NCBI GenBank assembly: GCA_002355455.1
Contig: AP017375.1
Coordinates: 744,001 to 808,000, forward strand
DNA: 64,000 bases
Source: Stanieria sp. NIES-3757
GTDB taxonomy: Bacteria; Cyanobacteriota; Cyanobacteriia; Cyanobacteriales; Xenococcaceae
Reading direction: 5' to 3'
The translations under genes were made by a program, and so were the position numbers. Every line of letters starts with the position of its first letter. Positions within the stretch are counted from its first letter, which is position 1. Shown piece after piece: positions 1-64,000 of the stretch. The notes under the pieces were generated by a model. That model was not told the origin of the DNA. It saw only the letters and a program-made list of their open reading frames with translations, and made no database searches.

Positions 1-63
1 GAAAGTATTCTTGGTAAGGGTAGTACTTTTTACTTTACTCTACCAGTTAATCCAACTTTATAA
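1..63 (+). CDS. C-terminal end of a sensor histidine kinase (partial)
   Basis: Only the last 20 codons lie in the window, in frame from base 1 to a TAA at 61-63. The residues GKGSTFYFTLP match the G2-type glycine motif and final beta strand that close the HATPase_c domain of two-component histidine kinases. The partner regulator cannot be named. An OmpR-type regulator lies at 1801-2499 but on the other strand and behind another gene, so pairing is not supported. Confidence 0.7.
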   Translation, partial: ESILGKGSTFYFTLPVNPTL

Positions 64-192
64 TGATGATTGTGAGCCTTTGTTAAACTTCCCTAAAAAA
101 GCACAACTATACTTGCTCTTAAGATTAGCCTAATAGTACAACCCTTCACCCAGAATTGACTGGTTATATGACATAGAAAAAAGAATGCTACT

Positions 193-238
193 AGCTAAAA
201 GCTAAGAGCTAAAAGCTAAAAGCTAAAAGCTAAAAGCT
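193..238. repeat. Heptanucleotide tandem repeat (AGCTAAA)n
   Basis: About six and a half copies of AGCTAAA, one of them reading AGCTAAG, lie 50 bases upstream of the dehydrogenase gene. Similar short runs such as AAAGTTAAAAGTT occur at other intergenic sites in this window. It looks like a slippage microsatellite with no evident function. Confidence 0.85.
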
Positions 239-289
239 CAACAACTAGCCAAACTGTAGCAAACATTGAACTAAATTTAGGAGGTCTAA

Positions 290-1654
290 ATGGCGATCGC
301 AACAATTAATCCCGCTACTGGGGAAAAACTCAAAACTTTTAACGCTTTAACCGATGCAGAAATTGAAGCTAAACTTACTCTCGCAGCCGAAGCGTTTGAT
401 TCTTATCGTCATCAGCCGATGGCGCAAAAAAGTCAGTGGTTAAATCGAGCAGCAGAGATATTAGAACAAGATAAACTTCAATTTGCCAAGATTATGACCA
501 TAGAAATGGGCAAACCAATTAAAGGCGCGATCGCAGAAGTGGAAAAATGTGCTTGGGTATGTCGTTTTTATGCCGAAAAAGCAGAGGAATTTTTAGCAGA
601 TGCGTATATTGCTAGCGACGCAACCCGCAGTTTTGTGGCTTATCAACCATTAGGAGCAATTTTGGCAGTAATGCCTTGGAATTTTCCTTTTTGGCAGGTT
701 TTTCGTTTTGCAGCACCTGCGTTAATGGCAGGCAATGTAGGAATCCTCAAACACGCTTCTAATGTACCTCAATGTGCCTTAGCGATTGAAGAAATTTTTC
801 AACAAGCAGGATTTCCCAATGGTGTCTTTCAAACCTTTTTAGTCGGTGCGGATCGAGTTGAAGAGCTTATTAAAGACAATCGCATCAAAGCTGCTACTTT
901 AACTGGTAGTGAACCAGCAGGAATGGCTCTAGCAGCAGCAGCAGGTAAACAAATTAAAAAAACCGTTTTAGAATTGGGTGGTAGCGACCCTTTTATTGTG
1001 CTGGAAAGTGCAGATTTAGAACAAGCAGTAGCTACGGCTGTCACTGCCAGAATGCTCAATAATGGTCAGTCTTGTATTGCTGCTAAAAGATTTATTGTTG
1101 CAGAAAGTATTTACGAGCGTTTTACAACCGAATTAGTAGCCAAATATCATGCTCTTAAAGTAGGCGATCCAATGGAACAAGATACAGATATTGGTCCTTT
1201 AGCAACGACCAAAATTTTAACCGAACTAGACCAACAAGTTCAGGAGACAGTTCGCTTAGGAGCTAAAGTTTTAATTGGAGGAAAACCTGCTGATTTGTTG
1301 GGAAACTTTTATTTACCAACAATTTTGAGTGAAATTCCTGCTGGTTCTCCAGGTGCCAGTGAAGAATTTTTTGGCCCTGTCGCCTTACTCTTCCGCGTTA
1401 AAAACATTGATGAAGCAATTAAGCTAGCTAATCATAGTTCGTTTGGACTAGGAGCAAGTGCTTGGACTAATGACCCTCAAGAATGCGATCGCTTGGTGCG
1501 AGAAATTGAAGCAGGTGCAGTATTTATTAATGGTTTAGTTAAATCCGATCCTCGCTTACCTTTTGGCGGGACTAAACGTTCTGGTTATGGCAGAGAATTA
1601 GGTATCCAAGGCATTCACGAATTTGTCAATATTAAGACAGTTTGGATTAAATAA
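290..1654 (+). CDS. gabD: NAD(P)-dependent succinate-semialdehyde dehydrogenase
   Basis: 454-residue aldehyde dehydrogenase closely resembling the cyanobacterial succinate-semialdehyde dehydrogenase type. In cyanobacteria this enzyme oxidises succinate semialdehyde, made from 2-oxoglutarate by a decarboxylase, to succinate, so the TCA cycle can run without 2-oxoglutarate dehydrogenase. The active-site glutamate sits in LELGGSDP (about residue 228) and the catalytic cysteine in [12 protein letters not shown] (about residue 262); MPWNFPFWQ near residue 128 is the usual cofactor/substrate segment. A strong Shine-Dalgarno AGGAGG lies just before the ATG. The family is clear; substrate choice is inferred from overall resemblance. 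Confidence 0.88.
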
Positions 1655-1800
1655 TCAATAGAAATGAGTAAGATCAAATTTTAAGGCAGGAGGCAGAAGG
1701 CAGAAACAAGAATTGAAGTTGATAGTTTATTACTACTAATTAAACGAACTCGCTTTAAAAAGCGATCGCCTTAACCAATTATCAATCAACCAATCAGAAA

Positions 1801-2499
1801 TTAATCCTCAAACTTATAACCAACACCAATCACAGTTTTAATAAAAGTAGGATGAGCAGCATCGGGTTCAATCTTTTTCCGTAAACGTCTGATATGAGTA
1901 TCTACTACCCGTTCATCACCAAAAAAATCATTACCCCACAATTGATCGATTAGTTGGGTGCGACTCCAAACCCGACCGGGATAACTCATAAAAGTAGCGA
2001 GCAGATTAAATTCTAAAGTAGTTAAATCCAAGGTTTCTGAGCTTTGATCGAGTTGTCGAGTAGCTAAATGCTGGTCTAAATCTAGCGTAAAATGCTTACT
2101 TTGATAAATTTGAGAATTTGAACTACCATGACGCAAACTTCGTCTTAATAAAGCTCTGACTCTAGCAACTAACTCTCTAGGACTAAACGGTTTAACTAAA
2201 TAATCATCTGCACCAGTAGAAAGACCAATAACGCGATCAATTTCCTCTCCTCTAGCAGTTAACATCAAAATGTAAGGATCTTTGCCATAAGATTGTTGAC
2301 GAATTCGAGTACACAATTCCAACCCATCCAAACCAGGCAGCATCAGATCTAGAACTATTAAATCTGGTTGCTGCTGCTGAAACTTTTCTAACGCAACTAA
2401 CCCATTGTGAGCAAGCTCGCAAGAAAAAGATTCTTGTTCTAAAGTTTGTTTAATCAGTTGGGCAATTTCTAGTTCGTCTTCCACCACAAGGATGTTCAT
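1801..2499 (-). CDS. OmpR/PhoB-family two-component response regulator
   Basis: 232 residues. The receiver domain (about 1-120) has the acidic pair E7-D8, phosphoacceptor D51 in LIVLDLMLPG, the switch Thr in LMLTARG and Lys in YLVKPFSP. A winged-helix DNA-binding domain (about 130-230) ends with RVVDTHIRRLRKKI and VIGVGYKF, typical of OmpR/PhoB proteins. No histidine kinase is adjacent on this strand, so the signal is unknown. It is transcribed divergently from the chemotaxis-like protein at 2817. RpaA/RpaB/RppA-type identity cannot be decided from the sequence alone. Confidence 0.88.
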   Translation of the reverse strand: MNILVVEDELEIAQLIKQTLEQESFSCELAHNGLVALEKFQQQQPDLIVLDLMLPGLDGLELCTRIRQQSYGKDPYILMLTARGEEIDRVIGLSTGADDYLVKPFSPRELVARVRALLRRSLRHGSSNSQIYQSKHFTLDLDQHLATRQLDQSSETLDLTTLEFNLLATFMSYPGRVWSRTQLIDQLWGNDFFGDERVVDTHIRRLRKKIEPDAAHPTFIKTVIGVGYKFED

Positions 2500-2816
2500 G
2501 TTTTTATTTAGTTAATTAGCGATCGCTTTGCGCGATTGACTAAGAGAATTTTTTTTAGCTTACGTGGGGTTATTTCTTCAAGTCAACCCTATCTAATCAA
2601 AGAATATACCAAACGCCTCGTGATAGTTTGCTGCCTTTTTCGGGAATTATTACCAGTGTAGACAGATACTTCTGGTTTTACTGCTTCATTTTAGAGGTTT
2701 GAAAAAGATTGACAAGATTACCCAAAAACAAGCTAAGATTTCGCCTATTTTAGCAAAATTATGACTTTTTTCTTGTTCTGAATATTTGTTGCTCTCAGTC
2801 TGAAAGGAAATTAATA
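2500..2816. other. Divergent intergenic region, no gene seen
   Basis: 317 bases between the response regulator (minus) and the chemotaxis protein (plus). It must hold both promoters. A GGGTTATTTCTTCAAGTCAACCC inverted-repeat-like stretch lies around 2567-2589, but I see no convincing operator or small gene. Confidence 0.5.
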
Positions 2817-5009
2817 ATGAATCCTGTGCAAAAATCTTTATTATCTAAACTAGTTATTTCTTTTTCTCTCTTGTCTTTAACTACAGTAGGCGTAGTTGCA
2901 GTAAGTGCTTATAATCAAGCCAAACAAGCTATTGAAAAATCAGTTTTTGAACGGTTGAATGCTACAGCATCAATCCAAGATGAAGAAGTCGACGATTGGT
3001 TAACAATTCAGCGTCAAGATGTTTTTTTATCGGCACAATTACCAGAAGTAAGTAAACAAGCAGAATTATTACTTAAAAATCCTACTGCCAAAAATTATAA
3101 TCCAGAAACTCGGGTAGCTTATCAAAATCTGACTCAATATTTTAAAAATTTAACTAAAATTAAACCGAACTTACAAGACATTTCTCTGCTTACTAATAAT
3201 GGTATTATTGCCTTTTCTAGTAACCAAAGTTTAGAAGGTAAATCTCAACCTTTGGATAATAATATTACTTATTTTCAAACTGAAAGAACTAATATTAAAC
3301 CAATTTTTTATCAATCTCCCACTACAAAAAAATTTACAGTTACTTTAGCCACACCAATTCTTAATCAGGCAAAACAACGTATTGGCGTTTTGGCGGTTAA
3401 TCTTAATTTAGAAGCTATTAATAATATTCTTCAAAAACACACTCAACTAACAGAAAACGCAAAAGTATATTTAATCAGTCAATTGAATCAAAAAAATACT
3501 CTTGTTTCAGCAACTGCTTCAGAAAATGATCGATATCCTGAAGGTTTAACTAGCTTTGCTATCGATGCTGCTATTGCTAAAAAAAACGGTCAAGGATTGT
3601 ATGTAAATCACGATGGCCGACCAGTTCTTGGTATTTATCGTTGGCTTGAGGATCAAGATCTAGCCTTAGTAGCGGAAATTGATCAAAAAGAAGCTTTTGC
3701 ACCTGCTATAACTCTAGCTAGTGAGATTTTTCTCGTTGGCTTTGGTTCTTCAGTTTTGTTATTGATTGGTGTTTACTGGTTTTCTCGTCGGATTACTTTA
3801 CCGATTTTGTTCTTGACTAAAGCAGCTCAAGAAATAGCTAATGGAAATTTCGATTATGAAGTTTATGTCTCTAGTCAAGATGAAATTGCAGTATTAGCTA
3901 ATTCTTTTAATCAAATGACACGTCAATTACGAGATTCTTTTAATAATTTAGAAATCAAAGTAGAACAGAAAACCGCAGAACTTAACAAACTTTTAATCCA
4001 ACAACAAATTGCTAAAGAACAACTTCAGCGACGAGTAAAACAATTACAAGAACAACTAAAACCAGTTAATCAAGGAGATTTAACCATTCGTGCTACGGTT
4101 ACTGATGATGAACTAGGTTTACTAGCAAATTTTTATAACTCAATTCTTGAAAATTTAGAAAAAATTGTTGGTCAGGTCAAAACAACGACACAAACTGTAG
4201 CAGAAACTACCAACCGTCATAAAAATGCGATCGCTAAACTGGCAACGGGAGCTTCCTATCAGAAAGAAGAAATTTCAGTAGTTCTCAATCGGATCGAAAC
4301 AATGGTTAAATCGATGGAAAATCTTGCTAGTAGATCAGTTAAAGCTGAAATCACCATTAAACAAGCCAACGAGAAAGTTAAAGAAGGCGATCAAGCAATT
4401 AATGAGTCAGTAGAAAGAATTTTAGCTTTAGGAGAAACTACTTCCGCCACCAAAGAACAAGTTAAACGATTGGGTAAAGCTTCACGGAAAATTTCTAAAG
4501 CAGTTGAATTAATTCGTAAAATTGCCCTCCAAACCAACGTTTTAGCTGTTAACGCTTCCATTGAAGCAGCACGTGCAGGGGAAGAAGGTTTAGGTTTTAC
4601 CGTAGTTGCTGATGAAGTCCAATCTCTAGCATCACGCTCGGCTCAAACTGCTACTGATATTGAAGCATTAGTTTTAGAAATTCAAGCCGAAACCGATAAA
4701 GTAGTTAGAGCAATGGAAGAAAGTAATAAAGAAGTACTAGCTGGTAGCCAATTAATGAAACAAACTCGTAGTTCTTTGCAACAGTTAACCACTACCAGTG
4801 AAGAAGTTAATCAGTTAGTTGAAGCGATCGCTGCTGCGGTGAGAGAACAATCTCAAACCAGTCAAACTGTGACGAAAACTATTCAAGAAGTAGCTGCTAT
4901 TGTCTCAGAAACTTCTTCTTCTGCTACGGATGTGTCTGGCTCATTTCAAGAACTATTATCTATTTCTCAACAGTTACAGAATAGTGTCGGTAAGTTTAGA
5001 GTAAATTAA
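2817..5009 (+). CDS. Methyl-accepting chemotaxis protein with double-Cache sensor
   Basis: 730 residues. Membrane segment about 11-32, then a periplasmic Cache-type sensory region to about 295, a second membrane segment about 300-322, a HAMP linker with a long coiled coil, a second HAMP-like element ([19 protein letters not shown], about 420-440), and the methyl-accepting signalling domain to the end. The conserved hairpin tip is present ([20 protein letters not shown] and [13 protein letters not shown]). In cyanobacteria such proteins govern type IV pilus phototaxis or chemotaxis through CheA/CheW/CheY homologues, none of which is in this window. The ligand is unknown. Confidence 0.92.
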
Positions 5010-5019
5010 TTTTGAATTA

Positions 5020-5082
5020 TAGCGATCGCAGTTGTTTTGAAAAAGAAAACTTTCTTAGCAAAATTGATCGCTATTTTTTTTC
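5020..5082 (+). terminator. Probable rho-independent terminator after the chemotaxis gene
   Basis: TAGCGATC at 5020-5027 pairs with GATCGCTA at 5066-5073, which is followed at once by a run of eight T. The intervening 38 bases can form an inner stem (GAAAG.. with ..CTTTC). It lies 10 bases after the stop codon. Confidence 0.6.
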
Positions 5083-5198
5083 TCACGCAGAGCAGATTTG
5101 ATATTAAGATTCTTTTTTAGACATCGCAAGAACGTTCGATCTGAGTCGATCTTGTTCCAACTTAGCAATTAATTCTTAATTAGATGTGTTATTTAGAA

Positions 5199-7610
5199 TT
5201 AAGTAGCTTTTCTTTTCTCAATCTCGGACATTGGTAACAGCAAAGTCTCTTCAATCTCCTGGCGTACTTCCCTACTGACATAACATTCTTGATGCAAACA
5301 TTGAGTTAGGAATTGGTTGGCAAGATAGTACTTTTCCAGTAATTCTTTTTGTTCTTCACTAAATTGCCAATCATGACCGATATTTTGATATTTAATCATC
5401 GCCTTTCTAAAATCATCCGACCAAACTCGACCATTGTTTTGCCACCATGTTTCAAATTCTTCATCAGTAGTTTTGTTCTCGTCAGGAAGTCGCTGTTTGA
5501 GTTGCAATAATACTTCATAAAATTTGGGAGCGCATTTTTGTGCTAATTCGAGGTAGAGGTTTTGATAGAGGTTTCGGTATCGGTTGAGGTAGAGGTTTCG
5601 GTTGAGGTTTCGTTTGAGGTATCGGTAGAGGTTTTGGTTGAGGTTTCGGTTGAGGTAGAGGTTTCGGTAGAGGTAGAGGTTTTGGTAGAGGTTTCGGTAG
5701 AGGTTTCGTTTGAGGTAGAGGTCTAAATCTAAATCTAAATATAAACATCTAGACAGAGTAATATCTGTGTTAACGTAAAATTTTAAACCTTCTTGAATTG
5801 CCTTAATTCTTTTTGGCTTGTCTTGAATATCGACAATATCGGATGAAGTAGTTTTTTCTTTTAACCACCACAAATATTTCTGCAAGTCTTCATCATCAGC
5901 AATCGATCTGTCAATTTTCTCCTTCATCAACAAAACTAATTTATCTGGATTGGGAGACATTGCCACTGCTAACAAAAACACTTCCCGCCAGCGTTTCTCA
6001 AACAGATGACTGACTAATTCTTGTAAAGCAGACTCGGCAGATTGACGAACGGTAATAATTTCTCGCGCTGTAAAATATTCCTGAAAAGTAAGATGAGAAA
6101 AAGAATAAATATGCTTTGCCCTAGGTATCAATAAACCATGTTGAGATTCAATTGATTTTAATACCACTTCACTATCCAACCACAACGCCTCTTCATCGTT
6201 ACTCGCCCCAGGTAAATTACGAATATATTCACCGATGTATCTTTCTGCTTTCTCTTGTTTAAAGAAATATTCTTCGGGGGCAAAAGTTTCCCAAGCAATT
6301 TTACTCAGTAAATCTTGTTTCTGTTGTATCCCCAGTTTACAATAAACTTGATCTCGTTTAATTCCCCGTTTCGCATCCCATTTTTTTAGCAGCGCATCCA
6401 ACCCTTCTTTATACAATCCCACCCGATTAGCAGGAAAATCCCCCGATTCTTCAAACGCTAGACAGAGTAGAGTTAACAATAAAGGATTAGAAGCTAATTC
6501 TTGAATTGGTTTATCTTTTTCCAAGCGTTCTAAAAAAGTTTTTGGTTTAATGGCTTTGTTTTTAAACCAATTATTCGCAAAAATCGTAATTTGATCCCAA
6601 TCGAAATCGGCAATTTCTACTTCGGTAAATTGTTCAAAAGTATACTCTTTCGCTGCAATACGACAAGTCATGACGTATTTATTATCGGGAAACCTATTAG
6701 AAAAATCGCGAATTTCTCTTACAACTCTCCGGCTATCTTTTTCTAAAACTTCATCCAAACCATCCAGCAAAATTAAAGCTTTGCCGTTATTGAAAATCTC
6801 TTTTAAAGGATATCGACTTATCAAAGCTTTACTAGAATCCCTTGTTAATGGCAATATCGAAGGTGGAGAAATCCGAGATATAAGGTAATATAAATAAGTC
6901 AACAAACTAGGTTCTTTTTCTGCTTCGGCAAAATCTTTAAGAGTGACAAAAAACGGTACTAAATCCCTTTGAAAATCACCACAGTTGCATTGAATAGCTA
7001 AATGCTTGAGAAATGTAGTTTTTCCAGCCCCTGGTTTGCCTAAAATTAGTAACTTGCGATATTTGGTAACAGCTTTTGTTGCTGGAATTGGTTTATCTCC
7101 AGTAACTTTTCCCAAACCAAAGCGATAAAAATCTTCTGAGTTACAGTCTTTAATTAATTCCGCTATGTCTTTACGTCTGCGTCCGCTAATTTTTTCCAGG
7201 ATATTAACTTGAGTATAGATATCGCTTAAACCAATCGGCTGAGTCATATCCAAAATTCGCATTTTACCGCAGCGAGTTTGAATATCTTGTTTTACCTTTT
7301 GGCGGAATTGTTTTACTAGCGCATTGATATCATTTTCTGTTTCTTGTTTATCTGTAGGATGAATATTGCTTTCACTACTTGGCGATTTGTCTTTTAAACC
7401 CGAAATTTCTTGCCAATCTAATTTGAGGATATTGCAAGCCTCAACAAAAATCTTTCTAGAAACTGATTTACCACTAAAAAAATTAGAAATTGTTGCTCGA
7501 CAACATCCAACTCTATTAGCAAAAACTTCTTGGGTCAAATTTAGAGCAATAAGAGCATTTTTAGCGTTTTCAAGATATTGTTTCTGTATTTGAAGCGATC
7601 GCCCTGTCAT
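5199..7610 (-). CDS. NACHT-domain STAND NTPase with N-terminal HTH and low-complexity insert
   Basis: 803 residues. An XRE-like helix-turn-helix occupies about 1-70 (LTQEVFANRVGCCRATISNFFSGKSVSR). The NACHT NTPase follows: Walker A LILGKPGAGKTTFL (about 190), Walker B ALILLDGLDEV (about 280), then the helical part with FSHLTFQEYFTAREI. Residues about 620-690 are a striking Leu-Tyr/Arg-Asn dipeptide repeat, then a charged C-terminal domain of about 110 residues. STAND NTPases of this type are signalling switches in bacteria, and some bacterial NACHT proteins act in antiphage defence. Here the trigger and output are unknown. A toxin-antitoxin pair and AAA_35 genes lie upstream, consistent with a conflict-gene cluster. 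Confidence 0.88.
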   Translation of the reverse strand: MTGRSLQIQKQYLENAKNALIALNLTQEVFANRVGCCRATISNFFSGKSVSRKIFVEACNILKLDWQEISGLKDKSPSSESNIHPTDKQETENDINALVKQFRQKVKQDIQTRCGKMRILDMTQPIGLSDIYTQVNILEKISGRRRKDIAELIKDCNSEDFYRFGLGKVTGDKPIPATKAVTKYRKLLILGKPGAGKTTFLKHLAIQCNCGDFQRDLVPFFVTLKDFAEAEKEPSLLTYLYYLISRISPPSILPLTRDSSKALISRYPLKEIFNNGKALILLDGLDEVLEKDSRRVVREIRDFSNRFPDNKYVMTCRIAAKEYTFEQFTEVEIADFDWDQITIFANNWFKNKAIKPKTFLERLEKDKPIQELASNPLLLTLLCLAFEESGDFPANRVGLYKEGLDALLKKWDAKRGIKRDQVYCKLGIQQKQDLLSKIAWETFAPEEYFFKQEKAERYIGEYIRNLPGASNDEEALWLDSEVVLKSIESQHGLLIPRAKHIYSFSHLTFQEYFTAREIITVRQSAESALQELVSHLFEKRWREVFLLAVAMSPNPDKLVLLMKEKIDRSIADDEDLQKYLWWLKEKTTSSDIVDIQDKPKRIKAIQEGLKFYVNTDITLSRCLYLDLDLDLYLKRNLYRNLYQNLYLYRNLYLNRNLNQNLYRYLKRNLNRNLYLNRYRNLYQNLYLELAQKCAPKFYEVLLQLKQRLPDENKTTDEEFETWWQNNGRVWSDDFRKAMIKYQNIGHDWQFSEEQKELLEKYYLANQFLTQCLHQECYVSREVRQEIEETLLLPMSEIEKRKAT
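5550..5745 (-). repeat. In-frame hexanucleotide repeat inside the NACHT gene
   Basis: About 195 bases built from variants of a 6-bp unit (GAGGTA, GAGGTT, TCGGTT, TTGGTT on the plus strand). In the minus-strand gene they encode a dipeptide repeat dominated by LY, RN, QN, LN and LD. Because the unit is 6 bp, expansion or contraction never shifts the reading frame. Confidence 0.9.
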
Positions 7611-7645
7611 TTATACAACATCAATACTTTTTCTTATTGTAATCA

Positions 7646-7659
7646 TGTTGTTTACAACA
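7646..7659. promoter_or_regulatory. Candidate operator upstream of the NACHT gene
   Basis: A perfect inverted repeat, TGTTGT-TT-ACAACA, lies 36 bases upstream of the NACHT start codon; ACAACA also occurs at 7615-7620. Just beyond it (about 7669-7705) is a 17-bp direct repeat containing AACTCATACAT. Since the NACHT protein begins with a helix-turn-helix, autoregulation is possible, but this is inference. Confidence 0.35.
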
Positions 7660-7781
7660 AGCTTGCCCTAACTCATACATTTAGACATAACTCATACATC
7701 AAGTCATAACTTCCACTAGCCTAGCTCAAACATCTTCTGCGTTTCTATATAAATGTCCAGAAAAAAAGGCTGTTAATAACA

Positions 7782-7958
7782 ATGTGGAATGTAATTTGGA
7801 TCTTATTGTCTCCCTTGCTAAAAATATTACTGACAAAGTTTTGGGAATGGATACTAAATAACAAAACAGTAAGACTGCAAATAGCGACTCTGTATTTAAC
7901 TTGGTTAATATACATCATCACAATTAAAGAATTACCACTAGAAGAAGAAAATGAATAA
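7782..7958 (+). CDS. Small hydrophobic protein, hypothetical
   Basis: A 58-codon reading frame starting MWNVIWILLSPLLKILL and ending with the acidic tail PLEEENE. It has two hydrophobic stretches, about residues 2-20 and 34-48, so the product would be a small membrane peptide. It sits between the NACHT gene and the toxin-antitoxin pair. No family recognised and no clear Shine-Dalgarno site; it may be spurious. Confidence 0.3.
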   Translation: MWNVIWILLSPLLKILLTKFWEWILNNKTVRLQIATLYLTWLIYIITIKELPLEEENE

Positions 7959-8030
7959 ATTTTTGAATGGTGTTGTTTTTCCCTTTATTTTCTCATTAAA
8001 ATTGTTCTATAAGCAGAAAAATAGTCTTAT

Positions 8031-8231
8031 ATGGATACTTTTAAATCCTCTAAACCACAAAAAGATAATATTGAACAGTTCCTAGATTCTTTAGAAAATG
8101 CTGAAACTGTCAATGATGTACCAATAGAAGAATTAGAAGAAGGAGAGGCAGCTTATCAGAAATACTTAGAAGGTTGCGATCGCGGTAAAACCCTTGAACA
8201 ATTGAAAGCAGAATTAGATTATTCAGCGTAG
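8031..8231 (+). CDS. Antitoxin of a RelE/ParE-type toxin-antitoxin pair
   Basis: 66-residue acidic protein (runs such as IEELEEGEAAYQKYLEG) with no large fold evident. Its place directly before a RelE-like toxin gene, with a 9-base gap, and its acidic, probably partly disordered composition make it the cognate antitoxin. Antitoxins of this type bind and neutralise the toxin and usually repress their own operon. The assignment rests mainly on context. Confidence 0.7.
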   Translation: MDTFKSSKPQKDNIEQFLDSLENAETVNDVPIEELEEGEAAYQKYLEGCDRGKTLEQLKAELDYSA

Positions 8232-8240
8232 TTACACAAA

Positions 8241-8498
8241 TTGAGTAATTGGCAATATATCCTTTTAAAACCAGCAGAACGTTATCTCAAGCGAATTCAA
8301 CCCAAACAACGTCAACGCATTTTTCAAGAACTCGATCGCTTATTAAGCGATCCAACTCAGGTAGATTTCAAAAAATTAGAAGGTCGCACGGGTTATAGGT
8401 TGCGAGTAGGAAGTTATCGAATACTAATAGAAATTAACAGAGAAGAGTATTTATTTATTATTACCAATATTGGTTCGAGGGGAGACATCTACAAATAA
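8241..8498 (+). CDS. RelE/ParE-superfamily toxin
   Basis: 85 residues in the typical toxin size range. The pattern KPAERYLKRIQPKQRQRIFQEL, DPTQVDFKKLEG, YRLRVGSYRILIEI and a final strand ending in RGDIYK is characteristic of RelE-type mRNA interferases. The Arg in RLRVGSYRI and the terminal Tyr are in positions used for catalysis in the family. The start is TTG, 9 bases after the antitoxin stop, so translation is probably coupled. RelE-like toxins cleave mRNA in the ribosomal A site; ParE-like members attack gyrase. RelE is more likely. Confidence 0.85.
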   Translation: MSNWQYILLKPAERYLKRIQPKQRQRIFQELDRLLSDPTQVDFKKLEGRTGYRLRVGSYRILIEINREEYLFIITNIGSRGDIYK

Positions 8499-8557
8499 CT
8501 AACTTTTTCTATCTGCGCGGATTTTATTTTTATAATGTCGGTCTAATCGCTATAAGT

Positions 8558-11500
8558 TTAAATTCCATCACATAAATTGCGATCGCTTTCTTTGAGATTA
8601 GGATTATTTTCTAAATAGTCTTGAATCCAATCACAACCTTTTTGTTCTAAATCTTCTAAATTATCAATTGCTCTTAAATCCCACGCGATCGCGGTATGAT
8701 CTTCACTAGCAGCAACAATCTTTTTACCATCTGGAGTAAAACTAATACTAAATAGTTTGGCAGGATTATAACCAGTCAAAGCAGCTATTTCTTCACCTTG
8801 GCGATTCCAAAGTTTAACAGTTTTATCAGCACTGGCAGAAGCTAGTGTTTTACCATCGGGTGACCATGCCACACTCCAAACATGACCTTGATGACCTTGA
8901 AAAGTTTTTAATTCTTCACCTTGGCGATTCCAAAGTTTAACGGTTTTATCGGCACTGGCAGAAGCTAAAGTTTTGCCATCGGGTGACCAGGCGACACTTA
9001 AAACAGAACTATTATGACCAGTTAAAGTTGCTAATTCTTGACCCCTCACATTCCAAAATTTAATCGTTTTATTTTCACTACCAGCAGCAATAATTTGACC
9101 ATCAGGCGACCAACTCACACTAGTTACTTTCTCGTCATGTCCTTTAAGAGTGGCTAACTCTTGACCTTGAAGATTCCAAAGTTTAACTGTGCCATCTTCA
9201 CTTGCAGTGGCAAATTTTTGACCATTAGGACTAAAGCTAATACTTGCTACTTTATGAGAATGTCCTTTCCAGGTCAGGATATTTCGTTTAGTTTTAAAAT
9301 CCCATAGTTTAATGATACCGCGATCGCAAGCAGTAACAAAAATTTGACCATTAGGCGACCACGTAAGTCCCCAAACTGGAAATCTATTGCCATTGACAGT
9401 TTCTAATTCTTCGCCTGCTAAATTCCAGAGTTTAATGGTTTTATCTGCGCTAACCGTGGCAATGACATCACCTTGAGGACGCACACTTACACTATGAACA
9501 AGATTTTGATGACCAGTCAAGATTTTAGTTAGTTCAAAATTCCACTGCCAAAGTTTAATTGTGCCATCATCACTAGAAGTCGCCAGAATCTTACCGTCAG
9601 GACTAAAACTTACTCCCCAAACTCTTCCTTGATGTCCTGTAAGAGTACGAATTAGCATACCTTCAAGAGTCCAGAGTTTAACCGTACCATCTTCCCCAGC
9701 AGAAGCAATAATTTGTCCATCTTTGCTAAAAGCTACGGCGTTAACCTCGTCTCCATGACCTTGAAAAGTATGAATTAATTTACCATTTGTGTGCCAAAGT
9801 TTGATGGTTTTATCACCACTACTGGTAGCTAGCAGCTTACCATCTGGACTAAATTTTACATTTAAAACGCGATCGCTATGTCCGATAAAAGTATGAAGTA
9901 ATTTTCCCTCAACAGTCCAAATTTTAACTGTATTATCTTCACTAGCAGTAGCTAAAGTCTTACCATCGGGACTGAAAGTAACATTTCTGACTTCGTTAGT
10001 GTGTCCAGTCAGAGTACGAATTTCTTTACCTTCAAGAGTCCATAATTTAATAGTAAAATCATCACTAGCAGTAGCTAAAGTCTTACTATCAGGACTAAAA
10101 GCGACACCCCACAAACGACTCTTGTGACCAGTTAAAGTTTTAATTAATTGACCGTCACGAGTCCAAAGTTTAGCTGTTCCATCTTCGCTAGAAGTAGCTA
10201 AAAACTTCCCATCGGGACTAAAACTTGCTCCCGATACCTTATCGTGATGAGCAGTTAAAATGTTGAGTAATTGACCATCTTTGCGCCATAGCCTAACTGT
10301 TCCGTCTTCGCTAGGAGAAGCCATAATTTGACCATCAGGTGACCAAGCCACACTCCAAATGCGATCGCTATGTCCAAAGAGAGTATTTTTTTCAGAAATC
10401 CAGTAAACCGCTTGTTGCAGGGCAGCAGTAACTTGTTGTTTAATTTGGGTATTATTTTTTGCCCAACTAGCTTGTTTGAATTGATGACTAGCTTTTAAGG
10501 CAGTAAGTAAAGCCTCAAATTTTTTTTCGGAAGCAAACTGTAATTCAGAAGAGATGCTGAGATTACTAATTTCTTCTAAGACAAGGGACTTACGACGAGT
10601 TTCTATTTGTAGCGATAAAAATCCTGATAATAATAAAAGTCCTGTGGCGAAGGTAGAGATAGTACCTAATACTACTAATCCCTTTTTAATCGTTCTTTTG
10701 GCTTGTTGTTGTGCTTGTTCGAGAGTTCGATTAGCTTCAGTTAAAATTTGGGTAGCTTCTCGTTCTGCTTTTTGTTCTAATTCTTGACTGGCAGCTAAAA
10801 ATTTATAATCCCAATCACTTAAACTTTTTCCTTGTGACCAAGTTTTAGCATCAATTAAAGCTTTTCCTCTTAATAAACGCGATTCATCCTGACAATTAGA
10901 ATCAATCCAAGCGTTAAAAGTTTCCGAATAAGGACGTAAACCAGATAACTGTCGATCTACCCAGTTAAGATCGAAAACCATCTCATAAATCCGATTGCGA
11001 ACGACTAGGTTACCATTCTGCTTAACTACTAAACCACTGAGTAATAATTCAATTTTTGCTGGACTTTCATCTGCTGTTACCCTTTCACCCTGAAGAATTT
11101 GCTGATAGATACCTAATAATCTTCCTGCTTTTTCCTCATTATTAAGGATGCGATCGCGGATCGTGCGTAAATGTTCTGGTTCGTCTTGTGTTTCCCAATT
11201 ATTAATAATTTGTTTGTGAACTAACTGTTCAATCCAAAATGCTTCTGTACCAGGAGGAACATTGACAATCTGGTTAATCGCTTCTTGACTAGATTTCTTA
11301 ACTAAATCGCAGAGTTTTTGTGTCAAAAAAGGTTGTCCCGAAGTCCACGCCAAAATTTCCTTCATCACAGCTTGAGGATTACTAACTACCGCTTTTAAAC
11401 CCTCTATTAAAGGCTGAACTTCGTTAAATTGAAAACCTTGTAATTCAATTGCCTGACCGATATTAAACGGAGTGCGATCGCGGTCTTGAATTAAGTCTGA

Positions 11501-12061
11501 GGGAGTTGCTACCCCAAATAAAGCAAAGGCAAGACGATTATAATCGGGATTTTCTGCTCGTTGATTGTAACAATAGCGAATCAGGGCAAAAAAATCATCT
11601 ACAGGAAAATTAAGACCCAAAACACTATCAATTTCGTCAATAAAAATAAAAATTTTGGCTGCGTTAACCTCAGCTAAAATAATTTCTTCAATAAACTCAA
11701 TCAATCGCTGATTATTAGACAAATGCTCTTTTTCTTGCCACCAAGCTTTAAAATTAATCTTACCTAAAAGATTAAAACACCTTAATAACTCAAAAACTAC
11801 GCCCTTATACCACTGTTGCGGAGTCAGGTTATTACTACCAATTCTAGTCATATCAATAGCTGCACAACTCATTCCCTTTCTTTGCAGCCGATGCATGGTT
11901 TGTACCCGCAAGCTAGACTTACCCATCTGCCGAGAGTTCAGCACATAACAAAATTGACCCCTAATTAAAGCCTGATACAATTCTCTGTCAGCTTGACGAA
12001 TTGCATAGCAAGAAGCATTAGTGGTAAGACAACCGCCTACTTGATAGTGGTAATTGTTCAT
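8558..12061 (-). CDS. AAA_35 ATPase fused to a membrane segment and fourteen WD40 repeats
   Basis: About 1167 residues from ATG at 12061 (MNNYHYQVGG, the usual beginning of this family; a TTG seven codons upstream is less likely). Residues 1-380 form the AAA-like (AAA_35) domain with P-loop-like NSRQMGKSSL and FIFIDEIDS. A coiled stretch leads to a membrane segment near 465-488 (VVLGTISTFATGLLLLSGF). The C-terminal half holds fourteen WD40 blades, each ending in a variant of VKLW, enough for two seven-bladed propellers. Blades 12 and 13 are nearly identical, a recent internal duplication. Such proteins are thought to be cyanobacterial sensors or scaffolds; the ligand is unknown. Confidence 0.9.
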   Translation of the reverse strand: MNNYHYQVGGCLTTNASCYAIRQADRELYQALIRGQFCYVLNSRQMGKSSLRVQTMHRLQRKGMSCAAIDMTRIGSNNLTPQQWYKGVVFELLRCFNLLGKINFKAWWQEKEHLSNNQRLIEFIEEIILAEVNAAKIFIFIDEIDSVLGLNFPVDDFFALIRYCYNQRAENPDYNRLAFALFGVATPSDLIQDRDRTPFNIGQAIELQGFQFNEVQPLIEGLKAVVSNPQAVMKEILAWTSGQPFLTQKLCDLVKKSSQEAINQIVNVPPGTEAFWIEQLVHKQIINNWETQDEPEHLRTIRDRILNNEEKAGRLLGIYQQILQGERVTADESPAKIELLLSGLVVKQNGNLVVRNRIYEMVFDLNWVDRQLSGLRPYSETFNAWIDSNCQDESRLLRGKALIDAKTWSQGKSLSDWDYKFLAASQELEQKAEREATQILTEANRTLEQAQQQAKRTIKKGLVVLGTISTFATGLLLLSGFLSLQIETRRKSLVLEEISNLSISSELQFASEKKFEALLTALKASHQFKQASWAKNNTQIKQQVTAALQQAVYWISEKNTLFGHSDRIWSVAWSPDGQIMASPSEDGTVRLWRKDGQLLNILTAHHDKVSGASFSPDGKFLATSSEDGTAKLWTRDGQLIKTLTGHKSRLWGVAFSPDSKTLATASDDFTIKLWTLEGKEIRTLTGHTNEVRNVTFSPDGKTLATASEDNTVKIWTVEGKLLHTFIGHSDRVLNVKFSPDGKLLATSSGDKTIKLWHTNGKLIHTFQGHGDEVNAVAFSKDGQIIASAGEDGTVKLWTLEGMLIRTLTGHQGRVWGVSFSPDGKILATSSDDGTIKLWQWNFELTKILTGHQNLVHSVSVRPQGDVIATVSADKTIKLWNLAGEELETVNGNRFPVWGLTWSPNGQIFVTACDRGIIKLWDFKTKRNILTWKGHSHKVASISFSPNGQKFATASEDGTVKLWNLQGQELATLKGHDEKVTSVSWSPDGQIIAAGSENKTIKFWNVRGQELATLTGHNSSVLSVAWSPDGKTLASASADKTVKLWNRQGEELKTFQGHQGHVWSVAWSPDGKTLASASADKTVKLWNRQGEEIAALTGYNPAKLFSISFTPDGKKIVAASEDHTAIAWDLRAIDNLEDLEQKGCDWIQDYLENNPNLKESDRNLCDGI

Positions 12062-12125
12062 CTTTAGAAAGTCAAAAATCAAAAGTTAAAAGGCAGAAGG
12101 TAACTGGTAACTAACTGGTAACTGT

Positions 12126-13541
12126 TTACTGATAAACGTTTTCCCATTCCTGGAAACGAAAATATAGACGATACAACTGACAACTCACCTTAATGTGGTC
12201 TTGTTTTAGCTTTACTAAACCCATGCTTTCTAACTTGTAAGCGGTTGTTGCTTTTAATCTGATACTTTCTTGAGACTCAATTACCTGTTGCAGTGCTAGC
12301 CTTAGTTCAGAATGCTGTTGCAAAGTTACTAAATGTCGGCGGAGATGATTGCTATAGATACCTTTAAGAGAAGGAGCTTCTGCTAGCATTTGTGGTAGGT
12401 TAATATCTCCACGACTGAGATGATAAAGAGCAACTCTAACTAAATAGGGATGCCCGTCAAGCATTGCCATCAATTGCTCGACTTCAGAGTCACCATGCCA
12501 ATTGAGTCCATGACGTTTGGCTACATCTCGTACCTGTTCTTTGGTAAAGTTAGTTAATTCAATGGGTAAGCCAATATTAAAAGGAGATTGATTAATATTC
12601 AGAGGAATATAAACCTCCGTCGAGTGAACCACTACTAAGCGTAATTTTTGCCAAACAGTAACAACTTTGGCTTCTTCATGCCAAGAACGAAGTAAAGCCA
12701 AAAACTCACTAGCAATTTCGGGATATTCAAAAATTTGATTAACTTCATCTAATGCCAAGATTAGAGGACTATCTATTTCAGTCAAGACATATCCTTGTAA
12801 GTAACCAGTACAGCTAACCTTACTACCAATATCCTCATCCCAATAATCAGCCAATTTTGATTCTAGTTGTAATTGACGACTGATATTGGTGCAAAACCAG
12901 CGTAAAAACTTATCCAAACAACTAAATACTTTGCGGTCTGCTTGCTGAAAGTTTAGGGTAACAGTTTTCATCCCCGTCTCTTGAGCATGGGCAAGAATTC
13001 TCAGCATTAAAGAAGTTTTACCCATTTGATGAGGAGCTTTGATCCGAATTAAACTACCTGGTTGTTCAATCTCAGCATAAGTTCTTGCTTCTACAGGAGT
13101 CCGTTCAATATACAAAGCCGAATGAAGCGGGACTGCGCCACTAGGAAATTCAATCAGATTAATAGAATTATTAGTTACTTTTTGTTCTTTAACAACTGAT
13201 AACTTTTTTTTTGGCGATTGTAATTGACAACGACGTTCTAAAGCAGCCCGAAAAGTTTTTTTACTTACTCTTTCTTCCAAGCCTAAAGATAGCAATTCCC
13301 ATAACTCTGCACCAACTCTTTTGACATGAATATCAGAACAGAAATTTTCTTGAGCAACCTGCTCATATTTTTGACTTAACCAAGCTCCTCGAAAGATAGC
13401 TGCTTGAAGGGTAGTTAAGTGTCTACCAATTTTTGCAAATACCAAACTATCAGCAAGCAATAATGCTTCTTCTATTTCTATCTGTGGTTCTAAACTTGGA
13501 TTTGCATCTAGATTTTCTCTTGATAAATTAGTCATCAGCAT
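12126..13541 (-). CDS. AAA_35 ATPase with N-terminal vMAP-type HTH domain
   Basis: 471 residues. About 30-110 resembles the helical domain found at the N terminus of vWA-MoxR-associated proteins (LTTLQAAIFRGAWLSQKYEQVA). The AAA_35 ATPase follows, with P-loop-like APHQMGKTSLMLR near residue 175 and the acidic SPLILALDEVNQIF segment near 265. SPFNIGLPIEL is shared with the AAA_35 half of the next gene (TPFNIGQAIEL), so the two are paralogues in their ATPase parts. It precedes the WD40 gene on the same strand by 64 bases. Proteins of this class are predicted signal-transduction or conflict NTPases; no biochemical role can be stated. Confidence 0.8.
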   Translation of the reverse strand: MLMTNLSRENLDANPSLEPQIEIEEALLLADSLVFAKIGRHLTTLQAAIFRGAWLSQKYEQVAQENFCSDIHVKRVGAELWELLSLGLEERVSKKTFRAALERRCQLQSPKKKLSVVKEQKVTNNSINLIEFPSGAVPLHSALYIERTPVEARTYAEIEQPGSLIRIKAPHQMGKTSLMLRILAHAQETGMKTVTLNFQQADRKVFSCLDKFLRWFCTNISRQLQLESKLADYWDEDIGSKVSCTGYLQGYVLTEIDSPLILALDEVNQIFEYPEIASEFLALLRSWHEEAKVVTVWQKLRLVVVHSTEVYIPLNINQSPFNIGLPIELTNFTKEQVRDVAKRHGLNWHGDSEVEQLMAMLDGHPYLVRVALYHLSRGDINLPQMLAEAPSLKGIYSNHLRRHLVTLQQHSELRLALQQVIESQESIRLKATTAYKLESMGLVKLKQDHIKVSCQLYRLYFRFQEWENVYQ

Positions 13542-13720
13542 ATAGATGTTATGTTATGGACAAAAGTGCAAGAGCAGTCAAAAAAAATCAATTTTAGGCA
13601 ACTCTCCTTTGGTTGCCTCTATGTTTAAACGGTTAATTTAATGCAACGACAGGTTAATCTACACATTTATTTCAGTTTCAATCTAGAAAGCGATCGGGAA
13701 TAAGTAGGGAACAGTTATCA

Positions 13721-13748
13721 GTAGGGGCAATTCATGAATTACCCCTAC
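13721..13748. repeat. REP-like palindrome
   Basis: 28 bp, GTAGGGG and CCCCTAC arms around a self-complementary AATTCATGAATT centre, with one mismatched pair. Same family as the elements at 13859, 18059 and 18388. Confidence 0.8.
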
Positions 13749-13858
13749 ACAAACATGGTGAAGCTGATTCCTATCAACTTAAAAAATCAATCAAATACAA
13801 TGACAAGTAATATTAAGAACCTTGCTAATGCGATCGCATGCTTGTTTGACATCACAAT

Positions 13859-13886
13859 GTAGGGGTTTAGCAATGCCAAACCCCAC
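13859..13886. repeat. REP-like palindrome, imperfect
   Basis: GTAGGGGTTT and AAACCCCAC arms around AGCAATGCC. It is a less perfect member of the same family as 13721, 18059 and 18388. Confidence 0.65.
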
Positions 13887-13954
13887 CCAATCAATCTTGT
13901 TCTCAAATTTAATATATGAAATAATGATATTTATTTTGAAATCTGTAACTGCTT

Positions 13955-14653
13955 ATGGGGGCAAATAATACTGATTCACTAAAAGAACGTATATGCTTCG
14001 GTTTGATTCCTAAAAATTACCTTCCTAATGGGCAACCTAATCATTTCGACTATGGGCAAATAGAAGTTCCAGAAAATTATGTATTCAAATATAAAATTAC
14101 AACTGGTAATTCAATTCCTTTAACGGTTGTTTCTACAAAAAAAGATTTAAGCTGGCATAGAAGAGGTTCAAGAAAAAAAAGACAATTTACCATTAAAACT
14201 CCAAATGAACTAATCATAATTCGGGCCGAAATTACTATAACAATTGAAGCGGTAAAAAATTGGGTTAAAACTTGGTGTCCGCAAAATTCTGTATTAATTA
14301 CACCCAGTAAAAAGTCATTATCTTTAGATAGTAGTGAAAATAATAACAAAAAGTTTGAATATATATACTTTATTTATAATGAACATAGCAAAGCTATAAA
14401 AATAGGAAGAGCTATAAATGTTGAGAAAAGATTCAAATCTTTACAAACAGCTAGTCCCGCAATTTTAAAGTTATTAGGAGTAAAATGTGTTGAAGCCAGA
14501 AGACCACCATACCATGAAAATAACGATTTTCATGACGAGCAATTAATTCACTACAAATTTCATCATTTGCGAATACATAGAGAATGGTTTAAAGCAGAAG
14601 AAGAGTTACTAGAATATATAGAAAAGGAATGTGTAAAGTTACACTTTGAATAG
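13955..14653 (+). CDS. GIY-YIG-superfamily (T5orf172/MUG113-like) nuclease-like protein
   Basis: 232 residues. The N-terminal ~120 residues are basic and unrecognised. From about 133 a T5orf172/MUG113-like domain is visible: YIYFIYN (GIY-like strand), AIKIGRA (YIG-like), NVEKRFKSLQTASP with the conserved Arg, and HDEQLIHYKFHH followed by REWFKAEEELLEYI. This domain is a shortened GIY-YIG relative found in phage and mobile-element proteins and predicted to cut DNA. No partner gene is evident; neighbours are conflict-type genes on one side and alaS, converging, on the other. Confidence 0.72.
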   Translation: MGANNTDSLKERICFGLIPKNYLPNGQPNHFDYGQIEVPENYVFKYKITTGNSIPLTVVSTKKDLSWHRRGSRKKRQFTIKTPNELIIIRAEITITIEAVKNWVKTWCPQNSVLITPSKKSLSLDSSENNNKKFEYIYFIYNEHSKAIKIGRAINVEKRFKSLQTASPAILKLLGVKCVEARRPPYHENNDFHDEQLIHYKFHHLRIHREWFKAEEELLEYIEKECVKLHFE

Positions 14654-14679
14654 TAAAAAAGGTGGGGATTAACCCACCC
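14654..14679 (-). terminator. Rho-independent terminator of alaS
   Basis: Stem GGTGGG (14661-14666) with CCCACC (14673-14678) and a six-base loop. On the minus strand the stem is followed by six T (the AAAAAA at 14655-14660), making a standard terminator for alaS. It lies directly between the two converging genes. Confidence 0.75.
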
Positions 14680-14685
14680 ATTAAT

Positions 14686-17319
14686 TTAACTCAAACCTTC
14701 AATTAATTGCTGCTTCGCTACATCCAAAGCCTCACCTAACTTACTTGCATCTCTTCCACCAGCTTGGGCTAAATTTGGTCTTCCTCCGCCTCCACCACCG
14801 CAGACTTTTGCAATTCCGCCGATGAATTTACCTGCTTGTAATTGTTTTTCTTTAATTATTTTCTGACTAAAAGCAGCAACTAAACTTACCTTTCCTTCTT
14901 CAGGAATTGAAGCTAAAACTACAGCAGATTCTCCTAATTTTTGTTGCAATCTTTCGGCAGCAGCTTGTAAGGATTTAGCATCTAGATCGCCCATATTTGC
15001 TACTAAGATTTTGAATTCTCCAACAGCTTCTGCTTGAGATAATAAACTATCAGATTTAGCCACAGCTAATTCTTGTTTAATTGCTTCTAATTCTTTTTGA
15101 GTTGCTTTTAATTCCGCTTGTAAATTGTTAACTCGATCGCTAATTTCTTCGGGTTTGGCTTTAAAGCGATCGCTCAATTCTCTAACTACTTTATCTCTAA
15201 CATTTAAGTAGTCTAAAACCGATGCACCAGCTACAGCTTCGATGCGTCTAATTCCTGAAGAAATACCCGTTTCAGAAATGATTTTAAAGATGCCAATTTC
15301 GGCAGTGTTGTGTACGTGAGTACCGCCACAAAGTTCCATCGAAACGCCAGAAAAATCAATGACTCTAACCTCATCGGCGTATTTTTCCCCAAACATAGCG
15401 ATCGCGCCTTTAGCTTTGGCTTCTTCTAAAGGCATAATGTTAACATCAGCTTCATGTGCCTCAGAAATCCAAGTATTAACTAAATCTTCTACCTGCTGAA
15501 TTTCTTCTGCTTTTAATGCACGGGGACAGTGAAAATCGAAACGAAGGCGATCAAAGTCTACTAACGAACCTGCTTGAGAGATAGAATCATCTACAACTTT
15601 TCTTAAAGCTGCTTGTAATAAATGAGTTGCGGTATGATTTGCCTGAAGACGACGACGACAAGCGCGATCGATAGTTGCGTTAACTGTATCATTTACTGAA
15701 AGAGTACCTCGTTCAATTTTGCCGTAATGAACAAAGAAACTAGACTCTTTTTGCACATCTTCGATCCGAATTAAAAGATTATCCCCAGACAGATAACCCT
15801 TATCGCCAATTTGTCCGCCAGACTCAGCATAAAAAGGAGTTTGATCCAAGATTATTTGTACTTCTGTGCCAGCTTCAGCGGTGTCAACCGATTTTCCTTC
15901 TATTAATAAAGCTTCAACTTTAGCTGTGACTTGTAGTTGTTGATAACCCAAAAATTCTGTTGAATGGATATGTTCTGCCAGCTTATCTATGCTACCTTGA
16001 ACAGTAAGATCGATCGTTTGATGTGCAACTCTTGCGCGATCGCGTTGTTTCTCCATCTCTGCATTAAATCCCTCTACATCAACACTTAAACCTTGTTCTT
16101 CTGCGATTTCTTGAGTTAATTCCAAAGGAAACCCATAAGTGTCATAGAGATTAAAGGCATCTACACCAGAAATCTGTTTTGGTTTCTTAGTTAATATTTC
16201 TGCAAGTAATTTTTCTCCTCTCTCCAACGTCTTGAGGAATTGATTTTCTTCTCTTTGCAATTCATTTTTAATTGATTGTTCTCTTTTTCTAACATTAGGA
16301 TAAGCTGATTCCGAAAGAGAAATAGCTGTTTCAGCAACTTTATTAATAAAATTACCTTCAATACCAACTAATCTACCGTGACGAACTACCCGACGAATCA
16401 AACGACGCAAAACGTAACCTCGATCCGTATTAGAAGCAGTAACGCCATCTGCGATCAAATGAACTACAGCACGGACATGATCGCCAATCACTTTAAAGGA
16501 TGTTTTAGTTGTTTCATCAGCTTGAGTGTAATCAACTCCTGCAATCTCCGCAGCAGTTTTAATAATCGGCAAAATTAAATCAGTTTCGTAATTATTGGGA
16601 ACTTTCTGGAGAATTTGCGCCATTCTCTCCAAACCCATCCCTGTATCAATGTTTTTATTTTGTAGAGGTGTTAAATTGCCGTCCGCATCGCGATTGTATT
16701 GCATAAATACCAAGTTATAAAACTCGATAAACCTGGTATCATCTTCCAAATCAATTTTCTCATCCCCTAATTCTGGATGAAAATCATAATATAATTCTGA
16801 ACAAGGACCACAAGGGCCTGTAGGGCCAGAAACCCAGAAGTTATCATCTTCTCCCATGCGTTGAATACGGTGTGCAGGAATGCCTATTCGATCTCGCCAA
16901 ATAGCAAACGCTTCATCATCTTCTTCAAAAACACTAACAACTATTCTTTCAGGAGGTAAACCAAATACTGTTGTCGAAAGTTCCCACGCCCATTGTATAG
17001 CTTGTTCTTTAAAATAATCCCCAAAGCTAAAGTTACCCAACATCTCAAAGAAAGTATGATGTCTGGCAGTACGTCCCACATTTTCGATATCATTGGTGCG
17101 GATACATTTTTGGGAAGTAGTAGCGCGGGGTTGGGGTGCTTTTTGTTGCCCCAAAAAGATTGGTTTAAAAGGTAGCATCCCTGCTATGGTTAATAGTACT
17201 GTGGGATCTTCTGGTACTAAAGATGCACTGGGTAAGATTTTGTGTTGTTTCTCTTCAAAGAATTTTAGAAATTTGTCGCGGATATCGCTACCGCTAAGGT
17301 ACTGGAGGGAGTCAGCCAT
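14686..17319 (-). CDS. alaS: Alanyl-tRNA synthetase
   Basis: 877 residues, the normal length for bacterial AlaRS. It charges tRNA-Ala with alanine and hydrolyses mischarged tRNA. The class II catalytic core occupies about 1-250 ([29 protein letters not shown]), followed by the tRNA-recognition region. The editing domain carries the zinc-type motifs NHTATHLL (about 575) and [12 protein letters not shown] (about 670). A coiled coil and the glycine-rich C-Ala domain ([18 protein letters not shown]) finish the protein. The start [10 protein letters not shown] agrees with the family. Confidence 0.97.
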
Positions 17320-17642
17320 AGTAGTTTGTCTAATGCAAGTTATTGTATGCGATTGTATTTATTTATTCTTGCATTTTTAGTGCGGTGTGGAATCTTGTGT
17401 AGAGAGGCAAAGGCAAAATACGCAACAAAGCTTTGTAAGCGTTTTCATTTAAATATTAAAGCATATTTACCTTATCAACAGTCATTAGTATCTGGAAAAG
17501 AAATACTGATAAATAGGCTTTAGAAAAAATCAGAAGAAATAGTTATTTAAAAAACTTTTAATAGAATAACATCTGGACTTAAATCACCGTCATTTTTAAT
17601 ATCTCTGATGACAATCAAAATTAAGTTTATTAGAAATCGAAT

Positions 17643-17990
17643 ATGAAAAAAATAATTATTTTTAGTGCTTTAGCTTTGTTAACAGCTTGTCAACCATCTC
17701 AAGAAGCTTTACTCGAACAACAATTAGATAGTATGACAAATAGAATGAATGATGTAAAAGCTAAACTGTTAAAATGCTTAGAGCTTTCCAAAGAAAACTC
17801 AAATACTTATGATTGCAAAACTAGCTTTAAGGAAATTCAAGTACATAGTGAAGCGACATCTGCGTTAACTCAAGAAGCAAAATATGGATATTTAACAGGA
17901 GATTTGACTTTGGTAGCTAAAAAACAAGATGAAATTAATTTTCATTTTACTGCTATAGAAAATATTTTAAATAAATATAATTATTTGTAA
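17643..17990 (+). CDS. Small putative lipoprotein
   Basis: 115 residues. The first 16 residues form a lipoprotein signal peptide, with lipobox LLTAC giving a mature protein beginning at Cys16. The remainder is helical and charged (LLEQQLDSMTNRMNDVKAKLLKCLELSKEN), perhaps a short coiled coil anchored to a membrane. No family recognised. It stands alone between alaS and the REP-associated transposase. Confidence 0.65.
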   Translation: MKKIIIFSALALLTACQPSQEALLEQQLDSMTNRMNDVKAKLLKCLELSKENSNTYDCKTSFKEIQVHSEATSALTQEAKYGYLTGDLTLVAKKQDEINFHFTAIENILNKYNYL

Positions 17991-18058
17991 TATGAAGATT
18001 TGATCCCATATTGAGGTAATCTCAAATAAAATATCTAAAAAGCATTTCATCAACATTG

Positions 18059-18086
18059 GTAGGGGCGAACGGCCGTTCGCCCCTAC
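18059..18086. repeat. Perfect REP palindrome beside the REP-associated transposase
   Basis: A perfect 28-bp palindrome with GTAGGGGCGAACGG as its left half. It lies about 40 bases beyond the 3' end of the transposase gene and differs by one symmetrical base pair from the palindrome inside that gene at 18388. Confidence 0.9.
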
Positions 18087-18127
18087 AGAATATATTGGGG
18101 AAAAATGTGACTAAAAAACAATTACAT

Positions 18128-18685
18128 TTACCATTTTGATGGATTATTAGGATGCAATTGATCTAATTGCCAAGACCAAGGATTATTAATAATATATTCA
18201 CGAATTTTATTTAAAGATTCTTCGTTCCGAATGATATGTTCGTAATAATTACGTTGCCATACAGGTGTGCCTGGTGCATTACGAATTAAATTTATTTGTT
18301 TGGTAACAGAAGATTTAAATCCTGCCATTAATGATGATAATGATTTTGGTTTCATTGATGGAATTATCGATCGATTTGATGATTTTGGTAGGGGTGAACG
18401 GCCGTTCACCCCTACAGGATTTATAATGACAATGCCATGAAAATGATTAGGCATTACAATATATCGATCTAATCCAATTTCCTGGCGAATTAAAGACGAT
18501 CGCATCCATTCTTGTTCGACAATTTCACCGTATTGATTTAATTGCATCACACCATCAATAACTTCCCCAAACAAACATTGTTTTTGATAACAACAAATCG
18601 TGACAAAATAATATCCTGCTTGAGAATAATCATATCCTTGTAATCTGATTGACCGCCTTTGATGTTTTTTTGGGTTATAATTCAT
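18128..18685 (-). CDS. REP-associated tyrosine transposase (RAYT, Y1_Tnp domain)
   Basis: 185 residues of the IS200-like Y1 transposase fold. The HUH metal-binding motif is HFH in MPNHFHGIVI, and GYYFVTICCYQKQCLFGEV is the usual N-terminal signature. The catalytic Tyr is probably in NYYEHIIRNEESLNKIREYI. RAYTs act on REP palindromes and are domesticated single-copy relatives of IS200/IS605 transposases. Two matching palindromes are here: one just outside the gene and one within it, encoding residues around 91-100 (VGVNGRSPLP). No IS ends are apparent. Confidence 0.9.
   Translation of the reverse strand: MNYNPKKHQRRSIRLQGYDYSQAGYYFVTICCYQKQCLFGEVIDGVMQLNQYGEIVEQEWMRSSLIRQEIGLDRYIVMPNHFHGIVIINPVGVNGRSPLPKSSNRSIIPSMKPKSLSSLMAGFKSSVTKQINLIRNAPGTPVWQRNYYEHIIRNEESLNKIREYIINNPWSWQLDQLHPNNPSKW
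18388..18415. repeat. REP palindrome inside the RAYT reading frame
   Basis: Perfect 28-bp palindrome, left half GTAGGGGTGAACGG. It is in frame and adds a short NGRSPLP-type peptide just after the HUH strand, apparently without disrupting the gene. Confidence 0.9.
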
Positions 18686-18723
18686 AAAATTAAATTACCC
18701 AATAGAAACTGTTGGCGAACAGC

Positions 18724-20313
18724 CTACCAAGCTAAAGCTAATCCATCGGCTCTTGGTTCTGAAGCAGCAACAAAAATGTTATTTTGATTTAAAATAATTT
18801 GTCCTTTCCCAAACATTGTGGAAGGAGCAATTTTAATATTATGTCCTCGTTCAACCAAATCTAAAACGACAGAATGAGCAACACCAGTTTCTAACAACAC
18901 TACATCTTTCTCAATAAATCGCCAACGAGGTGCATCTAAAGCTGTTTGGGGATTCATTCCATAATCAACTAGGTTCGCAATTACTTGTAGATGTCCTTGT
19001 GGTTGCATTGGCGCACCCATCACCCCAAAAGCACCTAAAGAATGACCATCTTGAGTTAGGAAACCAGGGATAATTGTATGAAAGGGACGTTTATTGGCTG
19101 AAATTTGGTTAGGATGTCCTGTTTCTAAGGTAAAACCCAAACCGCGATTATGTAGAGCAATACCTGTCTCAGGAATTAAAATTCCACTGCCGAAACCTTC
19201 ATAATTAGATTGGATTAAAGATACCATTAAGTCTCGATCCGCAGCAGCTAAATAAACTGTACCTCCTTGAGGTAAACCTGGGGTTGCTAAAGACATTGCT
19301 TGAGACTCAATCAATTCTCTTCTGGTTGCTGCATAATTTTTATCTAATAGTTGTGCTGGGGTTACCTCCATATACTGAGAATCGCCTACATACTGATGCA
19401 AGTCGGCAAAAGCAAGCTTCATCGCTTCAATTTGATAGTGAAAACTTGTTCCTGAGTCGCGAGGATACTGAGAAAGATTAAAACCTTCAACAATGTTTAA
19501 TGCCATCAAGGCAGCTATACCTTGAGTATTAGGCGGAAGTTCCCAAACTTGTACATTATGATAGTTAGTTGAGATTAGTTGTACCCAATCAGCTTGGTGA
19601 TTAGCTAAATCTTGTGAAGTTAATAAACCTCCTGTCTCGGCAGCAAAATTAACTATTGCTTCAGCTAATTTCCCCCGATAAAAACTTTCTCCTCCAGAAA
19701 CAGCAATTTCCTTTAAAGTATTGGCATGAGCTAAACTTCCCCAAACTTCTCCAACAACGGGGGCGCGATAATTAGGAAAAAAAACTTGTTTAAAAGGCTG
19801 ATATTCTGGGGCAGTCAGTGGTAAAAATATCTTTTCTGCCCTTTGCCATGCTTGGGCGGTTACGGGGGGGACGGGAAATCCTTCTGTCGCATAACGTATA
19901 GCTGGTTCAAACAATCTTTCAAAGGGTAACTTGCCCCACCTTTCCCAAAGACTACGCCAAGCAGATACTGCCCCTGGTACAGTTACAGTTAACCAACCCA
20001 ACTCTGGAATGCGATTTATTTCCGTAAAACAATCCAAGCTACAATTTTGAGAACTTTTTCCCGAACCATTCAAACCATGTAATTTGCCATCCCAGACTAA
20101 AGCAAAAGCATCTCCACCAATACCATTAGAAGTTGGTTCGACTACCGTTAAAGCGATCGCCATAGCTACGGCTGCATCTACTGCATTACCACCAGCCCAT
20201 AACATCTCCATTCCTGCTAAAGTAGCTAATGGTTGACTCGTTGCTACCGCACCTTTTTTACCTAAAATGATACGACGTTGAGAAGAATAAGGATAGTGAC
20301 TGAAATTATTCAT
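18724..20313 (-). CDS. ggt: Gamma-glutamyltransferase family protein
   Basis: 529 residues, an Ntn-hydrolase proenzyme that cleaves itself into two subunits. The N-terminal signature AVATSQPLATLAGMEMLWAGGNAVDAAVA and EPTSNGIGGDAF are typical. The predicted self-cleavage and catalytic Thr is in QGGTVYLAAADRD; GSGIL, GLGFTLETGHPN and GAPMQPQGHLQVI follow. It would hydrolyse or transfer gamma-glutamyl groups, for instance from glutathione. No signal peptide is visible, so it may be cytoplasmic. It overlaps the upstream membrane-protein gene by 8 bases and is probably co-transcribed. Confidence 0.88.
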   Translation of the reverse strand: MNNFSHYPYSSQRRIILGKKGAVATSQPLATLAGMEMLWAGGNAVDAAVAMAIALTVVEPTSNGIGGDAFALVWDGKLHGLNGSGKSSQNCSLDCFTEINRIPELGWLTVTVPGAVSAWRSLWERWGKLPFERLFEPAIRYATEGFPVPPVTAQAWQRAEKIFLPLTAPEYQPFKQVFFPNYRAPVVGEVWGSLAHANTLKEIAVSGGESFYRGKLAEAIVNFAAETGGLLTSQDLANHQADWVQLISTNYHNVQVWELPPNTQGIAALMALNIVEGFNLSQYPRDSGTSFHYQIEAMKLAFADLHQYVGDSQYMEVTPAQLLDKNYAATRRELIESQAMSLATPGLPQGGTVYLAAADRDLMVSLIQSNYEGFGSGILIPETGIALHNRGLGFTLETGHPNQISANKRPFHTIIPGFLTQDGHSLGAFGVMGAPMQPQGHLQVIANLVDYGMNPQTALDAPRWRFIEKDVVLLETGVAHSVVLDLVERGHNIKIAPSTMFGKGQIILNQNNIFVAASEPRADGLALAW

Positions 20314-21328
20314 GTTTTTGCCATTGGTCTAAAATATCCTTGAACACAACTTCTTCTAACCAAATTCTTCCTACTACAGTTAAAGGTAAAGCTAACAATA
20401 AACCTAAAACACCAAAAGTTTGAGCAAAAAAGATTTGTGCAGTTAAAGTTATGGCGGGTAATAAAGATACTTGTTTTGCCATCACTATGGGTGATAACCA
20501 ATAAGTTTCCAGATTCTGAACAATAAAATACAAAATAAATACCGCAACAATTTTCCAAGGAGCTTCCAACACTGCCATCATGAGGGGAAAAATTACACTA
20601 GCAGCAGGACCAATATTGGGAATAAAATTTAAGACACCCGCTAAAATTGCGTGGACTAATACCAAAGGAATTTGTAAAATAGCTAAACCAATACCGCTAG
20701 CAACTCCAATAAATAGACAATTAACTACAATTCCACTCAACCAATTTCCTAAAGCTACTTCAGATTCAGATAAAATATAATCTACTCTTCGCCGATAAAA
20801 AGCTGGAAATAAACTTATAAATGCTTGTCGATAGCTTTGGGGATTAGCTAACATCATTAAAGTTAAGACAAATACTAATAATAATTGCAGAATAATAGTT
20901 AACGAATCGGAGAAAAAAGTAATAAAATTGTTTAATAATTCTTGTAAAGATGGCAGTTGAGCAATGAAATCTTTTCTAGTCGGTAAATCTGGAAAAAAAT
21001 CTGGTAATTCCGCTTTAATAATTTCAACAGTTGAATCAATCTTTTGCCAAACTTTTGGTAATAAATTAATTAATTTCTGTGATTGTTCAACAAAAGGTGG
21101 GACAATTAAACCCCAAAAAAGAATTAGAATTACAATAATTGAAAAAACTGTTGCAACAATTGCTAATTTACGATTAATACCTAAACTCTGTAACTTATTA
21201 ATGAGGCGATTTAGGGCAGTCGCTAAAACTACAGCGGTAAAAATTAATAATAATAAATTTTTAATTTGCCAGAGAATATATAAAGCAATAATTGTTAAAG
21301 AAAAACCCAACCACTGACTTAGTTTCAC
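20306..21328 (-). CDS. AI-2E/PerM-family transporter-like membrane protein
   Basis: 340 residues with about seven hydrophobic segments: paired helices at the N terminus, a long extracytoplasmic helical stretch (about 75-135), then a C-terminal membrane bundle containing GVLNFIPNIGPAASVIFPL, the family hallmark. PerM/AI-2E proteins have been linked to export of small molecules or ions, but the substrate differs between members and is unknown here. It overlaps ggt by 8 bases, suggesting one operon. Confidence 0.88.
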   Translation of the reverse strand: MKLSQWLGFSLTIIALYILWQIKNLLLLIFTAVVLATALNRLINKLQSLGINRKLAIVATVFSIIVILILFWGLIVPPFVEQSQKLINLLPKVWQKIDSTVEIIKAELPDFFPDLPTRKDFIAQLPSLQELLNNFITFFSDSLTIILQLLLVFVLTLMMLANPQSYRQAFISLFPAFYRRRVDYILSESEVALGNWLSGIVVNCLFIGVASGIGLAILQIPLVLVHAILAGVLNFIPNIGPAASVIFPLMMAVLEAPWKIVAVFILYFIVQNLETYWLSPIVMAKQVSLLPAITLTAQIFFAQTFGVLGLLLALPLTVVGRIWLEEVVFKDILDQWQKHE

Positions 21329-21642
21329 CAGCTTTTTGACTCCAACACTCTAAAAATAGTATAAAAACTTTGGATAATATATTTTTTGATTGTTAAGCAA
21401 AAATATGATTTAAAACAAGTCTAAGTAGGGTTACTTAGCTCAATATCATTATTACTTATAAATATTCTCATATTTTATTCGCTCTAGTCTATCTTAAAAG
21501 TGTTAATAAAAATATTTTTTAGATTCAAAAATGATTTAAATAAAAGTTAAAAGTTAAAAAATTTTTTCCCTAATAAACTTATATTAAATCCGTTTAATTG
21601 CCCATGATATAATCAAGCAGAGAAAATAACCAAATTCAATTG

Positions 21643-22182
21643 ATGCCGAAACGAATTAGAATCGAACCTCATTTAAGTATAGAGGAACTAAAACAACGAT
21701 ATCGTAATTCAAGAGAACCACGAGAGCGAAGTCACTACCAAATTATCTGGTTGTTAGCAGAGGGAAAGACTACAGAACAAGTAGCAGAGATAACTGGCTA
21801 TAGCCGTAGCTGGATTTACGAACTTGTCTGGGGTTACAATCGCTTGGGGGCAGAAAGCTTGGGGGATAAAAGAAAAGAGAATCAGGGAGCCAAGCCACTA
21901 TTGGATGAACAACAACAAGCCTTATTATGGCAAGCCCTTCAAGCAACACCAGAGTCAGGAGGATTATGGAGCGGAACCAAAGTAGCAGCTTGGATGAGTG
22001 AGTTATTAGGCAAAGAGATCGCACCTCAAAGAGGATGGGATTATCTTCGAGGACTAGAATACGTCCGTCGAAGACCAAGACCTACTCATGTCGAAAGTGA
22101 TCCCGAAGAGCAACAACGCTGGAAAAAAAACTGGCGCAGACTGCCGCAGCAATTAAACAACAATATCCTGAATCAACGGTAG
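21643..22182 (+). CDS. IS630 transposase, N-terminal part (ORF A)
   Basis: About 179 residues from ATG at 21643 (an in-frame TTG precedes it). It holds the helix-turn-helix DNA-binding region (GKTTEQVAEITGYSRSWIYELVWGYNRLG) and the linker (GLWSGTKVAAWMSELLGKEIAPQRGWDYLRGLEYVRRRPRPTHVESD) in the usual IS630 order. Translation in this frame ends at 22182 after non-homologous residues. A canonical slippery A-AAA-AAC at 22125-22131 would move ribosomes to the -1 frame that encodes the catalytic half. Confidence 0.85.
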   Translation: MPKRIRIEPHLSIEELKQRYRNSREPRERSHYQIIWLLAEGKTTEQVAEITGYSRSWIYELVWGYNRLGAESLGDKRKENQGAKPLLDEQQQALLWQALQATPESGGLWSGTKVAAWMSELLGKEIAPQRGWDYLRGLEYVRRRPRPTHVESDPEEQQRWKKNWRRLPQQLNNNILNQR

Positions 22183-22214
22183 AAACTTGGGCTGAAGATG
22201 AGCATCGAATCGGA

Positions 22215-22703
22215 TTGCAGCCAGTAAATCGAATCATGTGGATAGAAAAGGGTCAGCAACCGATAGCCAAAGTTAATTGGCGATTTCAATGGTTGTGGTT
22301 AGCAGGATTTGTACATCCTGGTTCAGGAGAAACTTATTGGTGGATTGTACCCAAGTTGAACACTAAAGTTTTTAGTCTTTTGTTAGAAGATTTTGCTCGG
22401 CATTTTGAGATAGGTGAAAAAAAGCGAGTCATTTTAGCGCTCGATCAAGCATCTTTTCATACTACTGAAAAGCTAAAAGTTCCCAAAGGAGTACATTTAT
22501 TCTGGATGCCTCCCAAATCACCAGAATTACAACCTGCCGAAAGATTATGGCCTCTGACTAATGAAGCAATCGCGAACAAAACTTTTGACACTCTCGACCA
22601 ATTAGAAGAAATTATGATTCAAAGATGCCGTAGTCTACTTCGACAACCACAATTGATTCAAGGATTGACTAACTATCATTGGTGGCCTGAAGACCTGATT
22701 TAA
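22215..22703 (+). CDS. IS630 transposase, catalytic DDE part (ORF B)
   Basis: DDE_3 catalytic domain in the -1 frame relative to ORF A. The open frame extends upstream to the slippery run (LAQTAAAIKQQYPESTVETWAEDEHRIGL), so the first catalytic Asp (WAEDEHRIGL) lies before the listed ATG. The later motifs are ILALDQASFHTTE and the SPELQPAERLWP glutamate. As a frameshift fusion the protein would be about 350 residues, the normal IS630 length. Both halves look intact. Confidence 0.85.
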   Translation: MQPVNRIMWIEKGQQPIAKVNWRFQWLWLAGFVHPGSGETYWWIVPKLNTKVFSLLLEDFARHFEIGEKKRVILALDQASFHTTEKLKVPKGVHLFWMPPKSPELQPAERLWPLTNEAIANKTFDTLDQLEEIMIQRCRSLLRQPQLIQGLTNYHWWPEDLI

Positions 22704-22733
22704 TTATGGGTATTCAAACGGATTTGATATTAA

Positions 22734-24178
22734 CCCTCTTTTATGACTATAGGGTGATAAAATAATTGAAAATAAAAACCCAATGAAAAATGGTGACACC
22801 ACGAAGAGAAGCATCATCAACAGTGAGTTTTATCGATCACTATTGTCAAGCCTACCAAGAGCTATTCTCTGATGTGAGAAATTATGAAGCATTCAAATTA
22901 ATACATTTAGGAATGCTATCAGAAATACCTAGAAAGTCGCTACCAAAGATAGCAAGAGCGGTAGGATTAAAAGATAGTCAAGGATTAAATTATTTTCTAT
23001 CTGAAGCTCATTGGAATGTAGAAAAAATACGAGAAATTAGATTATGGTTGACTAAATTATTGATTGGAGAAAGAAAAATAACTCTTTGTATTGATGAAAC
23101 AGGAGATGTCAAGAAAGGAAAAACAACTGATTATGTAGCCAGACAGTATATTGGTAATTTAGGAAAGACAAAAAATGGAATTGTGTCGGTTAATGCTTAT
23201 GCAGTAGTAGAGGGAATAACATACCCTTTACTTTTTAAAATATTTAAGCCGAACAAATGCCTCAAAGCAGAAGATACATATAAAACCAAACCACAACTAG
23301 CTGTAGAAATAATCAAGGAATTACAAAAATGGAACTTTAACATCAAGTTAATATTAGCTGATAGTTTGTATGGAGAAAGTGGAGATGTAATTACAGTTTT
23401 GGAGCAATTGAATCTGGAGTATATTGTGGCAATTCGCTCTAACCATAAGGTTTGGATGTTCGGCGATGAGAAAAAAAAATATAATCGATGGCAAGCTTAT
23501 CAACAAAAATTATCTCGAAAGAAGAGCGAAACTAGATACATTAGAGAAATTATTTTTGGCACAAGAAAACATATTCGTTTCTATCAAATAAGTAAACAAG
23601 ACGACAAAAACCCTGAACCAAAAGATACTTGGTTTATTATGACGAATAAAAAAGGCAAAATTGCCACCACAATTGCTTCAGAATATAGTTTGAGAAACTG
23701 GATTGAATATGCGTTTAAACAAGTCAAAAATGAACTTGGTTGGGCAGATTTTCGAGTTACAGATTATCACGGTATAGAACGCTGGTGGGAATTAATTATG
23801 AGTACTTATTTTTTAGTAAGTCTTCAAGCTAATTATTTTCAATTAGAGACGATTGTTCCCGATGCCAATTCTCAAGTCTCTACTCTTAAATCAGTTTCTT
23901 CTTTTCCTTTCTCTAATCATCAGGCGTGGGATTCTGGTGCTGGTTGGAAAAGTTCTTTAAATAACTTGCGCTTAATTATTCAACCATTAATCTTTTTCTC
24001 TCTTATTCAACCTTGGCTATCCGTATTTCCTAATCAACATCTTCAACTTGGTTTTTCTAAGTTAATCAACATTATGAATCGCTTTCGTGGTTCTCCTTTT
24101 CCTCAAAGTCAATTTTTAGAGTATTCGTTCTCTGTTGCTTGCTAATTCAATATTTTTCCCCATAGTCATAAAAGAGGG
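22734..24178 (+). mobile_element. IS701-like insertion sequence
   Basis: Inverted repeats CCCTCTTTTATGACTATAGG (from 22734) and its near-complement ending at 24178 bracket one long transposase gene. The element begins only about 4 bases after the IS630 right end. The four flanking bases differ on the two sides (TTAA and ATTA), so no clean target duplication is seen. Confidence 0.82.
22790..24145 (+). CDS. IS701-family transposase
   Basis: 451 residues, full length. DDE-type core with the first Asp in TLCIDETGDVKKGKTT, the second in IKLILADSLYGESGD and a C-terminal glutamate in RNWIEYAFKQVKNELGWADF, followed by a helical tail. The N terminus SFIDHYCQAYQELFSDVRNYEAFKLIHLGML is typical of IS701-type cyanobacterial transposases. 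It fills nearly all of its element and appears intact. Confidence 0.9.
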   Translation: MVTPRREASSTVSFIDHYCQAYQELFSDVRNYEAFKLIHLGMLSEIPRKSLPKIARAVGLKDSQGLNYFLSEAHWNVEKIREIRLWLTKLLIGERKITLCIDETGDVKKGKTTDYVARQYIGNLGKTKNGIVSVNAYAVVEGITYPLLFKIFKPNKCLKAEDTYKTKPQLAVEIIKELQKWNFNIKLILADSLYGESGDVITVLEQLNLEYIVAIRSNHKVWMFGDEKKKYNRWQAYQQKLSRKKSETRYIREIIFGTRKHIRFYQISKQDDKNPEPKDTWFIMTNKKGKIATTIASEYSLRNWIEYAFKQVKNELGWADFRVTDYHGIERWWELIMSTYFLVSLQANYFQLETIVPDANSQVSTLKSVSSFPFSNHQAWDSGAGWKSSLNNLRLIIQPLIFFSLIQPWLSVFPNQHLQLGFSKLINIMNRFRGSPFPQSQFLEYSFSVAC

Positions 24179-24304
24179 ATTATCTTAAAGTTAATGATTG
24201 TTGAATTACTCGCTTGTTCTCAAGGTAGGCTTTTGATTTTATTGCATCAAATCGATCCGCTCCACCTTGACGTTTAACAAGCACAAAATTAACAAATAAC
24301 TAAA

Positions 24305-24544
24305 TTACCATAAAGGATCTGAATACAAATTAATGGTGAGTTCTTTAGTGCCAATGGGAACCGAACTAATACAAGCACAAATAGCAGTACCATCATTTAA
24401 TTCAACTTCACAGGCATGACAAGAACCCATTAAACAACCAGTAGGAATCAATACTCCAGCCCGTTCCGCTACCTGTAATATTGGTTCTCCAGCCTCTGCT
24501 TTCACAGTAATATCATCAGGTAAAAAGCGAATTGTGACAGTCAT
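24305..24544 (-). CDS. [2Fe-2S] plant-type ferredoxin-like protein
   Basis: 79 residues. Cysteines in GCLMGSCHACEVEL (C-x4-C-x2-C spacing) plus the downstream C-A-C pair match a plant-type [2Fe-2S] site. It starts 7 bases after cobQ and is almost certainly co-transcribed with it, so it may supply electrons to a cobalamin-pathway or other reductive step. The exact partner is not known. Confidence 0.85.
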   Translation of the reverse strand: MTVTIRFLPDDITVKAEAGEPILQVAERAGVLIPTGCLMGSCHACEVELNDGTAICACISSVPIGTKELTINLYSDPLW

Positions 24545-24551
24545 ATTTCTC

Positions 24552-26045
24552 CTAATAATGACTCGGTAAAATTGGTTTTAAATTAATATTAGTTTCCACC
24601 AAATTAGTCAGATCGTTTAAAACGGCTTCGCGTTGTTCTCGATAGTTAGCAATTCCAGTCGGTAAAGAAGCCATCCCTCTTTGTTTACGCAGATGATTTA
24701 ACCAAGAACGTCGCCAAGGACCATTATCAAAAATACCATGAAGATAACAACCCCAAACTGATAAACTGCGATCAACTAATCCTAATCCAGTATCATCAAA
24801 AACTGGACGATATTCGCTAGCCAAATCTCTAGTTTTATGATTCAGTAAACGAGTACGTCCCTGATGTATTTCGTAACCATCAACTGGTAAACCCGCTTGA
24901 GGAAACTTAGAAGTAACATGTCGCTGACGAGCAATTTTGTTAGGTGTAACCACAGTATGAACAGGAAGTAAACCTAATCCTTGGAATTCTCCACTTTCTC
25001 CTTCCAACCCTTCAGTATCGATAATCCTTTCTCCTAAAATTTGATAACCACCACAAATTCCTAAAACAGTTCCTCCTGCTGCTGCATATTCTTGAATTTG
25101 TTCTGCCATCCCACTTTTTTTCATAGCAAGTAAATCAGCAATTGTGGTTTTAGAACCAGGAATAATCACAGCGTCAGGATGTCCCAGAGAATCTTTTAAG
25201 CCGACATATCTAATACTAACTGTAGGTTCGGCTTCTAGAGGGTCAAAATCAGTAAAATTAGCAATTCGTGGTAAACGAATTACGTTGATGTTAAGTTCTC
25301 GATTTGGTTGATGAATTCTTCGATCTAATAAATCAAGAGAATCTTCAGCGGGAAAAATTTGATCGTGCCAAGGAATTACTCCTAAAACAGGAATACCCGT
25401 GCGTTGTTGTAGCCATTCAATTCCTGAAGTTAATAATTCTTTATTACCTCGAAATTTATTAATCACGACTCCCTTAATTAAGGCTCGTTCTTCAGGGTCA
25501 AGTAATTCTAATGTACCCACTACATGAGCAAAAGCTCCGCCTCTCTCAATATCAACCACTAGGATAGTCGAAGCATTCAAATGTTTGGCGATCCGCATAT
25601 TAGTCAAATCGCGATGTTTGAGATTAATTTCTGCTGGACTACCAGCCCCTTCACAAACTAATAAATCAAACTCAATTGATAAGCGATAGAGAGACTCTTG
25701 TATTACTTCCCACCCTAAATCAAAATACTTTTCATAATACTCAGTTGCTTTGACAACTGCTACCGCATTGCCCTTAATAATGACTTGAGAAGTCATATTA
25801 CCTTGAGGTTTAAGCAAAATAGGATTCATTTCTATTCGGGGAATTACTCCCGCAGCCCATGCTTGTACTGCTTGCGCGTAGCCAATTTCTCCTCCTGTCG
25901 GCGTGACATAGGCATTTAAAGCCATATTTTGTCCTTTAAAAGGAGCAACTCGCCAACCTTGTCTTGCTAAAATACGACACAAAGCAGCAGTTAGGAAAGA
26001 TTTTCCTGCATGAGAGGTTGTTCCTACCACCATGATCGCTTTCAT
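24552..26045 (-). CDS. cobQ: Cobyric acid synthase
   Basis: 497 residues. It amidates four side-chain carboxyls of adenosylcobyrinic a,c-diamide with glutamine and ATP in cobalamin synthesis. The N-terminal ATPase domain begins MVVGTTSHAGKSFLTAALCR (P-loop); the C-terminal class I glutamine amidotransferase-like domain has the nucleophile Cys in GTVLGICGGYQILGE and the His in CYLHGIFDN. Length is standard. A ferredoxin gene follows in the same transcript. I see no cobalamin riboswitch in the 70-base upstream gap. Confidence 0.96.
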   Translation of the reverse strand: MKAIMVVGTTSHAGKSFLTAALCRILARQGWRVAPFKGQNMALNAYVTPTGGEIGYAQAVQAWAAGVIPRIEMNPILLKPQGNMTSQVIIKGNAVAVVKATEYYEKYFDLGWEVIQESLYRLSIEFDLLVCEGAGSPAEINLKHRDLTNMRIAKHLNASTILVVDIERGGAFAHVVGTLELLDPEERALIKGVVINKFRGNKELLTSGIEWLQQRTGIPVLGVIPWHDQIFPAEDSLDLLDRRIHQPNRELNINVIRLPRIANFTDFDPLEAEPTVSIRYVGLKDSLGHPDAVIIPGSKTTIADLLAMKKSGMAEQIQEYAAAGGTVLGICGGYQILGERIIDTEGLEGESGEFQGLGLLPVHTVVTPNKIARQRHVTSKFPQAGLPVDGYEIHQGRTRLLNHKTRDLASEYRPVFDDTGLGLVDRSLSVWGCYLHGIFDNGPWRRSWLNHLRKQRGMASLPTGIANYREQREAVLNDLTNLVETNINLKPILPSHY

Positions 26046-26116
26046 CGATTAATCCCCTGCTGAAAAACTTATCACATTTATAACAATTACCAACGCAGAT
26101 TGAATTGATCGAAACA

Positions 26117-26527
26117 TTATAGTGACAATCTCAACCAGCGATTGACAATATTAATAATCCGTTCAGTCATGGTGGGGTTAGGCAAACTATTACCTTGTTT
26201 TTGCCATTTAGCTATTATTTGTCTGCCTAGGGGCGTAAGACGAAAACTATCAGTTAATCCTTGCCCATCTACTTCTCTTCTGAGGATGCCAACTTTAATT
26301 AACCACATTAATTCTGCTTCTGCTTTGGTTTCTGATAAAGCTTTTTTTGTGTAGTTATTTTGCAAACCAATTTGATCGGCAATAGTTGGTAAAGGTACGC
26401 TGTGATTGACCATGGCGGTGAACAAGTTTAACTTAAAAGAAGAACAACATAAAGCAATTTCTGCTCTTTTTGTAATTTGACTTGAATAAGAAACTGATTG
26501 TTTAACTTTAGTTGCAGGAGAACTCAT
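26117..26527 (-). CDS. Npun_F0494-family conserved cyanobacterial protein
   Basis: 136 residues. The central part TKKALSETKAEAELMWLIKVGILRREVDGQGLTDSFRLTPLGRQIIAKW looks like a winged-helix fold and matches, from memory, a family named after Npun_F0494 that is confined to cyanobacteria. A DNA-binding regulatory role is possible but untested. It lies upstream of cobQ on the same strand, 71 bases away. Confidence 0.65.
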   Translation of the reverse strand: MSSPATKVKQSVSYSSQITKRAEIALCCSSFKLNLFTAMVNHSVPLPTIADQIGLQNNYTKKALSETKAEAELMWLIKVGILRREVDGQGLTDSFRLTPLGRQIIAKWQKQGNSLPNPTMTERIINIVNRWLRLSL

Positions 26528-26951
26528 TTTTTATATAATTGACAATGAATAATTTTGATTAAGATTTAATTAAAAACTATACATTTATCTTAAAAGAAAA
26601 AATGTTTTTCTTTTGGTGAGCAAGCTCATCATGAAATTTAAACATTAAGTAGTTTATGTCAAGATTTATTGCTCGATCCCTTAGTTAGTTTCCTAATATT
26701 GGCAAAATTTACGGAACGTAAAAATCAAGAGGATGTATGGGGAATCAAATTCCGCATAGATTTTTTTTGAAAGATCAAACACCAGATATCTTTCCTATTA
26801 TAAAAAAAGTTGGAGAGATAGGTAAATTAGCTGTTTCCAATCCAGCTTTTATTTAAAAAACTGATTATTCAAAGCTAGTTTAGCCAAGCTTAAAGCTATC
26901 TTTGGCAAAAAAATAATTTAACATTTTTTTGAAAATATTGATATTGTTTCT
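26528..26951. other. Intergenic region with a possible 39-codon ORF
   Basis: 424 bases before the antiporter gene. Apart from the small frame at 26737-26856 I see only AT-rich sequence that should carry promoters for the divergent genes. Confidence 0.5.
26737..26856 (+). CDS. Possible small protein (39 aa), unrecognised
   Basis: Frame from ATG 26737 to TAA 26856, with AAGAGG four bases upstream as a plausible Shine-Dalgarno. The peptide starts MGNQIPHRFFLKDQTPDIF and is mildly basic with no membrane segment. It could equally be a remnant or chance frame. Confidence 0.25.
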   Translation: MGNQIPHRFFLKDQTPDIFPIIKKVGEIGKLAVSNPAFI

Positions 26952-28061
26952 ATGACTGCGATTACGTTTTTAATCTTATTTAGTGGACTAGTACTTTTAG
27001 TTATTGGTGCAGAATTATTAGTTAAGGGAGCGTCTAATTTAGCAGCGATATTGGGTATCTCTCCTTTAATTATTGGACTAACTATTGTGGCTTACGGTAC
27101 TAGCGCACCAGAAATGGCAGTAAGTGTCATGTCTAGCTGGGCTGGGCGAGCGGACATTGCGGTTGGCAACGTGGTGGGAAGTAATATTTTTAACGTTTTA
27201 TTTATTCTGGGTTTGTCTGCTTTAGTAACTCCGCTAGTAGTAACTAGACAGTTAATTCGCTCTGATGTGCCAATTATGATTGGGGTATCTATCCTCTTAT
27301 TGATGTTTGGGTTAGATGGCACAATTAGCCGAGTAGATGGAACTATTTTTTTTATTGGTGGTATAGTTTATACTCTTTCTTTGATTTATCAAAGTCGCCA
27401 ACAAAACAATAATTCTGAGCAAGATGAATTTACTAGAGAATATGGTGATTCTGGCGCACGTTCTAAGGTAGTTTGGTTCAAAGATTTAGTTTTGATTATT
27501 GGTGGTTTAGGATTATTGGTATGGGGTTCTCGTTGGCTAGTAGATTCGGCTACCACGATCGCTCGTGCTTTAGGAGTTAGTGAGTTGTTGATTGGATTGA
27601 CAATTGTTTCGGCGGGAACGTCTTTGCCTGAACTTGCTACTTCTGTAATTGCTAGCCTTCGTGGTGAAAGAGATATTGCGGTTGGCAATGTTTTGGGTAG
27701 TAATATTTTTAATATTTTGTCAGTTTTAGGATTAGCAGGAATAGTTGCTCCTGGTGGGTTGAATGTGGCTGAATCTATGATTGAATTTGATGTGCCTGTC
27801 GCGATCACAGTGGCTTTTGCCTGTTTGCCAATTTTTTATTCTGGTAATCAAATCAATCGTTGGGAAGGATTGCTGTTTGTGTTTTACTATCTTGCTTACG
27901 CTGGTTATTTAGTTTTGGATGCTATTCGTCACGATAGTTTACCTGTTTATACTACCATCATGCTTTTCTTTGTTATTCCTCTTACCGTAATTACTTTAAT
28001 TACGGTAGTGTTGCAAGAACGACAAGCTAGACGTAAGAAAAAAATGGGTAAACACATCTAA
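26952..28061 (+). CDS. Calcium/sodium antiporter (YrbG/CaCA type)
   Basis: 369 residues with about ten membrane segments in two inverted halves. Each half carries the CaCA alpha motif: GTSAPEMAVSVMSS with VGNVVGSNIFNVLFILG in the first, and GTSLPELATSVIASLRG with VGNVLGSNIFNILSVLG in the second. These acidic repeats coordinate Ca and Na. The hydrophilic linker (about 150-175) is short. The enzyme would extrude Ca2+ in exchange for Na+ or H+. Confidence 0.93.
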   Translation: MTAITFLILFSGLVLLVIGAELLVKGASNLAAILGISPLIIGLTIVAYGTSAPEMAVSVMSSWAGRADIAVGNVVGSNIFNVLFILGLSALVTPLVVTRQLIRSDVPIMIGVSILLLMFGLDGTISRVDGTIFFIGGIVYTLSLIYQSRQQNNNSEQDEFTREYGDSGARSKVVWFKDLVLIIGGLGLLVWGSRWLVDSATTIARALGVSELLIGLTIVSAGTSLPELATSVIASLRGERDIAVGNVLGSNIFNILSVLGLAGIVAPGGLNVAESMIEFDVPVAITVAFACLPIFYSGNQINRWEGLLFVFYYLAYAGYLVLDAIRHDSLPVYTTIMLFFVIPLTVITLITVVLQERQARRKKKMGKHI

Positions 28062-28139
28062 AATTTGATTGTTGACGGTTAAACGCGATTAAAGATCTTG
28101 GTGATTGGTTTTTTTAGTATTTTTTATACTACAAATATA

Positions 28140-28168
28140 TTGCAAAAATATTTTTAATTGGATATACT
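28140..28168 (+). promoter_or_regulatory. Sigma-70-type promoter for the tRNA-like RNA array
   Basis: TTGCAA at 28140-28145 and TATACT at 28163-28168, 17 bases apart, close to the consensus. A start near 28175 would fall about 10 bases before the first tRNA-like RNA. ATACTACAAA occurs twice here (also about 28126), hinting at a duplicated promoter segment. Confidence 0.55.
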
Positions 28169-28185
28169 ACAAAGGTAATCTAAAT

Positions 28186-28314
28186 GCAGTGGTAGTTTAG
28201 TAGCCTAGAACGCCTTATATCCTTGTTCATAACTTACCCCCATTGGGGTCGAAGAATGAGGGTTATCGCCTTCCAACGCGGGAGACGCGGGTGCAAATCC
28301 CGCCCACTGCTCCA
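28186..28314 (+). ncRNA. tRNA-like Y RNA 1 (Gly-like body)
   Basis: A cloverleaf shell with a ~50-nt insert. Acceptor strands GCAGTGG (28186-28192) and CCACTGC (28304-28310) pair fully and are followed by TCCA, an encoded CCA with U73 as in tRNA-Gly. The D stem is GTTT/GAAC; the T arm is GCGGG-TGCAAAT-CCCGC. In place of a normal anticodon arm, 28219-28268 carries the conserved module: CCUUGUUCAUA, a small hairpin (ACCCC-CAUU-GGGGU), then GGUCGAAG and GAGGGUUAUCG. CUUCCAA after it recalls the tRNA-Gly(UCC) anticodon loop, but its stem is not preserved. The D loop lacks the usual GG. Confidence 0.8.
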
Positions 28315-28342
28315 AATGAAACAGATTACTTTATATATACAA

Positions 28343-28473
28343 GCGTCGGTAGCCAAGTGGTAAGGCAGCATTTCCTTGTTCATAGCTTATCTCTAGGGGG
28401 TCGAAGAATGAGGGTTATCGATTACTCCATTAGAAATCGGCGATCGCAGGTTCGATTCCTGCCCGACGCACCA
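28343..28473 (+). ncRNA. tRNA-like Y RNA 2
   Basis: Acceptor GCGTCGG (28343-28349) pairs with CCGACGC (28463-28469), followed by ACCA. D arm GCC-AAGTGGTAA-GGC with the canonical GG; T arm GCAGG-TTCGATT-CCTGC with a canonical T loop. The shared module occupies about 28373-28420, with the inner hairpin AUCUC/GGGGU formed through G-U pairs. After the module a CGAUU/AAUCG stem encloses an 11-base loop where an anticodon arm would be. It cannot decode as an ordinary tRNA. Confidence 0.82.
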
Positions 28474-28583
28474 ATATATATAAAAGTAATAGGTAATAAG
28501 TAATAGGTAATAGGTTAAAACTGACTTATGATCTCTAATTATTTACTTTTATCTCTCATTACTTTTTTCAATTTGTTTCACAA

Positions 28584-28711
28584 GCGACGGTAGCTCAGTA
28601 GGTAGAGCGGCATTATCCTTGTTCATAAACTTATCCCCATGGGGTCGAAAGAGTGAGGGTTATCGACTGTTAATCGGCTGGTCGTAGGTTCGAGTCCTAC
28701 CCGTCGCACCA
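28584..28711 (+). ncRNA. tRNA-like Y RNA 3 (Asn-like body)
   Basis: Acceptor GCGACGG/CCGTCGC plus ACCA; D arm GCTC-AGTAGGTA-GAGC; T arm GTAGG-TTCGAGT-CCTAC, all canonical. The module at about 28616-28665 begins UAUCCUUGUUCAUA and ends GAGGGUUAUCG, with inner stem AUCCCC/GGGGU. Immediately after it, UCGA-CUGUUAA-UCGG forms a stem-loop identical in type to a tRNA-Asn(GUU) anticodon arm. This copy shows most plainly that the module sits between the D arm and the anticodon arm of a former tRNA. Confidence 0.85.
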
Positions 28712-28826
28712 AATTAAATAAGTCAAAAGTTAAAAGTTAAAAGTTAAAAGTCAAAAATAGAAAGAAGGGAGAAGGGAAAAAGAAATATACAAACAAATTT
28801 GTCTACTTACCTTATGAATTTTTTTT

Positions 28827-28944
28827 GCGACGGAAGGCGGAATTGGTATACGCAATATCCCTTTGTTCATACCTTGTCTGCAAAGACCGAAGAATTGAAG
28901 GTTATCGACTATGTCATTGTAGGTTCGAGTCCTACTCCGTCGCC
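28827..28944 (+). ncRNA. tRNA-like Y RNA 4 (Leu-like D arm, 8-bp acceptor)
   Basis: Acceptor of eight pairs, GCGACGGA with TCCGTCGC, then C and no encoded CCA. The D arm (GCG...AATTGGTATA...CGC) is of tRNA-Leu type; the T arm is GTAGG-TTCGAGT-CCTAC. The module at about 28859-28907 keeps CUUUGUUCAUA, CGAAG and GGUUAUCG, but its inner hairpin is GUCU-GCAA-AGAC instead of CCCC/GGGG, a compensatory change on both strands. Only a three-pair GAC/GUC hairpin remains after the module. A 34-base sequence shared with RNA 5 follows. Confidence 0.8.
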
Positions 28945-28960
28945 TGGTGCGGTTAATAAC

Positions 28961-28994
28961 AAACAACCAAACCAATTTTAAATCAGTCAATAGC
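28961..28994 (+). repeat. 34-bp direct repeat after tRNA-like RNA 4 (first copy)
   Basis: Identical over 34 bases to 29165-29198, beginning AAACAACCAAACCAATTTTA. Each copy starts 16 bases after the end of its RNA, and the 16 bases between (CTGGNG..GGTTAAT) are also similar. The unit RNA-plus-tail was evidently duplicated, or the tail has a role in 3' processing. Confidence 0.9.
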
Positions 28995-29018
28995 CACTAT
29001 TTAATTTTAAAAGAGCTT

Positions 29019-29148
29019 GGGGCGGGACTTTTTCGATGGTCGATTGACTATTGAAAAAGAAAAATCTTTGTTCATAATCTTATCCCAATGGGGTCGCAGA
29101 ACGAGGGTTATCGTTGGATTACATAGGTTCGATTCCTATACCGCCCCC
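29019..29148 (+). ncRNA. tRNA-like Y RNA 5 (enlarged D arm)
   Basis: Acceptor GGGGCGG with CCGCCCC, then C and no CCA. The D arm is replaced by a long hairpin with a seven-pair stem CTTTTTC/GAAAAAG and an 18-base loop. T arm ATAGG-TTCGATT-CCTAT is canonical, with one extra A before the acceptor. The module at about 29064-29113 has CUUUGUUCAUA, inner hairpin AUCCC/GGGGU and GAGGGUUAUCG; flanking AAUC and GAUU could close it. No anticodon-like arm remains. Confidence 0.75.
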
Positions 29149-29164
29149 TGGCGAGGTTAATCAA

Positions 29165-29198
29165 AAACAACCAAACCAATTTTAAATCAGTCAATAGC
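29165..29198 (+). repeat. 34-bp direct repeat after tRNA-like RNA 5 (second copy)
   Basis: Exact copy of 28961-28994, in the same position relative to the preceding RNA gene. It lies about 75 bases before the Ro60 start codon. Confidence 0.9.
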
Positions 29199-29272
29199 GA
29201 ACAAGCTGACAATAATCACTGTTAACTGAATAACTGTTAATAACTTTGCCCGCAAGGGCTGGAGGTAATGAA

Positions 29273-30877
29273 ATGAATTACCGCTTTTTTACTAATAAAT
29301 CCCAAAATACACCTCAGAATCAACCAATTCCAGGACGAGAAGCCGAAATGATTCAAGGTCGTTCTGGCGGTTATATGTTTGATGCAGGTATTTGGCAGAT
29401 GCTACGCCGTTGTCTGTTGATTGGTACGGCACAAAGTACTTATTATGCAGATAAAAAAGAATTAACTCAAGACTTTATTGGAGTTATCAAGCAAGCAGTA
29501 GTAGAAGATGCGAGTAGAGTTGCTGAAGAAATTCTCTATGCTTCTGATGGACGTTCAATTAATAATAGCGCGCCTATCTTAGCGTTAGTATTGCTGTCGA
29601 TGGGAGAAACACCCGCAGCCAAAAAAGCTTTCTTAGAAATCTTCCCTCAAGTAGTGCGTACTGGCAGCCACTTCTATGAATGGTTGAACTATACCAAGTC
29701 AATGCGCGGTTTTGGTAAGGTAATTCGGGAAGCAGGTACAGCTTGGTTATCCAAAGAAGATGTCAAGGCGTTAGCTTATCAATTACTAAAATATCAACAA
29801 CGTTATGGCTTCCAACACCGAGATGCCTTGAGACTATTTCATGTTAAACCACCGACAACAGAACACGATCGCTTGTTTAAATGGGCAGTTAGTGGTTGGG
29901 AGGGATTACCAGAATATACTCCTGATGATGCCTTAACTCAAATCTGGTGGTATGAATGGTTGAAACGGAATCCCGAACAAACCCATGAGGCTATTTCTCA
30001 AGGTAGACTGACTCATGAAATGTGTGCGCCTGTGGGCAAGATGGATAAGGCTGCATGGCAGTTGTTATTTAACGAAATGCCTATCGGTGCAATGCTACGA
30101 AATTTGGGTTCTTTAACTCAGTTAGATGTATTGCGTGCCGATAGTCGCGAGAATTTAGACCGTCTTGAAACAGTTTTAAATAATAAAAACCATCTGCGTC
30201 GCGGACGCATCCACCCGATTGATGTCCTTAAAGCCTTAAAAACTTACAAATCGGGCGGAAAAGTAGGACGTAGCCAAAAAACTTGGACTCCTGTACCTCG
30301 GATTGTAGATATCTTAGAAAAAGCTTTGGAATTAGCTTTTGATGTAGTCGAACCTACCAATAAAGTTTTTCTCCATGCTGTTGATATTTCTGGTTCGATG
30401 TCTTGCGGTGTAGTTGGTTCAGTTGGTTTAACCTGCTGCGAAATTGCTGCTACTATGGCATTAGTTACAGCAAAAGCTGAAAAAAACTATGAAATACGTG
30501 GTTTTTCTACTAAATTCATCGATCTAGGGATTTCACGACGAGATTCTTTTAGTTCTGCTCTTAAAAAAGCGAATAACAATAATTTTGGTGCAACTGATGC
30601 TTCGGTTGCCTATGATTGGGCGATTAAAAATAGATTCAAAGCAGATGTGATTTGTTTTTGGACAGATAATGAAAGTTGGGCAGGAAGAAAACATCCTTCT
30701 GTAGCTTTGAAGGAGTATCGTGAAAAAGTAAATCCAAATGTCAAGGCAGTTTACGTCACACTGACTCCTTATCGAATTAGTTTAGTAGATCCTAAAGACA
30801 AAAATTCTTGGGATTTAGCTGGTTTCGATCCTGGTGTTCCTCGTTTAATTCAAATGTTAGCAAAGGGTGAGTTATAA
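29273..30877 (+). CDS. rsr: Ro60-family RNA-binding protein (TROVE + vWA domains)
   Basis: 534 residues from ATG 29273, preceded by GGAGG at 29261. A TTG nine codons upstream is in frame, but the MNYRFFTNKSQNTPQNQPIPG start suits the family. Residues about 15-360 form the TROVE ring of helical repeats, which in Ro60 holds the ends of misfolded RNA and binds Y RNAs on its outer surface. The C-terminal vWA-like domain has the metal-site motif DISGSMS (about residue 370) and FWTDNESWAGR. Bacterial Ro60 (Rsr) works with Y RNAs in RNA quality control and with nucleases such as PNPase. Here it lies directly downstream of five RNAs carrying a Y-like module. Confidence 0.93.
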   Translation: MNYRFFTNKSQNTPQNQPIPGREAEMIQGRSGGYMFDAGIWQMLRRCLLIGTAQSTYYADKKELTQDFIGVIKQAVVEDASRVAEEILYASDGRSINNSAPILALVLLSMGETPAAKKAFLEIFPQVVRTGSHFYEWLNYTKSMRGFGKVIREAGTAWLSKEDVKALAYQLLKYQQRYGFQHRDALRLFHVKPPTTEHDRLFKWAVSGWEGLPEYTPDDALTQIWWYEWLKRNPEQTHEAISQGRLTHEMCAPVGKMDKAAWQLLFNEMPIGAMLRNLGSLTQLDVLRADSRENLDRLETVLNNKNHLRRGRIHPIDVLKALKTYKSGGKVGRSQKTWTPVPRIVDILEKALELAFDVVEPTNKVFLHAVDISGSMSCGVVGSVGLTCCEIAATMALVTAKAEKNYEIRGFSTKFIDLGISRRDSFSSALKKANNNNFGATDASVAYDWAIKNRFKADVICFWTDNESWAGRKHPSVALKEYREKVNPNVKAVYVTLTPYRISLVDPKDKNSWDLAGFDPGVPRLIQMLAKGEL

Positions 30878-31108
30878 GATTATCTTTCACGTATATAAAT
30901 GGGAAAATTAATTATAATTAGTCATCAAAATGAATTGGTAGTTATTTGACTGCATTTGAGTTTTCCCTAATTCCCTATCTTCCCAATCTCCTACTAAACA
31001 TCTAGGGGCGTTTCTTATAGCGTCCCTTTTGAATTTTTTTAACCTAAATCTACCCAAAAGAAGATATCCTAAACTTTGGGAAATATGAACCAAAAGGTTG
31101 ATCAAGCG

Positions 31109-32392
31109 GTGCTAGACCTCAAACAAATCAGAGAAAATCCAGACCAAATCCAAGAATTACTCAATCGTCGTAGTGCAGGAGAATACGATCTCCAACCTAT
31201 TTTACAGTTAGACCAGCAACAAAGAGAGTTAGAAACTAATCGCAGTCAACTCAGTGCTAGAAGTAACGAAATTGGTAAGTTGATTGGACAAAAGATTCGA
31301 GGTGGTAGCGACCCCAATGGCGCAGAAATTAATAGCTTAAAAGAAGAAGGAAACGAGCTTAAAATTAAACTAGCTGACTTAGAACCTCAAGAAAAAGATT
31401 TAAAAGCGCAAATAGAAACTCTTTTATTTCAATTACCCAATTTACCGAGTGAATCTACCCCTATCGGTAAAAATGAGACGGAAAATGTCGAAATTCGACG
31501 CTGGGGCGATGAATATATCCCTAATAATCCCGATATCTTGCCTCATTGGGAAATTGGCGAAAAATTAGGTATTTTAGAATTTACTCGTTCGGTTAAAGTC
31601 GCTCAAAGTCGCTTTGTCAATTTAATCGGTGCTGGTGCAGCTTTAGAAAGAGCTTTAATTAACTTTATGTTAGACCGCCAAATTGAAGCTGGTTACACTG
31701 AAGTAATGCCCCCTATTTTAGTTAATAGTGATTCTTTAACTGGTACGGGACAACTACCCAAATTTGCAGAAGAAAGTTTTAAGTGTCAAGAGGATGACCT
31801 TTGGTTGATTCCTACTGCCGAAGTACCTGTAACTAATCTTTATCGTGGCGAAATTATTGAAGCCTCCCAATTACCAATTTATCACTGTGCTTATACTCCT
31901 TGTTTTCGTAGAGAAGCTGGCAGTTATGGCAAAGATACCAGAGGTTTAATTAGATTACATCAGTTCAATAAGGTAGAGTTAGTTAAAATTGTTCATCCTG
32001 AGACTTCAGAAGCAGAACATCAAGCTTTAGTTAACAATGCCGAAGCAATTTTACAAGCTTTAAAATTACCCTATCGCGTGATTGAATTGTGTACGGGAGA
32101 TTTGGGTTTTGGTGCAGCCAAATGTTATGACATCGAGGTATGGTTACCTTCTGCCCAAATGTATCGGGAAATTTCTAGTTGTTCCAATTTTAAGGATTTT
32201 CAAGCTAGAAGAGCTAATATTCGCTTTAAAGAAGCTGGTAAGAAAGGAACACAATTTGTTCATACTCTGAATGGTTCGGGGTTAGCTGTAGGGAGAACAA
32301 TGGCTGCTGTTTTAGAAAATTATCAGCAAGCAGATGGAACAATATCAGTTCCTGAAGTTTTGCAACCTTATCTAAGGCGAGAAGTGCTTTAA
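31109..32392 (+). CDS. serS: Seryl-tRNA synthetase
   Basis: About 427 residues from GTG 31109 (read [10 protein letters not shown], the conserved start); an in-frame ATG at 31085 would add eight residues. The N-terminal coiled-coil arm (about 30-105) grips the variable arm of tRNA-Ser. The class II core has motif 2 in [24 protein letters not shown] and motif 3 in [19 protein letters not shown]. It also charges tRNA-Sec where present. It lies on the same strand 200 bases after the Ro60 gene but probably has its own promoter. Confidence 0.96.
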
Positions 32393-32541
32393 ATAATTAG
32401 GAAACAGGACGTACAAGGTTTCGAGTTTACCTCGAAACACAGCCTCTCCCATTCATAAATTGTTTCTACCACAGTATTAATAAATTTATTACTATTTATC
32501 TTAAAGCGATCGCTGCTTTAAATTGAAGTTAGATTTAATGA

Positions 32542-33671
32542 TAAGTAGCTCCACTTAATTAAACATTAAACGTTCAACAGTATAATTTCCCTGTTGACTT
32601 TGATTTTTGATGCCATCAATAATAGCGAGAGCCAAATCATACTCATCCTCAAAAACAAAACCACCCAATTCTTGACGCTTGAGGTGTAGCCATCTATCTT
32701 CAATACGATTCATTTCAGGAGAATAAGGAGGAAGAAAAAATACGCTCAATCCTTGTTTTGACCAAATTTGATGACGTTTTTGAACTAACTTGGCACGATG
32801 GATAGAAGCATTATCATGAATAATTATGGTCAGCTTTCCTGTCTCAAAGAGTCTTTTCATAGCTCGTTCTGCTTGCCAATCCATAAAACGAAGATAACTC
32901 TTTGTTTTGTAAGTTCCTACTTTTAGGGTATACTCAAACCTTTTTTCTTCTTCCCAAACTCCCATGATATTGACTCGTCTTCCTTTTCTGGTTTTTTGAG
33001 AAATCGATTTTTGTTGCCCTATTTGACCATAGCCGTAGCTAAGAGGACTTTCAGGACAACACCCCGATTCATCTAGATACAGTAAGGTAATCAAACCCAG
33101 TTCTGACCATAATTTTAGTAGTTGTAAATCCTTCTTCTTCGCTTCTTTCCATTCTTGATTTTTAGCTGCTGGCGGTTTTCGTCTCAGTCTTTTCCAACGC
33201 CACTTTTTTTTTTAGTATCCGACGAACTTGTTCTGCTCCCAGAAACACTTGTCTTTCTCTGGCTAATCTTTGGCTCAATTGTCGAGAGCTTATGCTACGG
33301 GGTTCATTCAACCATTGTTCCATTGCTTCCCAATCTTCAGTCGTCCATGATGGCTTTCTTCCTCTACCTCCAGCTTCCCATAGCCCTACTAATCCAGACC
33401 TATTCCAGCGATGAATCGTTTGTCTGACCGTTGATTCTGCCCATTCTAAATAATTAGCGATCTCTTTAACTTTCCATCCTGCTGCATTCAGACGAAGTGC
33501 CGTTGCTCTTTGCGCCCGTTCTTCGAGTCACAGAGTTTGATAACTCCAGTTGTTGTAAGGTTGTGTTTTCTTCAGTGGTTAAAGTAATTTTTAATGCTGC
33601 TGGCATTTCTGAATCATCAAGCTAGATTTCTTCCGTTTTTATTTTACGTTTTTTTTAGGTGGAGCTACTTA
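32542..33671 (-). mobile_element. IS630-family insertion sequence, decayed
   Basis: Inverted repeats AGTAGCTCCAC at both ends (left from 32544, right ending 33669) with TA on each side, as expected for IS630. It is a different subgroup from the copy at 21.6 kb. The transposase inside is broken into three frames. Confidence 0.85.
32555..33606 (-). pseudogene. IS630 transposase, frameshifted
   Basis: The catalytic domain (LLYLDESGCCPE, IIIHDNASIHRA, PPYSPEMNRIEDRW) is open from about 33210 to 32555. The helix-turn-helix half reads in another frame (NAAGWKVKEIANYLEWAESTVRQTIHRW) up to a run of ten T at 33204-33213, where a shift would be needed to join the two. A further frame break lies near 33530, after MPAALKITLTTEENTTLQQLELSNS. 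The first break could be programmed slippage; the second makes the copy probably dead. Confidence 0.8.
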
Positions 33672-34052
33672 TGCAAACGCAACCTAACAACCTGGTTGAA
33701 GCAGACTTCCGCGAGATATTGATGTGAATGCAGAGGTTATTTGCAGCAGATCAACCAGAACGTTGGATTTTCGTTTCACTATTTGACAATTTTAACTATC
33801 TGGTAACAATCGATGTTCGCTTAAGTCTCAAGAGCGATCGCTTGTTGGAGTAATTTGAGTTTTTATGGCGATCGCTTTTAAATACTGTTCTAAAGTATGA
33901 TCGCGCCTTGGTAGAATGAGCAAATTATTCTTACTTTAAATGCTCCTGTCTATTTTTAATTGGATGCTCACCTTAACCAAAACTTATGGCAAAATAAGAT
34001 ACCTCACCCAAACTGCGATCGCTATTTTTTTATTTCTCTAGCAAGACTATTT
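33672..34052. other. Intergenic region, nothing recognised
   Basis: 381 bases holding several HIP1-like GCGATCGC sites but no reading frame, palindrome or RNA that I can support. Confidence 0.5.
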
Positions 34053-34262
34053 TCAACTTGCCTTAATAGTGTCGTTGTCTAAACTCTCTACTCCGTCTTT
34101 AATCCACTGACGCAAAAGTTTGAGTCTTTTTTGCTTTGGTAAAGACATTACCGTATTGTAAATGTCCTGTTCTACTCTAAGCTGAAGGGGTTTTTTACTT
34201 AGTGCTTTCTCTCCTTCAGGCTCAAATGGAGTTAAATTTTCTATGTTGTATTTTTTGCTCAC
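34053..34262 (-). CDS. Small hypothetical protein, possible DNA-binding/antitoxin type
   Basis: 69 residues: an N-terminal NLTPFEPEGEKALSKKPLQLRVEQDIYNTVMSLPKQKRLKLLRQWIKDGVESL. The segment LQLRVEQDIYNTVMSLPKQKRLKLLRQWI resembles a strand followed by two helices, as in ribbon-helix-helix regulators, but this is not certain. It is divergent from the coiled-coil gene at 34445 with a palindrome between them. No toxin partner is adjacent. Confidence 0.55.
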   Translation of the reverse strand: MSKKYNIENLTPFEPEGEKALSKKPLQLRVEQDIYNTVMSLPKQKRLKLLRQWIKDGVESLDNDTIKAS

Positions 34263-34342
34263 AATTTTTAACCTGTTTGAACACTAAATATTGTTGTCCA
34301 GAGCTACTTTTAAAAGTATTAAGTTACATTAGATAAAAATAC

Positions 34343-34366
34343 TTCTCACTTGTATACGAGTGAGAA
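34343..34366. promoter_or_regulatory. Near-perfect 24-bp palindrome between divergent genes
   Basis: TTCTCACT and AGTGAGAA arms around TGTATACG; only one base pair breaks the symmetry. It lies 80 bases upstream of the 34053-34262 gene start and about 80 bases before ATG 34445. It is a good candidate operator, perhaps for the small protein encoded alongside. Confidence 0.5.
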
Positions 34367-34444
34367 TTGCTGTATTGTTTATTTGAAGACGGTTGCCAGT
34401 CGGACAAACTTCAACCGTCGAGTCTCATTCACATTCACAAAAAT

Positions 34445-35245
34445 ATGACGAGCTTACCCATAAATATAAAACAAGATAAATCCACTTGCCAAGAACTAAA
34501 GATAAATTCAACCTCAAACAGACAACCACAGAGCCAAACAATCCTCCAACCCTTTCAACGAGTCTACCTCTACGGAGACATCCAATTTAGTGGAACACTA
34601 CTCCATCCCATTGAGCGCACCTATCCACCCAGATGGTCGGTAGAATTAGATCGAGGTGGCTACGATTGCCCTATCATCAACGATATTACTCCCCTGATAC
34701 AGTACCAAATTGAATCAGATACAGAAGAAATACCTTTTTGCGATTCACCCGAACCAACTAGAACCGAACTAGAAAAAGAAATCATCGCCCTGAAAAAAGA
34801 AAACGCTCGACTCAAACAAGAAAACGAACAACTCATAGAAGAATTAAACGAAGCCAAAAACATCATCCGTCGCGCCAAAGATATATCTCCTATCATGCGT
34901 CAATCATTCAAAAGAGTTATCAGACTCGCCCATCAAGCTTGCATGGATGTACAACGTACTGTCGGAGGCTGGCTCTTAAAGATGGGTGACAAAGTACGTA
35001 AATTTCGTCGTTTAGTCGATATTTGGGATGTTTTATCGCAAGACAATTGGTATCTAGATGAGATATTTGCACCAGATAAACTATTACCTCTAGATCGAAT
35101 TCAACCACCTCGCCCTAGAAAAAAAACAATTCCATCTGAAAAACTAACCCTGCCGATTCTGCGTCCTGAAGAAGTAATCAGGAGGCGTGAAATGGGTTTG
35201 CCGAAACTGACAGTTCGAGATAAATTTTGTTCGGTAATAGATTAA
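34445..35245 (+). CDS. Hypothetical coiled-coil protein
   Basis: About 266 residues from ATG 34445; a TTG 26 codons upstream overlaps the palindrome and is less likely. A coiled coil covers about 105-145 (RTELEKEIIALKKENARLKQ and onward). After it comes a basic helical stretch (MRQSFKRVIRLAHQACMDVQRTVGGWLLKMGDKVRKFRR) and a proline-rich basic tail. No family recognised. The charged composition could suit a DNA-binding or plasmid-type protein, but that is speculation. Confidence 0.6.
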   Translation: MTSLPINIKQDKSTCQELKINSTSNRQPQSQTILQPFQRVYLYGDIQFSGTLLHPIERTYPPRWSVELDRGGYDCPIINDITPLIQYQIESDTEEIPFCDSPEPTRTELEKEIIALKKENARLKQENEQLIEELNEAKNIIRRAKDISPIMRQSFKRVIRLAHQACMDVQRTVGGWLLKMGDKVRKFRRLVDIWDVLSQDNWYLDEIFAPDKLLPLDRIQPPRPRKKTIPSEKLTLPILRPEEVIRRREMGLPKLTVRDKFCSVID

Positions 35246-35329
35246 GGAAGGCGAACATTTATATATACAGAGAAATTGGAATTTGGTTAAAGTAAAACCA
35301 ATATATTATCTAGTTCATGTATTTTATTG

Positions 35330-36760
35330 ATGACTTCAACTAGCTTTAATCCTTTTCTCAGTCTTGAATATCAACCAGCCTTGGAAAGTCTGGGCGATGA
35401 TTATTATGATGAAGTTGCAGCAGCCGAATTTCCTCAACAGATTCTCCGTTTTCGCAATGACTCTTTATTACCAATACTCGGATTAGATTCTAAATCGGTT
35501 AAAGATGAGCATTTTATTGAGGCTTTTGGTAAATTCCAAGGAATACAACCTTTTTTAGCCTTACGTTATCATGGCTATCAATTTGGCGAATACAATCCTT
35601 TTTTAGGGGATGGGAGAGGATTTCTTTACGGACAAGTAAGAGGTACGGATGGAGAACTGTATGATTTTGGTACCAAAGGATCGGGCAGAACTCCCTATTC
35701 TCGTACTGCTGATGGCAGATTAACTCTTAAAGGTGGTGTTAGAGAGGTATTAGCAGCAGAAGCTTTGCATCAATTGGGAATTAAAACTTCTCGTTGTCTG
35801 AGTATGATTGAAACTGGGGAAGCACTTTGGCGGGGTGATGAACCTTCTCCTACTCGTTCTTCAGTAATGGTGCGTTTTAGTCGTTCCCATATTCGGTTTG
35901 GTACGTTTGAAAGGCTGCATTATCTTCAACGTCCTGATTTAATTCAGAAGTTATTGGATCATGTTATTGAAATTTATTATCCAAATATTCCGAATACAGA
36001 AGATAAATACGCCAAGTTTTATGCCGAATTAGTCGAAAGAGTTGCCCAATTAGCAGCCCAATGGATGGCAGCAGGTTTCTGTCATGGGGTACTAAATACG
36101 GATAATATGTCGATTACTGGGGAAAGTTTTGATTATGGGCCTTATGCTTTTATTCTTACTTATAATCCTCATTTTACAGCAGCTTATTTTGACTACGGTG
36201 GACGCTATAGTTATGGCAATCAGCCTTTTATTTGTAAGTTAAATTTGGAACTGTTGCAATTACCTTTAGGGATGCTCATTGCTAAATCAGATTTAGAGGC
36301 TGGTTTGGCTCAATTTGAAGATTGTTATTCTTCTACCTATAATCAGTTCATGCTTAATAAGTTAGGTTTCCAAAACTTATCTGAGTTGGCAGCAGCAGAA
36401 TTATTAGAAGCAACAATTAAATTATTAAGAAATACCGACATTGGTTATCATGCTTTTTTTGCTGAGTTAGCAGCAGGATTTAATTATGGTTGGCGTGAAG
36501 ATAGTTCTTTAATTTTAGAAAATAATTTTTTTACTCGTGTTTCTCAAGAAGTTAGCGACTATTGGCGTAAATTGTACCATCGCTGCTTAAATCAATTACC
36601 ACAGGATGAAATGGATTTAATTAGCGATCGCTTGAGTTTTTATAATCCTAAAACTGCTTTACTTCGTCCTATTATAGAATCAATTTGGCAACCAATTGTC
36701 GATGAAGATAATTGGCAACCTTTTTATGATTTAATTGCAACAATTCAAGCTAAGGAATGA
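35330..36760 (+). CDS. selO: Protein adenylyltransferase SelO (YdiU/UPF0061)
   Basis: 476 residues from ATG 35330 (a TTG one codon earlier is in frame). SelO is a pseudokinase that transfers AMP to Ser/Thr/Tyr of target proteins, linked to redox stress. Hallmarks: [50 protein letters not shown] and the metal/active-site region [22 protein letters not shown]. It overlaps the following HD gene by four bases (ATGA), so the two are coupled. Confidence 0.92.
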
Positions 36761-37431
36761 AGTTGAAACAACTCAAGACTAATTGGGATAATTTACTTCA
36801 AAGTCTAAAGGTAGATTTACTTTTAGGTGAATTAATCTTTAATGATTTAGCTACTGCCTATTCTAATTCGACAAGATATTATCATAATCTTCAACATATC
36901 GAACAATTATTAACTGTAGCTAATTTAATGAAAGATGAAGCCAAAAATTTTTCAGTCATTGAATTAGCTATTTGGTTTCATGATGTAATTTATGATTCAC
37001 AAGCTCAAGATAATGAAGTAAAAAGTGCAGCTTATGCCGAACAAGTTTTAACTAGTTTAGAAATAGATAATTGTATGATTCAATCAGTTAAACAATTAAT
37101 TTTAAAAACTCAATTCCATCAAACAAACTTAGAAGATTATGATAGTCAAATTTTTTTAGATGTAGATTTATCAATTCTGGGTGCAAGTCAAACTGAATAT
37201 CAAATTTATAGTCAAGCAATTCGTCAAGAATATTCTTGGCTTTCTCAAGCAAGTTATTATGTTGGGAGAATAAAAGTTTTAGAAAGTTTTTTGGCTAGAA
37301 GCAGAATTTATTATACAGAATATTTATTTAATCGATTAGAAAGTCAAGCCCGCTTTAATTTACAACAAGAATTACAGCAATTAAAGTTTGTTTTTAGAAA
37401 AAATATTTTTAATACTTACAAAATTATGTGA
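36757..37431 (+). CDS. HD-superfamily metal-dependent hydrolase
   Basis: 224 residues. HD motif residues are visible in [29 protein letters not shown] and the later Asp of [10 protein letters not shown]. It belongs to the small predicted HD phosphohydrolase group often found singly in bacteria; the substrate is unknown. Start overlaps selO by four bases and its stop nearly touches the pterin dehydratase gene, giving a three-gene operon. Confidence 0.82.
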
Positions 37432-37436
37432 GGATA

Positions 37437-37820
37437 ATGATGTTTTTATTGTCTCAGAAAATCTTAAAATTATTAGTAGCTTTTGGTGTTATTTTACTCT
37501 TAACTAATAATATTAAAATTGTCGAAGCAAACGCAGAAACGATGTTACTTAACCAAACAGAAATTAACCAGAAAATCCAACAATTATCAGGTTGGACTAC
37601 TGACGGCAAAAAAATTACTCGTACTTTTCAATTCAAAGATTTTGTTGACGCGATCGCATTTGTCAATAGATTAGTAGAACCTGCTGAAGCAGCAGGGCAT
37701 CATCCCGACCTTATTATTTCTTATAACAAAGTTACGGTTAATCTGACTACCCACGACGCAGGAGGTATTACCCAGAAAGATCTTGATTTAGCCGAAAAAA
37801 TTACTCAATTAGCTCAATAA
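37437..37820 (+). CDS. Pterin-4a-carbinolamine dehydratase, with N-terminal hydrophobic segment
   Basis: About 127 residues from ATG 37437, with GAGG just before; a GTG at 37428 overlapping the previous stop is an alternative. The PCD fold covers about 35-127 with the active-site sequence EPAEAAGHHPDLIISYNKVTVNLTTHDAGG. PCD recycles oxidised pterin cofactors and may also have a role in molybdopterin metabolism. Unusually, the first ~30 residues look like a signal peptide or membrane anchor (ILKLLVAFGVILLLTNN), suggesting export or membrane attachment. Confidence 0.88.
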   Translation: MMFLLSQKILKLLVAFGVILLLTNNIKIVEANAETMLLNQTEINQKIQQLSGWTTDGKKITRTFQFKDFVDAIAFVNRLVEPAEAAGHHPDLIISYNKVTVNLTTHDAGGITQKDLDLAEKITQLAQ

Positions 37821-37930
37821 GAGAACGTTTCTCAACTTTAATAAAATCTAGTCAAAACCCTGGTTTTTGTTGATAGTTAATTATTTATCCCTCATAATTA
37901 GTAATTAGTAATTACTAACTGATAACTGTT

Positions 37931-38680
37931 TTATGCTCTTCGGCGTACTTTTCTTGGAGTAATTTGGGTAGGATCGACATTTGCGATCGCTCTTTTTAAA
38001 GGCATAGTTCGCAAACAACCATTCTGAGTATTGATTTGGTAAACTTTTCCACTATCAATATCTAAAGCAGTTAACCATCCGCTATTTTGATGATAAGCAC
38101 CAGTTTCAATATCTAACCAACCAGCACCAGCAGCTATTTGTCCTGGTTGAACGCCTGGTAAAGTAAAGGTAATAGTATGACCAGTAATAATTAATTTATC
38201 GTTGAAGTAGGGTTCATGGCTGCCGTGAAATTCTTCTCTGATCCAACAAAATTGTTCGGAATTTTGTTCATCTAAAGAAAGTCTGGGACAAACTCCTGCA
38301 TGGACTAACCAAATGTCTCCGAGATCGAGATAAAGGGGTAAAGTTTTGATCCAATCAATATGGTCTTGAGGGATTTTGCTATCGTAACTGGTTACAGTAG
38401 CATGACCGCCACTATATAACCATCCTTGATAAAATTCAATCGAAACTTGTCCACTCCCAACCACATCTAGTAACATTTCTTCATGATTTCCCCTTAAACA
38501 TTGATATTGGTTGCGGATCACAAAATCGACAACATCGGCACTTTTTGGCCCTCTATCGATTAAATCTCCCAAAAAGTAAACTCGATCATCACTATTTGGG
38601 GCAATTGCATCTAATAAAGCGATTAAGGCATCATAGTGACCGTGTACATCTCCTATTATGATTCGGCGTTGATTGGTCAT
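37931..38680 (-). CDS. PPP-type serine/threonine protein phosphatase
   Basis: 249 residues. The binuclear metal-site motifs appear in order: IIIGDVHGHYDAL, FLGDLIDRGPKS, LRGNHEEMLLD, then WLVHAGVCP and ITGHTITF. This is the pattern of bacterial PrpA/PrpB-like phosphatases and Ap4A-type hydrolases of the same fold. The natural substrate cannot be told from sequence. It is convergent with the upstream selO operon. Confidence 0.88.
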   Translation of the reverse strand: MTNQRRIIIGDVHGHYDALIALLDAIAPNSDDRVYFLGDLIDRGPKSADVVDFVIRNQYQCLRGNHEEMLLDVVGSGQVSIEFYQGWLYSGGHATVTSYDSKIPQDHIDWIKTLPLYLDLGDIWLVHAGVCPRLSLDEQNSEQFCWIREEFHGSHEPYFNDKLIITGHTITFTLPGVQPGQIAAGAGWLDIETGAYHQNSGWLTALDIDSGKVYQINTQNGCLRTMPLKRAIANVDPTQITPRKVRRRA

Positions 38681-38924
38681 ATTAATTTTTTACTACCTAA
38701 AATATCAATAACTACCTTGAACTTTGCAGACTTTTAGTGATAAGACTAAACTATTAAGCTGTTAACTTAGAGTTCCCAATTTTTTTGGGATTATTAGGCA
38801 AGATTTAGAATATTTTTTACTGATTTCAACTACATCATATTATATAAAGAATAATTAAATAAGGATTGACATTCCACTCAATTAGATACCTATAAAATTA
38901 ACTGGTGAGAAGTAGAGGTTTAAT

Positions 38925-39545
38925 TTGTCTACAGCAGCTAAGATTAAAATCTTAAAGCAGCCAACTAATTCATCCTGGCTAGAACTCGCGATCTCGGCTA
39001 CGCCGAGGCGCGGAGCGATCGCGAATTTAGATACAATTCTACTCGATCATTCTCATTGTGAAAGAAAAGCAGCAGGAGTAGCAATCAATATGATGTTTCG
39101 CTATCCTTCTTTTCATAAACTAGTTCGTCAATTAACTGCGATCGCAAAAGAAGAATTAGAGCATTTTGAGCAGGTAAATCAGTGGTTAGATCGCCGAGGA
39201 ATTCCTTTAGCACCTTTAAACTCTCCTCCCTATGGTGCAAAGTTGAAAGCGCAAATTCGCCATCAAGAACCAGATCGTTTATTAGATTGTTTATTAGTTT
39301 CGGCTTTAATTGAAGCTCGTTCTCACGAAAGGTTAGGATTATTGGGAGAATACTGTCCCGAACCAGAATTAGCTAAATTTTATCGGAGTTTGATGGCATC
39401 GGAAGCTCGTCACTATGGGATTTATTGGTTGTTAGCTAATGAATATTGTGAAGCAAAAGCAGTCGAACAACGTTTAGATGAGTTATCGACTATTGAAAGT
39501 GATATTTTAGCCAATTTATATCCAGAACCAAGGATACACAGCTAA
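38925..39545 (+). CDS. miaE: tRNA-(2-methylthio-N6-isopentenyladenosine-37) hydroxylase
   Basis: 206 residues from TTG 38925 with AGAGG upstream. MiaE is a ferritin-like di-iron monooxygenase that hydroxylates ms2i6A37 of tRNA. Metal ligands are in DHSHCERKAAGVA, AKEELEHFEQ, EARSHERL and SEARHYGIYW. The stretch ISATPRRGA, after WLEL, is extra: it stems from a 27-bp insertion into a GCGATCGC site and adds nine residues without breaking the frame. The reaction is known for the family; activity of this copy with its insert is inferred. Confidence 0.92.
   Translation: MSTAAKIKILKQPTNSSWLELAISATPRRGAIANLDTILLDHSHCERKAAGVAINMMFRYPSFHKLVRQLTAIAKEELEHFEQVNQWLDRRGIPLAPLNSPPYGAKLKAQIRHQEPDRLLDCLLVSALIEARSHERLGLLGEYCPEPELAKFYRSLMASEARHYGIYWLLANEYCEAKAVEQRLDELSTIESDILANLYPEPRIHS
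38994..39020. repeat. 27-bp short dispersed repeat inserted in a HIP1 site within miaE
   Basis: If removed, the bases around it close to an intact GCGATCGC and to the normal MiaE reading (LAIANLD). With its borders it forms a CTCGGC/GCCGAG hairpin and ends with GAGCGATC, so the HIP1 half-site is duplicated. Confidence 0.8.
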
Positions 39546-39723
39546 GACAGTTATCAGTGACCACTGACCAGTTATCAGCTATCAATTAGCTTTTGGCTTT
39601 TGAATTTTAGCTAACGGCTAATAGCTAATAGCTTTTATTGAGATTGGGAACAAAAATCAATTATTGGCTCATCTGTATTTCTCAGTTAGGTTGAAACTGG
39701 CAATTATTAAATTTATCAAAGCC

Positions 39724-40218
39724 ATGAAGAAATATTATGAAGAATTTTTAATTAGACATTGGCAAAAAGAAGACCGAGAACCAGCAGCAGCAGTCATTAG
39801 GCAAGTTTTGACCGAATATGGTTTACCTTGGCAACCTGATCAAGCGGATAGAGATGTGATTGAAATCGAAACTGCTTATTTAGAAAGGGGTGGAGAGTTT
39901 TGGGTAGTAGAACAAACCAATCAAATAGTTGGTACTGGAGCTTATTATCCCATTACTAGAGGTGAGCGAGCCGTAGAAATTCGCAAAATGTATCTATTAC
40001 CTTCGGTAAGAAAAAAAGGATTAGGCAAGTATTTATTACAAGAGTTGGAAAAAGCGATCGTCCTGGCTAATTTTAAAGAAATTTGGTTAGAGACGGCTTC
40101 AGTTTTGCAAGAAGCAGTAAACTTGTATGAAAAAAGTGGTTATCAACCCGCAACGGGAGTAGAAACCGCTCGATGCGATCGGGTTTATGTCAAAAGATTA
40201 AATAATTTAAAAGATTAA
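39724..40218 (+). CDS. GNAT-family N-acetyltransferase
   Basis: About 164 residues from ATG 39724 (MKKYYEEFLIRHWQKED); a TTG 20 codons upstream is in frame but lacks support. The acetyl-CoA site is EIRKMYLLPSVRKKGLGKYLLQELE, with the Gly-rich loop RKKGLG, followed by EIWLETASVLQEAVNLYEKSGYQ. The substrate is unknown. It stands between miaE and the rhomboid gene on the same strand. Confidence 0.85.
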   Translation: MKKYYEEFLIRHWQKEDREPAAAVIRQVLTEYGLPWQPDQADRDVIEIETAYLERGGEFWVVEQTNQIVGTGAYYPITRGERAVEIRKMYLLPSVRKKGLGKYLLQELEKAIVLANFKEIWLETASVLQEAVNLYEKSGYQPATGVETARCDRVYVKRLNNLKD

Positions 40219-40317
40219 ATTATAACTAAAGCAAACTTAACCCCTGGATACAAACAGGCTGACTAAAATTGCTACTGTAAAATATACTATCATTGCACGA
40301 TACAACTCTAAAAAATC

Positions 40318-40896
40318 ATGACGAGCTACCAAAAAAAATCTACTGTCCGCGAGTTCAAAACTTTATTAGTATGGGCAGCTATTTTTTGGCTGATAGAAAT
40401 TTTAGATTTTTTTGTATTTCGCGGAAAATTGGATAAATTTGGCATCCAACCTCACAACATTATTGGTTTACGAGGTATTTTGTTCGCTCCTTTTCTTCAT
40501 GGAGGTTTTAGCCATTTAATAGCTAATACTATCCCTTTTCTGACCTTGGGATGGTTAACCATGCTTCAAGAAACGAGTGATTTTTATATCGTTTCGATCG
40601 CGACAATGTTAATAGGAGGATTAGGAGTATGGTTGTTTGGCGCACCAGGTTCAATTCATATCGGTGCTAGTCTCTTAATCTATGGTTATTTAGGCTTTTT
40701 ATTGCTACGTGGTTATTTCCAAAAGAACTTGCCATCAATTGTGTTATCAATCATTGTTTTCTTCCTCTATGGCGGTTTGTTATGGGGTGTTTTACCTTCT
40801 AGAATGGGAATTTCTTGGCAAGGACATTTATTTGGTTTTGTTGGTGGCGCGATCGCAGCTTGGTTAATTGCTAAAGAAAAGAAATATTATGAATAA
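40318..40896 (+). CDS. Rhomboid-family intramembrane serine protease
   Basis: 192 residues with about six membrane helices. Family motifs: PFLHGGFSHLIANTIPFLTLG, with the conserved His and Asn; the catalytic Ser in IHIGASLLIYGYLGF; and the catalytic His in WQGHLFGFVGG. The Ser motif reads GAS rather than the commoner GxSG, as in some active relatives. Substrates are unknown. Confidence 0.88.
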   Translation: MTSYQKKSTVREFKTLLVWAAIFWLIEILDFFVFRGKLDKFGIQPHNIIGLRGILFAPFLHGGFSHLIANTIPFLTLGWLTMLQETSDFYIVSIATMLIGGLGVWLFGAPGSIHIGASLLIYGYLGFLLLRGYFQKNLPSIVLSIIVFFLYGGLLWGVLPSRMGISWQGHLFGFVGGAIAAWLIAKEKKYYE

Positions 40897-41122
40897 TAAT
40901 TAATCTAGTGTTTCTCACTTTTATAATGGACAAGAAATACCTGTTTTTTGTTAATTGTTTATAGTTAATAATTGACATTTACATTTATCTTTTGACTTTA
41001 CCCTATCGGTTTTACATATTTTCCTAGAGTCAATCTACTATAAATTTTAATTTGATTTATAGCTTTCTTAACCGTGAGAGGTTAAGTTTCAAGAACTTAA
41101 ATCAATAATATTTTTTACTTAA

Positions 41123-41995
41123 ATGGCTTATCATCCTTCTCCTCGTCAAATTCTTAAAACTTTATTTCCTCACCTCAAAGTAGCTGCTGGTTATGCTAAC
41201 CAAATTCAATCCAAAATTAAAGCTTTACCTGCTAAAGGATTAGGAAACAATTTTTTTTCTGCTGCTTTAACCGATGCAGATCTTTCGATTCAAACCTTAG
41301 TTGAAGTCGCCTTGTTGGGAACTTTTCCTGAGCTTCGTTTTCATGGAGAAGAATACGAACAATCTCGTAATACTAAATATTTTCGAGCCACAGATTTAGG
41401 TTTGCCAGGAGATTATTTAATTACTCTCGATCCGATAGATGGTACTAAATTTTATCTGGACGGACATAATAACTATCAAATTATTTTAAGTATTCTTAAT
41501 ACTGATGATTTTGAAGCAGTAATTGCTATTTCTCCTGCTCAAAATACTTATTATTATGCTTTACGGGGTGAAGGTACTTATCAAGGCAATCTCGATCAAG
41601 ATTTAGAAGCTTGTATACCTTTAAAAATTAATAATCCCAAACCTGCTATTTTATTGGGATGGGGAATGAGTTTTCTCAAGCCAGCATTAACAGAAAAATA
41701 TCAAGTTCTTGAAGTGGAAAATGATTACTCTACTGAAGTAAAAATTCCGAATGTGAATGGAATTTTAGCTAATGAAATAACAGGAGTAGCAATTAGAAGA
41801 GGTAAATTTATTGATGGTGGTGCTTTATCATTTTTAGCTAAGGAAGCTGGTTGTATTGTAACTACTTTAGATGGTTCTTCTTTACCTCCTTTACATAATT
41901 GTCAAGACTATAGTTTACCTGGATTATTAATGGCTACTTCAGAAGCAGTGCATCAGGATTTACTCGAAGCAAGTCAACAATCAATTAGAAGTTAA
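41123..41995 (+). CDS. Inositol monophosphatase-family protein
   Basis: 290 residues. Metal and phosphate-site motifs LRFHGEE and ITLDPIDGTKFY correspond to the GEE and DPIDGT signatures; the C-terminal GALSFLAKEAGCIVTTLDG replaces the usual WDxAAG. That departure and the insertions make the substrate uncertain: inositol phosphate, a nucleotide or a sugar phosphate are all possible. Single gene with its own spacing on both sides. Confidence 0.82.
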   Translation: MAYHPSPRQILKTLFPHLKVAAGYANQIQSKIKALPAKGLGNNFFSAALTDADLSIQTLVEVALLGTFPELRFHGEEYEQSRNTKYFRATDLGLPGDYLITLDPIDGTKFYLDGHNNYQIILSILNTDDFEAVIAISPAQNTYYYALRGEGTYQGNLDQDLEACIPLKINNPKPAILLGWGMSFLKPALTEKYQVLEVENDYSTEVKIPNVNGILANEITGVAIRRGKFIDGGALSFLAKEAGCIVTTLDGSSLPPLHNCQDYSLPGLLMATSEAVHQDLLEASQQSIRS

Positions 41996-42484
41996 AATAA
42001 TTTTTTGTTGAATTAAATTTGAATTTTAAACAAAGCGTTTTAGTTAAAAAAATAGATAAAGTGCAGCTAATACCAATTATCGAACATTTGCTGGATTCAT
42101 TAACCAATTATTAATTAACAAAATTCAAGCCTGAATGTCTTAATATATATATCTTTTTACTTTACTCCTTCGCTATATTCAAGAAGCTTCGCGGTTTTCA
42201 CTTTTTAATTAATACTAAGCCTCTTGTTAATGCATGAGAAACAGTATAAGATTTACCGATCGCTTGGGCTAACTTTTCAATTAAAATAGTAATTTTTTTA
42301 GTTTTGATGGGTATTCTGAATTTCAGTGTAGTTTTTTTTAGAAAATAGATCGATGACGACAATATTATAAAAAAATTTATAGAGCTTTAAACAATTAAAT
42401 TGATTAATTATTTACTTACTTAGCTTAGTTACTTTGTACTTAGCTTAATTTTACCCATCATTCAGCATAAAGAAGAAATTAAAG
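41996..42484. other. Long intergenic region, no gene seen
   Basis: 489 AT-rich bases. The only structure is a short GAAGCTTCGCGG-type dispersed-repeat fragment near 42180 and several in-frame stop-rich stretches. It should hold the promoter of the cohesin-domain gene. Confidence 0.5.
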
Positions 42485-43699
42485 ATGACTTACCAAGAAG
42501 ATTTAATTGCAGAACCATCAATAGAAAAAGATTCAGATGAGTTAACCGAAAGCGAACTTATTAACCTTTTTAGAGACAATAATTTGACGTTTGATTCTAT
42601 ACCTGCTTCTGCACTAGCCGTCAATTCAACTAATCGCACTCTCAGCATTGATGATACTTTTACAGGTACACGCAGAGATATTGTTACCGTACCAATTTTA
42701 ATCAACGATGCTACTGGATTACAATCTCTGGATATTACGTTGCAGTATGATACCAATCTGTTAACTATTGTCGATCCTAATTCAGCAACGGATAACAATG
42801 AAGGAGTCAAAAAAGCTGGAATTGCTGAAAATTGGAAAATTATTAATGGAGAAGGAACTAATTCCACTCAAGAACAGCCTAACCCTGTCGCTAATGTCGA
42901 TCCAGAAACAGGAATTGTTAAAATTAGCTTAGTTAATCCTGGCGAACCACCTACAACAGGTTCAGGTAAAATCATCGAAATTGATTTTCAGGTTAATTGT
43001 GGTGTTGCATTTGGTTCTAAGGCAGCTATAGATTTACAAGTGGCTAAATTTGGAATTAATGGTCAAGAAATAATTGTTGGCGATAGCAATTTAGATGATG
43101 GCAGTCTTACTGTTATTAGACACAATAATGCAAAAGCTGTCTTCGTTAACAAAAATGATTTTCTAAAAAATCCCTCTCAATACATGAAGTATATCCGAGA
43201 CTTTGATGGTAACGATCTCGGCACACCTAATTCTTGGAAACAAATTGGTTCTATTGATGTACAAGATGATGGCGACATTGAGTATGTTTTTGTTAATCCT
43301 GTCATTGGACGTTGGGCGACTGTAGGGGCAGATATCAGTGGGACAATTGACTTTGCTGATTACAATTGGTGTGGTGATACTCGTGTAGTTGGTATTTATG
43401 AAGACCCTCTCATTGCACTTGGTTTAGTTGTCAAGGGTAGCGATGTTGATAGTCAGAGAAGATTTCAAAACGATCTCTACATTGATAATTTAACTTTAAT
43501 TGCCAACTCTGACTTTGATTATGATGGCAATGGGTTACAAGAAATTTATTTTAAAGTTAATGATGGCACTGCGGTACTTCACGCTTATATGCACGCTGAT
43601 GGCAATATTCAGTATGCTAATTATCAATCACAGTCGGACTTACAAAAATTTATGAATGATAATGGCATAGATAGTTCAATTTGGAATAATTGGTTTTAA
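42485..43699 (+). CDS. Cohesin-type domain protein with a C-terminal domain shared with the next gene
   Basis: 404 residues. No Sec signal peptide is seen. Residues about 45-210 resemble a cohesin/dockerin-binding beta sandwich (DIVTVPILINDATGLQSLDITLQYDTNLLTIV and KIIEIDFQVN). Residues about 225-404 form a domain (YIRDFDGNDLG, DVQDDGDIEYVFVNP, SDVDSQRRFQNDLYIDNLT, HADGNIQYANYQSQSDLQKF) that is almost identical in the protein at 43919. Aspartate-rich DFDGND and DYDGNG segments suggest calcium binding. Probably a surface or secreted protein exported by a non-Sec route; inferred. Confidence 0.75.
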   Translation: MTYQEDLIAEPSIEKDSDELTESELINLFRDNNLTFDSIPASALAVNSTNRTLSIDDTFTGTRRDIVTVPILINDATGLQSLDITLQYDTNLLTIVDPNSATDNNEGVKKAGIAENWKIINGEGTNSTQEQPNPVANVDPETGIVKISLVNPGEPPTTGSGKIIEIDFQVNCGVAFGSKAAIDLQVAKFGINGQEIIVGDSNLDDGSLTVIRHNNAKAVFVNKNDFLKNPSQYMKYIRDFDGNDLGTPNSWKQIGSIDVQDDGDIEYVFVNPVIGRWATVGADISGTIDFADYNWCGDTRVVGIYEDPLIALGLVVKGSDVDSQRRFQNDLYIDNLTLIANSDFDYDGNGLQEIYFKVNDGTAVLHAYMHADGNIQYANYQSQSDLQKFMNDNGIDSSIWNNWF

Positions 43700-43729
43700 A
43701 AATAAGAAGATTGTTAATTAACTCACGAA

Positions 43730-43768
43730 ATAGTATTAGCATTTTACGAAGCTAATGCTATTTTTTTA
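43730..43768 (+). terminator. Rho-independent terminator after the cohesin-domain gene
   Basis: Stem ATAG-TATTAGC with GCTAATG-CTAT around a ten-base loop, followed by seven T. A near-copy follows the next gene at 46163. Confidence 0.75.
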
Positions 43769-43918
43769 TCAATTTATAAAGTTATTAAAAAGTTTAAGTA
43801 AATTGAGTAATTAATTTATTATTTCTCTTAGTAATTTTATTTAAGTTTTTTTTACAGATTACATATTAACAATTAAGAGATTAAAGTATATTTAAAACTT
43901 TTAAAAGGATTAATTTTT

Positions 43919-46120
43919 ATGGCAAATGAACCACTATTGTTTAAAGATATTAACCCTGGTAGTAGTTCAAATCCTTATGATTTAACCAATATCAATGGAA
44001 CTCTCTACTTCACTGCTAACGATGGCACTAATGGATATGAACTGTGGAAGAGTGATGGTACTTCTGCTGGAACTTTTCAACTCAAAGATATTAACTCTGG
44101 TGGTAGTTCAAATCCTAATTATTTAACCAATATCAATGGGACTCTTTACTTTGTTGCTGACAATGGCACTAATGGATATGAACTGTGGAAGAGTGATGGT
44201 ACTTCTGGGGGAACGATTATAGTCCGAGATATTAACCCTGGTGGTAGTTCAAATCCTTATAATTTAACCAATATCAATGGGACTCTCTATTTCACTGCTA
44301 ACGATGGCACTAATGGATATGAACTGTGGAAAAGTGATGGTACGGTTGGCGGTACCGTTCAAGTTAAAGATATTAATCCTTTTGGTAATTCAAATCCTAA
44401 TTATTTAACCAATATCAATGGGGCTCTTTACTTTGTTGCTGACAATGGCACTAATGGATATGAACTGTGGAAGAGTGATGGTACTTCTGCTGGAACTTTT
44501 CAACTCAAAGATATTAACCCTGGTGGTAGTTCAAATCCTTATGATTTAACCAATATTAATGGGACTCTCTATTTCACTGCTGACAATGGCACTAATGGAT
44601 ATGAACTGTGGAAGAGCGATGGTACTTCTGGGGGAACGATTATAGTCCGAGATATTAACCCTGGTGGTAGTTCAAATCCTTATGATTTAACCAATATCAA
44701 TGGGACTCTCTATTTCACTGCTGACAATGGCACTAATGGATATGAACTGTGGAAAAGCGATGGTACGGTTGGCGGTACCGTTCAAGTTAAAGATATTAAC
44801 CCTGGTGCTGGAAATTCCGCTCCTGATAATTTAACTAATATTAATGGGACTCTCTATTTCACTGCTGATGATGGCACTAATGGATATGAACTGTGGAAAA
44901 GTGATGGTACGGTTGGGGGTACCGTTCGAGTTAAAGATATTAACCCTGGTGGTAGTTCAAATCCTGATAATTTAACCAATATTAATGGTACTCTCTATTT
45001 CACTGCTGATGATGGTGCTAATGGATATGAATTGTGGAAGAGTGATGGTACCTCCGAAGGAACTGTCTTAGTTAAAAATATTAGACCTGGTCTTGATAGT
45101 TCAAATCCTAATTATTTAACTAATATTAATGGGACTCTCTATTTCACTGCTGACGATGGCACTAATGGATATGAACTGTGGTCTGTCTCTGTAACCCCCC
45201 CTCCTACCATTGCTTTTAAAGCAGCAACCTTTACTGGAGAGGAAGGTAAAAATGGAATTGTTACTCTTACTCGTAGTGGTGAAGACCTAACTCAAAGTTC
45301 TAAAGTTACCGTTAGTATTACTGGCGGCACTGCTAGCTCTGGTAGTGATTTTAATAATAGTGGTTTTCCTCTTGACATCGAATTTGCTGCTAATGAAACC
45401 GAAAAAACTTTCAATATTTCTCTTTTAGAGGATACTACTAAAGAAGAAAACGAAACTATCAATCTGAAAGTCGAAGTTAGGGAGAATACTGAGTTAGGTA
45501 CTCAAAACACCGCTACTCTTAATATTACGGATCGCATCAATAACTCTGAAAAACCGGGAATTAAAGTCAATAAAACCGAGTTTTTGCAAAATTTTTCTCA
45601 ATACATGAAAAATATCCGAGATTTCGATGGCAATGACCTCGGCGCACATAATTCTTGGAAACAAATTGGTTCTATTGATGTACAAGATGATGGCGACATT
45701 GAGTATGTTTTTGTTAATCCTGTCATTGGACGTTGGGCAACTTTAGGCGCAGATATTACTGGTACGATTAACTTTTCTAACCATAGCTGGGGTGGTGATA
45801 CTCGTGTAGTTGGTATTTATGAAGACCCTCTCATTGCACTTGGTTTAGTTGTCAAGGGTAGCGATGTTGATAGTCAGAGAAGATTTCAAAACGATCTTTA
45901 CATTGATAATTTGACTTTAATTGCCAACTCTGACTTTGATTATGATGGCAATGGGTTACAAGAAATTTATTTTAAAGTTAATGATGGCACTGCGGTACTT
46001 CACGCTTATATGCACGCTGATGGTAATATTCAGTATGCTAATTATCAATCACAGTCAGACTTACAAAAGTTTATGAATGATAATGGCATAGATAGTTCAG
46101 TTTGGAATAATTGGTTTTAA
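43919..46120 (+). CDS. ELWxxDGT-repeat protein with Calx-beta and shared C-terminal domain
   Basis: 733 residues. Residues 1-425 consist of ten ~47-residue repeats, each with NINGTLYFTADNGTNGYELW and, in nine, KSDGT, the ELWxxDGT (AVP-like) repeat that builds beta-propeller surface proteins. A Calx-beta domain follows (about 430-540: GIVTLTRSGEDLTQSSKVTVSITGG). The last ~180 residues match the end of the preceding protein. No signal peptide. Repeats are nearly identical at the DNA level, implying recent amplification or homogenisation. Likely an adhesive or surface-layer-associated exoprotein; inferred. Confidence 0.85.
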   Translation: MANEPLLFKDINPGSSSNPYDLTNINGTLYFTANDGTNGYELWKSDGTSAGTFQLKDINSGGSSNPNYLTNINGTLYFVADNGTNGYELWKSDGTSGGTIIVRDINPGGSSNPYNLTNINGTLYFTANDGTNGYELWKSDGTVGGTVQVKDINPFGNSNPNYLTNINGALYFVADNGTNGYELWKSDGTSAGTFQLKDINPGGSSNPYDLTNINGTLYFTADNGTNGYELWKSDGTSGGTIIVRDINPGGSSNPYDLTNINGTLYFTADNGTNGYELWKSDGTVGGTVQVKDINPGAGNSAPDNLTNINGTLYFTADDGTNGYELWKSDGTVGGTVRVKDINPGGSSNPDNLTNINGTLYFTADDGANGYELWKSDGTSEGTVLVKNIRPGLDSSNPNYLTNINGTLYFTADDGTNGYELWSVSVTPPPTIAFKAATFTGEEGKNGIVTLTRSGEDLTQSSKVTVSITGGTASSGSDFNNSGFPLDIEFAANETEKTFNISLLEDTTKEENETINLKVEVRENTELGTQNTATLNITDRINNSEKPGIKVNKTEFLQNFSQYMKNIRDFDGNDLGAHNSWKQIGSIDVQDDGDIEYVFVNPVIGRWATLGADITGTINFSNHSWGGDTRVVGIYEDPLIALGLVVKGSDVDSQRRFQNDLYIDNLTLIANSDFDYDGNGLQEIYFKVNDGTAVLHAYMHADGNIQYANYQSQSDLQKFMNDNGIDSSVWNNWF
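43940..45180 (+). repeat. Array of ~141-bp coding repeats
   Basis: Units of 47 codons repeated about nine times with a few base changes, plus one shorter terminal unit. A double cassette of three units (about 43940-44360 and 44510-44790) also recurs, indicating unequal exchange within the gene. Confidence 0.88.
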
Positions 46121-46162
46121 AAATAAAAATATTTCTGTCTTTAATTATCATTCAACTATCAA

Positions 46163-46206
46163 AATAGTAGTATTAGCATTTAATAAAGCTAGTACTATTT
46201 TTTTAT
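46163..46206 (+). terminator. Rho-independent terminator after the ELWxxDGT gene
   Basis: AATAGTAGTATTAGC pairs with GCTAGTACTATT and is followed by seven T. It resembles the terminator at 43730 in both stem and spacing to the upstream stop. Confidence 0.75.
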
Positions 46207-46769
46207 CAATTCAAAGATTTCTGAACAATTAAACCGAAAGATGTTGAGGCAAAACCATCAATATTCTGAAGGTGCAAGTATTTGAGCTTAATCGCTCTGG
46301 GAAAAACTTATCTAAATTAACGTGAGTTCGGGTTAAGCGGATTGAGGCAAAGCCCAATCCAAATGGAGTGAGGGCTTTTTAGCTTGGTCGCTAGACTTCG
46401 TCACCCTTCGGGAACGCGTGCCTTCGGCAGGACAATAGGCAATTAAGCCACACAGAATATTAATACCAAAATTAACAGACGAGCGATGACGAGAAGGCTC
46501 AATTGGAGAAATGTTTTTAAGTTGATCGATAAATGAGAGTGCAACGGGGTCAACAAAATCTCAACCTTGCAGTTACACTTCAAGCACTGCCAGCACCAAC
46601 CGAGTAATCTTAGAAAAAAGTCTGGAGATAAGTCCAATTCATATAAGTTTCATATCTTCTTGTTCTAATCTAAAAATCGATGCTCGAACAACTTCTCAAA
46701 CGATCGCTTAAGTGAAAAATCACTTCAGTGCAAGCTGTTCCCTTTCTTACGATGGAGGGAGCGTTATTC
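46207..46769. other. Boundary region before the GC-richer island
   Basis: 563 bases without a supported gene. About 46390-46437 holds a GC-rich short repeat (CTTCGGGAACGCG and GCCTTCGGCAGGAC hairpins) of the kind scattered in cyanobacterial genomes. Base composition changes shortly after this point. Confidence 0.55.
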
Positions 46770-47159
46770 ATGTCTATGAAATCAATTTTATTGATTGAAC
46801 GCGAATCCAGCATCGGAGAAGTTTTGCGTACCTGTCTCAATGAGTTTGGCGGCTGGAGAGTCACGTTATCGAACTCGATTCAAGAGGGAGTCGATCTGTG
46901 TATAGCGACTTGCCCTGATGTCATCTTGCTAGATACTTCTACTTCAGAAACAGATGCTCTGATATTTATCGAACAATTGAAGCAACATTCATTCCATCAA
47001 TCTATCCCGATTTTGCTGATTACTGCCAGAGCCAGTTGGTTTACCTTAAAGCAGCTTCGCGAAATGGGATTTGCTGGAGCGATCGCTAAACCTTTTAATC
47101 CCTCAACTCTATCCACTCAGATTTCCCACTTGCTGGGATGGAGTGACAGAGACCTGTAG
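46770..47159 (+). CDS. Stand-alone response-regulator receiver protein
   Basis: About 129 residues from ATG 46770, with GGAGGG at 46754. Only a receiver domain is present: phosphoacceptor Asp in PDVILLDTSTSETD, switch Thr in ILLITARAS and Lys in AIAKPFNPSTL. The acidic pair near the N terminus is ER rather than ED/DD (LLIERESS), so metal binding may be weaker. No output domain or kinase is adjacent. First gene of the island. Confidence 0.82.
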   Translation: MSMKSILLIERESSIGEVLRTCLNEFGGWRVTLSNSIQEGVDLCIATCPDVILLDTSTSETDALIFIEQLKQHSFHQSIPILLITARASWFTLKQLREMGFAGAIAKPFNPSTLSTQISHLLGWSDRDL

Positions 47160-47233
47160 ACAGCCTATTTTATAGCCGAGTAGCTGGAGTCAGTCAGGAA
47201 AAATTACCAATTAAGATTAACCGAGGAGGAAAA

Positions 47234-47728
47234 ATGTCAACTTTAACCGTCTGGAAATTCAATACTGCTGATGGGGCAGATAATGCTTTGAGCAAACTAG
47301 AAACCTTGCAAAAACAGCAGTTGATTCAAGTTCTAGATGCAGCTATCGTATCTTGGCCGCAGGGACGAAAACGTCCTAAAACTTACCAGGCGATGAATAC
47401 TGTGGGAGCGGGTGCCCTAGGAGGAGCTTTTTGGGGGATGTTGTTTGGTCTGCTCTTTTTTGTGCCGTTGTTAGGGGTAATAGTGGGTGCGACAGCAGGT
47501 GCGCTTTCAGGTAAGTTGACTGACTATGGAATTAATGACGATTTTATCAACGAGCTGCGAAACAAAGTTACAGAAGGAACTTCTGCCCTATTTTTGTTGA
47601 CGGGACAAGTCACGATAGACAAGGTGGAAGCGGCGTTCGCACCAGAAGAAAGAGGTGAATTGATTCAATCGAATCTATCTACTGAGCAAGAAGCCAGGCT
47701 GCGGGAAGACTTTGGCGCAGAGGTATAG
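47234..47728 (+). CDS. DUF1269-family membrane-associated protein
   Basis: 164 residues. A hydrophobic glycine-rich hairpin lies at about 55-95 (GAGALGGAFWGMLFGLLFFVPLLGVIVGATAGALSGKL), flanked by alpha/beta segments, the layout of DUF1269 proteins. Function is unknown; in other bacteria the family often sits beside stress genes. Strong GAGGAGG precedes the ATG. Probably co-transcribed with the receiver gene. Confidence 0.85.
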   Translation: MSTLTVWKFNTADGADNALSKLETLQKQQLIQVLDAAIVSWPQGRKRPKTYQAMNTVGAGALGGAFWGMLFGLLFFVPLLGVIVGATAGALSGKLTDYGINDDFINELRNKVTEGTSALFLLTGQVTIDKVEAAFAPEERGELIQSNLSTEQEARLREDFGAEV

Positions 47729-48011
47729 ATCTGCTGCGCCAAAGTAAAAAGTCACGCATGCAAAAGTTAAAAGGAAACAAAAAACAGTTATTAATTTTTG
47801 AGGGAAAGGCGATCGCAACCCTTGATGTCGGGTTTGAAAATGTATGCAGGAGGGCTGAAGTATCTGCTGCTGTCAGACCGATTTTGTTCTTCCTCGCACG
47901 CCGTCAAAGAGAACAGAAAAGTATTTAATTTACCTTCACTGCGATCGCTTATCGATCTGCCCTTTATGAAAGCGTAAAGGGTCGGAGCGCAATCTAATCG
48001 GAGGAGTTATT
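47729..48011. other. Spacer before arginine deiminase
   Basis: 283 bases with two HIP1 sites and a CCCTTTATGAAAGCGTAAAGGG stem near 47960-47981, ending with the GGAGGAG ribosome-binding site of the next gene. No open frame of note. Confidence 0.45.
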
Positions 48012-49292
48012 ATGACTGTCGCTACTAATACTGTTGCTAAACATCAAAGTTCCATCTCTTATGGAGTCCACTCAGAAGTGGGCAAACTGCGAAAAGTGAT
48101 GGTATGTTCGCCAGGTTTGGCGCACGCCCGTTTGACCCCTACCAACTGCGACGATCTGTTGTTTGACGATGTGTTATGGGTAGAGCGGGCAAAACAGGAT
48201 CATCTAGATTTTATTGCCAAAATGCGCGATCGCGGTGTCGAAGTCGTCGAAATGCACGAACTGCTGGCTCAAACCCTCGATATTCCCGAAGCCAAGAAAT
48301 GGATTTTAGACCAACAGATCGTACCCAATGAAGTCGGACTGGGTCTAGTTGAGGACGTTCGAGCTTTTTTAGAAAGCTTGAGTTCTAAACAATTGGCTGA
48401 ATATCTCATCGGTGGACTTGCCGCTTACGATATCCCCGAAGATTTTGGCGGGGACTTTCTCAGGGCAGCTCAAGAAGCAAGTGGTATTACCGGATATCTA
48501 CTGCCGCCCCTGCCCAACACCTTGTACACTCGCGATACTACCTGCTGGCTTTACGGTGGCGTGACCCTCAATCCGCTTTATTGGCCCGCTCGCCACGAAG
48601 AAACAGTTCTTACGACAGCGATCTACAAGTTTCATCCCAGCTTTGCCCAAGCAGACTTTCAAATTTGGTGGGGCGATCCAGAAGTCAATCACGGTTCGGC
48701 AACCCTCGAAGGCGGGGATGTGATGCCCATCGGTAACGGTGTAGTGCTAATTGGCATGAGCGAACGCACCTCGCGTCAGGCTATTACCCAACTGGCAGCA
48801 GCTTTATTTAGCAAGGGGGGTGCCCAAAGAGTAATTGTCGCCGGAATGCCCAAACTCCGTGCGGCAATGCACCTCGATACAGTTTTCACTTTCTGCGATC
48901 GCGATGTCGTCACCTTGTTTCCCGAAATTATGGATGGAGTCGCGACGTTTTCTCTCTGGCCGAGCGACAAACCGCCTGGGTACGAGCTGACCAAAGAGTC
49001 TAAGCCATTTGTCAATGTGGTGGCTTCATCCCTGGCTCTGAAAAAGCTGCGCGTTGTAGAGACTGGGGGCAACGCCTATGCCAGACAGCGTCAGCAGTGG
49101 GATAGCGGCAACAACGTAGTCTGTTTGGAACCAGGTGTAGTCTTCGCCTACGATCGCAATACTTATACAAATACCGCGATACGCGAAGAAGGGATAGAAG
49201 TTATCCCCATCGTGGGCAGTGAATTGGGACGCGGACGGGGTGGCGGTCATTGCATGACCTGTCCGTTAATTCGGGATGCCGTTGATTTTTAA
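48012..49292 (+). CDS. arcA: Arginine deiminase
   Basis: 426 residues, the usual ADI length. It hydrolyses L-arginine to citrulline and ammonia. Active-site landmarks: the FYTRD-like [31 protein letters not shown] and the catalytic Cys in [17 protein letters not shown] near the C terminus. There is no carbamate kinase or ornithine carbamoyltransferase nearby, so the ATP-forming ADI pathway is not complete here. Placed 58 bases before cyanophycinase, it would consume arginine released from cyanophycin. Many cyanobacteria use AgrE-type enzymes instead; this one is a classic ADI. Confidence 0.93.
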
Positions 49293-49350
49293 GAAAATGG
49301 ATGTGAATTAGCTCGATACAAAAATTGTAGCAATCGGAGGAATAGTTACT

Positions 49351-50172
49351 ATGAGTAACGAACAAAAGCGGGGTGCTTTGGTCATTATTGGCGGAGCAGA
49401 GGATAGAGAGGGCGAGCTTTTAGTCTTGCGAGAATTTATCCGAACGGCAGGCGGCGTGAAAGCTCGAATCGCGGTAATGACTGCCGCTACCGGTTATCCC
49501 AGAGAAGTAGGAGACGAATACACCGACATTTTTGAGCGGTTAGGGGCAGAGTCAGTGGAGGTGATTCATACCGAACACCGCGATGATTCCGAACGGGAAG
49601 ACTCTCTTCGCATCGTTAAGGAGGCAACCGGCATCTTCTTTACCGGAGGTGACCAAATGCGCATTGTCAACTTTATCAAGGGAACGTCTTTAGACAAACT
49701 TATTCACAAGCGTTATGAGGAAGGAGCCGTAATTGGGGGCACCAGTGCTGGGGCTGCCATGATGCCCGATCAAATGATTTTGGGAGGTTCATCCGTAGCC
49801 AATCCCAGTGTCGATGCAGTTAGTATAGGTCCTGGTATGGGCTTTTTACCAGGGATTCTCGTGGATCAGCACTTCGCTCAACGGGGTCGCCTCGGTCGCC
49901 TGCTGGCAGCTTTGGTGCTGGAACCTGCGGTTCTCGGTCTAGGCATTGATGAAGACACGGCAATCATTGTCAACGGCGATGAATTTGAAGTTGTAGGGAA
50001 GGGTGCCGTTACCGTTGTCGATGAAACTACCTCTAGCCACAACAACCTGGAAGGATTGCTCAAAGATGAACCCATTGCTCTTTGTGGGGTGCAGTTGCAT
50101 ATTTTGCCTCACGGCTATCGGTTTAACCTGAAAACGCATCTACCACGGTTTGTTGAAAAAAGTGAAAAATGA
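49351..50172 (+). CDS. cphB: Cyanophycinase
   Basis: 273 residues, peptidase family S51. It cleaves the storage polymer cyanophycin to beta-Asp-Arg dipeptides. Nucleophile Ser is in VIGGTSAGAAMM; FFTGGDQMRIV and LVDQHFAQRGRLGRLLAAL are family signatures. GGAGG precedes the start. Its stop codon overlaps the first ATG of a truncated copy of the M14 gene (ATGA), showing that the two genes were once directly coupled. Confidence 0.95.
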   Translation: MSNEQKRGALVIIGGAEDREGELLVLREFIRTAGGVKARIAVMTAATGYPREVGDEYTDIFERLGAESVEVIHTEHRDDSEREDSLRIVKEATGIFFTGGDQMRIVNFIKGTSLDKLIHKRYEEGAVIGGTSAGAAMMPDQMILGGSSVANPSVDAVSIGPGMGFLPGILVDQHFAQRGRLGRLLAALVLEPAVLGLGIDEDTAIIVNGDEFEVVGKGAVTVVDETTSSHNNLEGLLKDEPIALCGVQLHILPHGYRFNLKTHLPRFVEKSEK

Positions 50173-50293
50173 CAACTCTAATTAATTCCCAGAAGACAGT
50201 TTAAACTGGCGATCCGATCCAACGGACAGAGGTTATCAGTCAGTTAGATAGCAACGACCTCGAACCAGGGAAAAAGCACCGCTTTTTCTTCCA
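50141..50293 (+). repeat. Diverged duplicate of the cyanophycinase/M14 junction (left copy)
   Basis: About 153 bases similar to 51928-52086: the last ~10 codons of cyanophycinase, the ATG and first ~40 codons of the M14 gene. The ClC gene lies between the two copies. Confidence 0.88.
50169..50293 (+). pseudogene. Truncated 5' end of an M14 hydrolase gene
   Basis: Reads MTTLINSQKTV then a stop, where the intact gene continues VYTG. Later bases still match the intact gene (SQLDINDLEPGKKHRFFF region) with small deletions and end abruptly near 50293. Confidence 0.85.
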
Positions 50294-50361
50294 AATTTTC
50301 GCTCAATGTACATTTGAACTGATAACGCTCACCCCACAACCACTCTTCGTACAACAACGCC

Positions 50362-51726
50362 ATGGCAAACGACAAACTACTATCTCTGTTGGCCAGCGTG
50401 GGCGGATGGACTATCGGCGGTCTGCTCGGAGGTTTAGTCGGCTCCCTGGCTGCGGTTCTGCTGACCGAGTCGATCAAGGGGAGCCTCGATGCCGTTTCCA
50501 GACTAGACACCGTTTGGCTGCTGCTACTGCCATTGCTAGGCGTCACCTTAGCTGTGCTTGTACTGTATGGACTAGGTAAGGGCCAAGCCGTGCAGACCTT
50601 AGTTCCCCGCCAAGCTACTCCCCCTGGTCGCTGGGGTTCTCTACTTGCCTGGTACTCATTCCCCCACGACGTTGCCCGGGCCGATCTCTCCGCCGACGTG
50701 GTGGCCACGGCCGGAGCAGAAGAACGCTTCCCCTGGAATCTGGCACCGTTGCGCGCCCTTGCCATCCTGTCCACCGTCGGGCTTGGTGCGCCGATGGGTA
50801 CAGAATCCCCAGCTGCCCATATCGGTGTTGCGACGGGAACCTGGTTGGGGAGCACCAATCCAGCGCTGCGTCGACTGGTGCGGCCCATGGCAGTAGGTGG
50901 TGGTGCTGCGAGTGTGGCTGCCTTGATGGGGATTCCGCTGGTGGGCAGCTTCTTCATGTTTGAGCTGAGTCAGCGACGAAAAGTTCCAATCACCCCGGAG
51001 CGGGTGGCTGCGATGTTAGCGGGGGGACTGGTTGGATGGGGAGTCAACGTTGCCTTCAGGCTCAATCTGATCCGGCTCGTCGTGCCAAAGGTTTCCCCCG
51101 CTGACTTCTGGGATGGGGTGGCTGCCGCTCTGTTCATCGGAGCGCTCGCGGGCGCGATTACGGCGCTCACTGGTGAGACCATCTACTGGGCTCGAGGTTT
51201 GCGAACCAGGCCAGTCATTCGTCTCTTGATCGGTGGCATGGTCATGCTATCTCTGGCGATGGTGATAGGATTGATTGCCACCCCAACAGCGGCCTTTGGT
51301 CCTGGGGGAACCGCCATCATCTGGGCCGAAACCGTTCAAACTACCCCTTACCACCTACTGGCTGTGGCTCTACTCCGGGCAGCATCGACCACTGCTGCCG
51401 TTGTAGCCGGGGGCTGTGGTGGCATGTTTGTACCTTTTCTAGCGATCGGCGACCTGAGTGGCCGGGTGTTTGCGACAGCATTTGGGATTTCGGCAGATCT
51501 GGCGGGTGCCGCTGGAGCAGCAGCTGGGATTAGTGGCGGCTATCGGCTACCGTTCACGGCTGTAGCAATGGTGCTAGGGGTCGGTAGCCCAAGTGCAGCC
51601 AAGCTAACCTGCGTCGCCACAGTTGTGGTCGCCACCCTCTCTGGATTGTTGACTGCACGGGCAGTCAATACACTGTCCAGTTCCCTGCTCCCCACGAGCC
51701 GCCGAAAGAGATCGTCAGGAGACTAA
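50362..51726 (+). CDS. ClC-family chloride channel/transporter
   Basis: 454 residues, about ten membrane helices. Chloride-site motifs: the GSGIP-like segment is not obvious, but GAPMGTESPAAHIG corresponds to GKEGP-type helix F and GGCGGMFVPFLAIGDLSGR to helix N (GxFxP). No CBS domains. The gene is much richer in GC (codons CTG, GCC, CGG, GTC) than even its island neighbours and lies between the two halves of a duplication, so it is a separate acquisition. ClC exchangers can support acid resistance or anion balance; transport mode is not determined. Confidence 0.88.
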   Translation: MANDKLLSLLASVGGWTIGGLLGGLVGSLAAVLLTESIKGSLDAVSRLDTVWLLLLPLLGVTLAVLVLYGLGKGQAVQTLVPRQATPPGRWGSLLAWYSFPHDVARADLSADVVATAGAEERFPWNLAPLRALAILSTVGLGAPMGTESPAAHIGVATGTWLGSTNPALRRLVRPMAVGGGAASVAALMGIPLVGSFFMFELSQRRKVPITPERVAAMLAGGLVGWGVNVAFRLNLIRLVVPKVSPADFWDGVAAALFIGALAGAITALTGETIYWARGLRTRPVIRLLIGGMVMLSLAMVIGLIATPTAAFGPGGTAIIWAETVQTTPYHLLAVALLRAASTTAAVVAGGCGGMFVPFLAIGDLSGRVFATAFGISADLAGAAGAAAGISGGYRLPFTAVAMVLGVGSPSAAKLTCVATVVVATLSGLLTARAVNTLSSSLLPTSRRKRSSGD

Positions 51727-51817
51727 AACTGGTCGAGGACGTTCAATACCTGTAGCGACCCAGAATGGGTGATTCGTTTCTAGGTGAATAAATAGCCTAG
51801 AGACACATCTTGTAAGG

Positions 51818-51864
51818 GCGAATCGCGATTCGCAAGGGGCTGTGGCGTGAAATAGATTCACGCC
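51818..51864. repeat. Two REP-like palindromes after the ClC gene
   Basis: A perfect GCGAATCGCGATTCGC (51818-51833) and GGCGTGAA/TTCACGCC (51844-51864) lie close together and are flanked by GGGG/CCCC tracts, like the palindromes at 13721 and 18059. Confidence 0.7.
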
Positions 51865-51927
51865 CTTGTACTCCCCGCCCCTACACATAACCTATCTGTT
51901 GCAAACATTATTTAATTTGATATCACT

Positions 51928-52086
51928 TACCACGGTTTGTTGAAAGAGGCAAAAGTGAAAAATGACGACTTTAATTAATTCGCAGAAGACAGTCTACACC
52001 GGCGATAAGATCCAGAACGCACCGATCATCAGTCAGTTAGATATCAACGACCTCGAACCAGGCAAAAAGCACCGCTTTTTCTTCCA
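51928..52086 (+). repeat. Duplicate of the cyanophycinase/M14 junction (right copy)
   Basis: Begins with a relic of the cyanophycinase tail (CCACGGTTTGTTGAAAG) and runs into the intact M14 gene. Matches 50141-50293 with scattered substitutions and small gaps. Confidence 0.88.
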
Positions 52087-53017
52087 GGGGGTACAGATGG
52101 GTACCGGTCAGCACTGGTACGTTCCCGTCGTTGTTGCCAAGGGCCTTCGTGAAGGTAAGCGTATCTCCCTGACTGCTGGGGTACACGGCGATGAATTAAG
52201 CCCGGTGAATGCAGTGCAGCGGATCATGGCAAATCTCGATCCGACCAAAATGTCGGGTACGGCGATCGCTGTGTACGATCTCTCCCGTCCGGCTAAAGAG
52301 TATACGCAGCGCAAGTGGCCTGTTGCCCAGAAAGGTGGCTCGTTAATCGACCTCAATCGCGTGTGGCCGGGCAACGAAATGGGCGACGATACGCCGACAC
52401 GTCATGCTGGCATTCTCTGGAATCGGCTGTTCAAAAATAATGTCGATGTTGCCCTCGACTATCACACGGCTTCGACTGGCGGCGATTTTACGATGTTCAT
52501 CTTCGCCGACTTTCGTAAGTCGGAGATTCGGCAAATTGCTGAGCTGTTTCCATGCGAACAGATCAAGAACGATTTCGGCGAAAGCGGTTCCCTCGAAATG
52601 GCATTTATTGAGGCGGGCATTCCTGTTATAACTATCGAGATTGGCGGACCGCGAATTTTCGATATACGGAAGATTGCAATGGCTGTTGAAGGCAGCACGA
52701 ACGTCCTCAAGCACTATAAGGTCATTGACGGTCTCGTGGGTCGCACGTCTAAAGAGGCTGGAACCTTTTTCGGCGATGCCTTTGAAACTATCCGTTCGAC
52801 GACTGGCGGTTATCTCGAGTTGCTTGTCGATCTTAGAAACAAAGTTACACCAGGTCAGAAAGTCGCGCTTCAGTGCAACTCTTTCGGCGATGTCGTCGCC
52901 GAGTACGAGGCGAGCGTGACAGGGGAAGTAGCGACGATCGCTCGCGATGCTCTCTGCGAACCTGGCTCGCGCATAATACAGATTTTGTACGACAGCGCAA
53001 ACTCGATAAATCAGTAA
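51962..53017 (+). CDS. AstE/AspA-type M14 zinc hydrolase
   Basis: 351 residues. Zinc-site motifs: TAGVHGDELSP (HxxE) near residue 75 and LDYHTAST with the third ligand; a C-terminal beta domain follows, as in succinylglutamate desuccinylase/aspartoacylase proteins. Members remove acyl groups from amino acids or cut unusual amides. Next to cyanophycinase and arginine deiminase, a role on beta-Asp-Arg or an N-acyl amino acid is attractive but is inference only. Part of its 5' end is duplicated at 50169. Confidence 0.85.
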   Translation: MTTLINSQKTVYTGDKIQNAPIISQLDINDLEPGKKHRFFFQGVQMGTGQHWYVPVVVAKGLREGKRISLTAGVHGDELSPVNAVQRIMANLDPTKMSGTAIAVYDLSRPAKEYTQRKWPVAQKGGSLIDLNRVWPGNEMGDDTPTRHAGILWNRLFKNNVDVALDYHTASTGGDFTMFIFADFRKSEIRQIAELFPCEQIKNDFGESGSLEMAFIEAGIPVITIEIGGPRIFDIRKIAMAVEGSTNVLKHYKVIDGLVGRTSKEAGTFFGDAFETIRSTTGGYLELLVDLRNKVTPGQKVALQCNSFGDVVAEYEASVTGEVATIARDALCEPGSRIIQILYDSANSINQ

Positions 53018-53242
53018 TCAAGAGTATTTGATCTAGAAACCGTAGGGCTTACAAGCACTTGATAAAACCCTAGATGCTTGTAAGCCCCGTCATGAACATA
53101 AAGGACAAAAAAAGAAAGTTATACCGACAACAATCGATCCGATCAGTTTTTCCCAGAAGAAAGAGACAAAAATCTCTCCATCGAAATTCCTGCCGAACAA
53201 TCTCCTAGATATACTGAGAGAATTCTTTCTGGATACTAGCCG

Positions 53243-53485
53243 ATGGGAGAAATCCAGCTTCGCGGTCGAGTTTTTAGAGACTTAGCTGGTGGAAGAATGC
53301 CTTGGCGAGTTCTCATTTCAGGCTGGAGCTTGTTTGGCGGTATTTTTTGGCTGCTGTGGCGTGTCGCAGTCAACTTATCATCGGTTATGGCATTGATTCA
53401 TGTAGCGATCGCAGAAATTCCACTCTTCATTTTGCGGAAAGAGATAAAAGCTAAGCTTTCAAGCAAAAGACGCAGGAGACTATAG
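53243..53485 (+). CDS. Small basic membrane protein, hypothetical
   Basis: 80 residues with one or two hydrophobic stretches (about 24-45 and 50-65) and a very basic tail (KEIKAKLSSKRRRRL). No family recognised and only a weak ribosome-binding site. It follows the island's codon style. Confidence 0.45.
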   Translation: MGEIQLRGRVFRDLAGGRMPWRVLISGWSLFGGIFWLLWRVAVNLSSVMALIHVAIAEIPLFILRKEIKAKLSSKRRRRL

Positions 53486-53719
53486 CAAACAATTGCTTAT
53501 TTGTCGTCATACCCAGTTCCTTTAATGAATGACTAGCGAAAATTTCCCCTCTCGAGACGACAAGCCAGATTGAATGGTAATTGGGTAGAGAAGTCTTTTC
53601 ATATCGGTTTCATATTTTTTTGTTTTACGCTAATGAACAATATTTCCAGAATGCCTGCGTTAGCTATTTTAGCTGCTTAAGATATGGGTAAAGACAATAC
53701 AAATATTTAATTATTTCTT

Positions 53720-53776
53720 ATGCAATACACTCAACTTGGAAAAACAGCTCTCAATGTTTTAAAGGTTTGTTTGGGA
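53720..53776 (+). pseudogene. N-terminal fragment of an aldo/keto reductase gene
   Basis: ATG 53720 begins MQYTQLGKTALNVLKVCLG, the classic start of aldo/keto reductases (YTQLGKT...VCLG). Similarity stops after 19 codons and the frame ends a few codons inside the SDR gene. The rest of the reductase has been lost and its start now serves as the SDR leader. Confidence 0.7.
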
Positions 53777-53783
53777 AAACACC

Positions 53784-54593
53784 ATGAGAAATTTGAAAGG
53801 TAAAAATGCATTGATTACCGGAGCGAGTTCTGGGATTGGACAGGCGATCGCCATACGTCTGGCTCGAGAAGGTTGTAATATTGCGATTAGCTACCGCAAA
53901 AATGCTGAAGAAGCGAAACGCACCGAAGAAATCGTACTGCAATATGCTCGTGAATCGGGTAAAGCAAGTAATGTGCATACTCTCATTGTACAAGGAGATG
54001 CTACGAAAGAAGAAGACATTATCCGCGTCACAAACACTGCGCTCGACAAATTTGGCAGCCTGGATATTCTGATTAACAGTGCCGGAATTCAACTAGAATC
54101 GCCTTCTCACGAAATTACAACCGATAAGTTCGATCAAGTCATCGCCGTAAATCTGCGAGGTGCTTATCTTTATGCGCGAGAAACCATCAAGCACCTGGTG
54201 GCACAAAAGCGTTCCGGTGTAATTATCAATATTTCCAGCGTTCACGAAATCATTCCTCGCCCGATGTATCTCAGCTACTCCATCAGCAAAGGAGGAATGG
54301 GCAATTTGACTAAAACTCTAGCGTTGGAATATGCCAATCGAGGAATTAGAGTCAATGCGATCGCTCCTGGAGCCACCATCACCCCCATCAATGAGAGTTG
54401 GACAGAGGATCTAGAGAAAAAGGCGCTCGTTGAAAGTCATATCCCAATGGGGCGAGCAGGAACTTCTGAGGAAATGGCGGCGGCGGTTGCTTTTTTAGTA
54501 TCTGACGAAGCTGCCTACATCACCGGACAAACCCTGTTCATCGATGGAGGGCTGACCCTCTATGCTGACTTCCGAGAAGCATGGTCGGCATAG
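53784..54593 (+). CDS. SDR-family oxidoreductase, glucose 1-dehydrogenase-like
   Basis: 269 residues, classical SDR. Nucleotide motif TGASSGIG near residue 13, NSAG near 95, and the catalytic Ser and Tyr-x3-Lys in ISSVHE and YSISKGG. The C terminus YITGQTLFIDGGLTLYADF is close to Bacillus-type glucose 1-dehydrogenases, which oxidise glucose to gluconolactone. A lactonase-like protein and a glucosidase are encoded downstream, supporting this. Other sugars or alcohols remain possible. Confidence 0.87.
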   Translation: MRNLKGKNALITGASSGIGQAIAIRLAREGCNIAISYRKNAEEAKRTEEIVLQYARESGKASNVHTLIVQGDATKEEDIIRVTNTALDKFGSLDILINSAGIQLESPSHEITTDKFDQVIAVNLRGAYLYARETIKHLVAQKRSGVIINISSVHEIIPRPMYLSYSISKGGMGNLTKTLALEYANRGIRVNAIAPGATITPINESWTEDLEKKALVESHIPMGRAGTSEEMAAAVAFLVSDEAAYITGQTLFIDGGLTLYADFREAWSA

Positions 54594-54639
54594 GATGTAC
54601 AAATCAAATACAAGATAAATCCTTGTCGGAGCAACTATT

Positions 54640-55203
54640 ATGAGTACTGAAATGTTTAATCGGGAAATAAACCGAGGTTTGGGCTGGTTGGTCGCCCTAG
54701 GCGTCTTGATGCTTTTGCTGGGCATTGCTGTAATTGTAGAACCCTTCATTGCAACAATCGCCGTCGCCCGTATTCTTTCCTGGACTCTTTTATTTGCTGG
54801 TATTGTCCGAACGGTTCATGCTCTTCAGTCCCGCCAACAACGAGGCTTTTGGTTAAAGCTATTAGTAGGAATTTTCTACGTAATTGCCGGTATTTTGTTA
54901 CTTAGCAACGTCTTTGGAGCTGCTCTCACCCTCACCCTAGCCTTTGGAGGGGTCATCCTAGCTCAGGGCATTCTTGAAGTGATTGCAGCATTCAAAGTTC
55001 GACCAGAACCCAACTGGGGTTGGATGCTGTTGAGCGGCATCATCGCGATTATTTTAGGAATTTTTATTTTGTACCGATGGCCCTTTAATGCCATCTGGTT
55101 AATAGGACTTTTTACGGGGATTAGTTTCATCTTGTCAGGAATTTGGATGATTGTCTTTCCCTTGACAATTCTTAGCCATTTATCAAGAACGACATTGCCG
55201 TGA
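54640..55203 (+). CDS. HdeD-family (DUF308) membrane protein
   Basis: 187 residues with six hydrophobic segments in three similar pairs (for example GLGWLVALGVLMLLLGIAVIVEP and WMLLSGIIAIILGIFIL), the HdeD layout. In enteric bacteria HdeD aids acid resistance at high cell density; the mechanism is unknown. A TCGGAG ribosome-binding site precedes the ATG, and it lies 46 bases after the SDR gene. Confidence 0.88.
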   Translation: MSTEMFNREINRGLGWLVALGVLMLLLGIAVIVEPFIATIAVARILSWTLLFAGIVRTVHALQSRQQRGFWLKLLVGIFYVIAGILLLSNVFGAALTLTLAFGGVILAQGILEVIAAFKVRPEPNWGWMLLSGIIAIILGIFILYRWPFNAIWLIGLFTGISFILSGIWMIVFPLTILSHLSRTTLP

Positions 55204-55251
55204 AATCCCCAAACACATCACCCAAATTAACTAATATTGCAGGAGACATCT

Positions 55252-57987
55252 ATGACTGCCGAAGAAAGACGGCTCGCACAAAACCGCACTGGCAAAGTCA
55301 ATTGGTATAAATGGGGACCCTATCTGAGTGAACGCCAGTGGGGCACGGTGCGCGAAGACTATAGCTCTGATGGGAATGCCTGGAATTATTTCCCTCACGA
55401 CCACGCGCGCTCGCGAGCATATCGCTGGGGAGAAGACGGACTAGGCGGTATCACCGACGACCACAACCTGCTCTGTTTTGCACTGGCTCTCTGGAATGGT
55501 AAAGATCCCATCCTCAAAGAGCGGTTATTCGGATTGACCAATGGTGAAGGTAACCACGGTGAGGATGTCAAAGAGTACTACTTCTACCTCGATAGTACGC
55601 CTACCCACTCCTACATGAAGTACCTCTACAAATACCCCCAAAAAGAGTTTCCTTATCTCGATCTGGTCGAAACTAATCGCAACCGTAACCGTTATGAACT
55701 GGAATACGAGCTGTTAGATACAGGCATCTTTGACGACAATCGCTACTTTGATGTTTTTGTAGAATACGCCAAAGCCGATGCCGAAGATATTATGATTAAA
55801 ATTAACATTGCCAACCGAGGACCCGAAGCAGCTCCGATTCATGTATTACCTACTCTTTGGTTTCGCAATACTTGGTCTTGGTCAGACAGTGGCTCTAAAC
55901 CTATACTAACAAAATTTGAGGGTACTGGAAATAGCGTTATTCAAGCCCAAATTACGAATAACCTACTGAGACAGTATGTCAGTGAATATTACTTTTATTG
56001 TGATGGGGTCGTTCCGCTCTTGTTCGCGGAAAATGAAACCAACAATGAACGGCTGTTTGGTACTTCTAATTCCACTTTCTATGTGAAAGACAGCATCAAT
56101 AATTACATTGTGGACGGACAGCAGGATGCCATTAATCCCTACAATGTTGGCACAAAAGTTACGCCCCATTACCAACTTACGGTTGACTCTGGAGAAACCA
56201 AGACGATTCGATTGCGCTTGAGCAAACAGTCTCCGACTCAGGTAGAAGAGCCATTTGGTGCTGAGTTCGAGCAAATATTTGCGACTCGTCTTCAGGAAGC
56301 GGATGAGTTTTATGAGACAGTGATTCCACCATCTGTTCTGGTAGATAGTGATCGCACCAACGTCATGCGGCAAGCACTGGCTGGGATGATGTGGACGAAA
56401 CAATATTTTTACTACGACTTGGATCGATGGCTGAGGGAGCGTGGCGTTACTCCTTGGACAATGACAGACCAGAAAAGGTACGTGCGCAATAGCGATTGGT
56501 TTCACATGCACAACGACGATATTGTTTCCATGCCAGACAAGTGGGAATATCCCTGGTATGCTGCCTGGGATCTAGCATTCCATGTAATTCCTATTAGCCT
56601 GATCGATCCAGACTTTGCCAAAGATCAACTGATGTTGATGTTACAAGAAGATTACATCCATCCAAATGGTCAAATTCCTGCCTATGAATGGAACTTTGGC
56701 GATGTCAATCCGCCCGTACATGCTTGGGCTACCTGGGAAATTTATACCCGCGATCGCGCTATCAACAAAGGCGTGGGAGATATTGAATTTCTCAAATACG
56801 CCTTTTCTAAATTACTGATCAACTTTACTTGGTGGGTCAATCGCAAAGACGAAGGTGGCAATAATTTGTTTCAAGGTGGCTTCCTGGGACTGGATAACAT
56901 TGGTGTATTTGATCGCAGTTCTTCTCTGCCAACTGGAGGACATTTAGAACAGGCAGATGGTACAGCCTGGATGGTGTTCTTCAGTGAGCAGATGTTCCAG
57001 ATTGCGATCGAGTTAGCAATTCACGAGTCCCTCTACGAAGACTTTGCTATTAAGTTCTTTGAACATACCATGTGGATTGCCGGAGCGATGGATCGGATCG
57101 GCGAACACCATGACAAACTTTGGGACGAAGAGGATGGCTTTTTCTATGATGTATTGCGTTTACCGGATGGCAATTCCACTCGTTTAAAGGTGCGATCGTT
57201 GGTGGGCTTGTTATCCCTGATGGCAGTGGCTGTTTTCCCCCGCGAAGCGTTCGACAAGCTGCCACGCCTGAAGAAAGTGGCGCAAGAGTTCATTCAACGG
57301 CATCCCGAACTGTCTCATAATGTTCACCTACCAATTCAGCCTGGACTCCGAGGACGGCTGATGCTGTCTATTTTGAACGAACAGAAGCTGCGCCGTATTC
57401 TACAAAGAATGCTAGATGAATCTGAGTTTCTCAGCGATTATGGCATTCGTTCTCTCTCGCGCTATCACCTCGACCATCCTTACTTTTTCTATCATGCAGG
57501 GCAGGAGTACAAAGTGGGATACGTTCCAGGTGATTCGACTTCAGGGATGTTTGGTGGCAATTCCAACTGGCGCGGTCCGATTTGGATGCCAATGAATATT
57601 TTGCTGTTAAAAGGGCTGCTGCAATTCTATAGCTACTATGGTGATGATTTTACCGTAGAATATCCAACGGGGTCTGGCAAATATCTGACGCTGTATGAAA
57701 TTGCCAATTGTATTAGCGAACGCATTGTCAGCATTTTCCTGAAGGATGAATCTGGTCGTCGTCCATTATATGGCGGTGCTGAGAAGTTCCAGACCGACCC
57801 TCACTGGCGCGATCTGATTCTGTTCTATGAATATTTCAACGGCGATAACGGGGCGGGGATTGGTGCTTCTCACCAAACCGGATGGACGGGTTGCGTCGCT
57901 CGAATCATTCAGGCTCTAGGCTACTTTACTCCAGAAATGATTTTGGATACTATTACGCCCGGAGAACTGGCAAAGTACCGAGTTTAA
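55252..57987 (+). CDS. GH63-type glucosidase / mannosylglycerate hydrolase-like
   Basis: 911 residues from ATG 55252 (AGGAG at 55240). The N-terminal ~330 residues form a beta-sandwich domain, followed by an (alpha/alpha)6 barrel with conserved acids in WYAAWDLAFHVIPI, GQIPAYEWNFGDVNPPVHAW and the C-terminal NSNWRGPIWMPMN. These resemble the glucosidase/MGH1 branch that hydrolyses alpha-glucosides such as glucosylglycerate or mannosylglycerate, i.e. compatible solutes. No signal peptide, so it acts in the cytoplasm. It could supply glucose to the dehydrogenase and lactonase encoded on either side. Confidence 0.85.
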   Translation: MTAEERRLAQNRTGKVNWYKWGPYLSERQWGTVREDYSSDGNAWNYFPHDHARSRAYRWGEDGLGGITDDHNLLCFALALWNGKDPILKERLFGLTNGEGNHGEDVKEYYFYLDSTPTHSYMKYLYKYPQKEFPYLDLVETNRNRNRYELEYELLDTGIFDDNRYFDVFVEYAKADAEDIMIKINIANRGPEAAPIHVLPTLWFRNTWSWSDSGSKPILTKFEGTGNSVIQAQITNNLLRQYVSEYYFYCDGVVPLLFAENETNNERLFGTSNSTFYVKDSINNYIVDGQQDAINPYNVGTKVTPHYQLTVDSGETKTIRLRLSKQSPTQVEEPFGAEFEQIFATRLQEADEFYETVIPPSVLVDSDRTNVMRQALAGMMWTKQYFYYDLDRWLRERGVTPWTMTDQKRYVRNSDWFHMHNDDIVSMPDKWEYPWYAAWDLAFHVIPISLIDPDFAKDQLMLMLQEDYIHPNGQIPAYEWNFGDVNPPVHAWATWEIYTRDRAINKGVGDIEFLKYAFSKLLINFTWWVNRKDEGGNNLFQGGFLGLDNIGVFDRSSSLPTGGHLEQADGTAWMVFFSEQMFQIAIELAIHESLYEDFAIKFFEHTMWIAGAMDRIGEHHDKLWDEEDGFFYDVLRLPDGNSTRLKVRSLVGLLSLMAVAVFPREAFDKLPRLKKVAQEFIQRHPELSHNVHLPIQPGLRGRLMLSILNEQKLRRILQRMLDESEFLSDYGIRSLSRYHLDHPYFFYHAGQEYKVGYVPGDSTSGMFGGNSNWRGPIWMPMNILLLKGLLQFYSYYGDDFTVEYPTGSGKYLTLYEIANCISERIVSIFLKDESGRRPLYGGAEKFQTDPHWRDLILFYEYFNGDNGAGIGASHQTGWTGCVARIIQALGYFTPEMILDTITPGELAKYRV

Positions 57988-58136
57988 TGACAAAGAGTTG
58001 GCAAGCGCATAGGGAGGCATGTCATACAGTGCCCCTTATGGGGTTGCTATTAATTTCTCAACTCCAGCGCTCGGCTCGGCATTGAAATCCTCGTGAGAAG
58101 TACGATTTTAACCCATCAGTTGAGTAGAAATTATTC

Positions 58137-59213
58137 ATGATTACTCGTCAAGATCTCAATCAATTGCAATCCTTAATCGAAGTGCCTGCACTTTCCATTT
58201 TACTGCCGACCCATCGAACATCTCCCGATAACAGACAAGACCCTATCCTGGTCAAAAATCTGGTAAACGAAGCAGTGGAAAGACTGACTCAAGAATTTTC
58301 TCAACGGGAATTGGGACCTTTATTAGAACGTCTAGAGACACTCGTTAGCGAAATTGATTATCCCTACACCCTAGATGGGTTGGCACTGTATGTCAGCCAT
58401 GACTTCGCCAAGCTCTACTATCTACCTTTTCCAGTACCTGCACGGGTCGTCATCGATCGAACCTTTGCTACGCGAGATTTGGTTTATGGCATGCATCGGG
58501 CATTACGCTATTGGGTTATATTGTTAAGTCAAGCTTCTACTCGTCTATTAGCTGGCATCGGAGAAACTCTTGAAGAAGTTCGCGATGCTAATTTTCCTAT
58601 GAAAATGACAGGACCTGGAGCCACGGCTCCACTTCCCTATGATTCTGACTCTAGCTATCTAGACGACAGGCATCGCAGATTTTTTCAGCAGGTAGACAAT
58701 GCCTTTGTCGCCTATAACAAGGAGGAAGAATTGCCATTGATTGTGGGAGGTGTAGATCGGCAAATCTCCTTTTTTCAGGAAGTTTCCCAATATACTCCGA
58801 CGATTTCAGGAACCTTAACAGGTAATTTTGACCGAGCAGCGGTTCACGAATTGTTCCCGCAGGTGTGGCCGCTGGTGCAGTCCGTTCGGGAGGCACGACG
58901 AGCCGATGCTCTGCAAGAATTGGAACGTGCAGTAGGTACTCAAAAGGTCGTCTCTACCATCGAGGAAGCATGGCGCATGGTCCAGGAAGGGCGGGGAAAA
59001 CGGCTGTTGGTTGAAAAAAACTATCACGTCCCCGCGATCTTGACTGACAGCGGTCAGCTAGAGCTAGTAGATAGCTCCGGAGGCACAGAGGTTATGGATG
59101 ACGCTGTGGATGAGATTATCGAACTTGTCCTGGCAAAAGGGGGAAAGGTTACTCTGGTGGAAGATGATACGCTATCTGTTTCTCGACGCATTGCCTTAAT
59201 TTTGCGGTACTAA
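58137..59213 (+). CDS. Bacterial archaeo-eukaryotic release factor-like (baeRF) protein
   Basis: 358 residues. The N-terminal region (LSILLPTHRTSPDNRQDPILVKNLVNEA) and C-terminal alpha/beta part (GRGKRLLVEKNYHVPAI, DDAVDEIIELVLAKGGKVTLVEDD) fit the baeRF group, bacterial relatives of aRF1/eRF1 and Pelota. One such relative acts as a ribosome hibernation factor in a cold-adapted bacterium, and others are linked to ribosome rescue; the role here is inferred. No GGQ release motif is obvious. Confidence 0.7.
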   Translation: MITRQDLNQLQSLIEVPALSILLPTHRTSPDNRQDPILVKNLVNEAVERLTQEFSQRELGPLLERLETLVSEIDYPYTLDGLALYVSHDFAKLYYLPFPVPARVVIDRTFATRDLVYGMHRALRYWVILLSQASTRLLAGIGETLEEVRDANFPMKMTGPGATAPLPYDSDSSYLDDRHRRFFQQVDNAFVAYNKEEELPLIVGGVDRQISFFQEVSQYTPTISGTLTGNFDRAAVHELFPQVWPLVQSVREARRADALQELERAVGTQKVVSTIEEAWRMVQEGRGKRLLVEKNYHVPAILTDSGQLELVDSSGGTEVMDDAVDEIIELVLAKGGKVTLVEDDTLSVSRRIALILRY

Positions 59214-59447
59214 ATCTGTCGTTCGGCAAATAATTAGGATAGGCGATTCGCTGCTCGCTTCCACCACGGAATTATCAGATTCAATTCTTACAAACTTGTC
59301 ACTCTTTGAACTTTGGGCAAATAATATCAATTCCCAAAATTATTACTACGGCTCGATCTCGGCATCAGCCATCTGTAGTCCCCTCAACTAAACGATATAA
59401 ACTCTACCAGTATGCTGCAAAATCATCCTCGGAGAATTGGGAACCTC

Positions 59448-60317
59448 ATGAGTCAATCAGTTCAAAATGTATTTGCTGCTCGTGCCCGTTTGGGCGAGTG
59501 TCCCGTGTGGGATAGCGCTCGCCAACAGCTTTTCTGGGTCGATGTTTACAATCATCGGGTTCACCAGTTTGACCCTGCCACTGGACAAGATCGTTACTTC
59601 AATACAGGGGAGCTAGTCAGCGCGATCGCTCTAACAGGCAGCGATCGATTCTTGATTGCACTACGCGATCGCCTCGCGTTTCTCGATATTCAAACAGGTG
59701 AAATTCTTCCCCTGTACCAAATTGAGTTTTCCCATCCCGAGACTCGCTTTAATGATGGCAAATGCGATTCCCAGGGACGTTTTTGGATCGGCTCCATCAG
59801 TGAAGCACCGGGACAGGCAGCACTCTATCGCTATGACCCGGATGGTTCCCTACACGTCATGGAAACAGGATTGACAATCTCGAACGGTTTAGGCTGGAGT
59901 CCAGATGGGTCAAGTTTTTATTTAACCGACTCCGCCTGCCATAAAATCTATGTCTATGACTTTGAGGCAGAAACGGGAGCTATTGGCAATCGTCGTGTCC
60001 TGGTTGACTTGAGCAATGAAACTGTAGAACCTGATGGGCTGGCGATCGACCAGCAGGGCAATCTTTGGTCTGCCCTTTGGGATGGTTGGTGCATTGCTTG
60101 CTTCAACGCAACTGGAAAGGAAATCTTGCGCGTTGGATTATCAGTTCAGCGTCCAACTTGTGTAACCTTTGGTGGAACTCATCTGACAGACCTGTATATC
60201 ACCTCGGCATCTGTCGGATTAAGCCAGAAAGAAATTCAACAAGGTTTTAATGCAGGAGATTTATTTTGCTTTTCAACTCATTCTCGGGGAATGCTGACCC
60301 AACAGTTTTTGGATTAG
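59448..60317 (+). CDS. SMP-30/gluconolactonase family protein
   Basis: About 289 residues from ATG 59448 (MSQSVQNVFAARARLGECPVWD); an ATG 12 codons earlier is in frame. Six-bladed propeller with metal-ligand motifs LGECPVWD, FNDGKCDSQGRFWIGS, ISNGLGWSPDGSSFYLTD and EPDGLAIDQQGNLWSALWDG. The family hydrolyses sugar lactones, here plausibly gluconolactone made by the upstream SDR dehydrogenase. Last intact gene of the island. Confidence 0.9.
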   Translation: MSQSVQNVFAARARLGECPVWDSARQQLFWVDVYNHRVHQFDPATGQDRYFNTGELVSAIALTGSDRFLIALRDRLAFLDIQTGEILPLYQIEFSHPETRFNDGKCDSQGRFWIGSISEAPGQAALYRYDPDGSLHVMETGLTISNGLGWSPDGSSFYLTDSACHKIYVYDFEAETGAIGNRRVLVDLSNETVEPDGLAIDQQGNLWSALWDGWCIACFNATGKEILRVGLSVQRPTCVTFGGTHLTDLYITSASVGLSQKEIQQGFNAGDLFCFSTHSRGMLTQQFLD

Positions 60318-60627
60318 CCTTTGCCCAAAGAATAAACATCTAAAGCTCACCCAATTGCTGTGAGGGGAAGTAACGGATCTTAGAAGGGTAGGTTTTGTAC
60401 AAAGGTGTGAGTAAAGGCTCAAAATGATGTATGAGTGTAGGAGTAGAGTCAACAACCAAAATAATTACAGAGAAATGAAACTAAATCAGCATCTTAAAGA
60501 TTGGAAGCAGATTGTTAGTTGTCGATTCTCACGTCTGACTTGACCTCAAATATCTGGGTTGGCGACATGGAGTTTCGGGATGGTAATGACACGCTCAAGC
60601 AGCCTGACCAAAGTATCTAACTTAATC
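60318..60627. other. Island right flank, no gene seen
   Basis: 310 bases with many stops in all frames and no recognisable protein. It leads into the ABC-transporter fragment. Confidence 0.45.
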
Positions 60628-60878
60628 GCTAAAATCAACTCAGAAATTTTGGCTACTACTCACTATTTAGAAGAGGCAGAAAACTGTAATCGGATGGGGT
60701 TTATGGTGGCAGGATAAATTGTTGCCCAAGGTTCGCTCAGTGAAATTAAAGCGCAACAACCAGGAAAATTAATTGAAATAATAGTATCAGATACCCAAAC
60801 AGCCTCTAACTTACTAAAAACTCAATTAGAATCTTGGCGAGTTTATATTTTTGGCGATCGCTTTCATTTTGAAATGAG
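60628..60878 (+). pseudogene. C-terminal fragment of an ABC transporter ATP-binding protein
   Basis: Reads ILATTHYLEEAENCNRMGFMVAG, stop, IVAQGSLSEIKAQQPGKLIEI. This is the H-loop (ATTHYLEEAE) and following segment of DrrA-type ABC ATPases, with an in-frame TAA replacing a Glu codon. Walker A and signature regions are absent upstream. Confidence 0.75.
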
Positions 60879-61296
60879 CTACGGCACGCCACAGCCAAAT
60901 CTTGTTTTGTCTTGGTGCGCGTTCCCTTGCGGAGGAAACCTCCGCGGGGTCGCACCGCTTTTTGAACCGACGAACGTTTCCAATTCATCAAGTTCTCCTA
61001 TTTGGGGAATTGCTTCTGGAGTGTAAGCATTTGGCAGTAACTGCCCAACTTCTCGAACCCAAGTAATGATAGTAGTGTGATGAACTAACTCCTTTTACCC
61101 TTTCTATTGCTTTAAAACCCATGCCGTTGACATACATTTTTAAACATTCCCGTTTGACTTCTTCTGAGTATCCCCTATAAGTTCCGTAATCAGTAATAAA
61201 TTGGCGATCGCAATTGACACAAATATAATTTTGTTTACCTTGTCTGTTTTTTCCATTTTTCCTGATATGTTCCGATTTACATTCTGGACAAAGCAT
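60879..61296 (-). pseudogene. IS1-family transposase remnant
   Basis: The N-terminal zinc ribbon is clear (MLCPECKSEHIRKNGKNRQGKQNYICVNCDRQF), then the HTH (MYVNGMGFKAIERVKGV). A frameshift near 61070 moves the match to HHTTIITWVREVGQLLPNAYTPEAIPQIGELDELETFVGSK. After that a GC-rich short repeat (encoding SGATPRRFPPQGNA) is inserted, and the gene stops where the ABC fragment begins. The catalytic half is missing. Confidence 0.8.
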
Positions 61297-61616
61297 AATT
61301 TTTGCGCTAATTCATATCTCAATTATGCAACGCCGCTAACAAGATTTGCCTTTGCGAAAGTGACAGTTAAATTGTTATCAACCTGGAAAGTGTCATCTAA
61401 TTTGTTAATAAAGCTAAATGAGATTTGGAAGCGATATAATCAAAATGATTTAGCTACAGTCTTTTGTTTGCAAGGATTTAAGACTACTAAATCTTAGATG
61501 ACAATATTTTGTTAACACTTTGTTTGTTTTTCCAAAAATTCTATACAAAATTTACCTAATCAAAGCTTTGGATAGATATGGTAGTAGCTTAGACCCAGAA
61601 CCTTTGCTGATATCAT
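61297..61616. other. Intergenic region with transposon-end-like repeats
   Basis: No gene. At 61358-61411 two similar 20-base stretches occur in tandem about 31 bases apart: GTGACAGTTAAATTGTTA and GTGTCATCTAATTTGTTA. They recall the repeated transposase-binding sites at the ends of Tn7-like elements. No matching second end or transposase is in the window. Confidence 0.4.
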
Positions 61617-64000
61617 ATGCCCAATCACACGAAAGAAACGATTCGTGCTACTCCAATATTAGAGTTATATCGAGCGAATAATCGATTTCGGAAGGCATTA
61701 CACACTCTAGTTCGTGAAGTTGCAAATGGTCATCTCAAACCCGATGAGATTGAATCATATGTGAGCAATAGTATGGAAGATATTATTGCTGCTGAGTCAT
61801 GGTTACAACAGTCTCTATCTAAATCCAAACCTGGATTTGCAAGTTATTTGGAAAACTTCAAGCCAGAAGAGATTTTCAATCGGTTATTAACAAAAGATGA
61901 TGATTTACAAAACCGAGTAGAAGCGGACGGGTGCGGTCTTGGGGGTTTCCCCCATGAGCAACCCGTTCAAGAAGTACAAAATAATTTCAACATATTGTTA
62001 GATTATCTCAACCGTCATACTGGGATGGATCTTCCTTTTTGTGACTTTTTTCTGACAGGTATTCCCATATCTTTTGATAATTTAGGACTAGTCTTAGCGG
62101 GTTGGCTGATGTGCGTGGAATATGTCCACAATCTCAAACGTCCTCCCCATTTAGCAGAACTGCAACCCCTAACGAAACTTACCAAACCTCTTCTAAAAAA
62201 CTGTCAACATTTAATCGAACAATTGCGTCAGCAACATTCAACCTATATCGAATTAACACAACAGGTTGAATTTTGGATAAATGAAGAACTAGAAGCAATG
62301 CAGCCTGAAGATTTGGGCAAAATTGACACTTTTAAGCAGGAAGAAACCAAAGTTCTGGAAAGCGCAGTCCAAGCATTAATAGCAGGAAACTGGATAAAAG
62401 CTCTCAATTGGGCAGAATCTCGTAGCAAAACAGATTCTTTCTGGTTAAAACACGATCGCTCTCGCCGTATAGTTTGGTCATTAGTTAAAGTTGCTGCTAC
62501 CTTGGGACAAACCATTGAGCAAGATGTTAACCCCCTACAAAATGTGAATAGTCTCAGAGAAGCAATGGACTATTACACCACCACAGGCTATCAAATAGAT
62601 AAAGTTCACCGCTACTTCGAGCAACAGAATTTTCAATTACTGGAAACTACCCTACCTTATTACGCTCAGTTAGTAACAGTCAAAAATATACTCAGACAAA
62701 AATATAGAACCTGGGCAGATACATTAGCCGAAAACTTTGCCAATATTTGTGTTAAAAGCGGGTTTCTTCCCGAAGCAGATTTACAACAACGCAGAATTTA
62801 CGATCGCCTGATTCATCCTCTAACCCAAAGCGAACGTCGCACTGCCTATTTTATTATCGATGCTTTTCGCTACGAAATGGCAACCGAACTCATAGAAAAA
62901 TTCAAGGAAACAGGGACAACAGTTAATTTACAGGGTTGCTACAGCGAATTACCCAGTATCACCGCAGTAGGTATGAATGTACTTGCTCCAGTACAGCAGT
63001 CGGGTAAATTAACCTTAGCTGGAAATAAAGGTTTTATGGGCTTTAAAACAGGAGAATATACTGTTAGCAAACCTAGCGATCGCGTTCAGGCAATGGGAGA
63101 TAAAAGTATTGATAATATCAGTGCTGGACGGAGAAAAGCTCGCAGTCTGACTCTTTCTGATGTTTGTCATAAATCCACTACCAGCCTCAAACAAAGCTGT
63201 GCCAATGCCCATCTGATTGTGGTGCATAGCAAAGAAATTGACGGGGCGCACAAGCCCCCGAATTCGATCCGACGCGGACAAGCGAAGCGCGGAGCATCGC
63301 GGGGGACGACCCCTTACGATGCGGGGGAAGCTAATGTAGACATAGCTACTTTTGAAATTTGGTTACAGCAAATTAAATCCGCTTGGCATCACCTCAAAAG
63401 TATTGGCATTCAAGAGTTTGTTTTTACTGCCGATCGCGGATTTTTGCTTCAGGATGAAACCACTCAAGAAATTACCTACGGTACAAAACGCGAGCCTCAA
63501 CGTCGCTATGTTTTAAGCGATGAACCCAGACAAGAAAATGATACAGTAACGGTTTCTTTAAACGCTCTAGACTACGAAGGACAACAAGGTTATCTTCTCT
63601 TTCCCAAAACTACTGCGGTTTTTGCTACGGTAAATAATCAGAACGCTACCTTTGTTCATGGTGGTAATAGCCTTCAAGAAAGAGTTATTCCCGTTCTTAC
63701 TGTTTCCCATCAACAAGCAGCAAGTACGCCAAAAATACTTAAATATGTCATTGAAGCTCAAGTAGAGCCTGAATTATTTGGCTTTAGCCGAATTAAGTTG
63801 AAATTAAAGCCAGAATCCATCAGTTTAGAGGGATTGGCTTTTGTAGGAATGGAGAAAGTTAATTTAGCTCTGCGAGTTCACGACCGCGCCGACATTCTCA
63901 TCACTATCAAAGAAGCGGTTGGGGTAGAACTCAACAACCAGGAATTATATTTGCAAGCTGATGAAACTTGGGTAGAAATCTTATTCGATCTCAGAGGAAA
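61617..64000 (+). CDS. pglZ: PglZ-domain protein, BREX-type defence component (runs off the window)
   Basis: Open from ATG 61617 to the window end, at least 794 residues, no stop reached. The PglZ (alkaline phosphatase superfamily) core is recognised by AYFIIDAFRYEMATELIEKF, SELPSITAVGMNVLAP, HLIVVHSKEID, FVFTADRGFLLQDE and FVHGGNSLQERVIPVL. PglZ is the hallmark gene of BREX phage-defence systems; other BREX genes must lie beyond 64000 if present, as upstream there is only debris. Two GC-rich short repeats are inserted in frame (about 61923-61970 and 63243-63330), adding peptides ADGCGLGGFPHEQ and GAHKPPNSIRRGQAKRGAS. Whether the protein still works is uncertain. Confidence 0.85.
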   Translation, partial: MPNHTKETIRATPILELYRANNRFRKALHTLVREVANGHLKPDEIESYVSNSMEDIIAAESWLQQSLSKSKPGFASYLENFKPEEIFNRLLTKDDDLQNRVEADGCGLGGFPHEQPVQEVQNNFNILLDYLNRHTGMDLPFCDFFLTGIPISFDNLGLVLAGWLMCVEYVHNLKRPPHLAELQPLTKLTKPLLKNCQHLIEQLRQQHSTYIELTQQVEFWINEELEAMQPEDLGKIDTFKQEETKVLESAVQALIAGNWIKALNWAESRSKTDSFWLKHDRSRRIVWSLVKVAATLGQTIEQDVNPLQNVNSLREAMDYYTTTGYQIDKVHRYFEQQNFQLLETTLPYYAQLVTVKNILRQKYRTWADTLAENFANICVKSGFLPEADLQQRRIYDRLIHPLTQSERRTAYFIIDAFRYEMATELIEKFKETGTTVNLQGCYSELPSITAVGMNVLAPVQQSGKLTLAGNKGFMGFKTGEYTVSKPSDRVQAMGDKSIDNISAGRRKARSLTLSDVCHKSTTSLKQSCANAHLIVVHSKEIDGAHKPPNSIRRGQAKRGASRGTTPYDAGEANVDIATFEIWLQQIKSAWHHLKSIGIQEFVFTADRGFLLQDETTQEITYGTKREPQRRYVLSDEPRQENDTVTVSLNALDYEGQQGYLLFPKTTAVFATVNNQNATFVHGGNSLQERVIPVLTVSHQQAASTPKILKYVIEAQVEPELFGFSRIKLKLKPESISLEGLAFVGMEKVNLALRVHDRADILITIKEAVGVELNNQELYLQADETWVEILFDLRG
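61923..61970. repeat. Short palindromic repeat inserted in the PglZ gene (first)
   Basis: GC-rich hairpin: ACGGGT/ACCCGT outer arms and GGGGG-TTT-CCCCC inner stem. It keeps the reading frame and sits in a linker of the N-terminal domain. Confidence 0.65.
63243..63330. repeat. Short GC-rich repeat inserted in the PglZ gene (second)
   Basis: About 88 bases, much richer in GC than the gene around it, with GCGAAGCGC and GCGGGGG segments. It stays in frame and follows the KEID motif of the PglZ core. Confidence 0.65.

Follow-up and report, generated by a model that had tools for sequence, protein, structure and literature searches.

Five tandem tRNA-like RNAs upstream of the Ro60 gene of Stanieria sp. 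NIES-3757, probably Y RNAs of un-permuted order

The window analysed here, a stretch of 64,000 nucleotides from Stanieria sp. NIES-3757, contains five RNA genes (R1 to R5, between positions 28186 and 29147, all on the forward strand), which lie upstream of an intact gene for a Ro60/Rsr protein (Table 1). A preliminary description of the locus had claimed five RNA genes in tandem, and this is confirmed both by direct reading and by a covariance model of the hairpin that they carry (hereafter the module), which matches five times in the whole window with E values from 1.1e-8 to 4.4e-14; this model was trained partly on the window copies, although other species supply 109 of its 114 rows. The five RNAs have in common a 7-bp acceptor stem, a T arm and one hairpin of about 50 nt, and four of them also have a D arm. 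The tRNA parts that had been ascribed to each of them are, therefore, present as far as the acceptor and the T arm are concerned, but not for the D arm, which is missing in R5 as well as in RNA copies located downstream of Ro60. Four T loops follow the TTCGANT pattern, as had been proposed (TTCGATT in R2 and R5, TTCGAGT in R3 and R4), and that of R1 reads TGCAAAT. The encoded CCA of some copies (R1, R2 and R3, not R4 or R5) was also rightly described, as was the module that replaces the anticodon arm (R4) or lies beside a hairpin (R1 and R3). This hairpin is short and lies 3' of the module, whereas R2 has an enlarged loop in the anticodon region and nothing recognisable remains there in R4 and R5.

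Table 1. Features of the array and of the Ro60 gene (positions refer to the window).
Feature	Coordinates	Strand	Description	Support
R1	28186..28314	+	tRNA-Gly(UCC)-like shell; module between D arm and short anticodon hairpin; CCA at 28312-28314	Best own tRNA Gly(tcc), score 22.6; fold z -3.0
Module of R1	28217..28271	+		Module model 62.2 bits
R2	28343..28473	+	His/Gln-like shell with module; CCA encoded	Rfam tRNA match above gathering score; fold z only -1.7
Module of R2	28370..28423	+		Module model 57.4 bits
R3	28584..28711	+	tRNA-Asn(GUU)-like shell, module, short anticodon hairpin; CCA encoded	Best own tRNA Asn(gtt), score 31.9; fold z only -1.1
Module of R3	28613..28668	+		Module model 48.1 bits
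R4	28827..28943	+	tRNA-Leu-like shell; module replaces anticodon arm; no CCA encoded	Best own tRNA Leu(tag), score 25.6; fold z -3.1, but fold differs from the proposed one
Module of R4	28857..28910	+		Module model 69.8 bits
R5	29019..29147	+	Acceptor, T arm, module; long hairpin replaces D arm; no CCA encoded	Fold z -5.5; no clear parent tRNA (best own tRNA score only 11.8)
Module of R5	29062..29116	+		Module model 51.6 bits
Leader hairpin GCCC-GCAA-GGGC	29245..29265	+	Directly 5' of Shine-Dalgarno GGAGG; similar to module tip	
Ro60/Rsr gene	29273..30877	+	TROVE and vWA protein; ATG at 29273, stop ending at 30877	
Terminator-like hairpin	31004..31027	+	3' of Ro60	3 such patterns in the stretch vs 2.4 expected (shuffles)

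These genes are missed by common finders: ARAGORN called no tRNA in the window, and hence none of the five RNAs, and the Rfam scan of the window at gathering scores recovered one of five (R2, as a tRNA), although R4 was also placed just above the cut-off (31.1 bits) by a tRNA search of the whole genome. Folding of single sequences recovered the proposed structure for R1 and R5, not for R2 and R4, and gave R3 without its D arm; among relatives, one RNA (L006) was folded without the outer module helix. A promoter scan of the stretch yielded 7 sites against 8.0 expected, that is, no excess.

The protein encoded next to the array, announced in the preliminary description as a Ro60 homologue, is indeed one over its full length: it contains the domains PF25045 (2.3e-41) and PF05731 (6.1e-16), matches Rsr of D. 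radiodurans (2nvo, 1e-78) and resembles both Rsr and vertebrate Ro60 from end to end. In the alignment, the residues facing K170 and R174 of Xenopus Ro60, which we take to be Y RNA contact residues, and H187 are K, R and H, respectively (positions counted by hand). H187 is termed essential for direct RNA contact in the available part of one report (PMC4030889). Judged from its sequence, the partner of the array is a true Ro60 with the predicted Y RNA contact residues. A hairpin in its leader was seen by eye in 81 of 81 loci, shorter in some; a script returned an answer for 74 of the 81 (the intended hairpin in 69, another one in 5), and the 12 loci without the scripted hairpin do show one by eye, in some cases with a 3-bp stem. 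This hairpin is the best match of the module model among 151 nt, but with only 9 bits. A conserved hairpin that resembles the module motif lies at the Ro60 ribosome-binding site, suggesting feedback.

The association with Ro60 extends to other cyanobacteria. When relatives of the Ro60 locus were collected (the best 80 of 122) and the module was sought from -3.5 to +0.7 kb of Ro60, 79 of these 80 loci had it by regular expression and 79 had at least one model match, so that the covariance-model search near TROVE genes proposed in the preliminary description gave a positive answer; the exception is Hyella, which has eight module copies on another contig. Across 386 cyanobacterial genomes, the module is present in 32 of the 32 with this type of Ro60 and in 2 of the 354 others (Fisher 9e-45), these two being weak matches of 35.2 and 37.9 bits, and 97 of the 100 RNA places of this survey lie about 3 kb or nearer to a Ro60 match, according to our own reading of the coordinates. 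Because the module set was collected by a motif regex near Ro60, some selection is built into the counts for motif and linkage. The survey of 386 genomes is independent of linkage, yet its model was trained on linked copies, and stricter filters apply above 40 genomes, where weak matches are lost.

From 285 modules, 246 were retained after removal of 36 without a T arm by pattern and 3 with fewer than 6 acceptor pairs. Among 128 diverse modules, 109 were used in the module alignment (A2), one (L024:4800) was excluded as a likely chance match inside another gene, and the remaining 18 were left out merely for brevity. The 16-30-nt bin consists mostly of main-class RNAs whose acceptor was wrongly set into the D loop by the script, and these misplaced acceptors also enter the 66 distinct acceptor pairings in a few cases. 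Of the 285 modules (249 with a T arm), 234 are flanked by acceptor strands that pair at 7 of 7 positions, compared with 7.7% when the 3' strands are shuffled. In the module alignment, 12 pairs are 94.2% paired, with 83 double-changed cells against 24.5 in shuffles. The whole-RNA alignment (A3; 56 diverse main-class RNAs plus R2, n=57) contains 32 pairs that are 97.3% paired (acceptor 99.5%, D stem 94.7%, T stem 99.3%), with 232 double-changed cells against 64 in shuffles. Paired changes back all six main-class helices (in helices 3 and 5, through a single double-changed pair apiece), and further pair types in this alignment do not exceed shuffles (51 vs 49.8; 190/500). Arrays vary across loci in copy number, shell and insertion site: the module is set on different tRNA shells at differing positions, in the D loop (in a few), replacing the D arm or replacing the anticodon arm. 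Linkage, phylum-wide co-occurrence and covariation together support the multi-copy, Ro60-linked RNA family with tRNA shells that had been inferred from the window alone.

The best-matching bacterial relative in design is YrlA, which also adjoins Ro60 and has a tRNA-like body with a D arm (GCUC..GAGC), a T arm and an acceptor, the Ro60 stem being located in the anticodon-arm place with strands CUUGNC and GNCGAA (our own reading of the consensus). This consensus (RF02553) has, also in our reading, CGGCGAAUG and CUUGUCGCCG, in an order opposite to that of the module. The pattern C..G.C followed by G.CGA occurs in 56 of 114 modules compared with 1.1% of shuffles (71 of 114 if A is permitted for G), and the strict G.CGAA.?G in 25 of 114 compared with 0.09%. 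In the window modules themselves the fit to a YrlA-like site is poor: with CUUA, R1, R2 and R3 meet the relaxed form only, R4 has CUUGUC but ACCGA, and R5 has neither form, so that two of five (R4 and R5) fall outside both. In YrlA the parts run Ro60 strand, T arm, acceptor 3', loop, acceptor 5', D arm and Ro60 strand, and both ends sit in the Ro60 stem (consensus, and the available part of PMC8394870). The array RNAs differ in that the D arm, module and T arm follow each other, the Ro60 hairpin is internal and closed by a loop, and the ends are placed at the acceptor (deduced from pairing, RNA ends being unmeasured). As far as predicted parts can be compared, the order in the array RNAs is a circular permutation of the YrlA consensus. 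This permuted relation is absent from the preliminary description, as are the varied placement of the module on different shells and the look-alike hairpin in the Ro60 leader.

Membership of the YrlA family was rejected, because none of the 32 genomes reached the gathering score of RF02553 (69 bits); the best match in the own genome (15.4 bits) spans two ordinary tRNA genes. In the YrlA comparison suggested in the preliminary description, both Ro60-site strands known from the consensus are recognised at the tip of the hairpin with their order exchanged, and the copies in the window match them only loosely. A tandem origin of the permutation predicts YrlA matches across the junctions of neighbouring RNAs, and such matches were found (L003:4766-4886, 40.5 bits; L040:1179-1304, 31.7; L040:1463-1575, 27.3; L124:3611-3741, 31.0). 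They were set aside as evidence for the Ro60 stem: the alignment of the L003 match misplaces the Ro60 strand, no junction match appears in the window at E up to 5, and only 16 of the 36 YrlA places in the 32 genomes lie inside arrays (own reading), the others presumably lying between ordinary tRNAs, as shown for two other genomes.

Among other known systems, permuted tmRNA and permuted tRNA genes have the order of the tRNA halves exchanged between relatives; compared with these, the cyanobacterial Ro60 RNAs are the un-permuted form. Vertebrate Y RNAs, which are not known to have a tRNA body, have a Ro60 site made of an interrupted helix, as predicted for the module. The cyanobacterial module ends in UUAUCG, reminiscent (without a comparison by any tool) of the UUAUC element named for nematode and vertebrate Y RNAs in the accessible part of PMC4726728. 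The Ro60-Y RNA-PNPase complex of Deinococcus (RYPER) has a Ro60 of the same Rsr type and would be expected to share a Ro60-binding stem joined to an effector-binding body, as far as the excerpts of PMC4726728 and PMC8058203 go; few RNA copies exist there as opposed to many in the array, whose effector binding is only inferred. A precedent for a Y RNA tether is contained in the same excerpts and in that of PMC8394870.

What was computed (the anatomy and its support from covariation, the Ro60 linkage, the conserved residues of the protein and the permuted relation to the YrlA consensus) is best explained if the five RNAs are un-permuted Y RNAs, that is, Ro60 partners built as tRNAs of normal order, which we hold to be very probable in the absence of expression or binding data. 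Their parts would run from the acceptor 5' strand through the D arm, the Ro60-binding hairpin, a short or absent anticodon hairpin and the T arm to the acceptor 3' strand, with CCA in some. Transcription, processing, Ro60 binding, effector and feedback are inferred only. The array would be transcribed ahead of Ro60 and its ends cut and finished by tRNA enzymes (RNase P, 3' processing, CCA addition); Ro60 would bind the hairpin via an internal-loop site of the CUUGNC/GNCGAAG kind, and the free tRNA body would dock Ro60 onto an enzyme that reads tRNA shape, in order to handle damaged or structured RNA under stress. The likeliest such enzyme is PNPase, as in Deinococcus, an inference by analogy whose chances fall just short of even; both PNPase and RtcB are encoded in the genome. 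Surplus Ro60 may bind the look-alike leader hairpin and shut off its own synthesis, for and against which the inference is evenly balanced. In Chlorogloeopsis fritschii PCC 9212, a TROVE transcript rises strongly after erythromycin, according to the available part of PMC6424891, and also rises, along with that of RtcB, in coculture under far-red light, according to that of PMC11423583 (array membership unchecked).

The Ro60-binding part of this explanation would be retained if the RNAs served a different purpose, as tRNA decoys or sensors whose short hairpins with real anticodons, on Ro60-bound shells, lure enzymes that cleave anticodons or flag cleaved tRNAs for repair, the decoy idea having been proposed for YrlA (excerpt of PMC7790460). 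Directly 3' of the module, 102 of 147 main-class RNAs (27.6% in shuffles) have a hairpin with a 7-nt loop and a stem of 3 bp or more, 96 of these 102 being in one register and 97 having U33; the U33 anticodons cluster in Pro (AGG, UGG, CGG; 32), Gly (GCC, UCC; 30) and Met (CAU; 8), and the loop-closing pair is double-changed in 28 of 57 sequences. The joint rise of a TROVE gene and RtcB under stress, in coculture under far-red light, would also fit (available part of PMC11423583; array membership unchecked). However, R4, R5 and the copies downstream of Ro60 have no ordinary anticodon arm, and the anticodon at the same place differs between neighbouring species in the alignment, so we regard this purpose as unlikely, although not to be disregarded.

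A much weaker case can be made for working aminoacyl tRNAs with a Ro60 tag that brings Ro60 to the ribosome or to synthetases. Intact acceptor stems, a CCA encoded in 101 of 246 RNAs, real anticodons in many and a full-looking anticodon arm with the module in the D loop in a few (L004:3794, L040:1415) would allow it, but the ribosome is not expected to accommodate an extra arm beside the anticodon arm, anticodons are unconserved between neighbours, and the CCA lies one base further on in 57 of the 101, implying an 8-bp acceptor. It is, therefore, very improbable. The module could otherwise be a small intron, with ordinary tRNAs as mature products: once it is excised at a constant site, 137 of 147 main-class RNAs are called as tRNAs by ARAGORN (uncut, 1 of 246; with introns allowed, 155 of 246), and for one junction 86 of 96 gain an anticodon stem of 5 bp. 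These calls say little, since 113-117 of 147 still pass with a scrambled anticodon region, and the intact RNA makes a 4-bp anticodon stem using the module's own UCG (the fifth pair is formed in 0% of 96 array RNAs; 41 of 44 own ordinary tRNAs have 5/5 pairs). The module also occurs in the D loop (a few) and in the D-arm and anticodon-arm places, there are at least 44 ordinary tRNA genes in the genome, the Ro60 link is left unexplained and we know of no bacterial intron of this kind. The intron was rejected on the uninformative ARAGORN calls, the 4-bp stem, the varied sites and the Ro60 link, and retains hardly any credibility. Functionless tRNA genes decaying after being struck by a mobile hairpin, although compatible with arrays that differ in number, shell and insertion site, can be practically dismissed, since paired changes run through all six helices (on which plain tRNA pseudogenes were rejected), co-occurrence with Ro60 is 32/32 and only the two weak matches without Ro60 remain as leftovers.

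The design of the probable un-permuted Y RNAs is unlike that of the described bacterial Y RNAs and recurs in many cyanobacteria. Its novelty is provisional: among the matches listed for cyanobacterial or permuted Y RNAs none concerns such RNAs by title or abstract, but this check leaves out the main paper (Chen 2014, RNA 20:1715). Nothing on the array was found among the matches listed for Picosynechococcus PCC 7002 transcripts.

A wider interpretation, which we offer tentatively and with the balance leaning somewhat against it, is that a single circular design, a tRNA whose anticodon position is taken by the Ro60 arm, exists in two linear forms, the tRNA-ordered Y RNAs of cyanobacteria and YrlA. 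Permuted YrlA would have arisen from such tandem arrays when the RNA ends moved from the acceptor into the Ro60 stem, or the change would have gone the opposite way. The cyanobacterial module would then serve as a portable Ro60 tag on many tRNA bodies, by which one Ro60 may work with several tRNA-reading enzymes or guard several kinds of tRNA, and a tag mimic in the Ro60 mRNA would exert feedback. If true, this would provide the un-permuted counterpart of YrlA and a concrete route from tRNA to Y RNA, as well as one for the origin of circular permutation in RNA. Naturally occurring arrays, with as many as eight Ro60 RNAs on differing tRNA bodies, are present in culturable cyanobacteria including Picosynechococcus PCC 7002 and offer a way to ask what role the tRNA body of Y RNAs has.

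The five RNA genes (R1 to R5) and the Ro60 gene that follows them all lie on the forward strand, as read directly from the window, in a 5.46 Mb genome of two contigs; their neighbours are a sodium/calcium exchanger gene on one side and a seryl-tRNA synthetase gene on the other. The protein contains vWA_Ro60 (2.3e-41) and TROVE (6.1e-16) domains, identified by domain search, aligns with Rsr from Deinococcus radiodurans across residues 13-532 (1e-78) and with Xenopus Ro60 (2e-73), and is, judged by its sequence, a full-length Ro60/Rsr; at E 0.001, TROVE is matched at one place only in this genome. Residues K170, R174 and H187 of Xenopus Ro60 face identical residues in the alignment, and H187 is termed essential for direct contact in the excerpt available of the Xenopus study (PMC4030889). 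Transposase-like reading frames, recognized by eye, flank the region (window 21640-24145 and 32555-33094).

In each of the five RNAs, an acceptor stem of 7 bp and a T arm enclose a common module of about 54 nt, the putative Ro60-binding hairpin; a D arm was identified by eye in R1-R4, and R5 has a long hairpin at that place. R1, R2 and R3 terminate in CCA. Among the tRNAs of the same genome, the shell (the tRNA-like body around the module) of R3 is closest to Asn(GUU) (score 31.9), that of R4 to Leu (25.6), that of R2 to His (23.3) or Gln (20.0) and that of R1 to Gly(UCC) (22.6), with no clear match for R5 (11.8); as a yardstick, scores between each of the genome's own tRNAs and the nearest other one run from 14.7 to 51. 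Ordinary tRNA genes number at least 44 in the genome and include the kinds resembled by the shells, and therefore the array is not required as the sole source of any tRNA. A direct repeat of about 50 nt follows R4 and R5 (window 28944-29010 and 29149-29215).

A Ro60 protein search identified 122 relatives, the best 80 of which were retained, all of them cyanobacterial according to their titles. In 79 of these 80 loci a regular expression located the module no more than 3.5 kb before or 0.7 kb after Ro60, and a module model matched in the same 79; the exception, Hyella patelloides, has eight module copies on a contig other than that of Ro60. All 298 matches of the model in the window and the 80 loci (E up to 0.01) are on the Ro60 strand. 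In a survey of 386 cyanobacterial genomes, this type of Ro60 (our own grouping, PF25045 at 1e-35 to 1e-42) was found in 32, all of which have the RNA, and two of the remaining 354 have an RNA match, in both cases weak (35.2 and 37.9 bits). Ten further genomes of the survey carry a different or partial Ro60-like match, and RNA of the module kind is not listed there. By our reading, 97 of 100 RNA places are no further than about 3 kb from Ro60; the other three are the two weak matches and a far copy in genome G143, in which the module follows a T arm that belongs to a degenerate, tRNA-like sequence (locus L135). In genome G385 (locus L137) an upstream-type and a downstream-type RNA, both decayed-looking, are direct neighbours without an intervening Ro60, probably a remnant after Ro60 loss. 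Plasmid pAQ7 of Picosynechococcus PCC 7002 (NC_010474, locus L124) carries Ro60 together with three RNAs of this kind, which the module model scores at 52.2, 21.9 and 13.7 bits; the three RNAs are missing from the PLSDB gene table, a table that has no RNA genes at all.

The position of the module in the shell was classified by the length of the stretch that precedes it.

Placement of the module in 246 RNAs
Stretch before module (nt)	RNAs	Remarks
10-12	48/246	D arm absent; 44 of 48 are the copy after Ro60
16-30	25/246	
31-40	147/246	Between D arm and anticodon hairpin (main class)
45-53	26/246	Further into the anticodon region

Individual inspection assigns most of the 25 RNAs with 16-30 nt to the main class, their acceptor having been misplaced; three (L004:3770, L040:1390 and L070:9929) have the look of true D-loop insertions. 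In the copy after Ro60 of many Nostoc loci (e.g., L017:9654), the 5' acceptor strand leads directly into the module. A short anticodon hairpin with a 7-nt loop follows the module in 102 of the 147 main-class RNAs, 97 of these hairpins having U33, with anticodons for Pro, Gly, Met and others; its 5' strand is the module's own UCG. CCA comes one base late in 57/246 RNAs, of Nostoc type (e.g., L027:5429), implying an 8-bp acceptor, as in tRNA-Sec. A divergent module, with a CUUGCC..GGCCGA tip and another outer helix, is present in L006:7533 and in the first RNA of several arrays, and the module model scores its matches in other loci at about 25 bits.

Our pattern detects a T arm in 249 of 285 modules, and all seven acceptor pairs form, G-U allowed, in 234 of the 285, compared with 7.7% when strands are shuffled. 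In 114 modules, a two-helix structure is paired in 94.2% of cells and has 83 cells with double-sided changes; shuffles give 24.5 such cells, and slid versions 6 to 31. For 57 main-class RNAs, a six-helix structure of the whole RNA (acceptor, D, two module helices, short anticodon stem and T) is 97.3% paired and has 232 double changes, where shuffles give 64 and slid versions 7 to 42. Double changes occur at all seven acceptor pairs, and at one pair each in the anticodon stem and the outer helix of the module. Further pair types in these 57 RNAs did not exceed shuffles (51 vs 49.8). The alignment was made with MAFFT and not fitted to structure, although the structure was drawn by us from the same sequences.

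About half of the modules have a tip of the form CUUGNC - loop - GNCGA, and others show a looser version of it; three of the window's five modules match the loose form and two match neither. YrlA, the bacterial Y RNA family of Rfam (RF02553), has a consensus with 5' end CGGCGAAUG and 3' end CUUGUCGCCG, between which are the T arm, acceptor, loop, acceptor and D arm. According to the excerpt available of PMC8394870, the ends of YrlA pair with each other and bind Rsr, and its tRNA-like domain has D, T and acceptor arms. Both designs thus place the Ro60 stem at the anticodon-arm position, and the YrlA and cyanobacterial RNAs differ only in the inferred location of the RNA ends. The permuted form was found at non-cyanobacterial Ro60 loci sampled, four phages and a Bosea plasmid matching YrlA in the vicinity of Ro60 (33 to 52 bits; one match full-length, four of the tRNA-like part only); a Rhizobium plasmid Ro60 locus gave no YrlA match, and the module model had no match in these six loci. 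Among cyanobacteria with other Ro60 types, a full-length YrlA match adjoins the Ro60 match in G032 (47.6 bits) and in G044 (38.4 bits), and G127 shows a weaker one (26.4 bits); in G021 and G041 the YrlA matches are on contigs other than Ro60's, and those closely inspected span ordinary tRNA genes. G044 also contains, at L129:212-337 (-), a tRNA-Sec-like match that holds an un-permuted CUCGCC..GGCCGAAG hairpin with GGUGAUCG at the hairpin's end, in a tRNA array beside the different Ro60 type and the YrlA-like RNA; it is possibly a distant relative of the module RNAs (module model, 11.5 bits). The YrlA gathering score was reached in none of 32 genomes, so the RNAs are not filed as YrlA; ARAGORN calls one of the 246.

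Immediately 5' of the Ro60 start codon, the leader contains a conserved hairpin. In most cases its sequence is UUUUGCCY-GNRA-RGGCYGGGAG, and its 3' side continues into the Shine-Dalgarno sequence. By eye the hairpin is visible in 81/81 loci, shorter in some, and a script counted it as intended in 69, with stems GCCC/GGGC (39), GCCU/AGGC (21), GCCU/GGGC (5), GUCC/GGGC (2), GCCA/UGGC (1) and GCUC/GAGC (1). The leader hairpin and the module tip have UUGCC...GGCCG in common, and the hairpin is the top match of the module model in its 151 nt, but a weak one (9 bits). We infer that Ro60 could autoregulate through this hairpin.

Chen 2014 reportedly identified Y RNAs close to Ro60 in over 250 species of bacteria and phages, with at least one Y RNA per species said to have a tRNA-like domain. 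Among the literature listings searched we found no account of un-permuted, tRNA-ordered Y RNAs, of Y RNA arrays built on various tRNA shells or of a leader mimic, although Chen 2014 may include cyanobacterial members.

Genes for PNPase and RtcB are present in the Stanieria genome; the RtcB match (G000:C1:1387888-1389945) is split inside one 734-aa frame, perhaps because of an intein. In Deinococcus, Rsr is tethered to PNPase by Y RNA (excerpts of PMC4726728 and PMC8058203). In Chlorogloeopsis fritschii PCC 9212, the available excerpts state that erythromycin strongly raised the TROVE gene 'for unknown reasons' (PMC6424891), and that TROVE (log2 4.5) and RtcB (log2 3.5) were among the top-raised genes in far-red-light coculture (PMC11423583). 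The module model finds the RNAs in C. fritschii PCC 6912 (L062), whose Ro60 gene is likely the orthologue of the PCC 9212 TROVE gene, a relation that was not checked. The presence of PNPase and RtcB, the Deinococcus tether and the TROVE induction are compatible with a stress-induced particle for RNA surveillance or repair.
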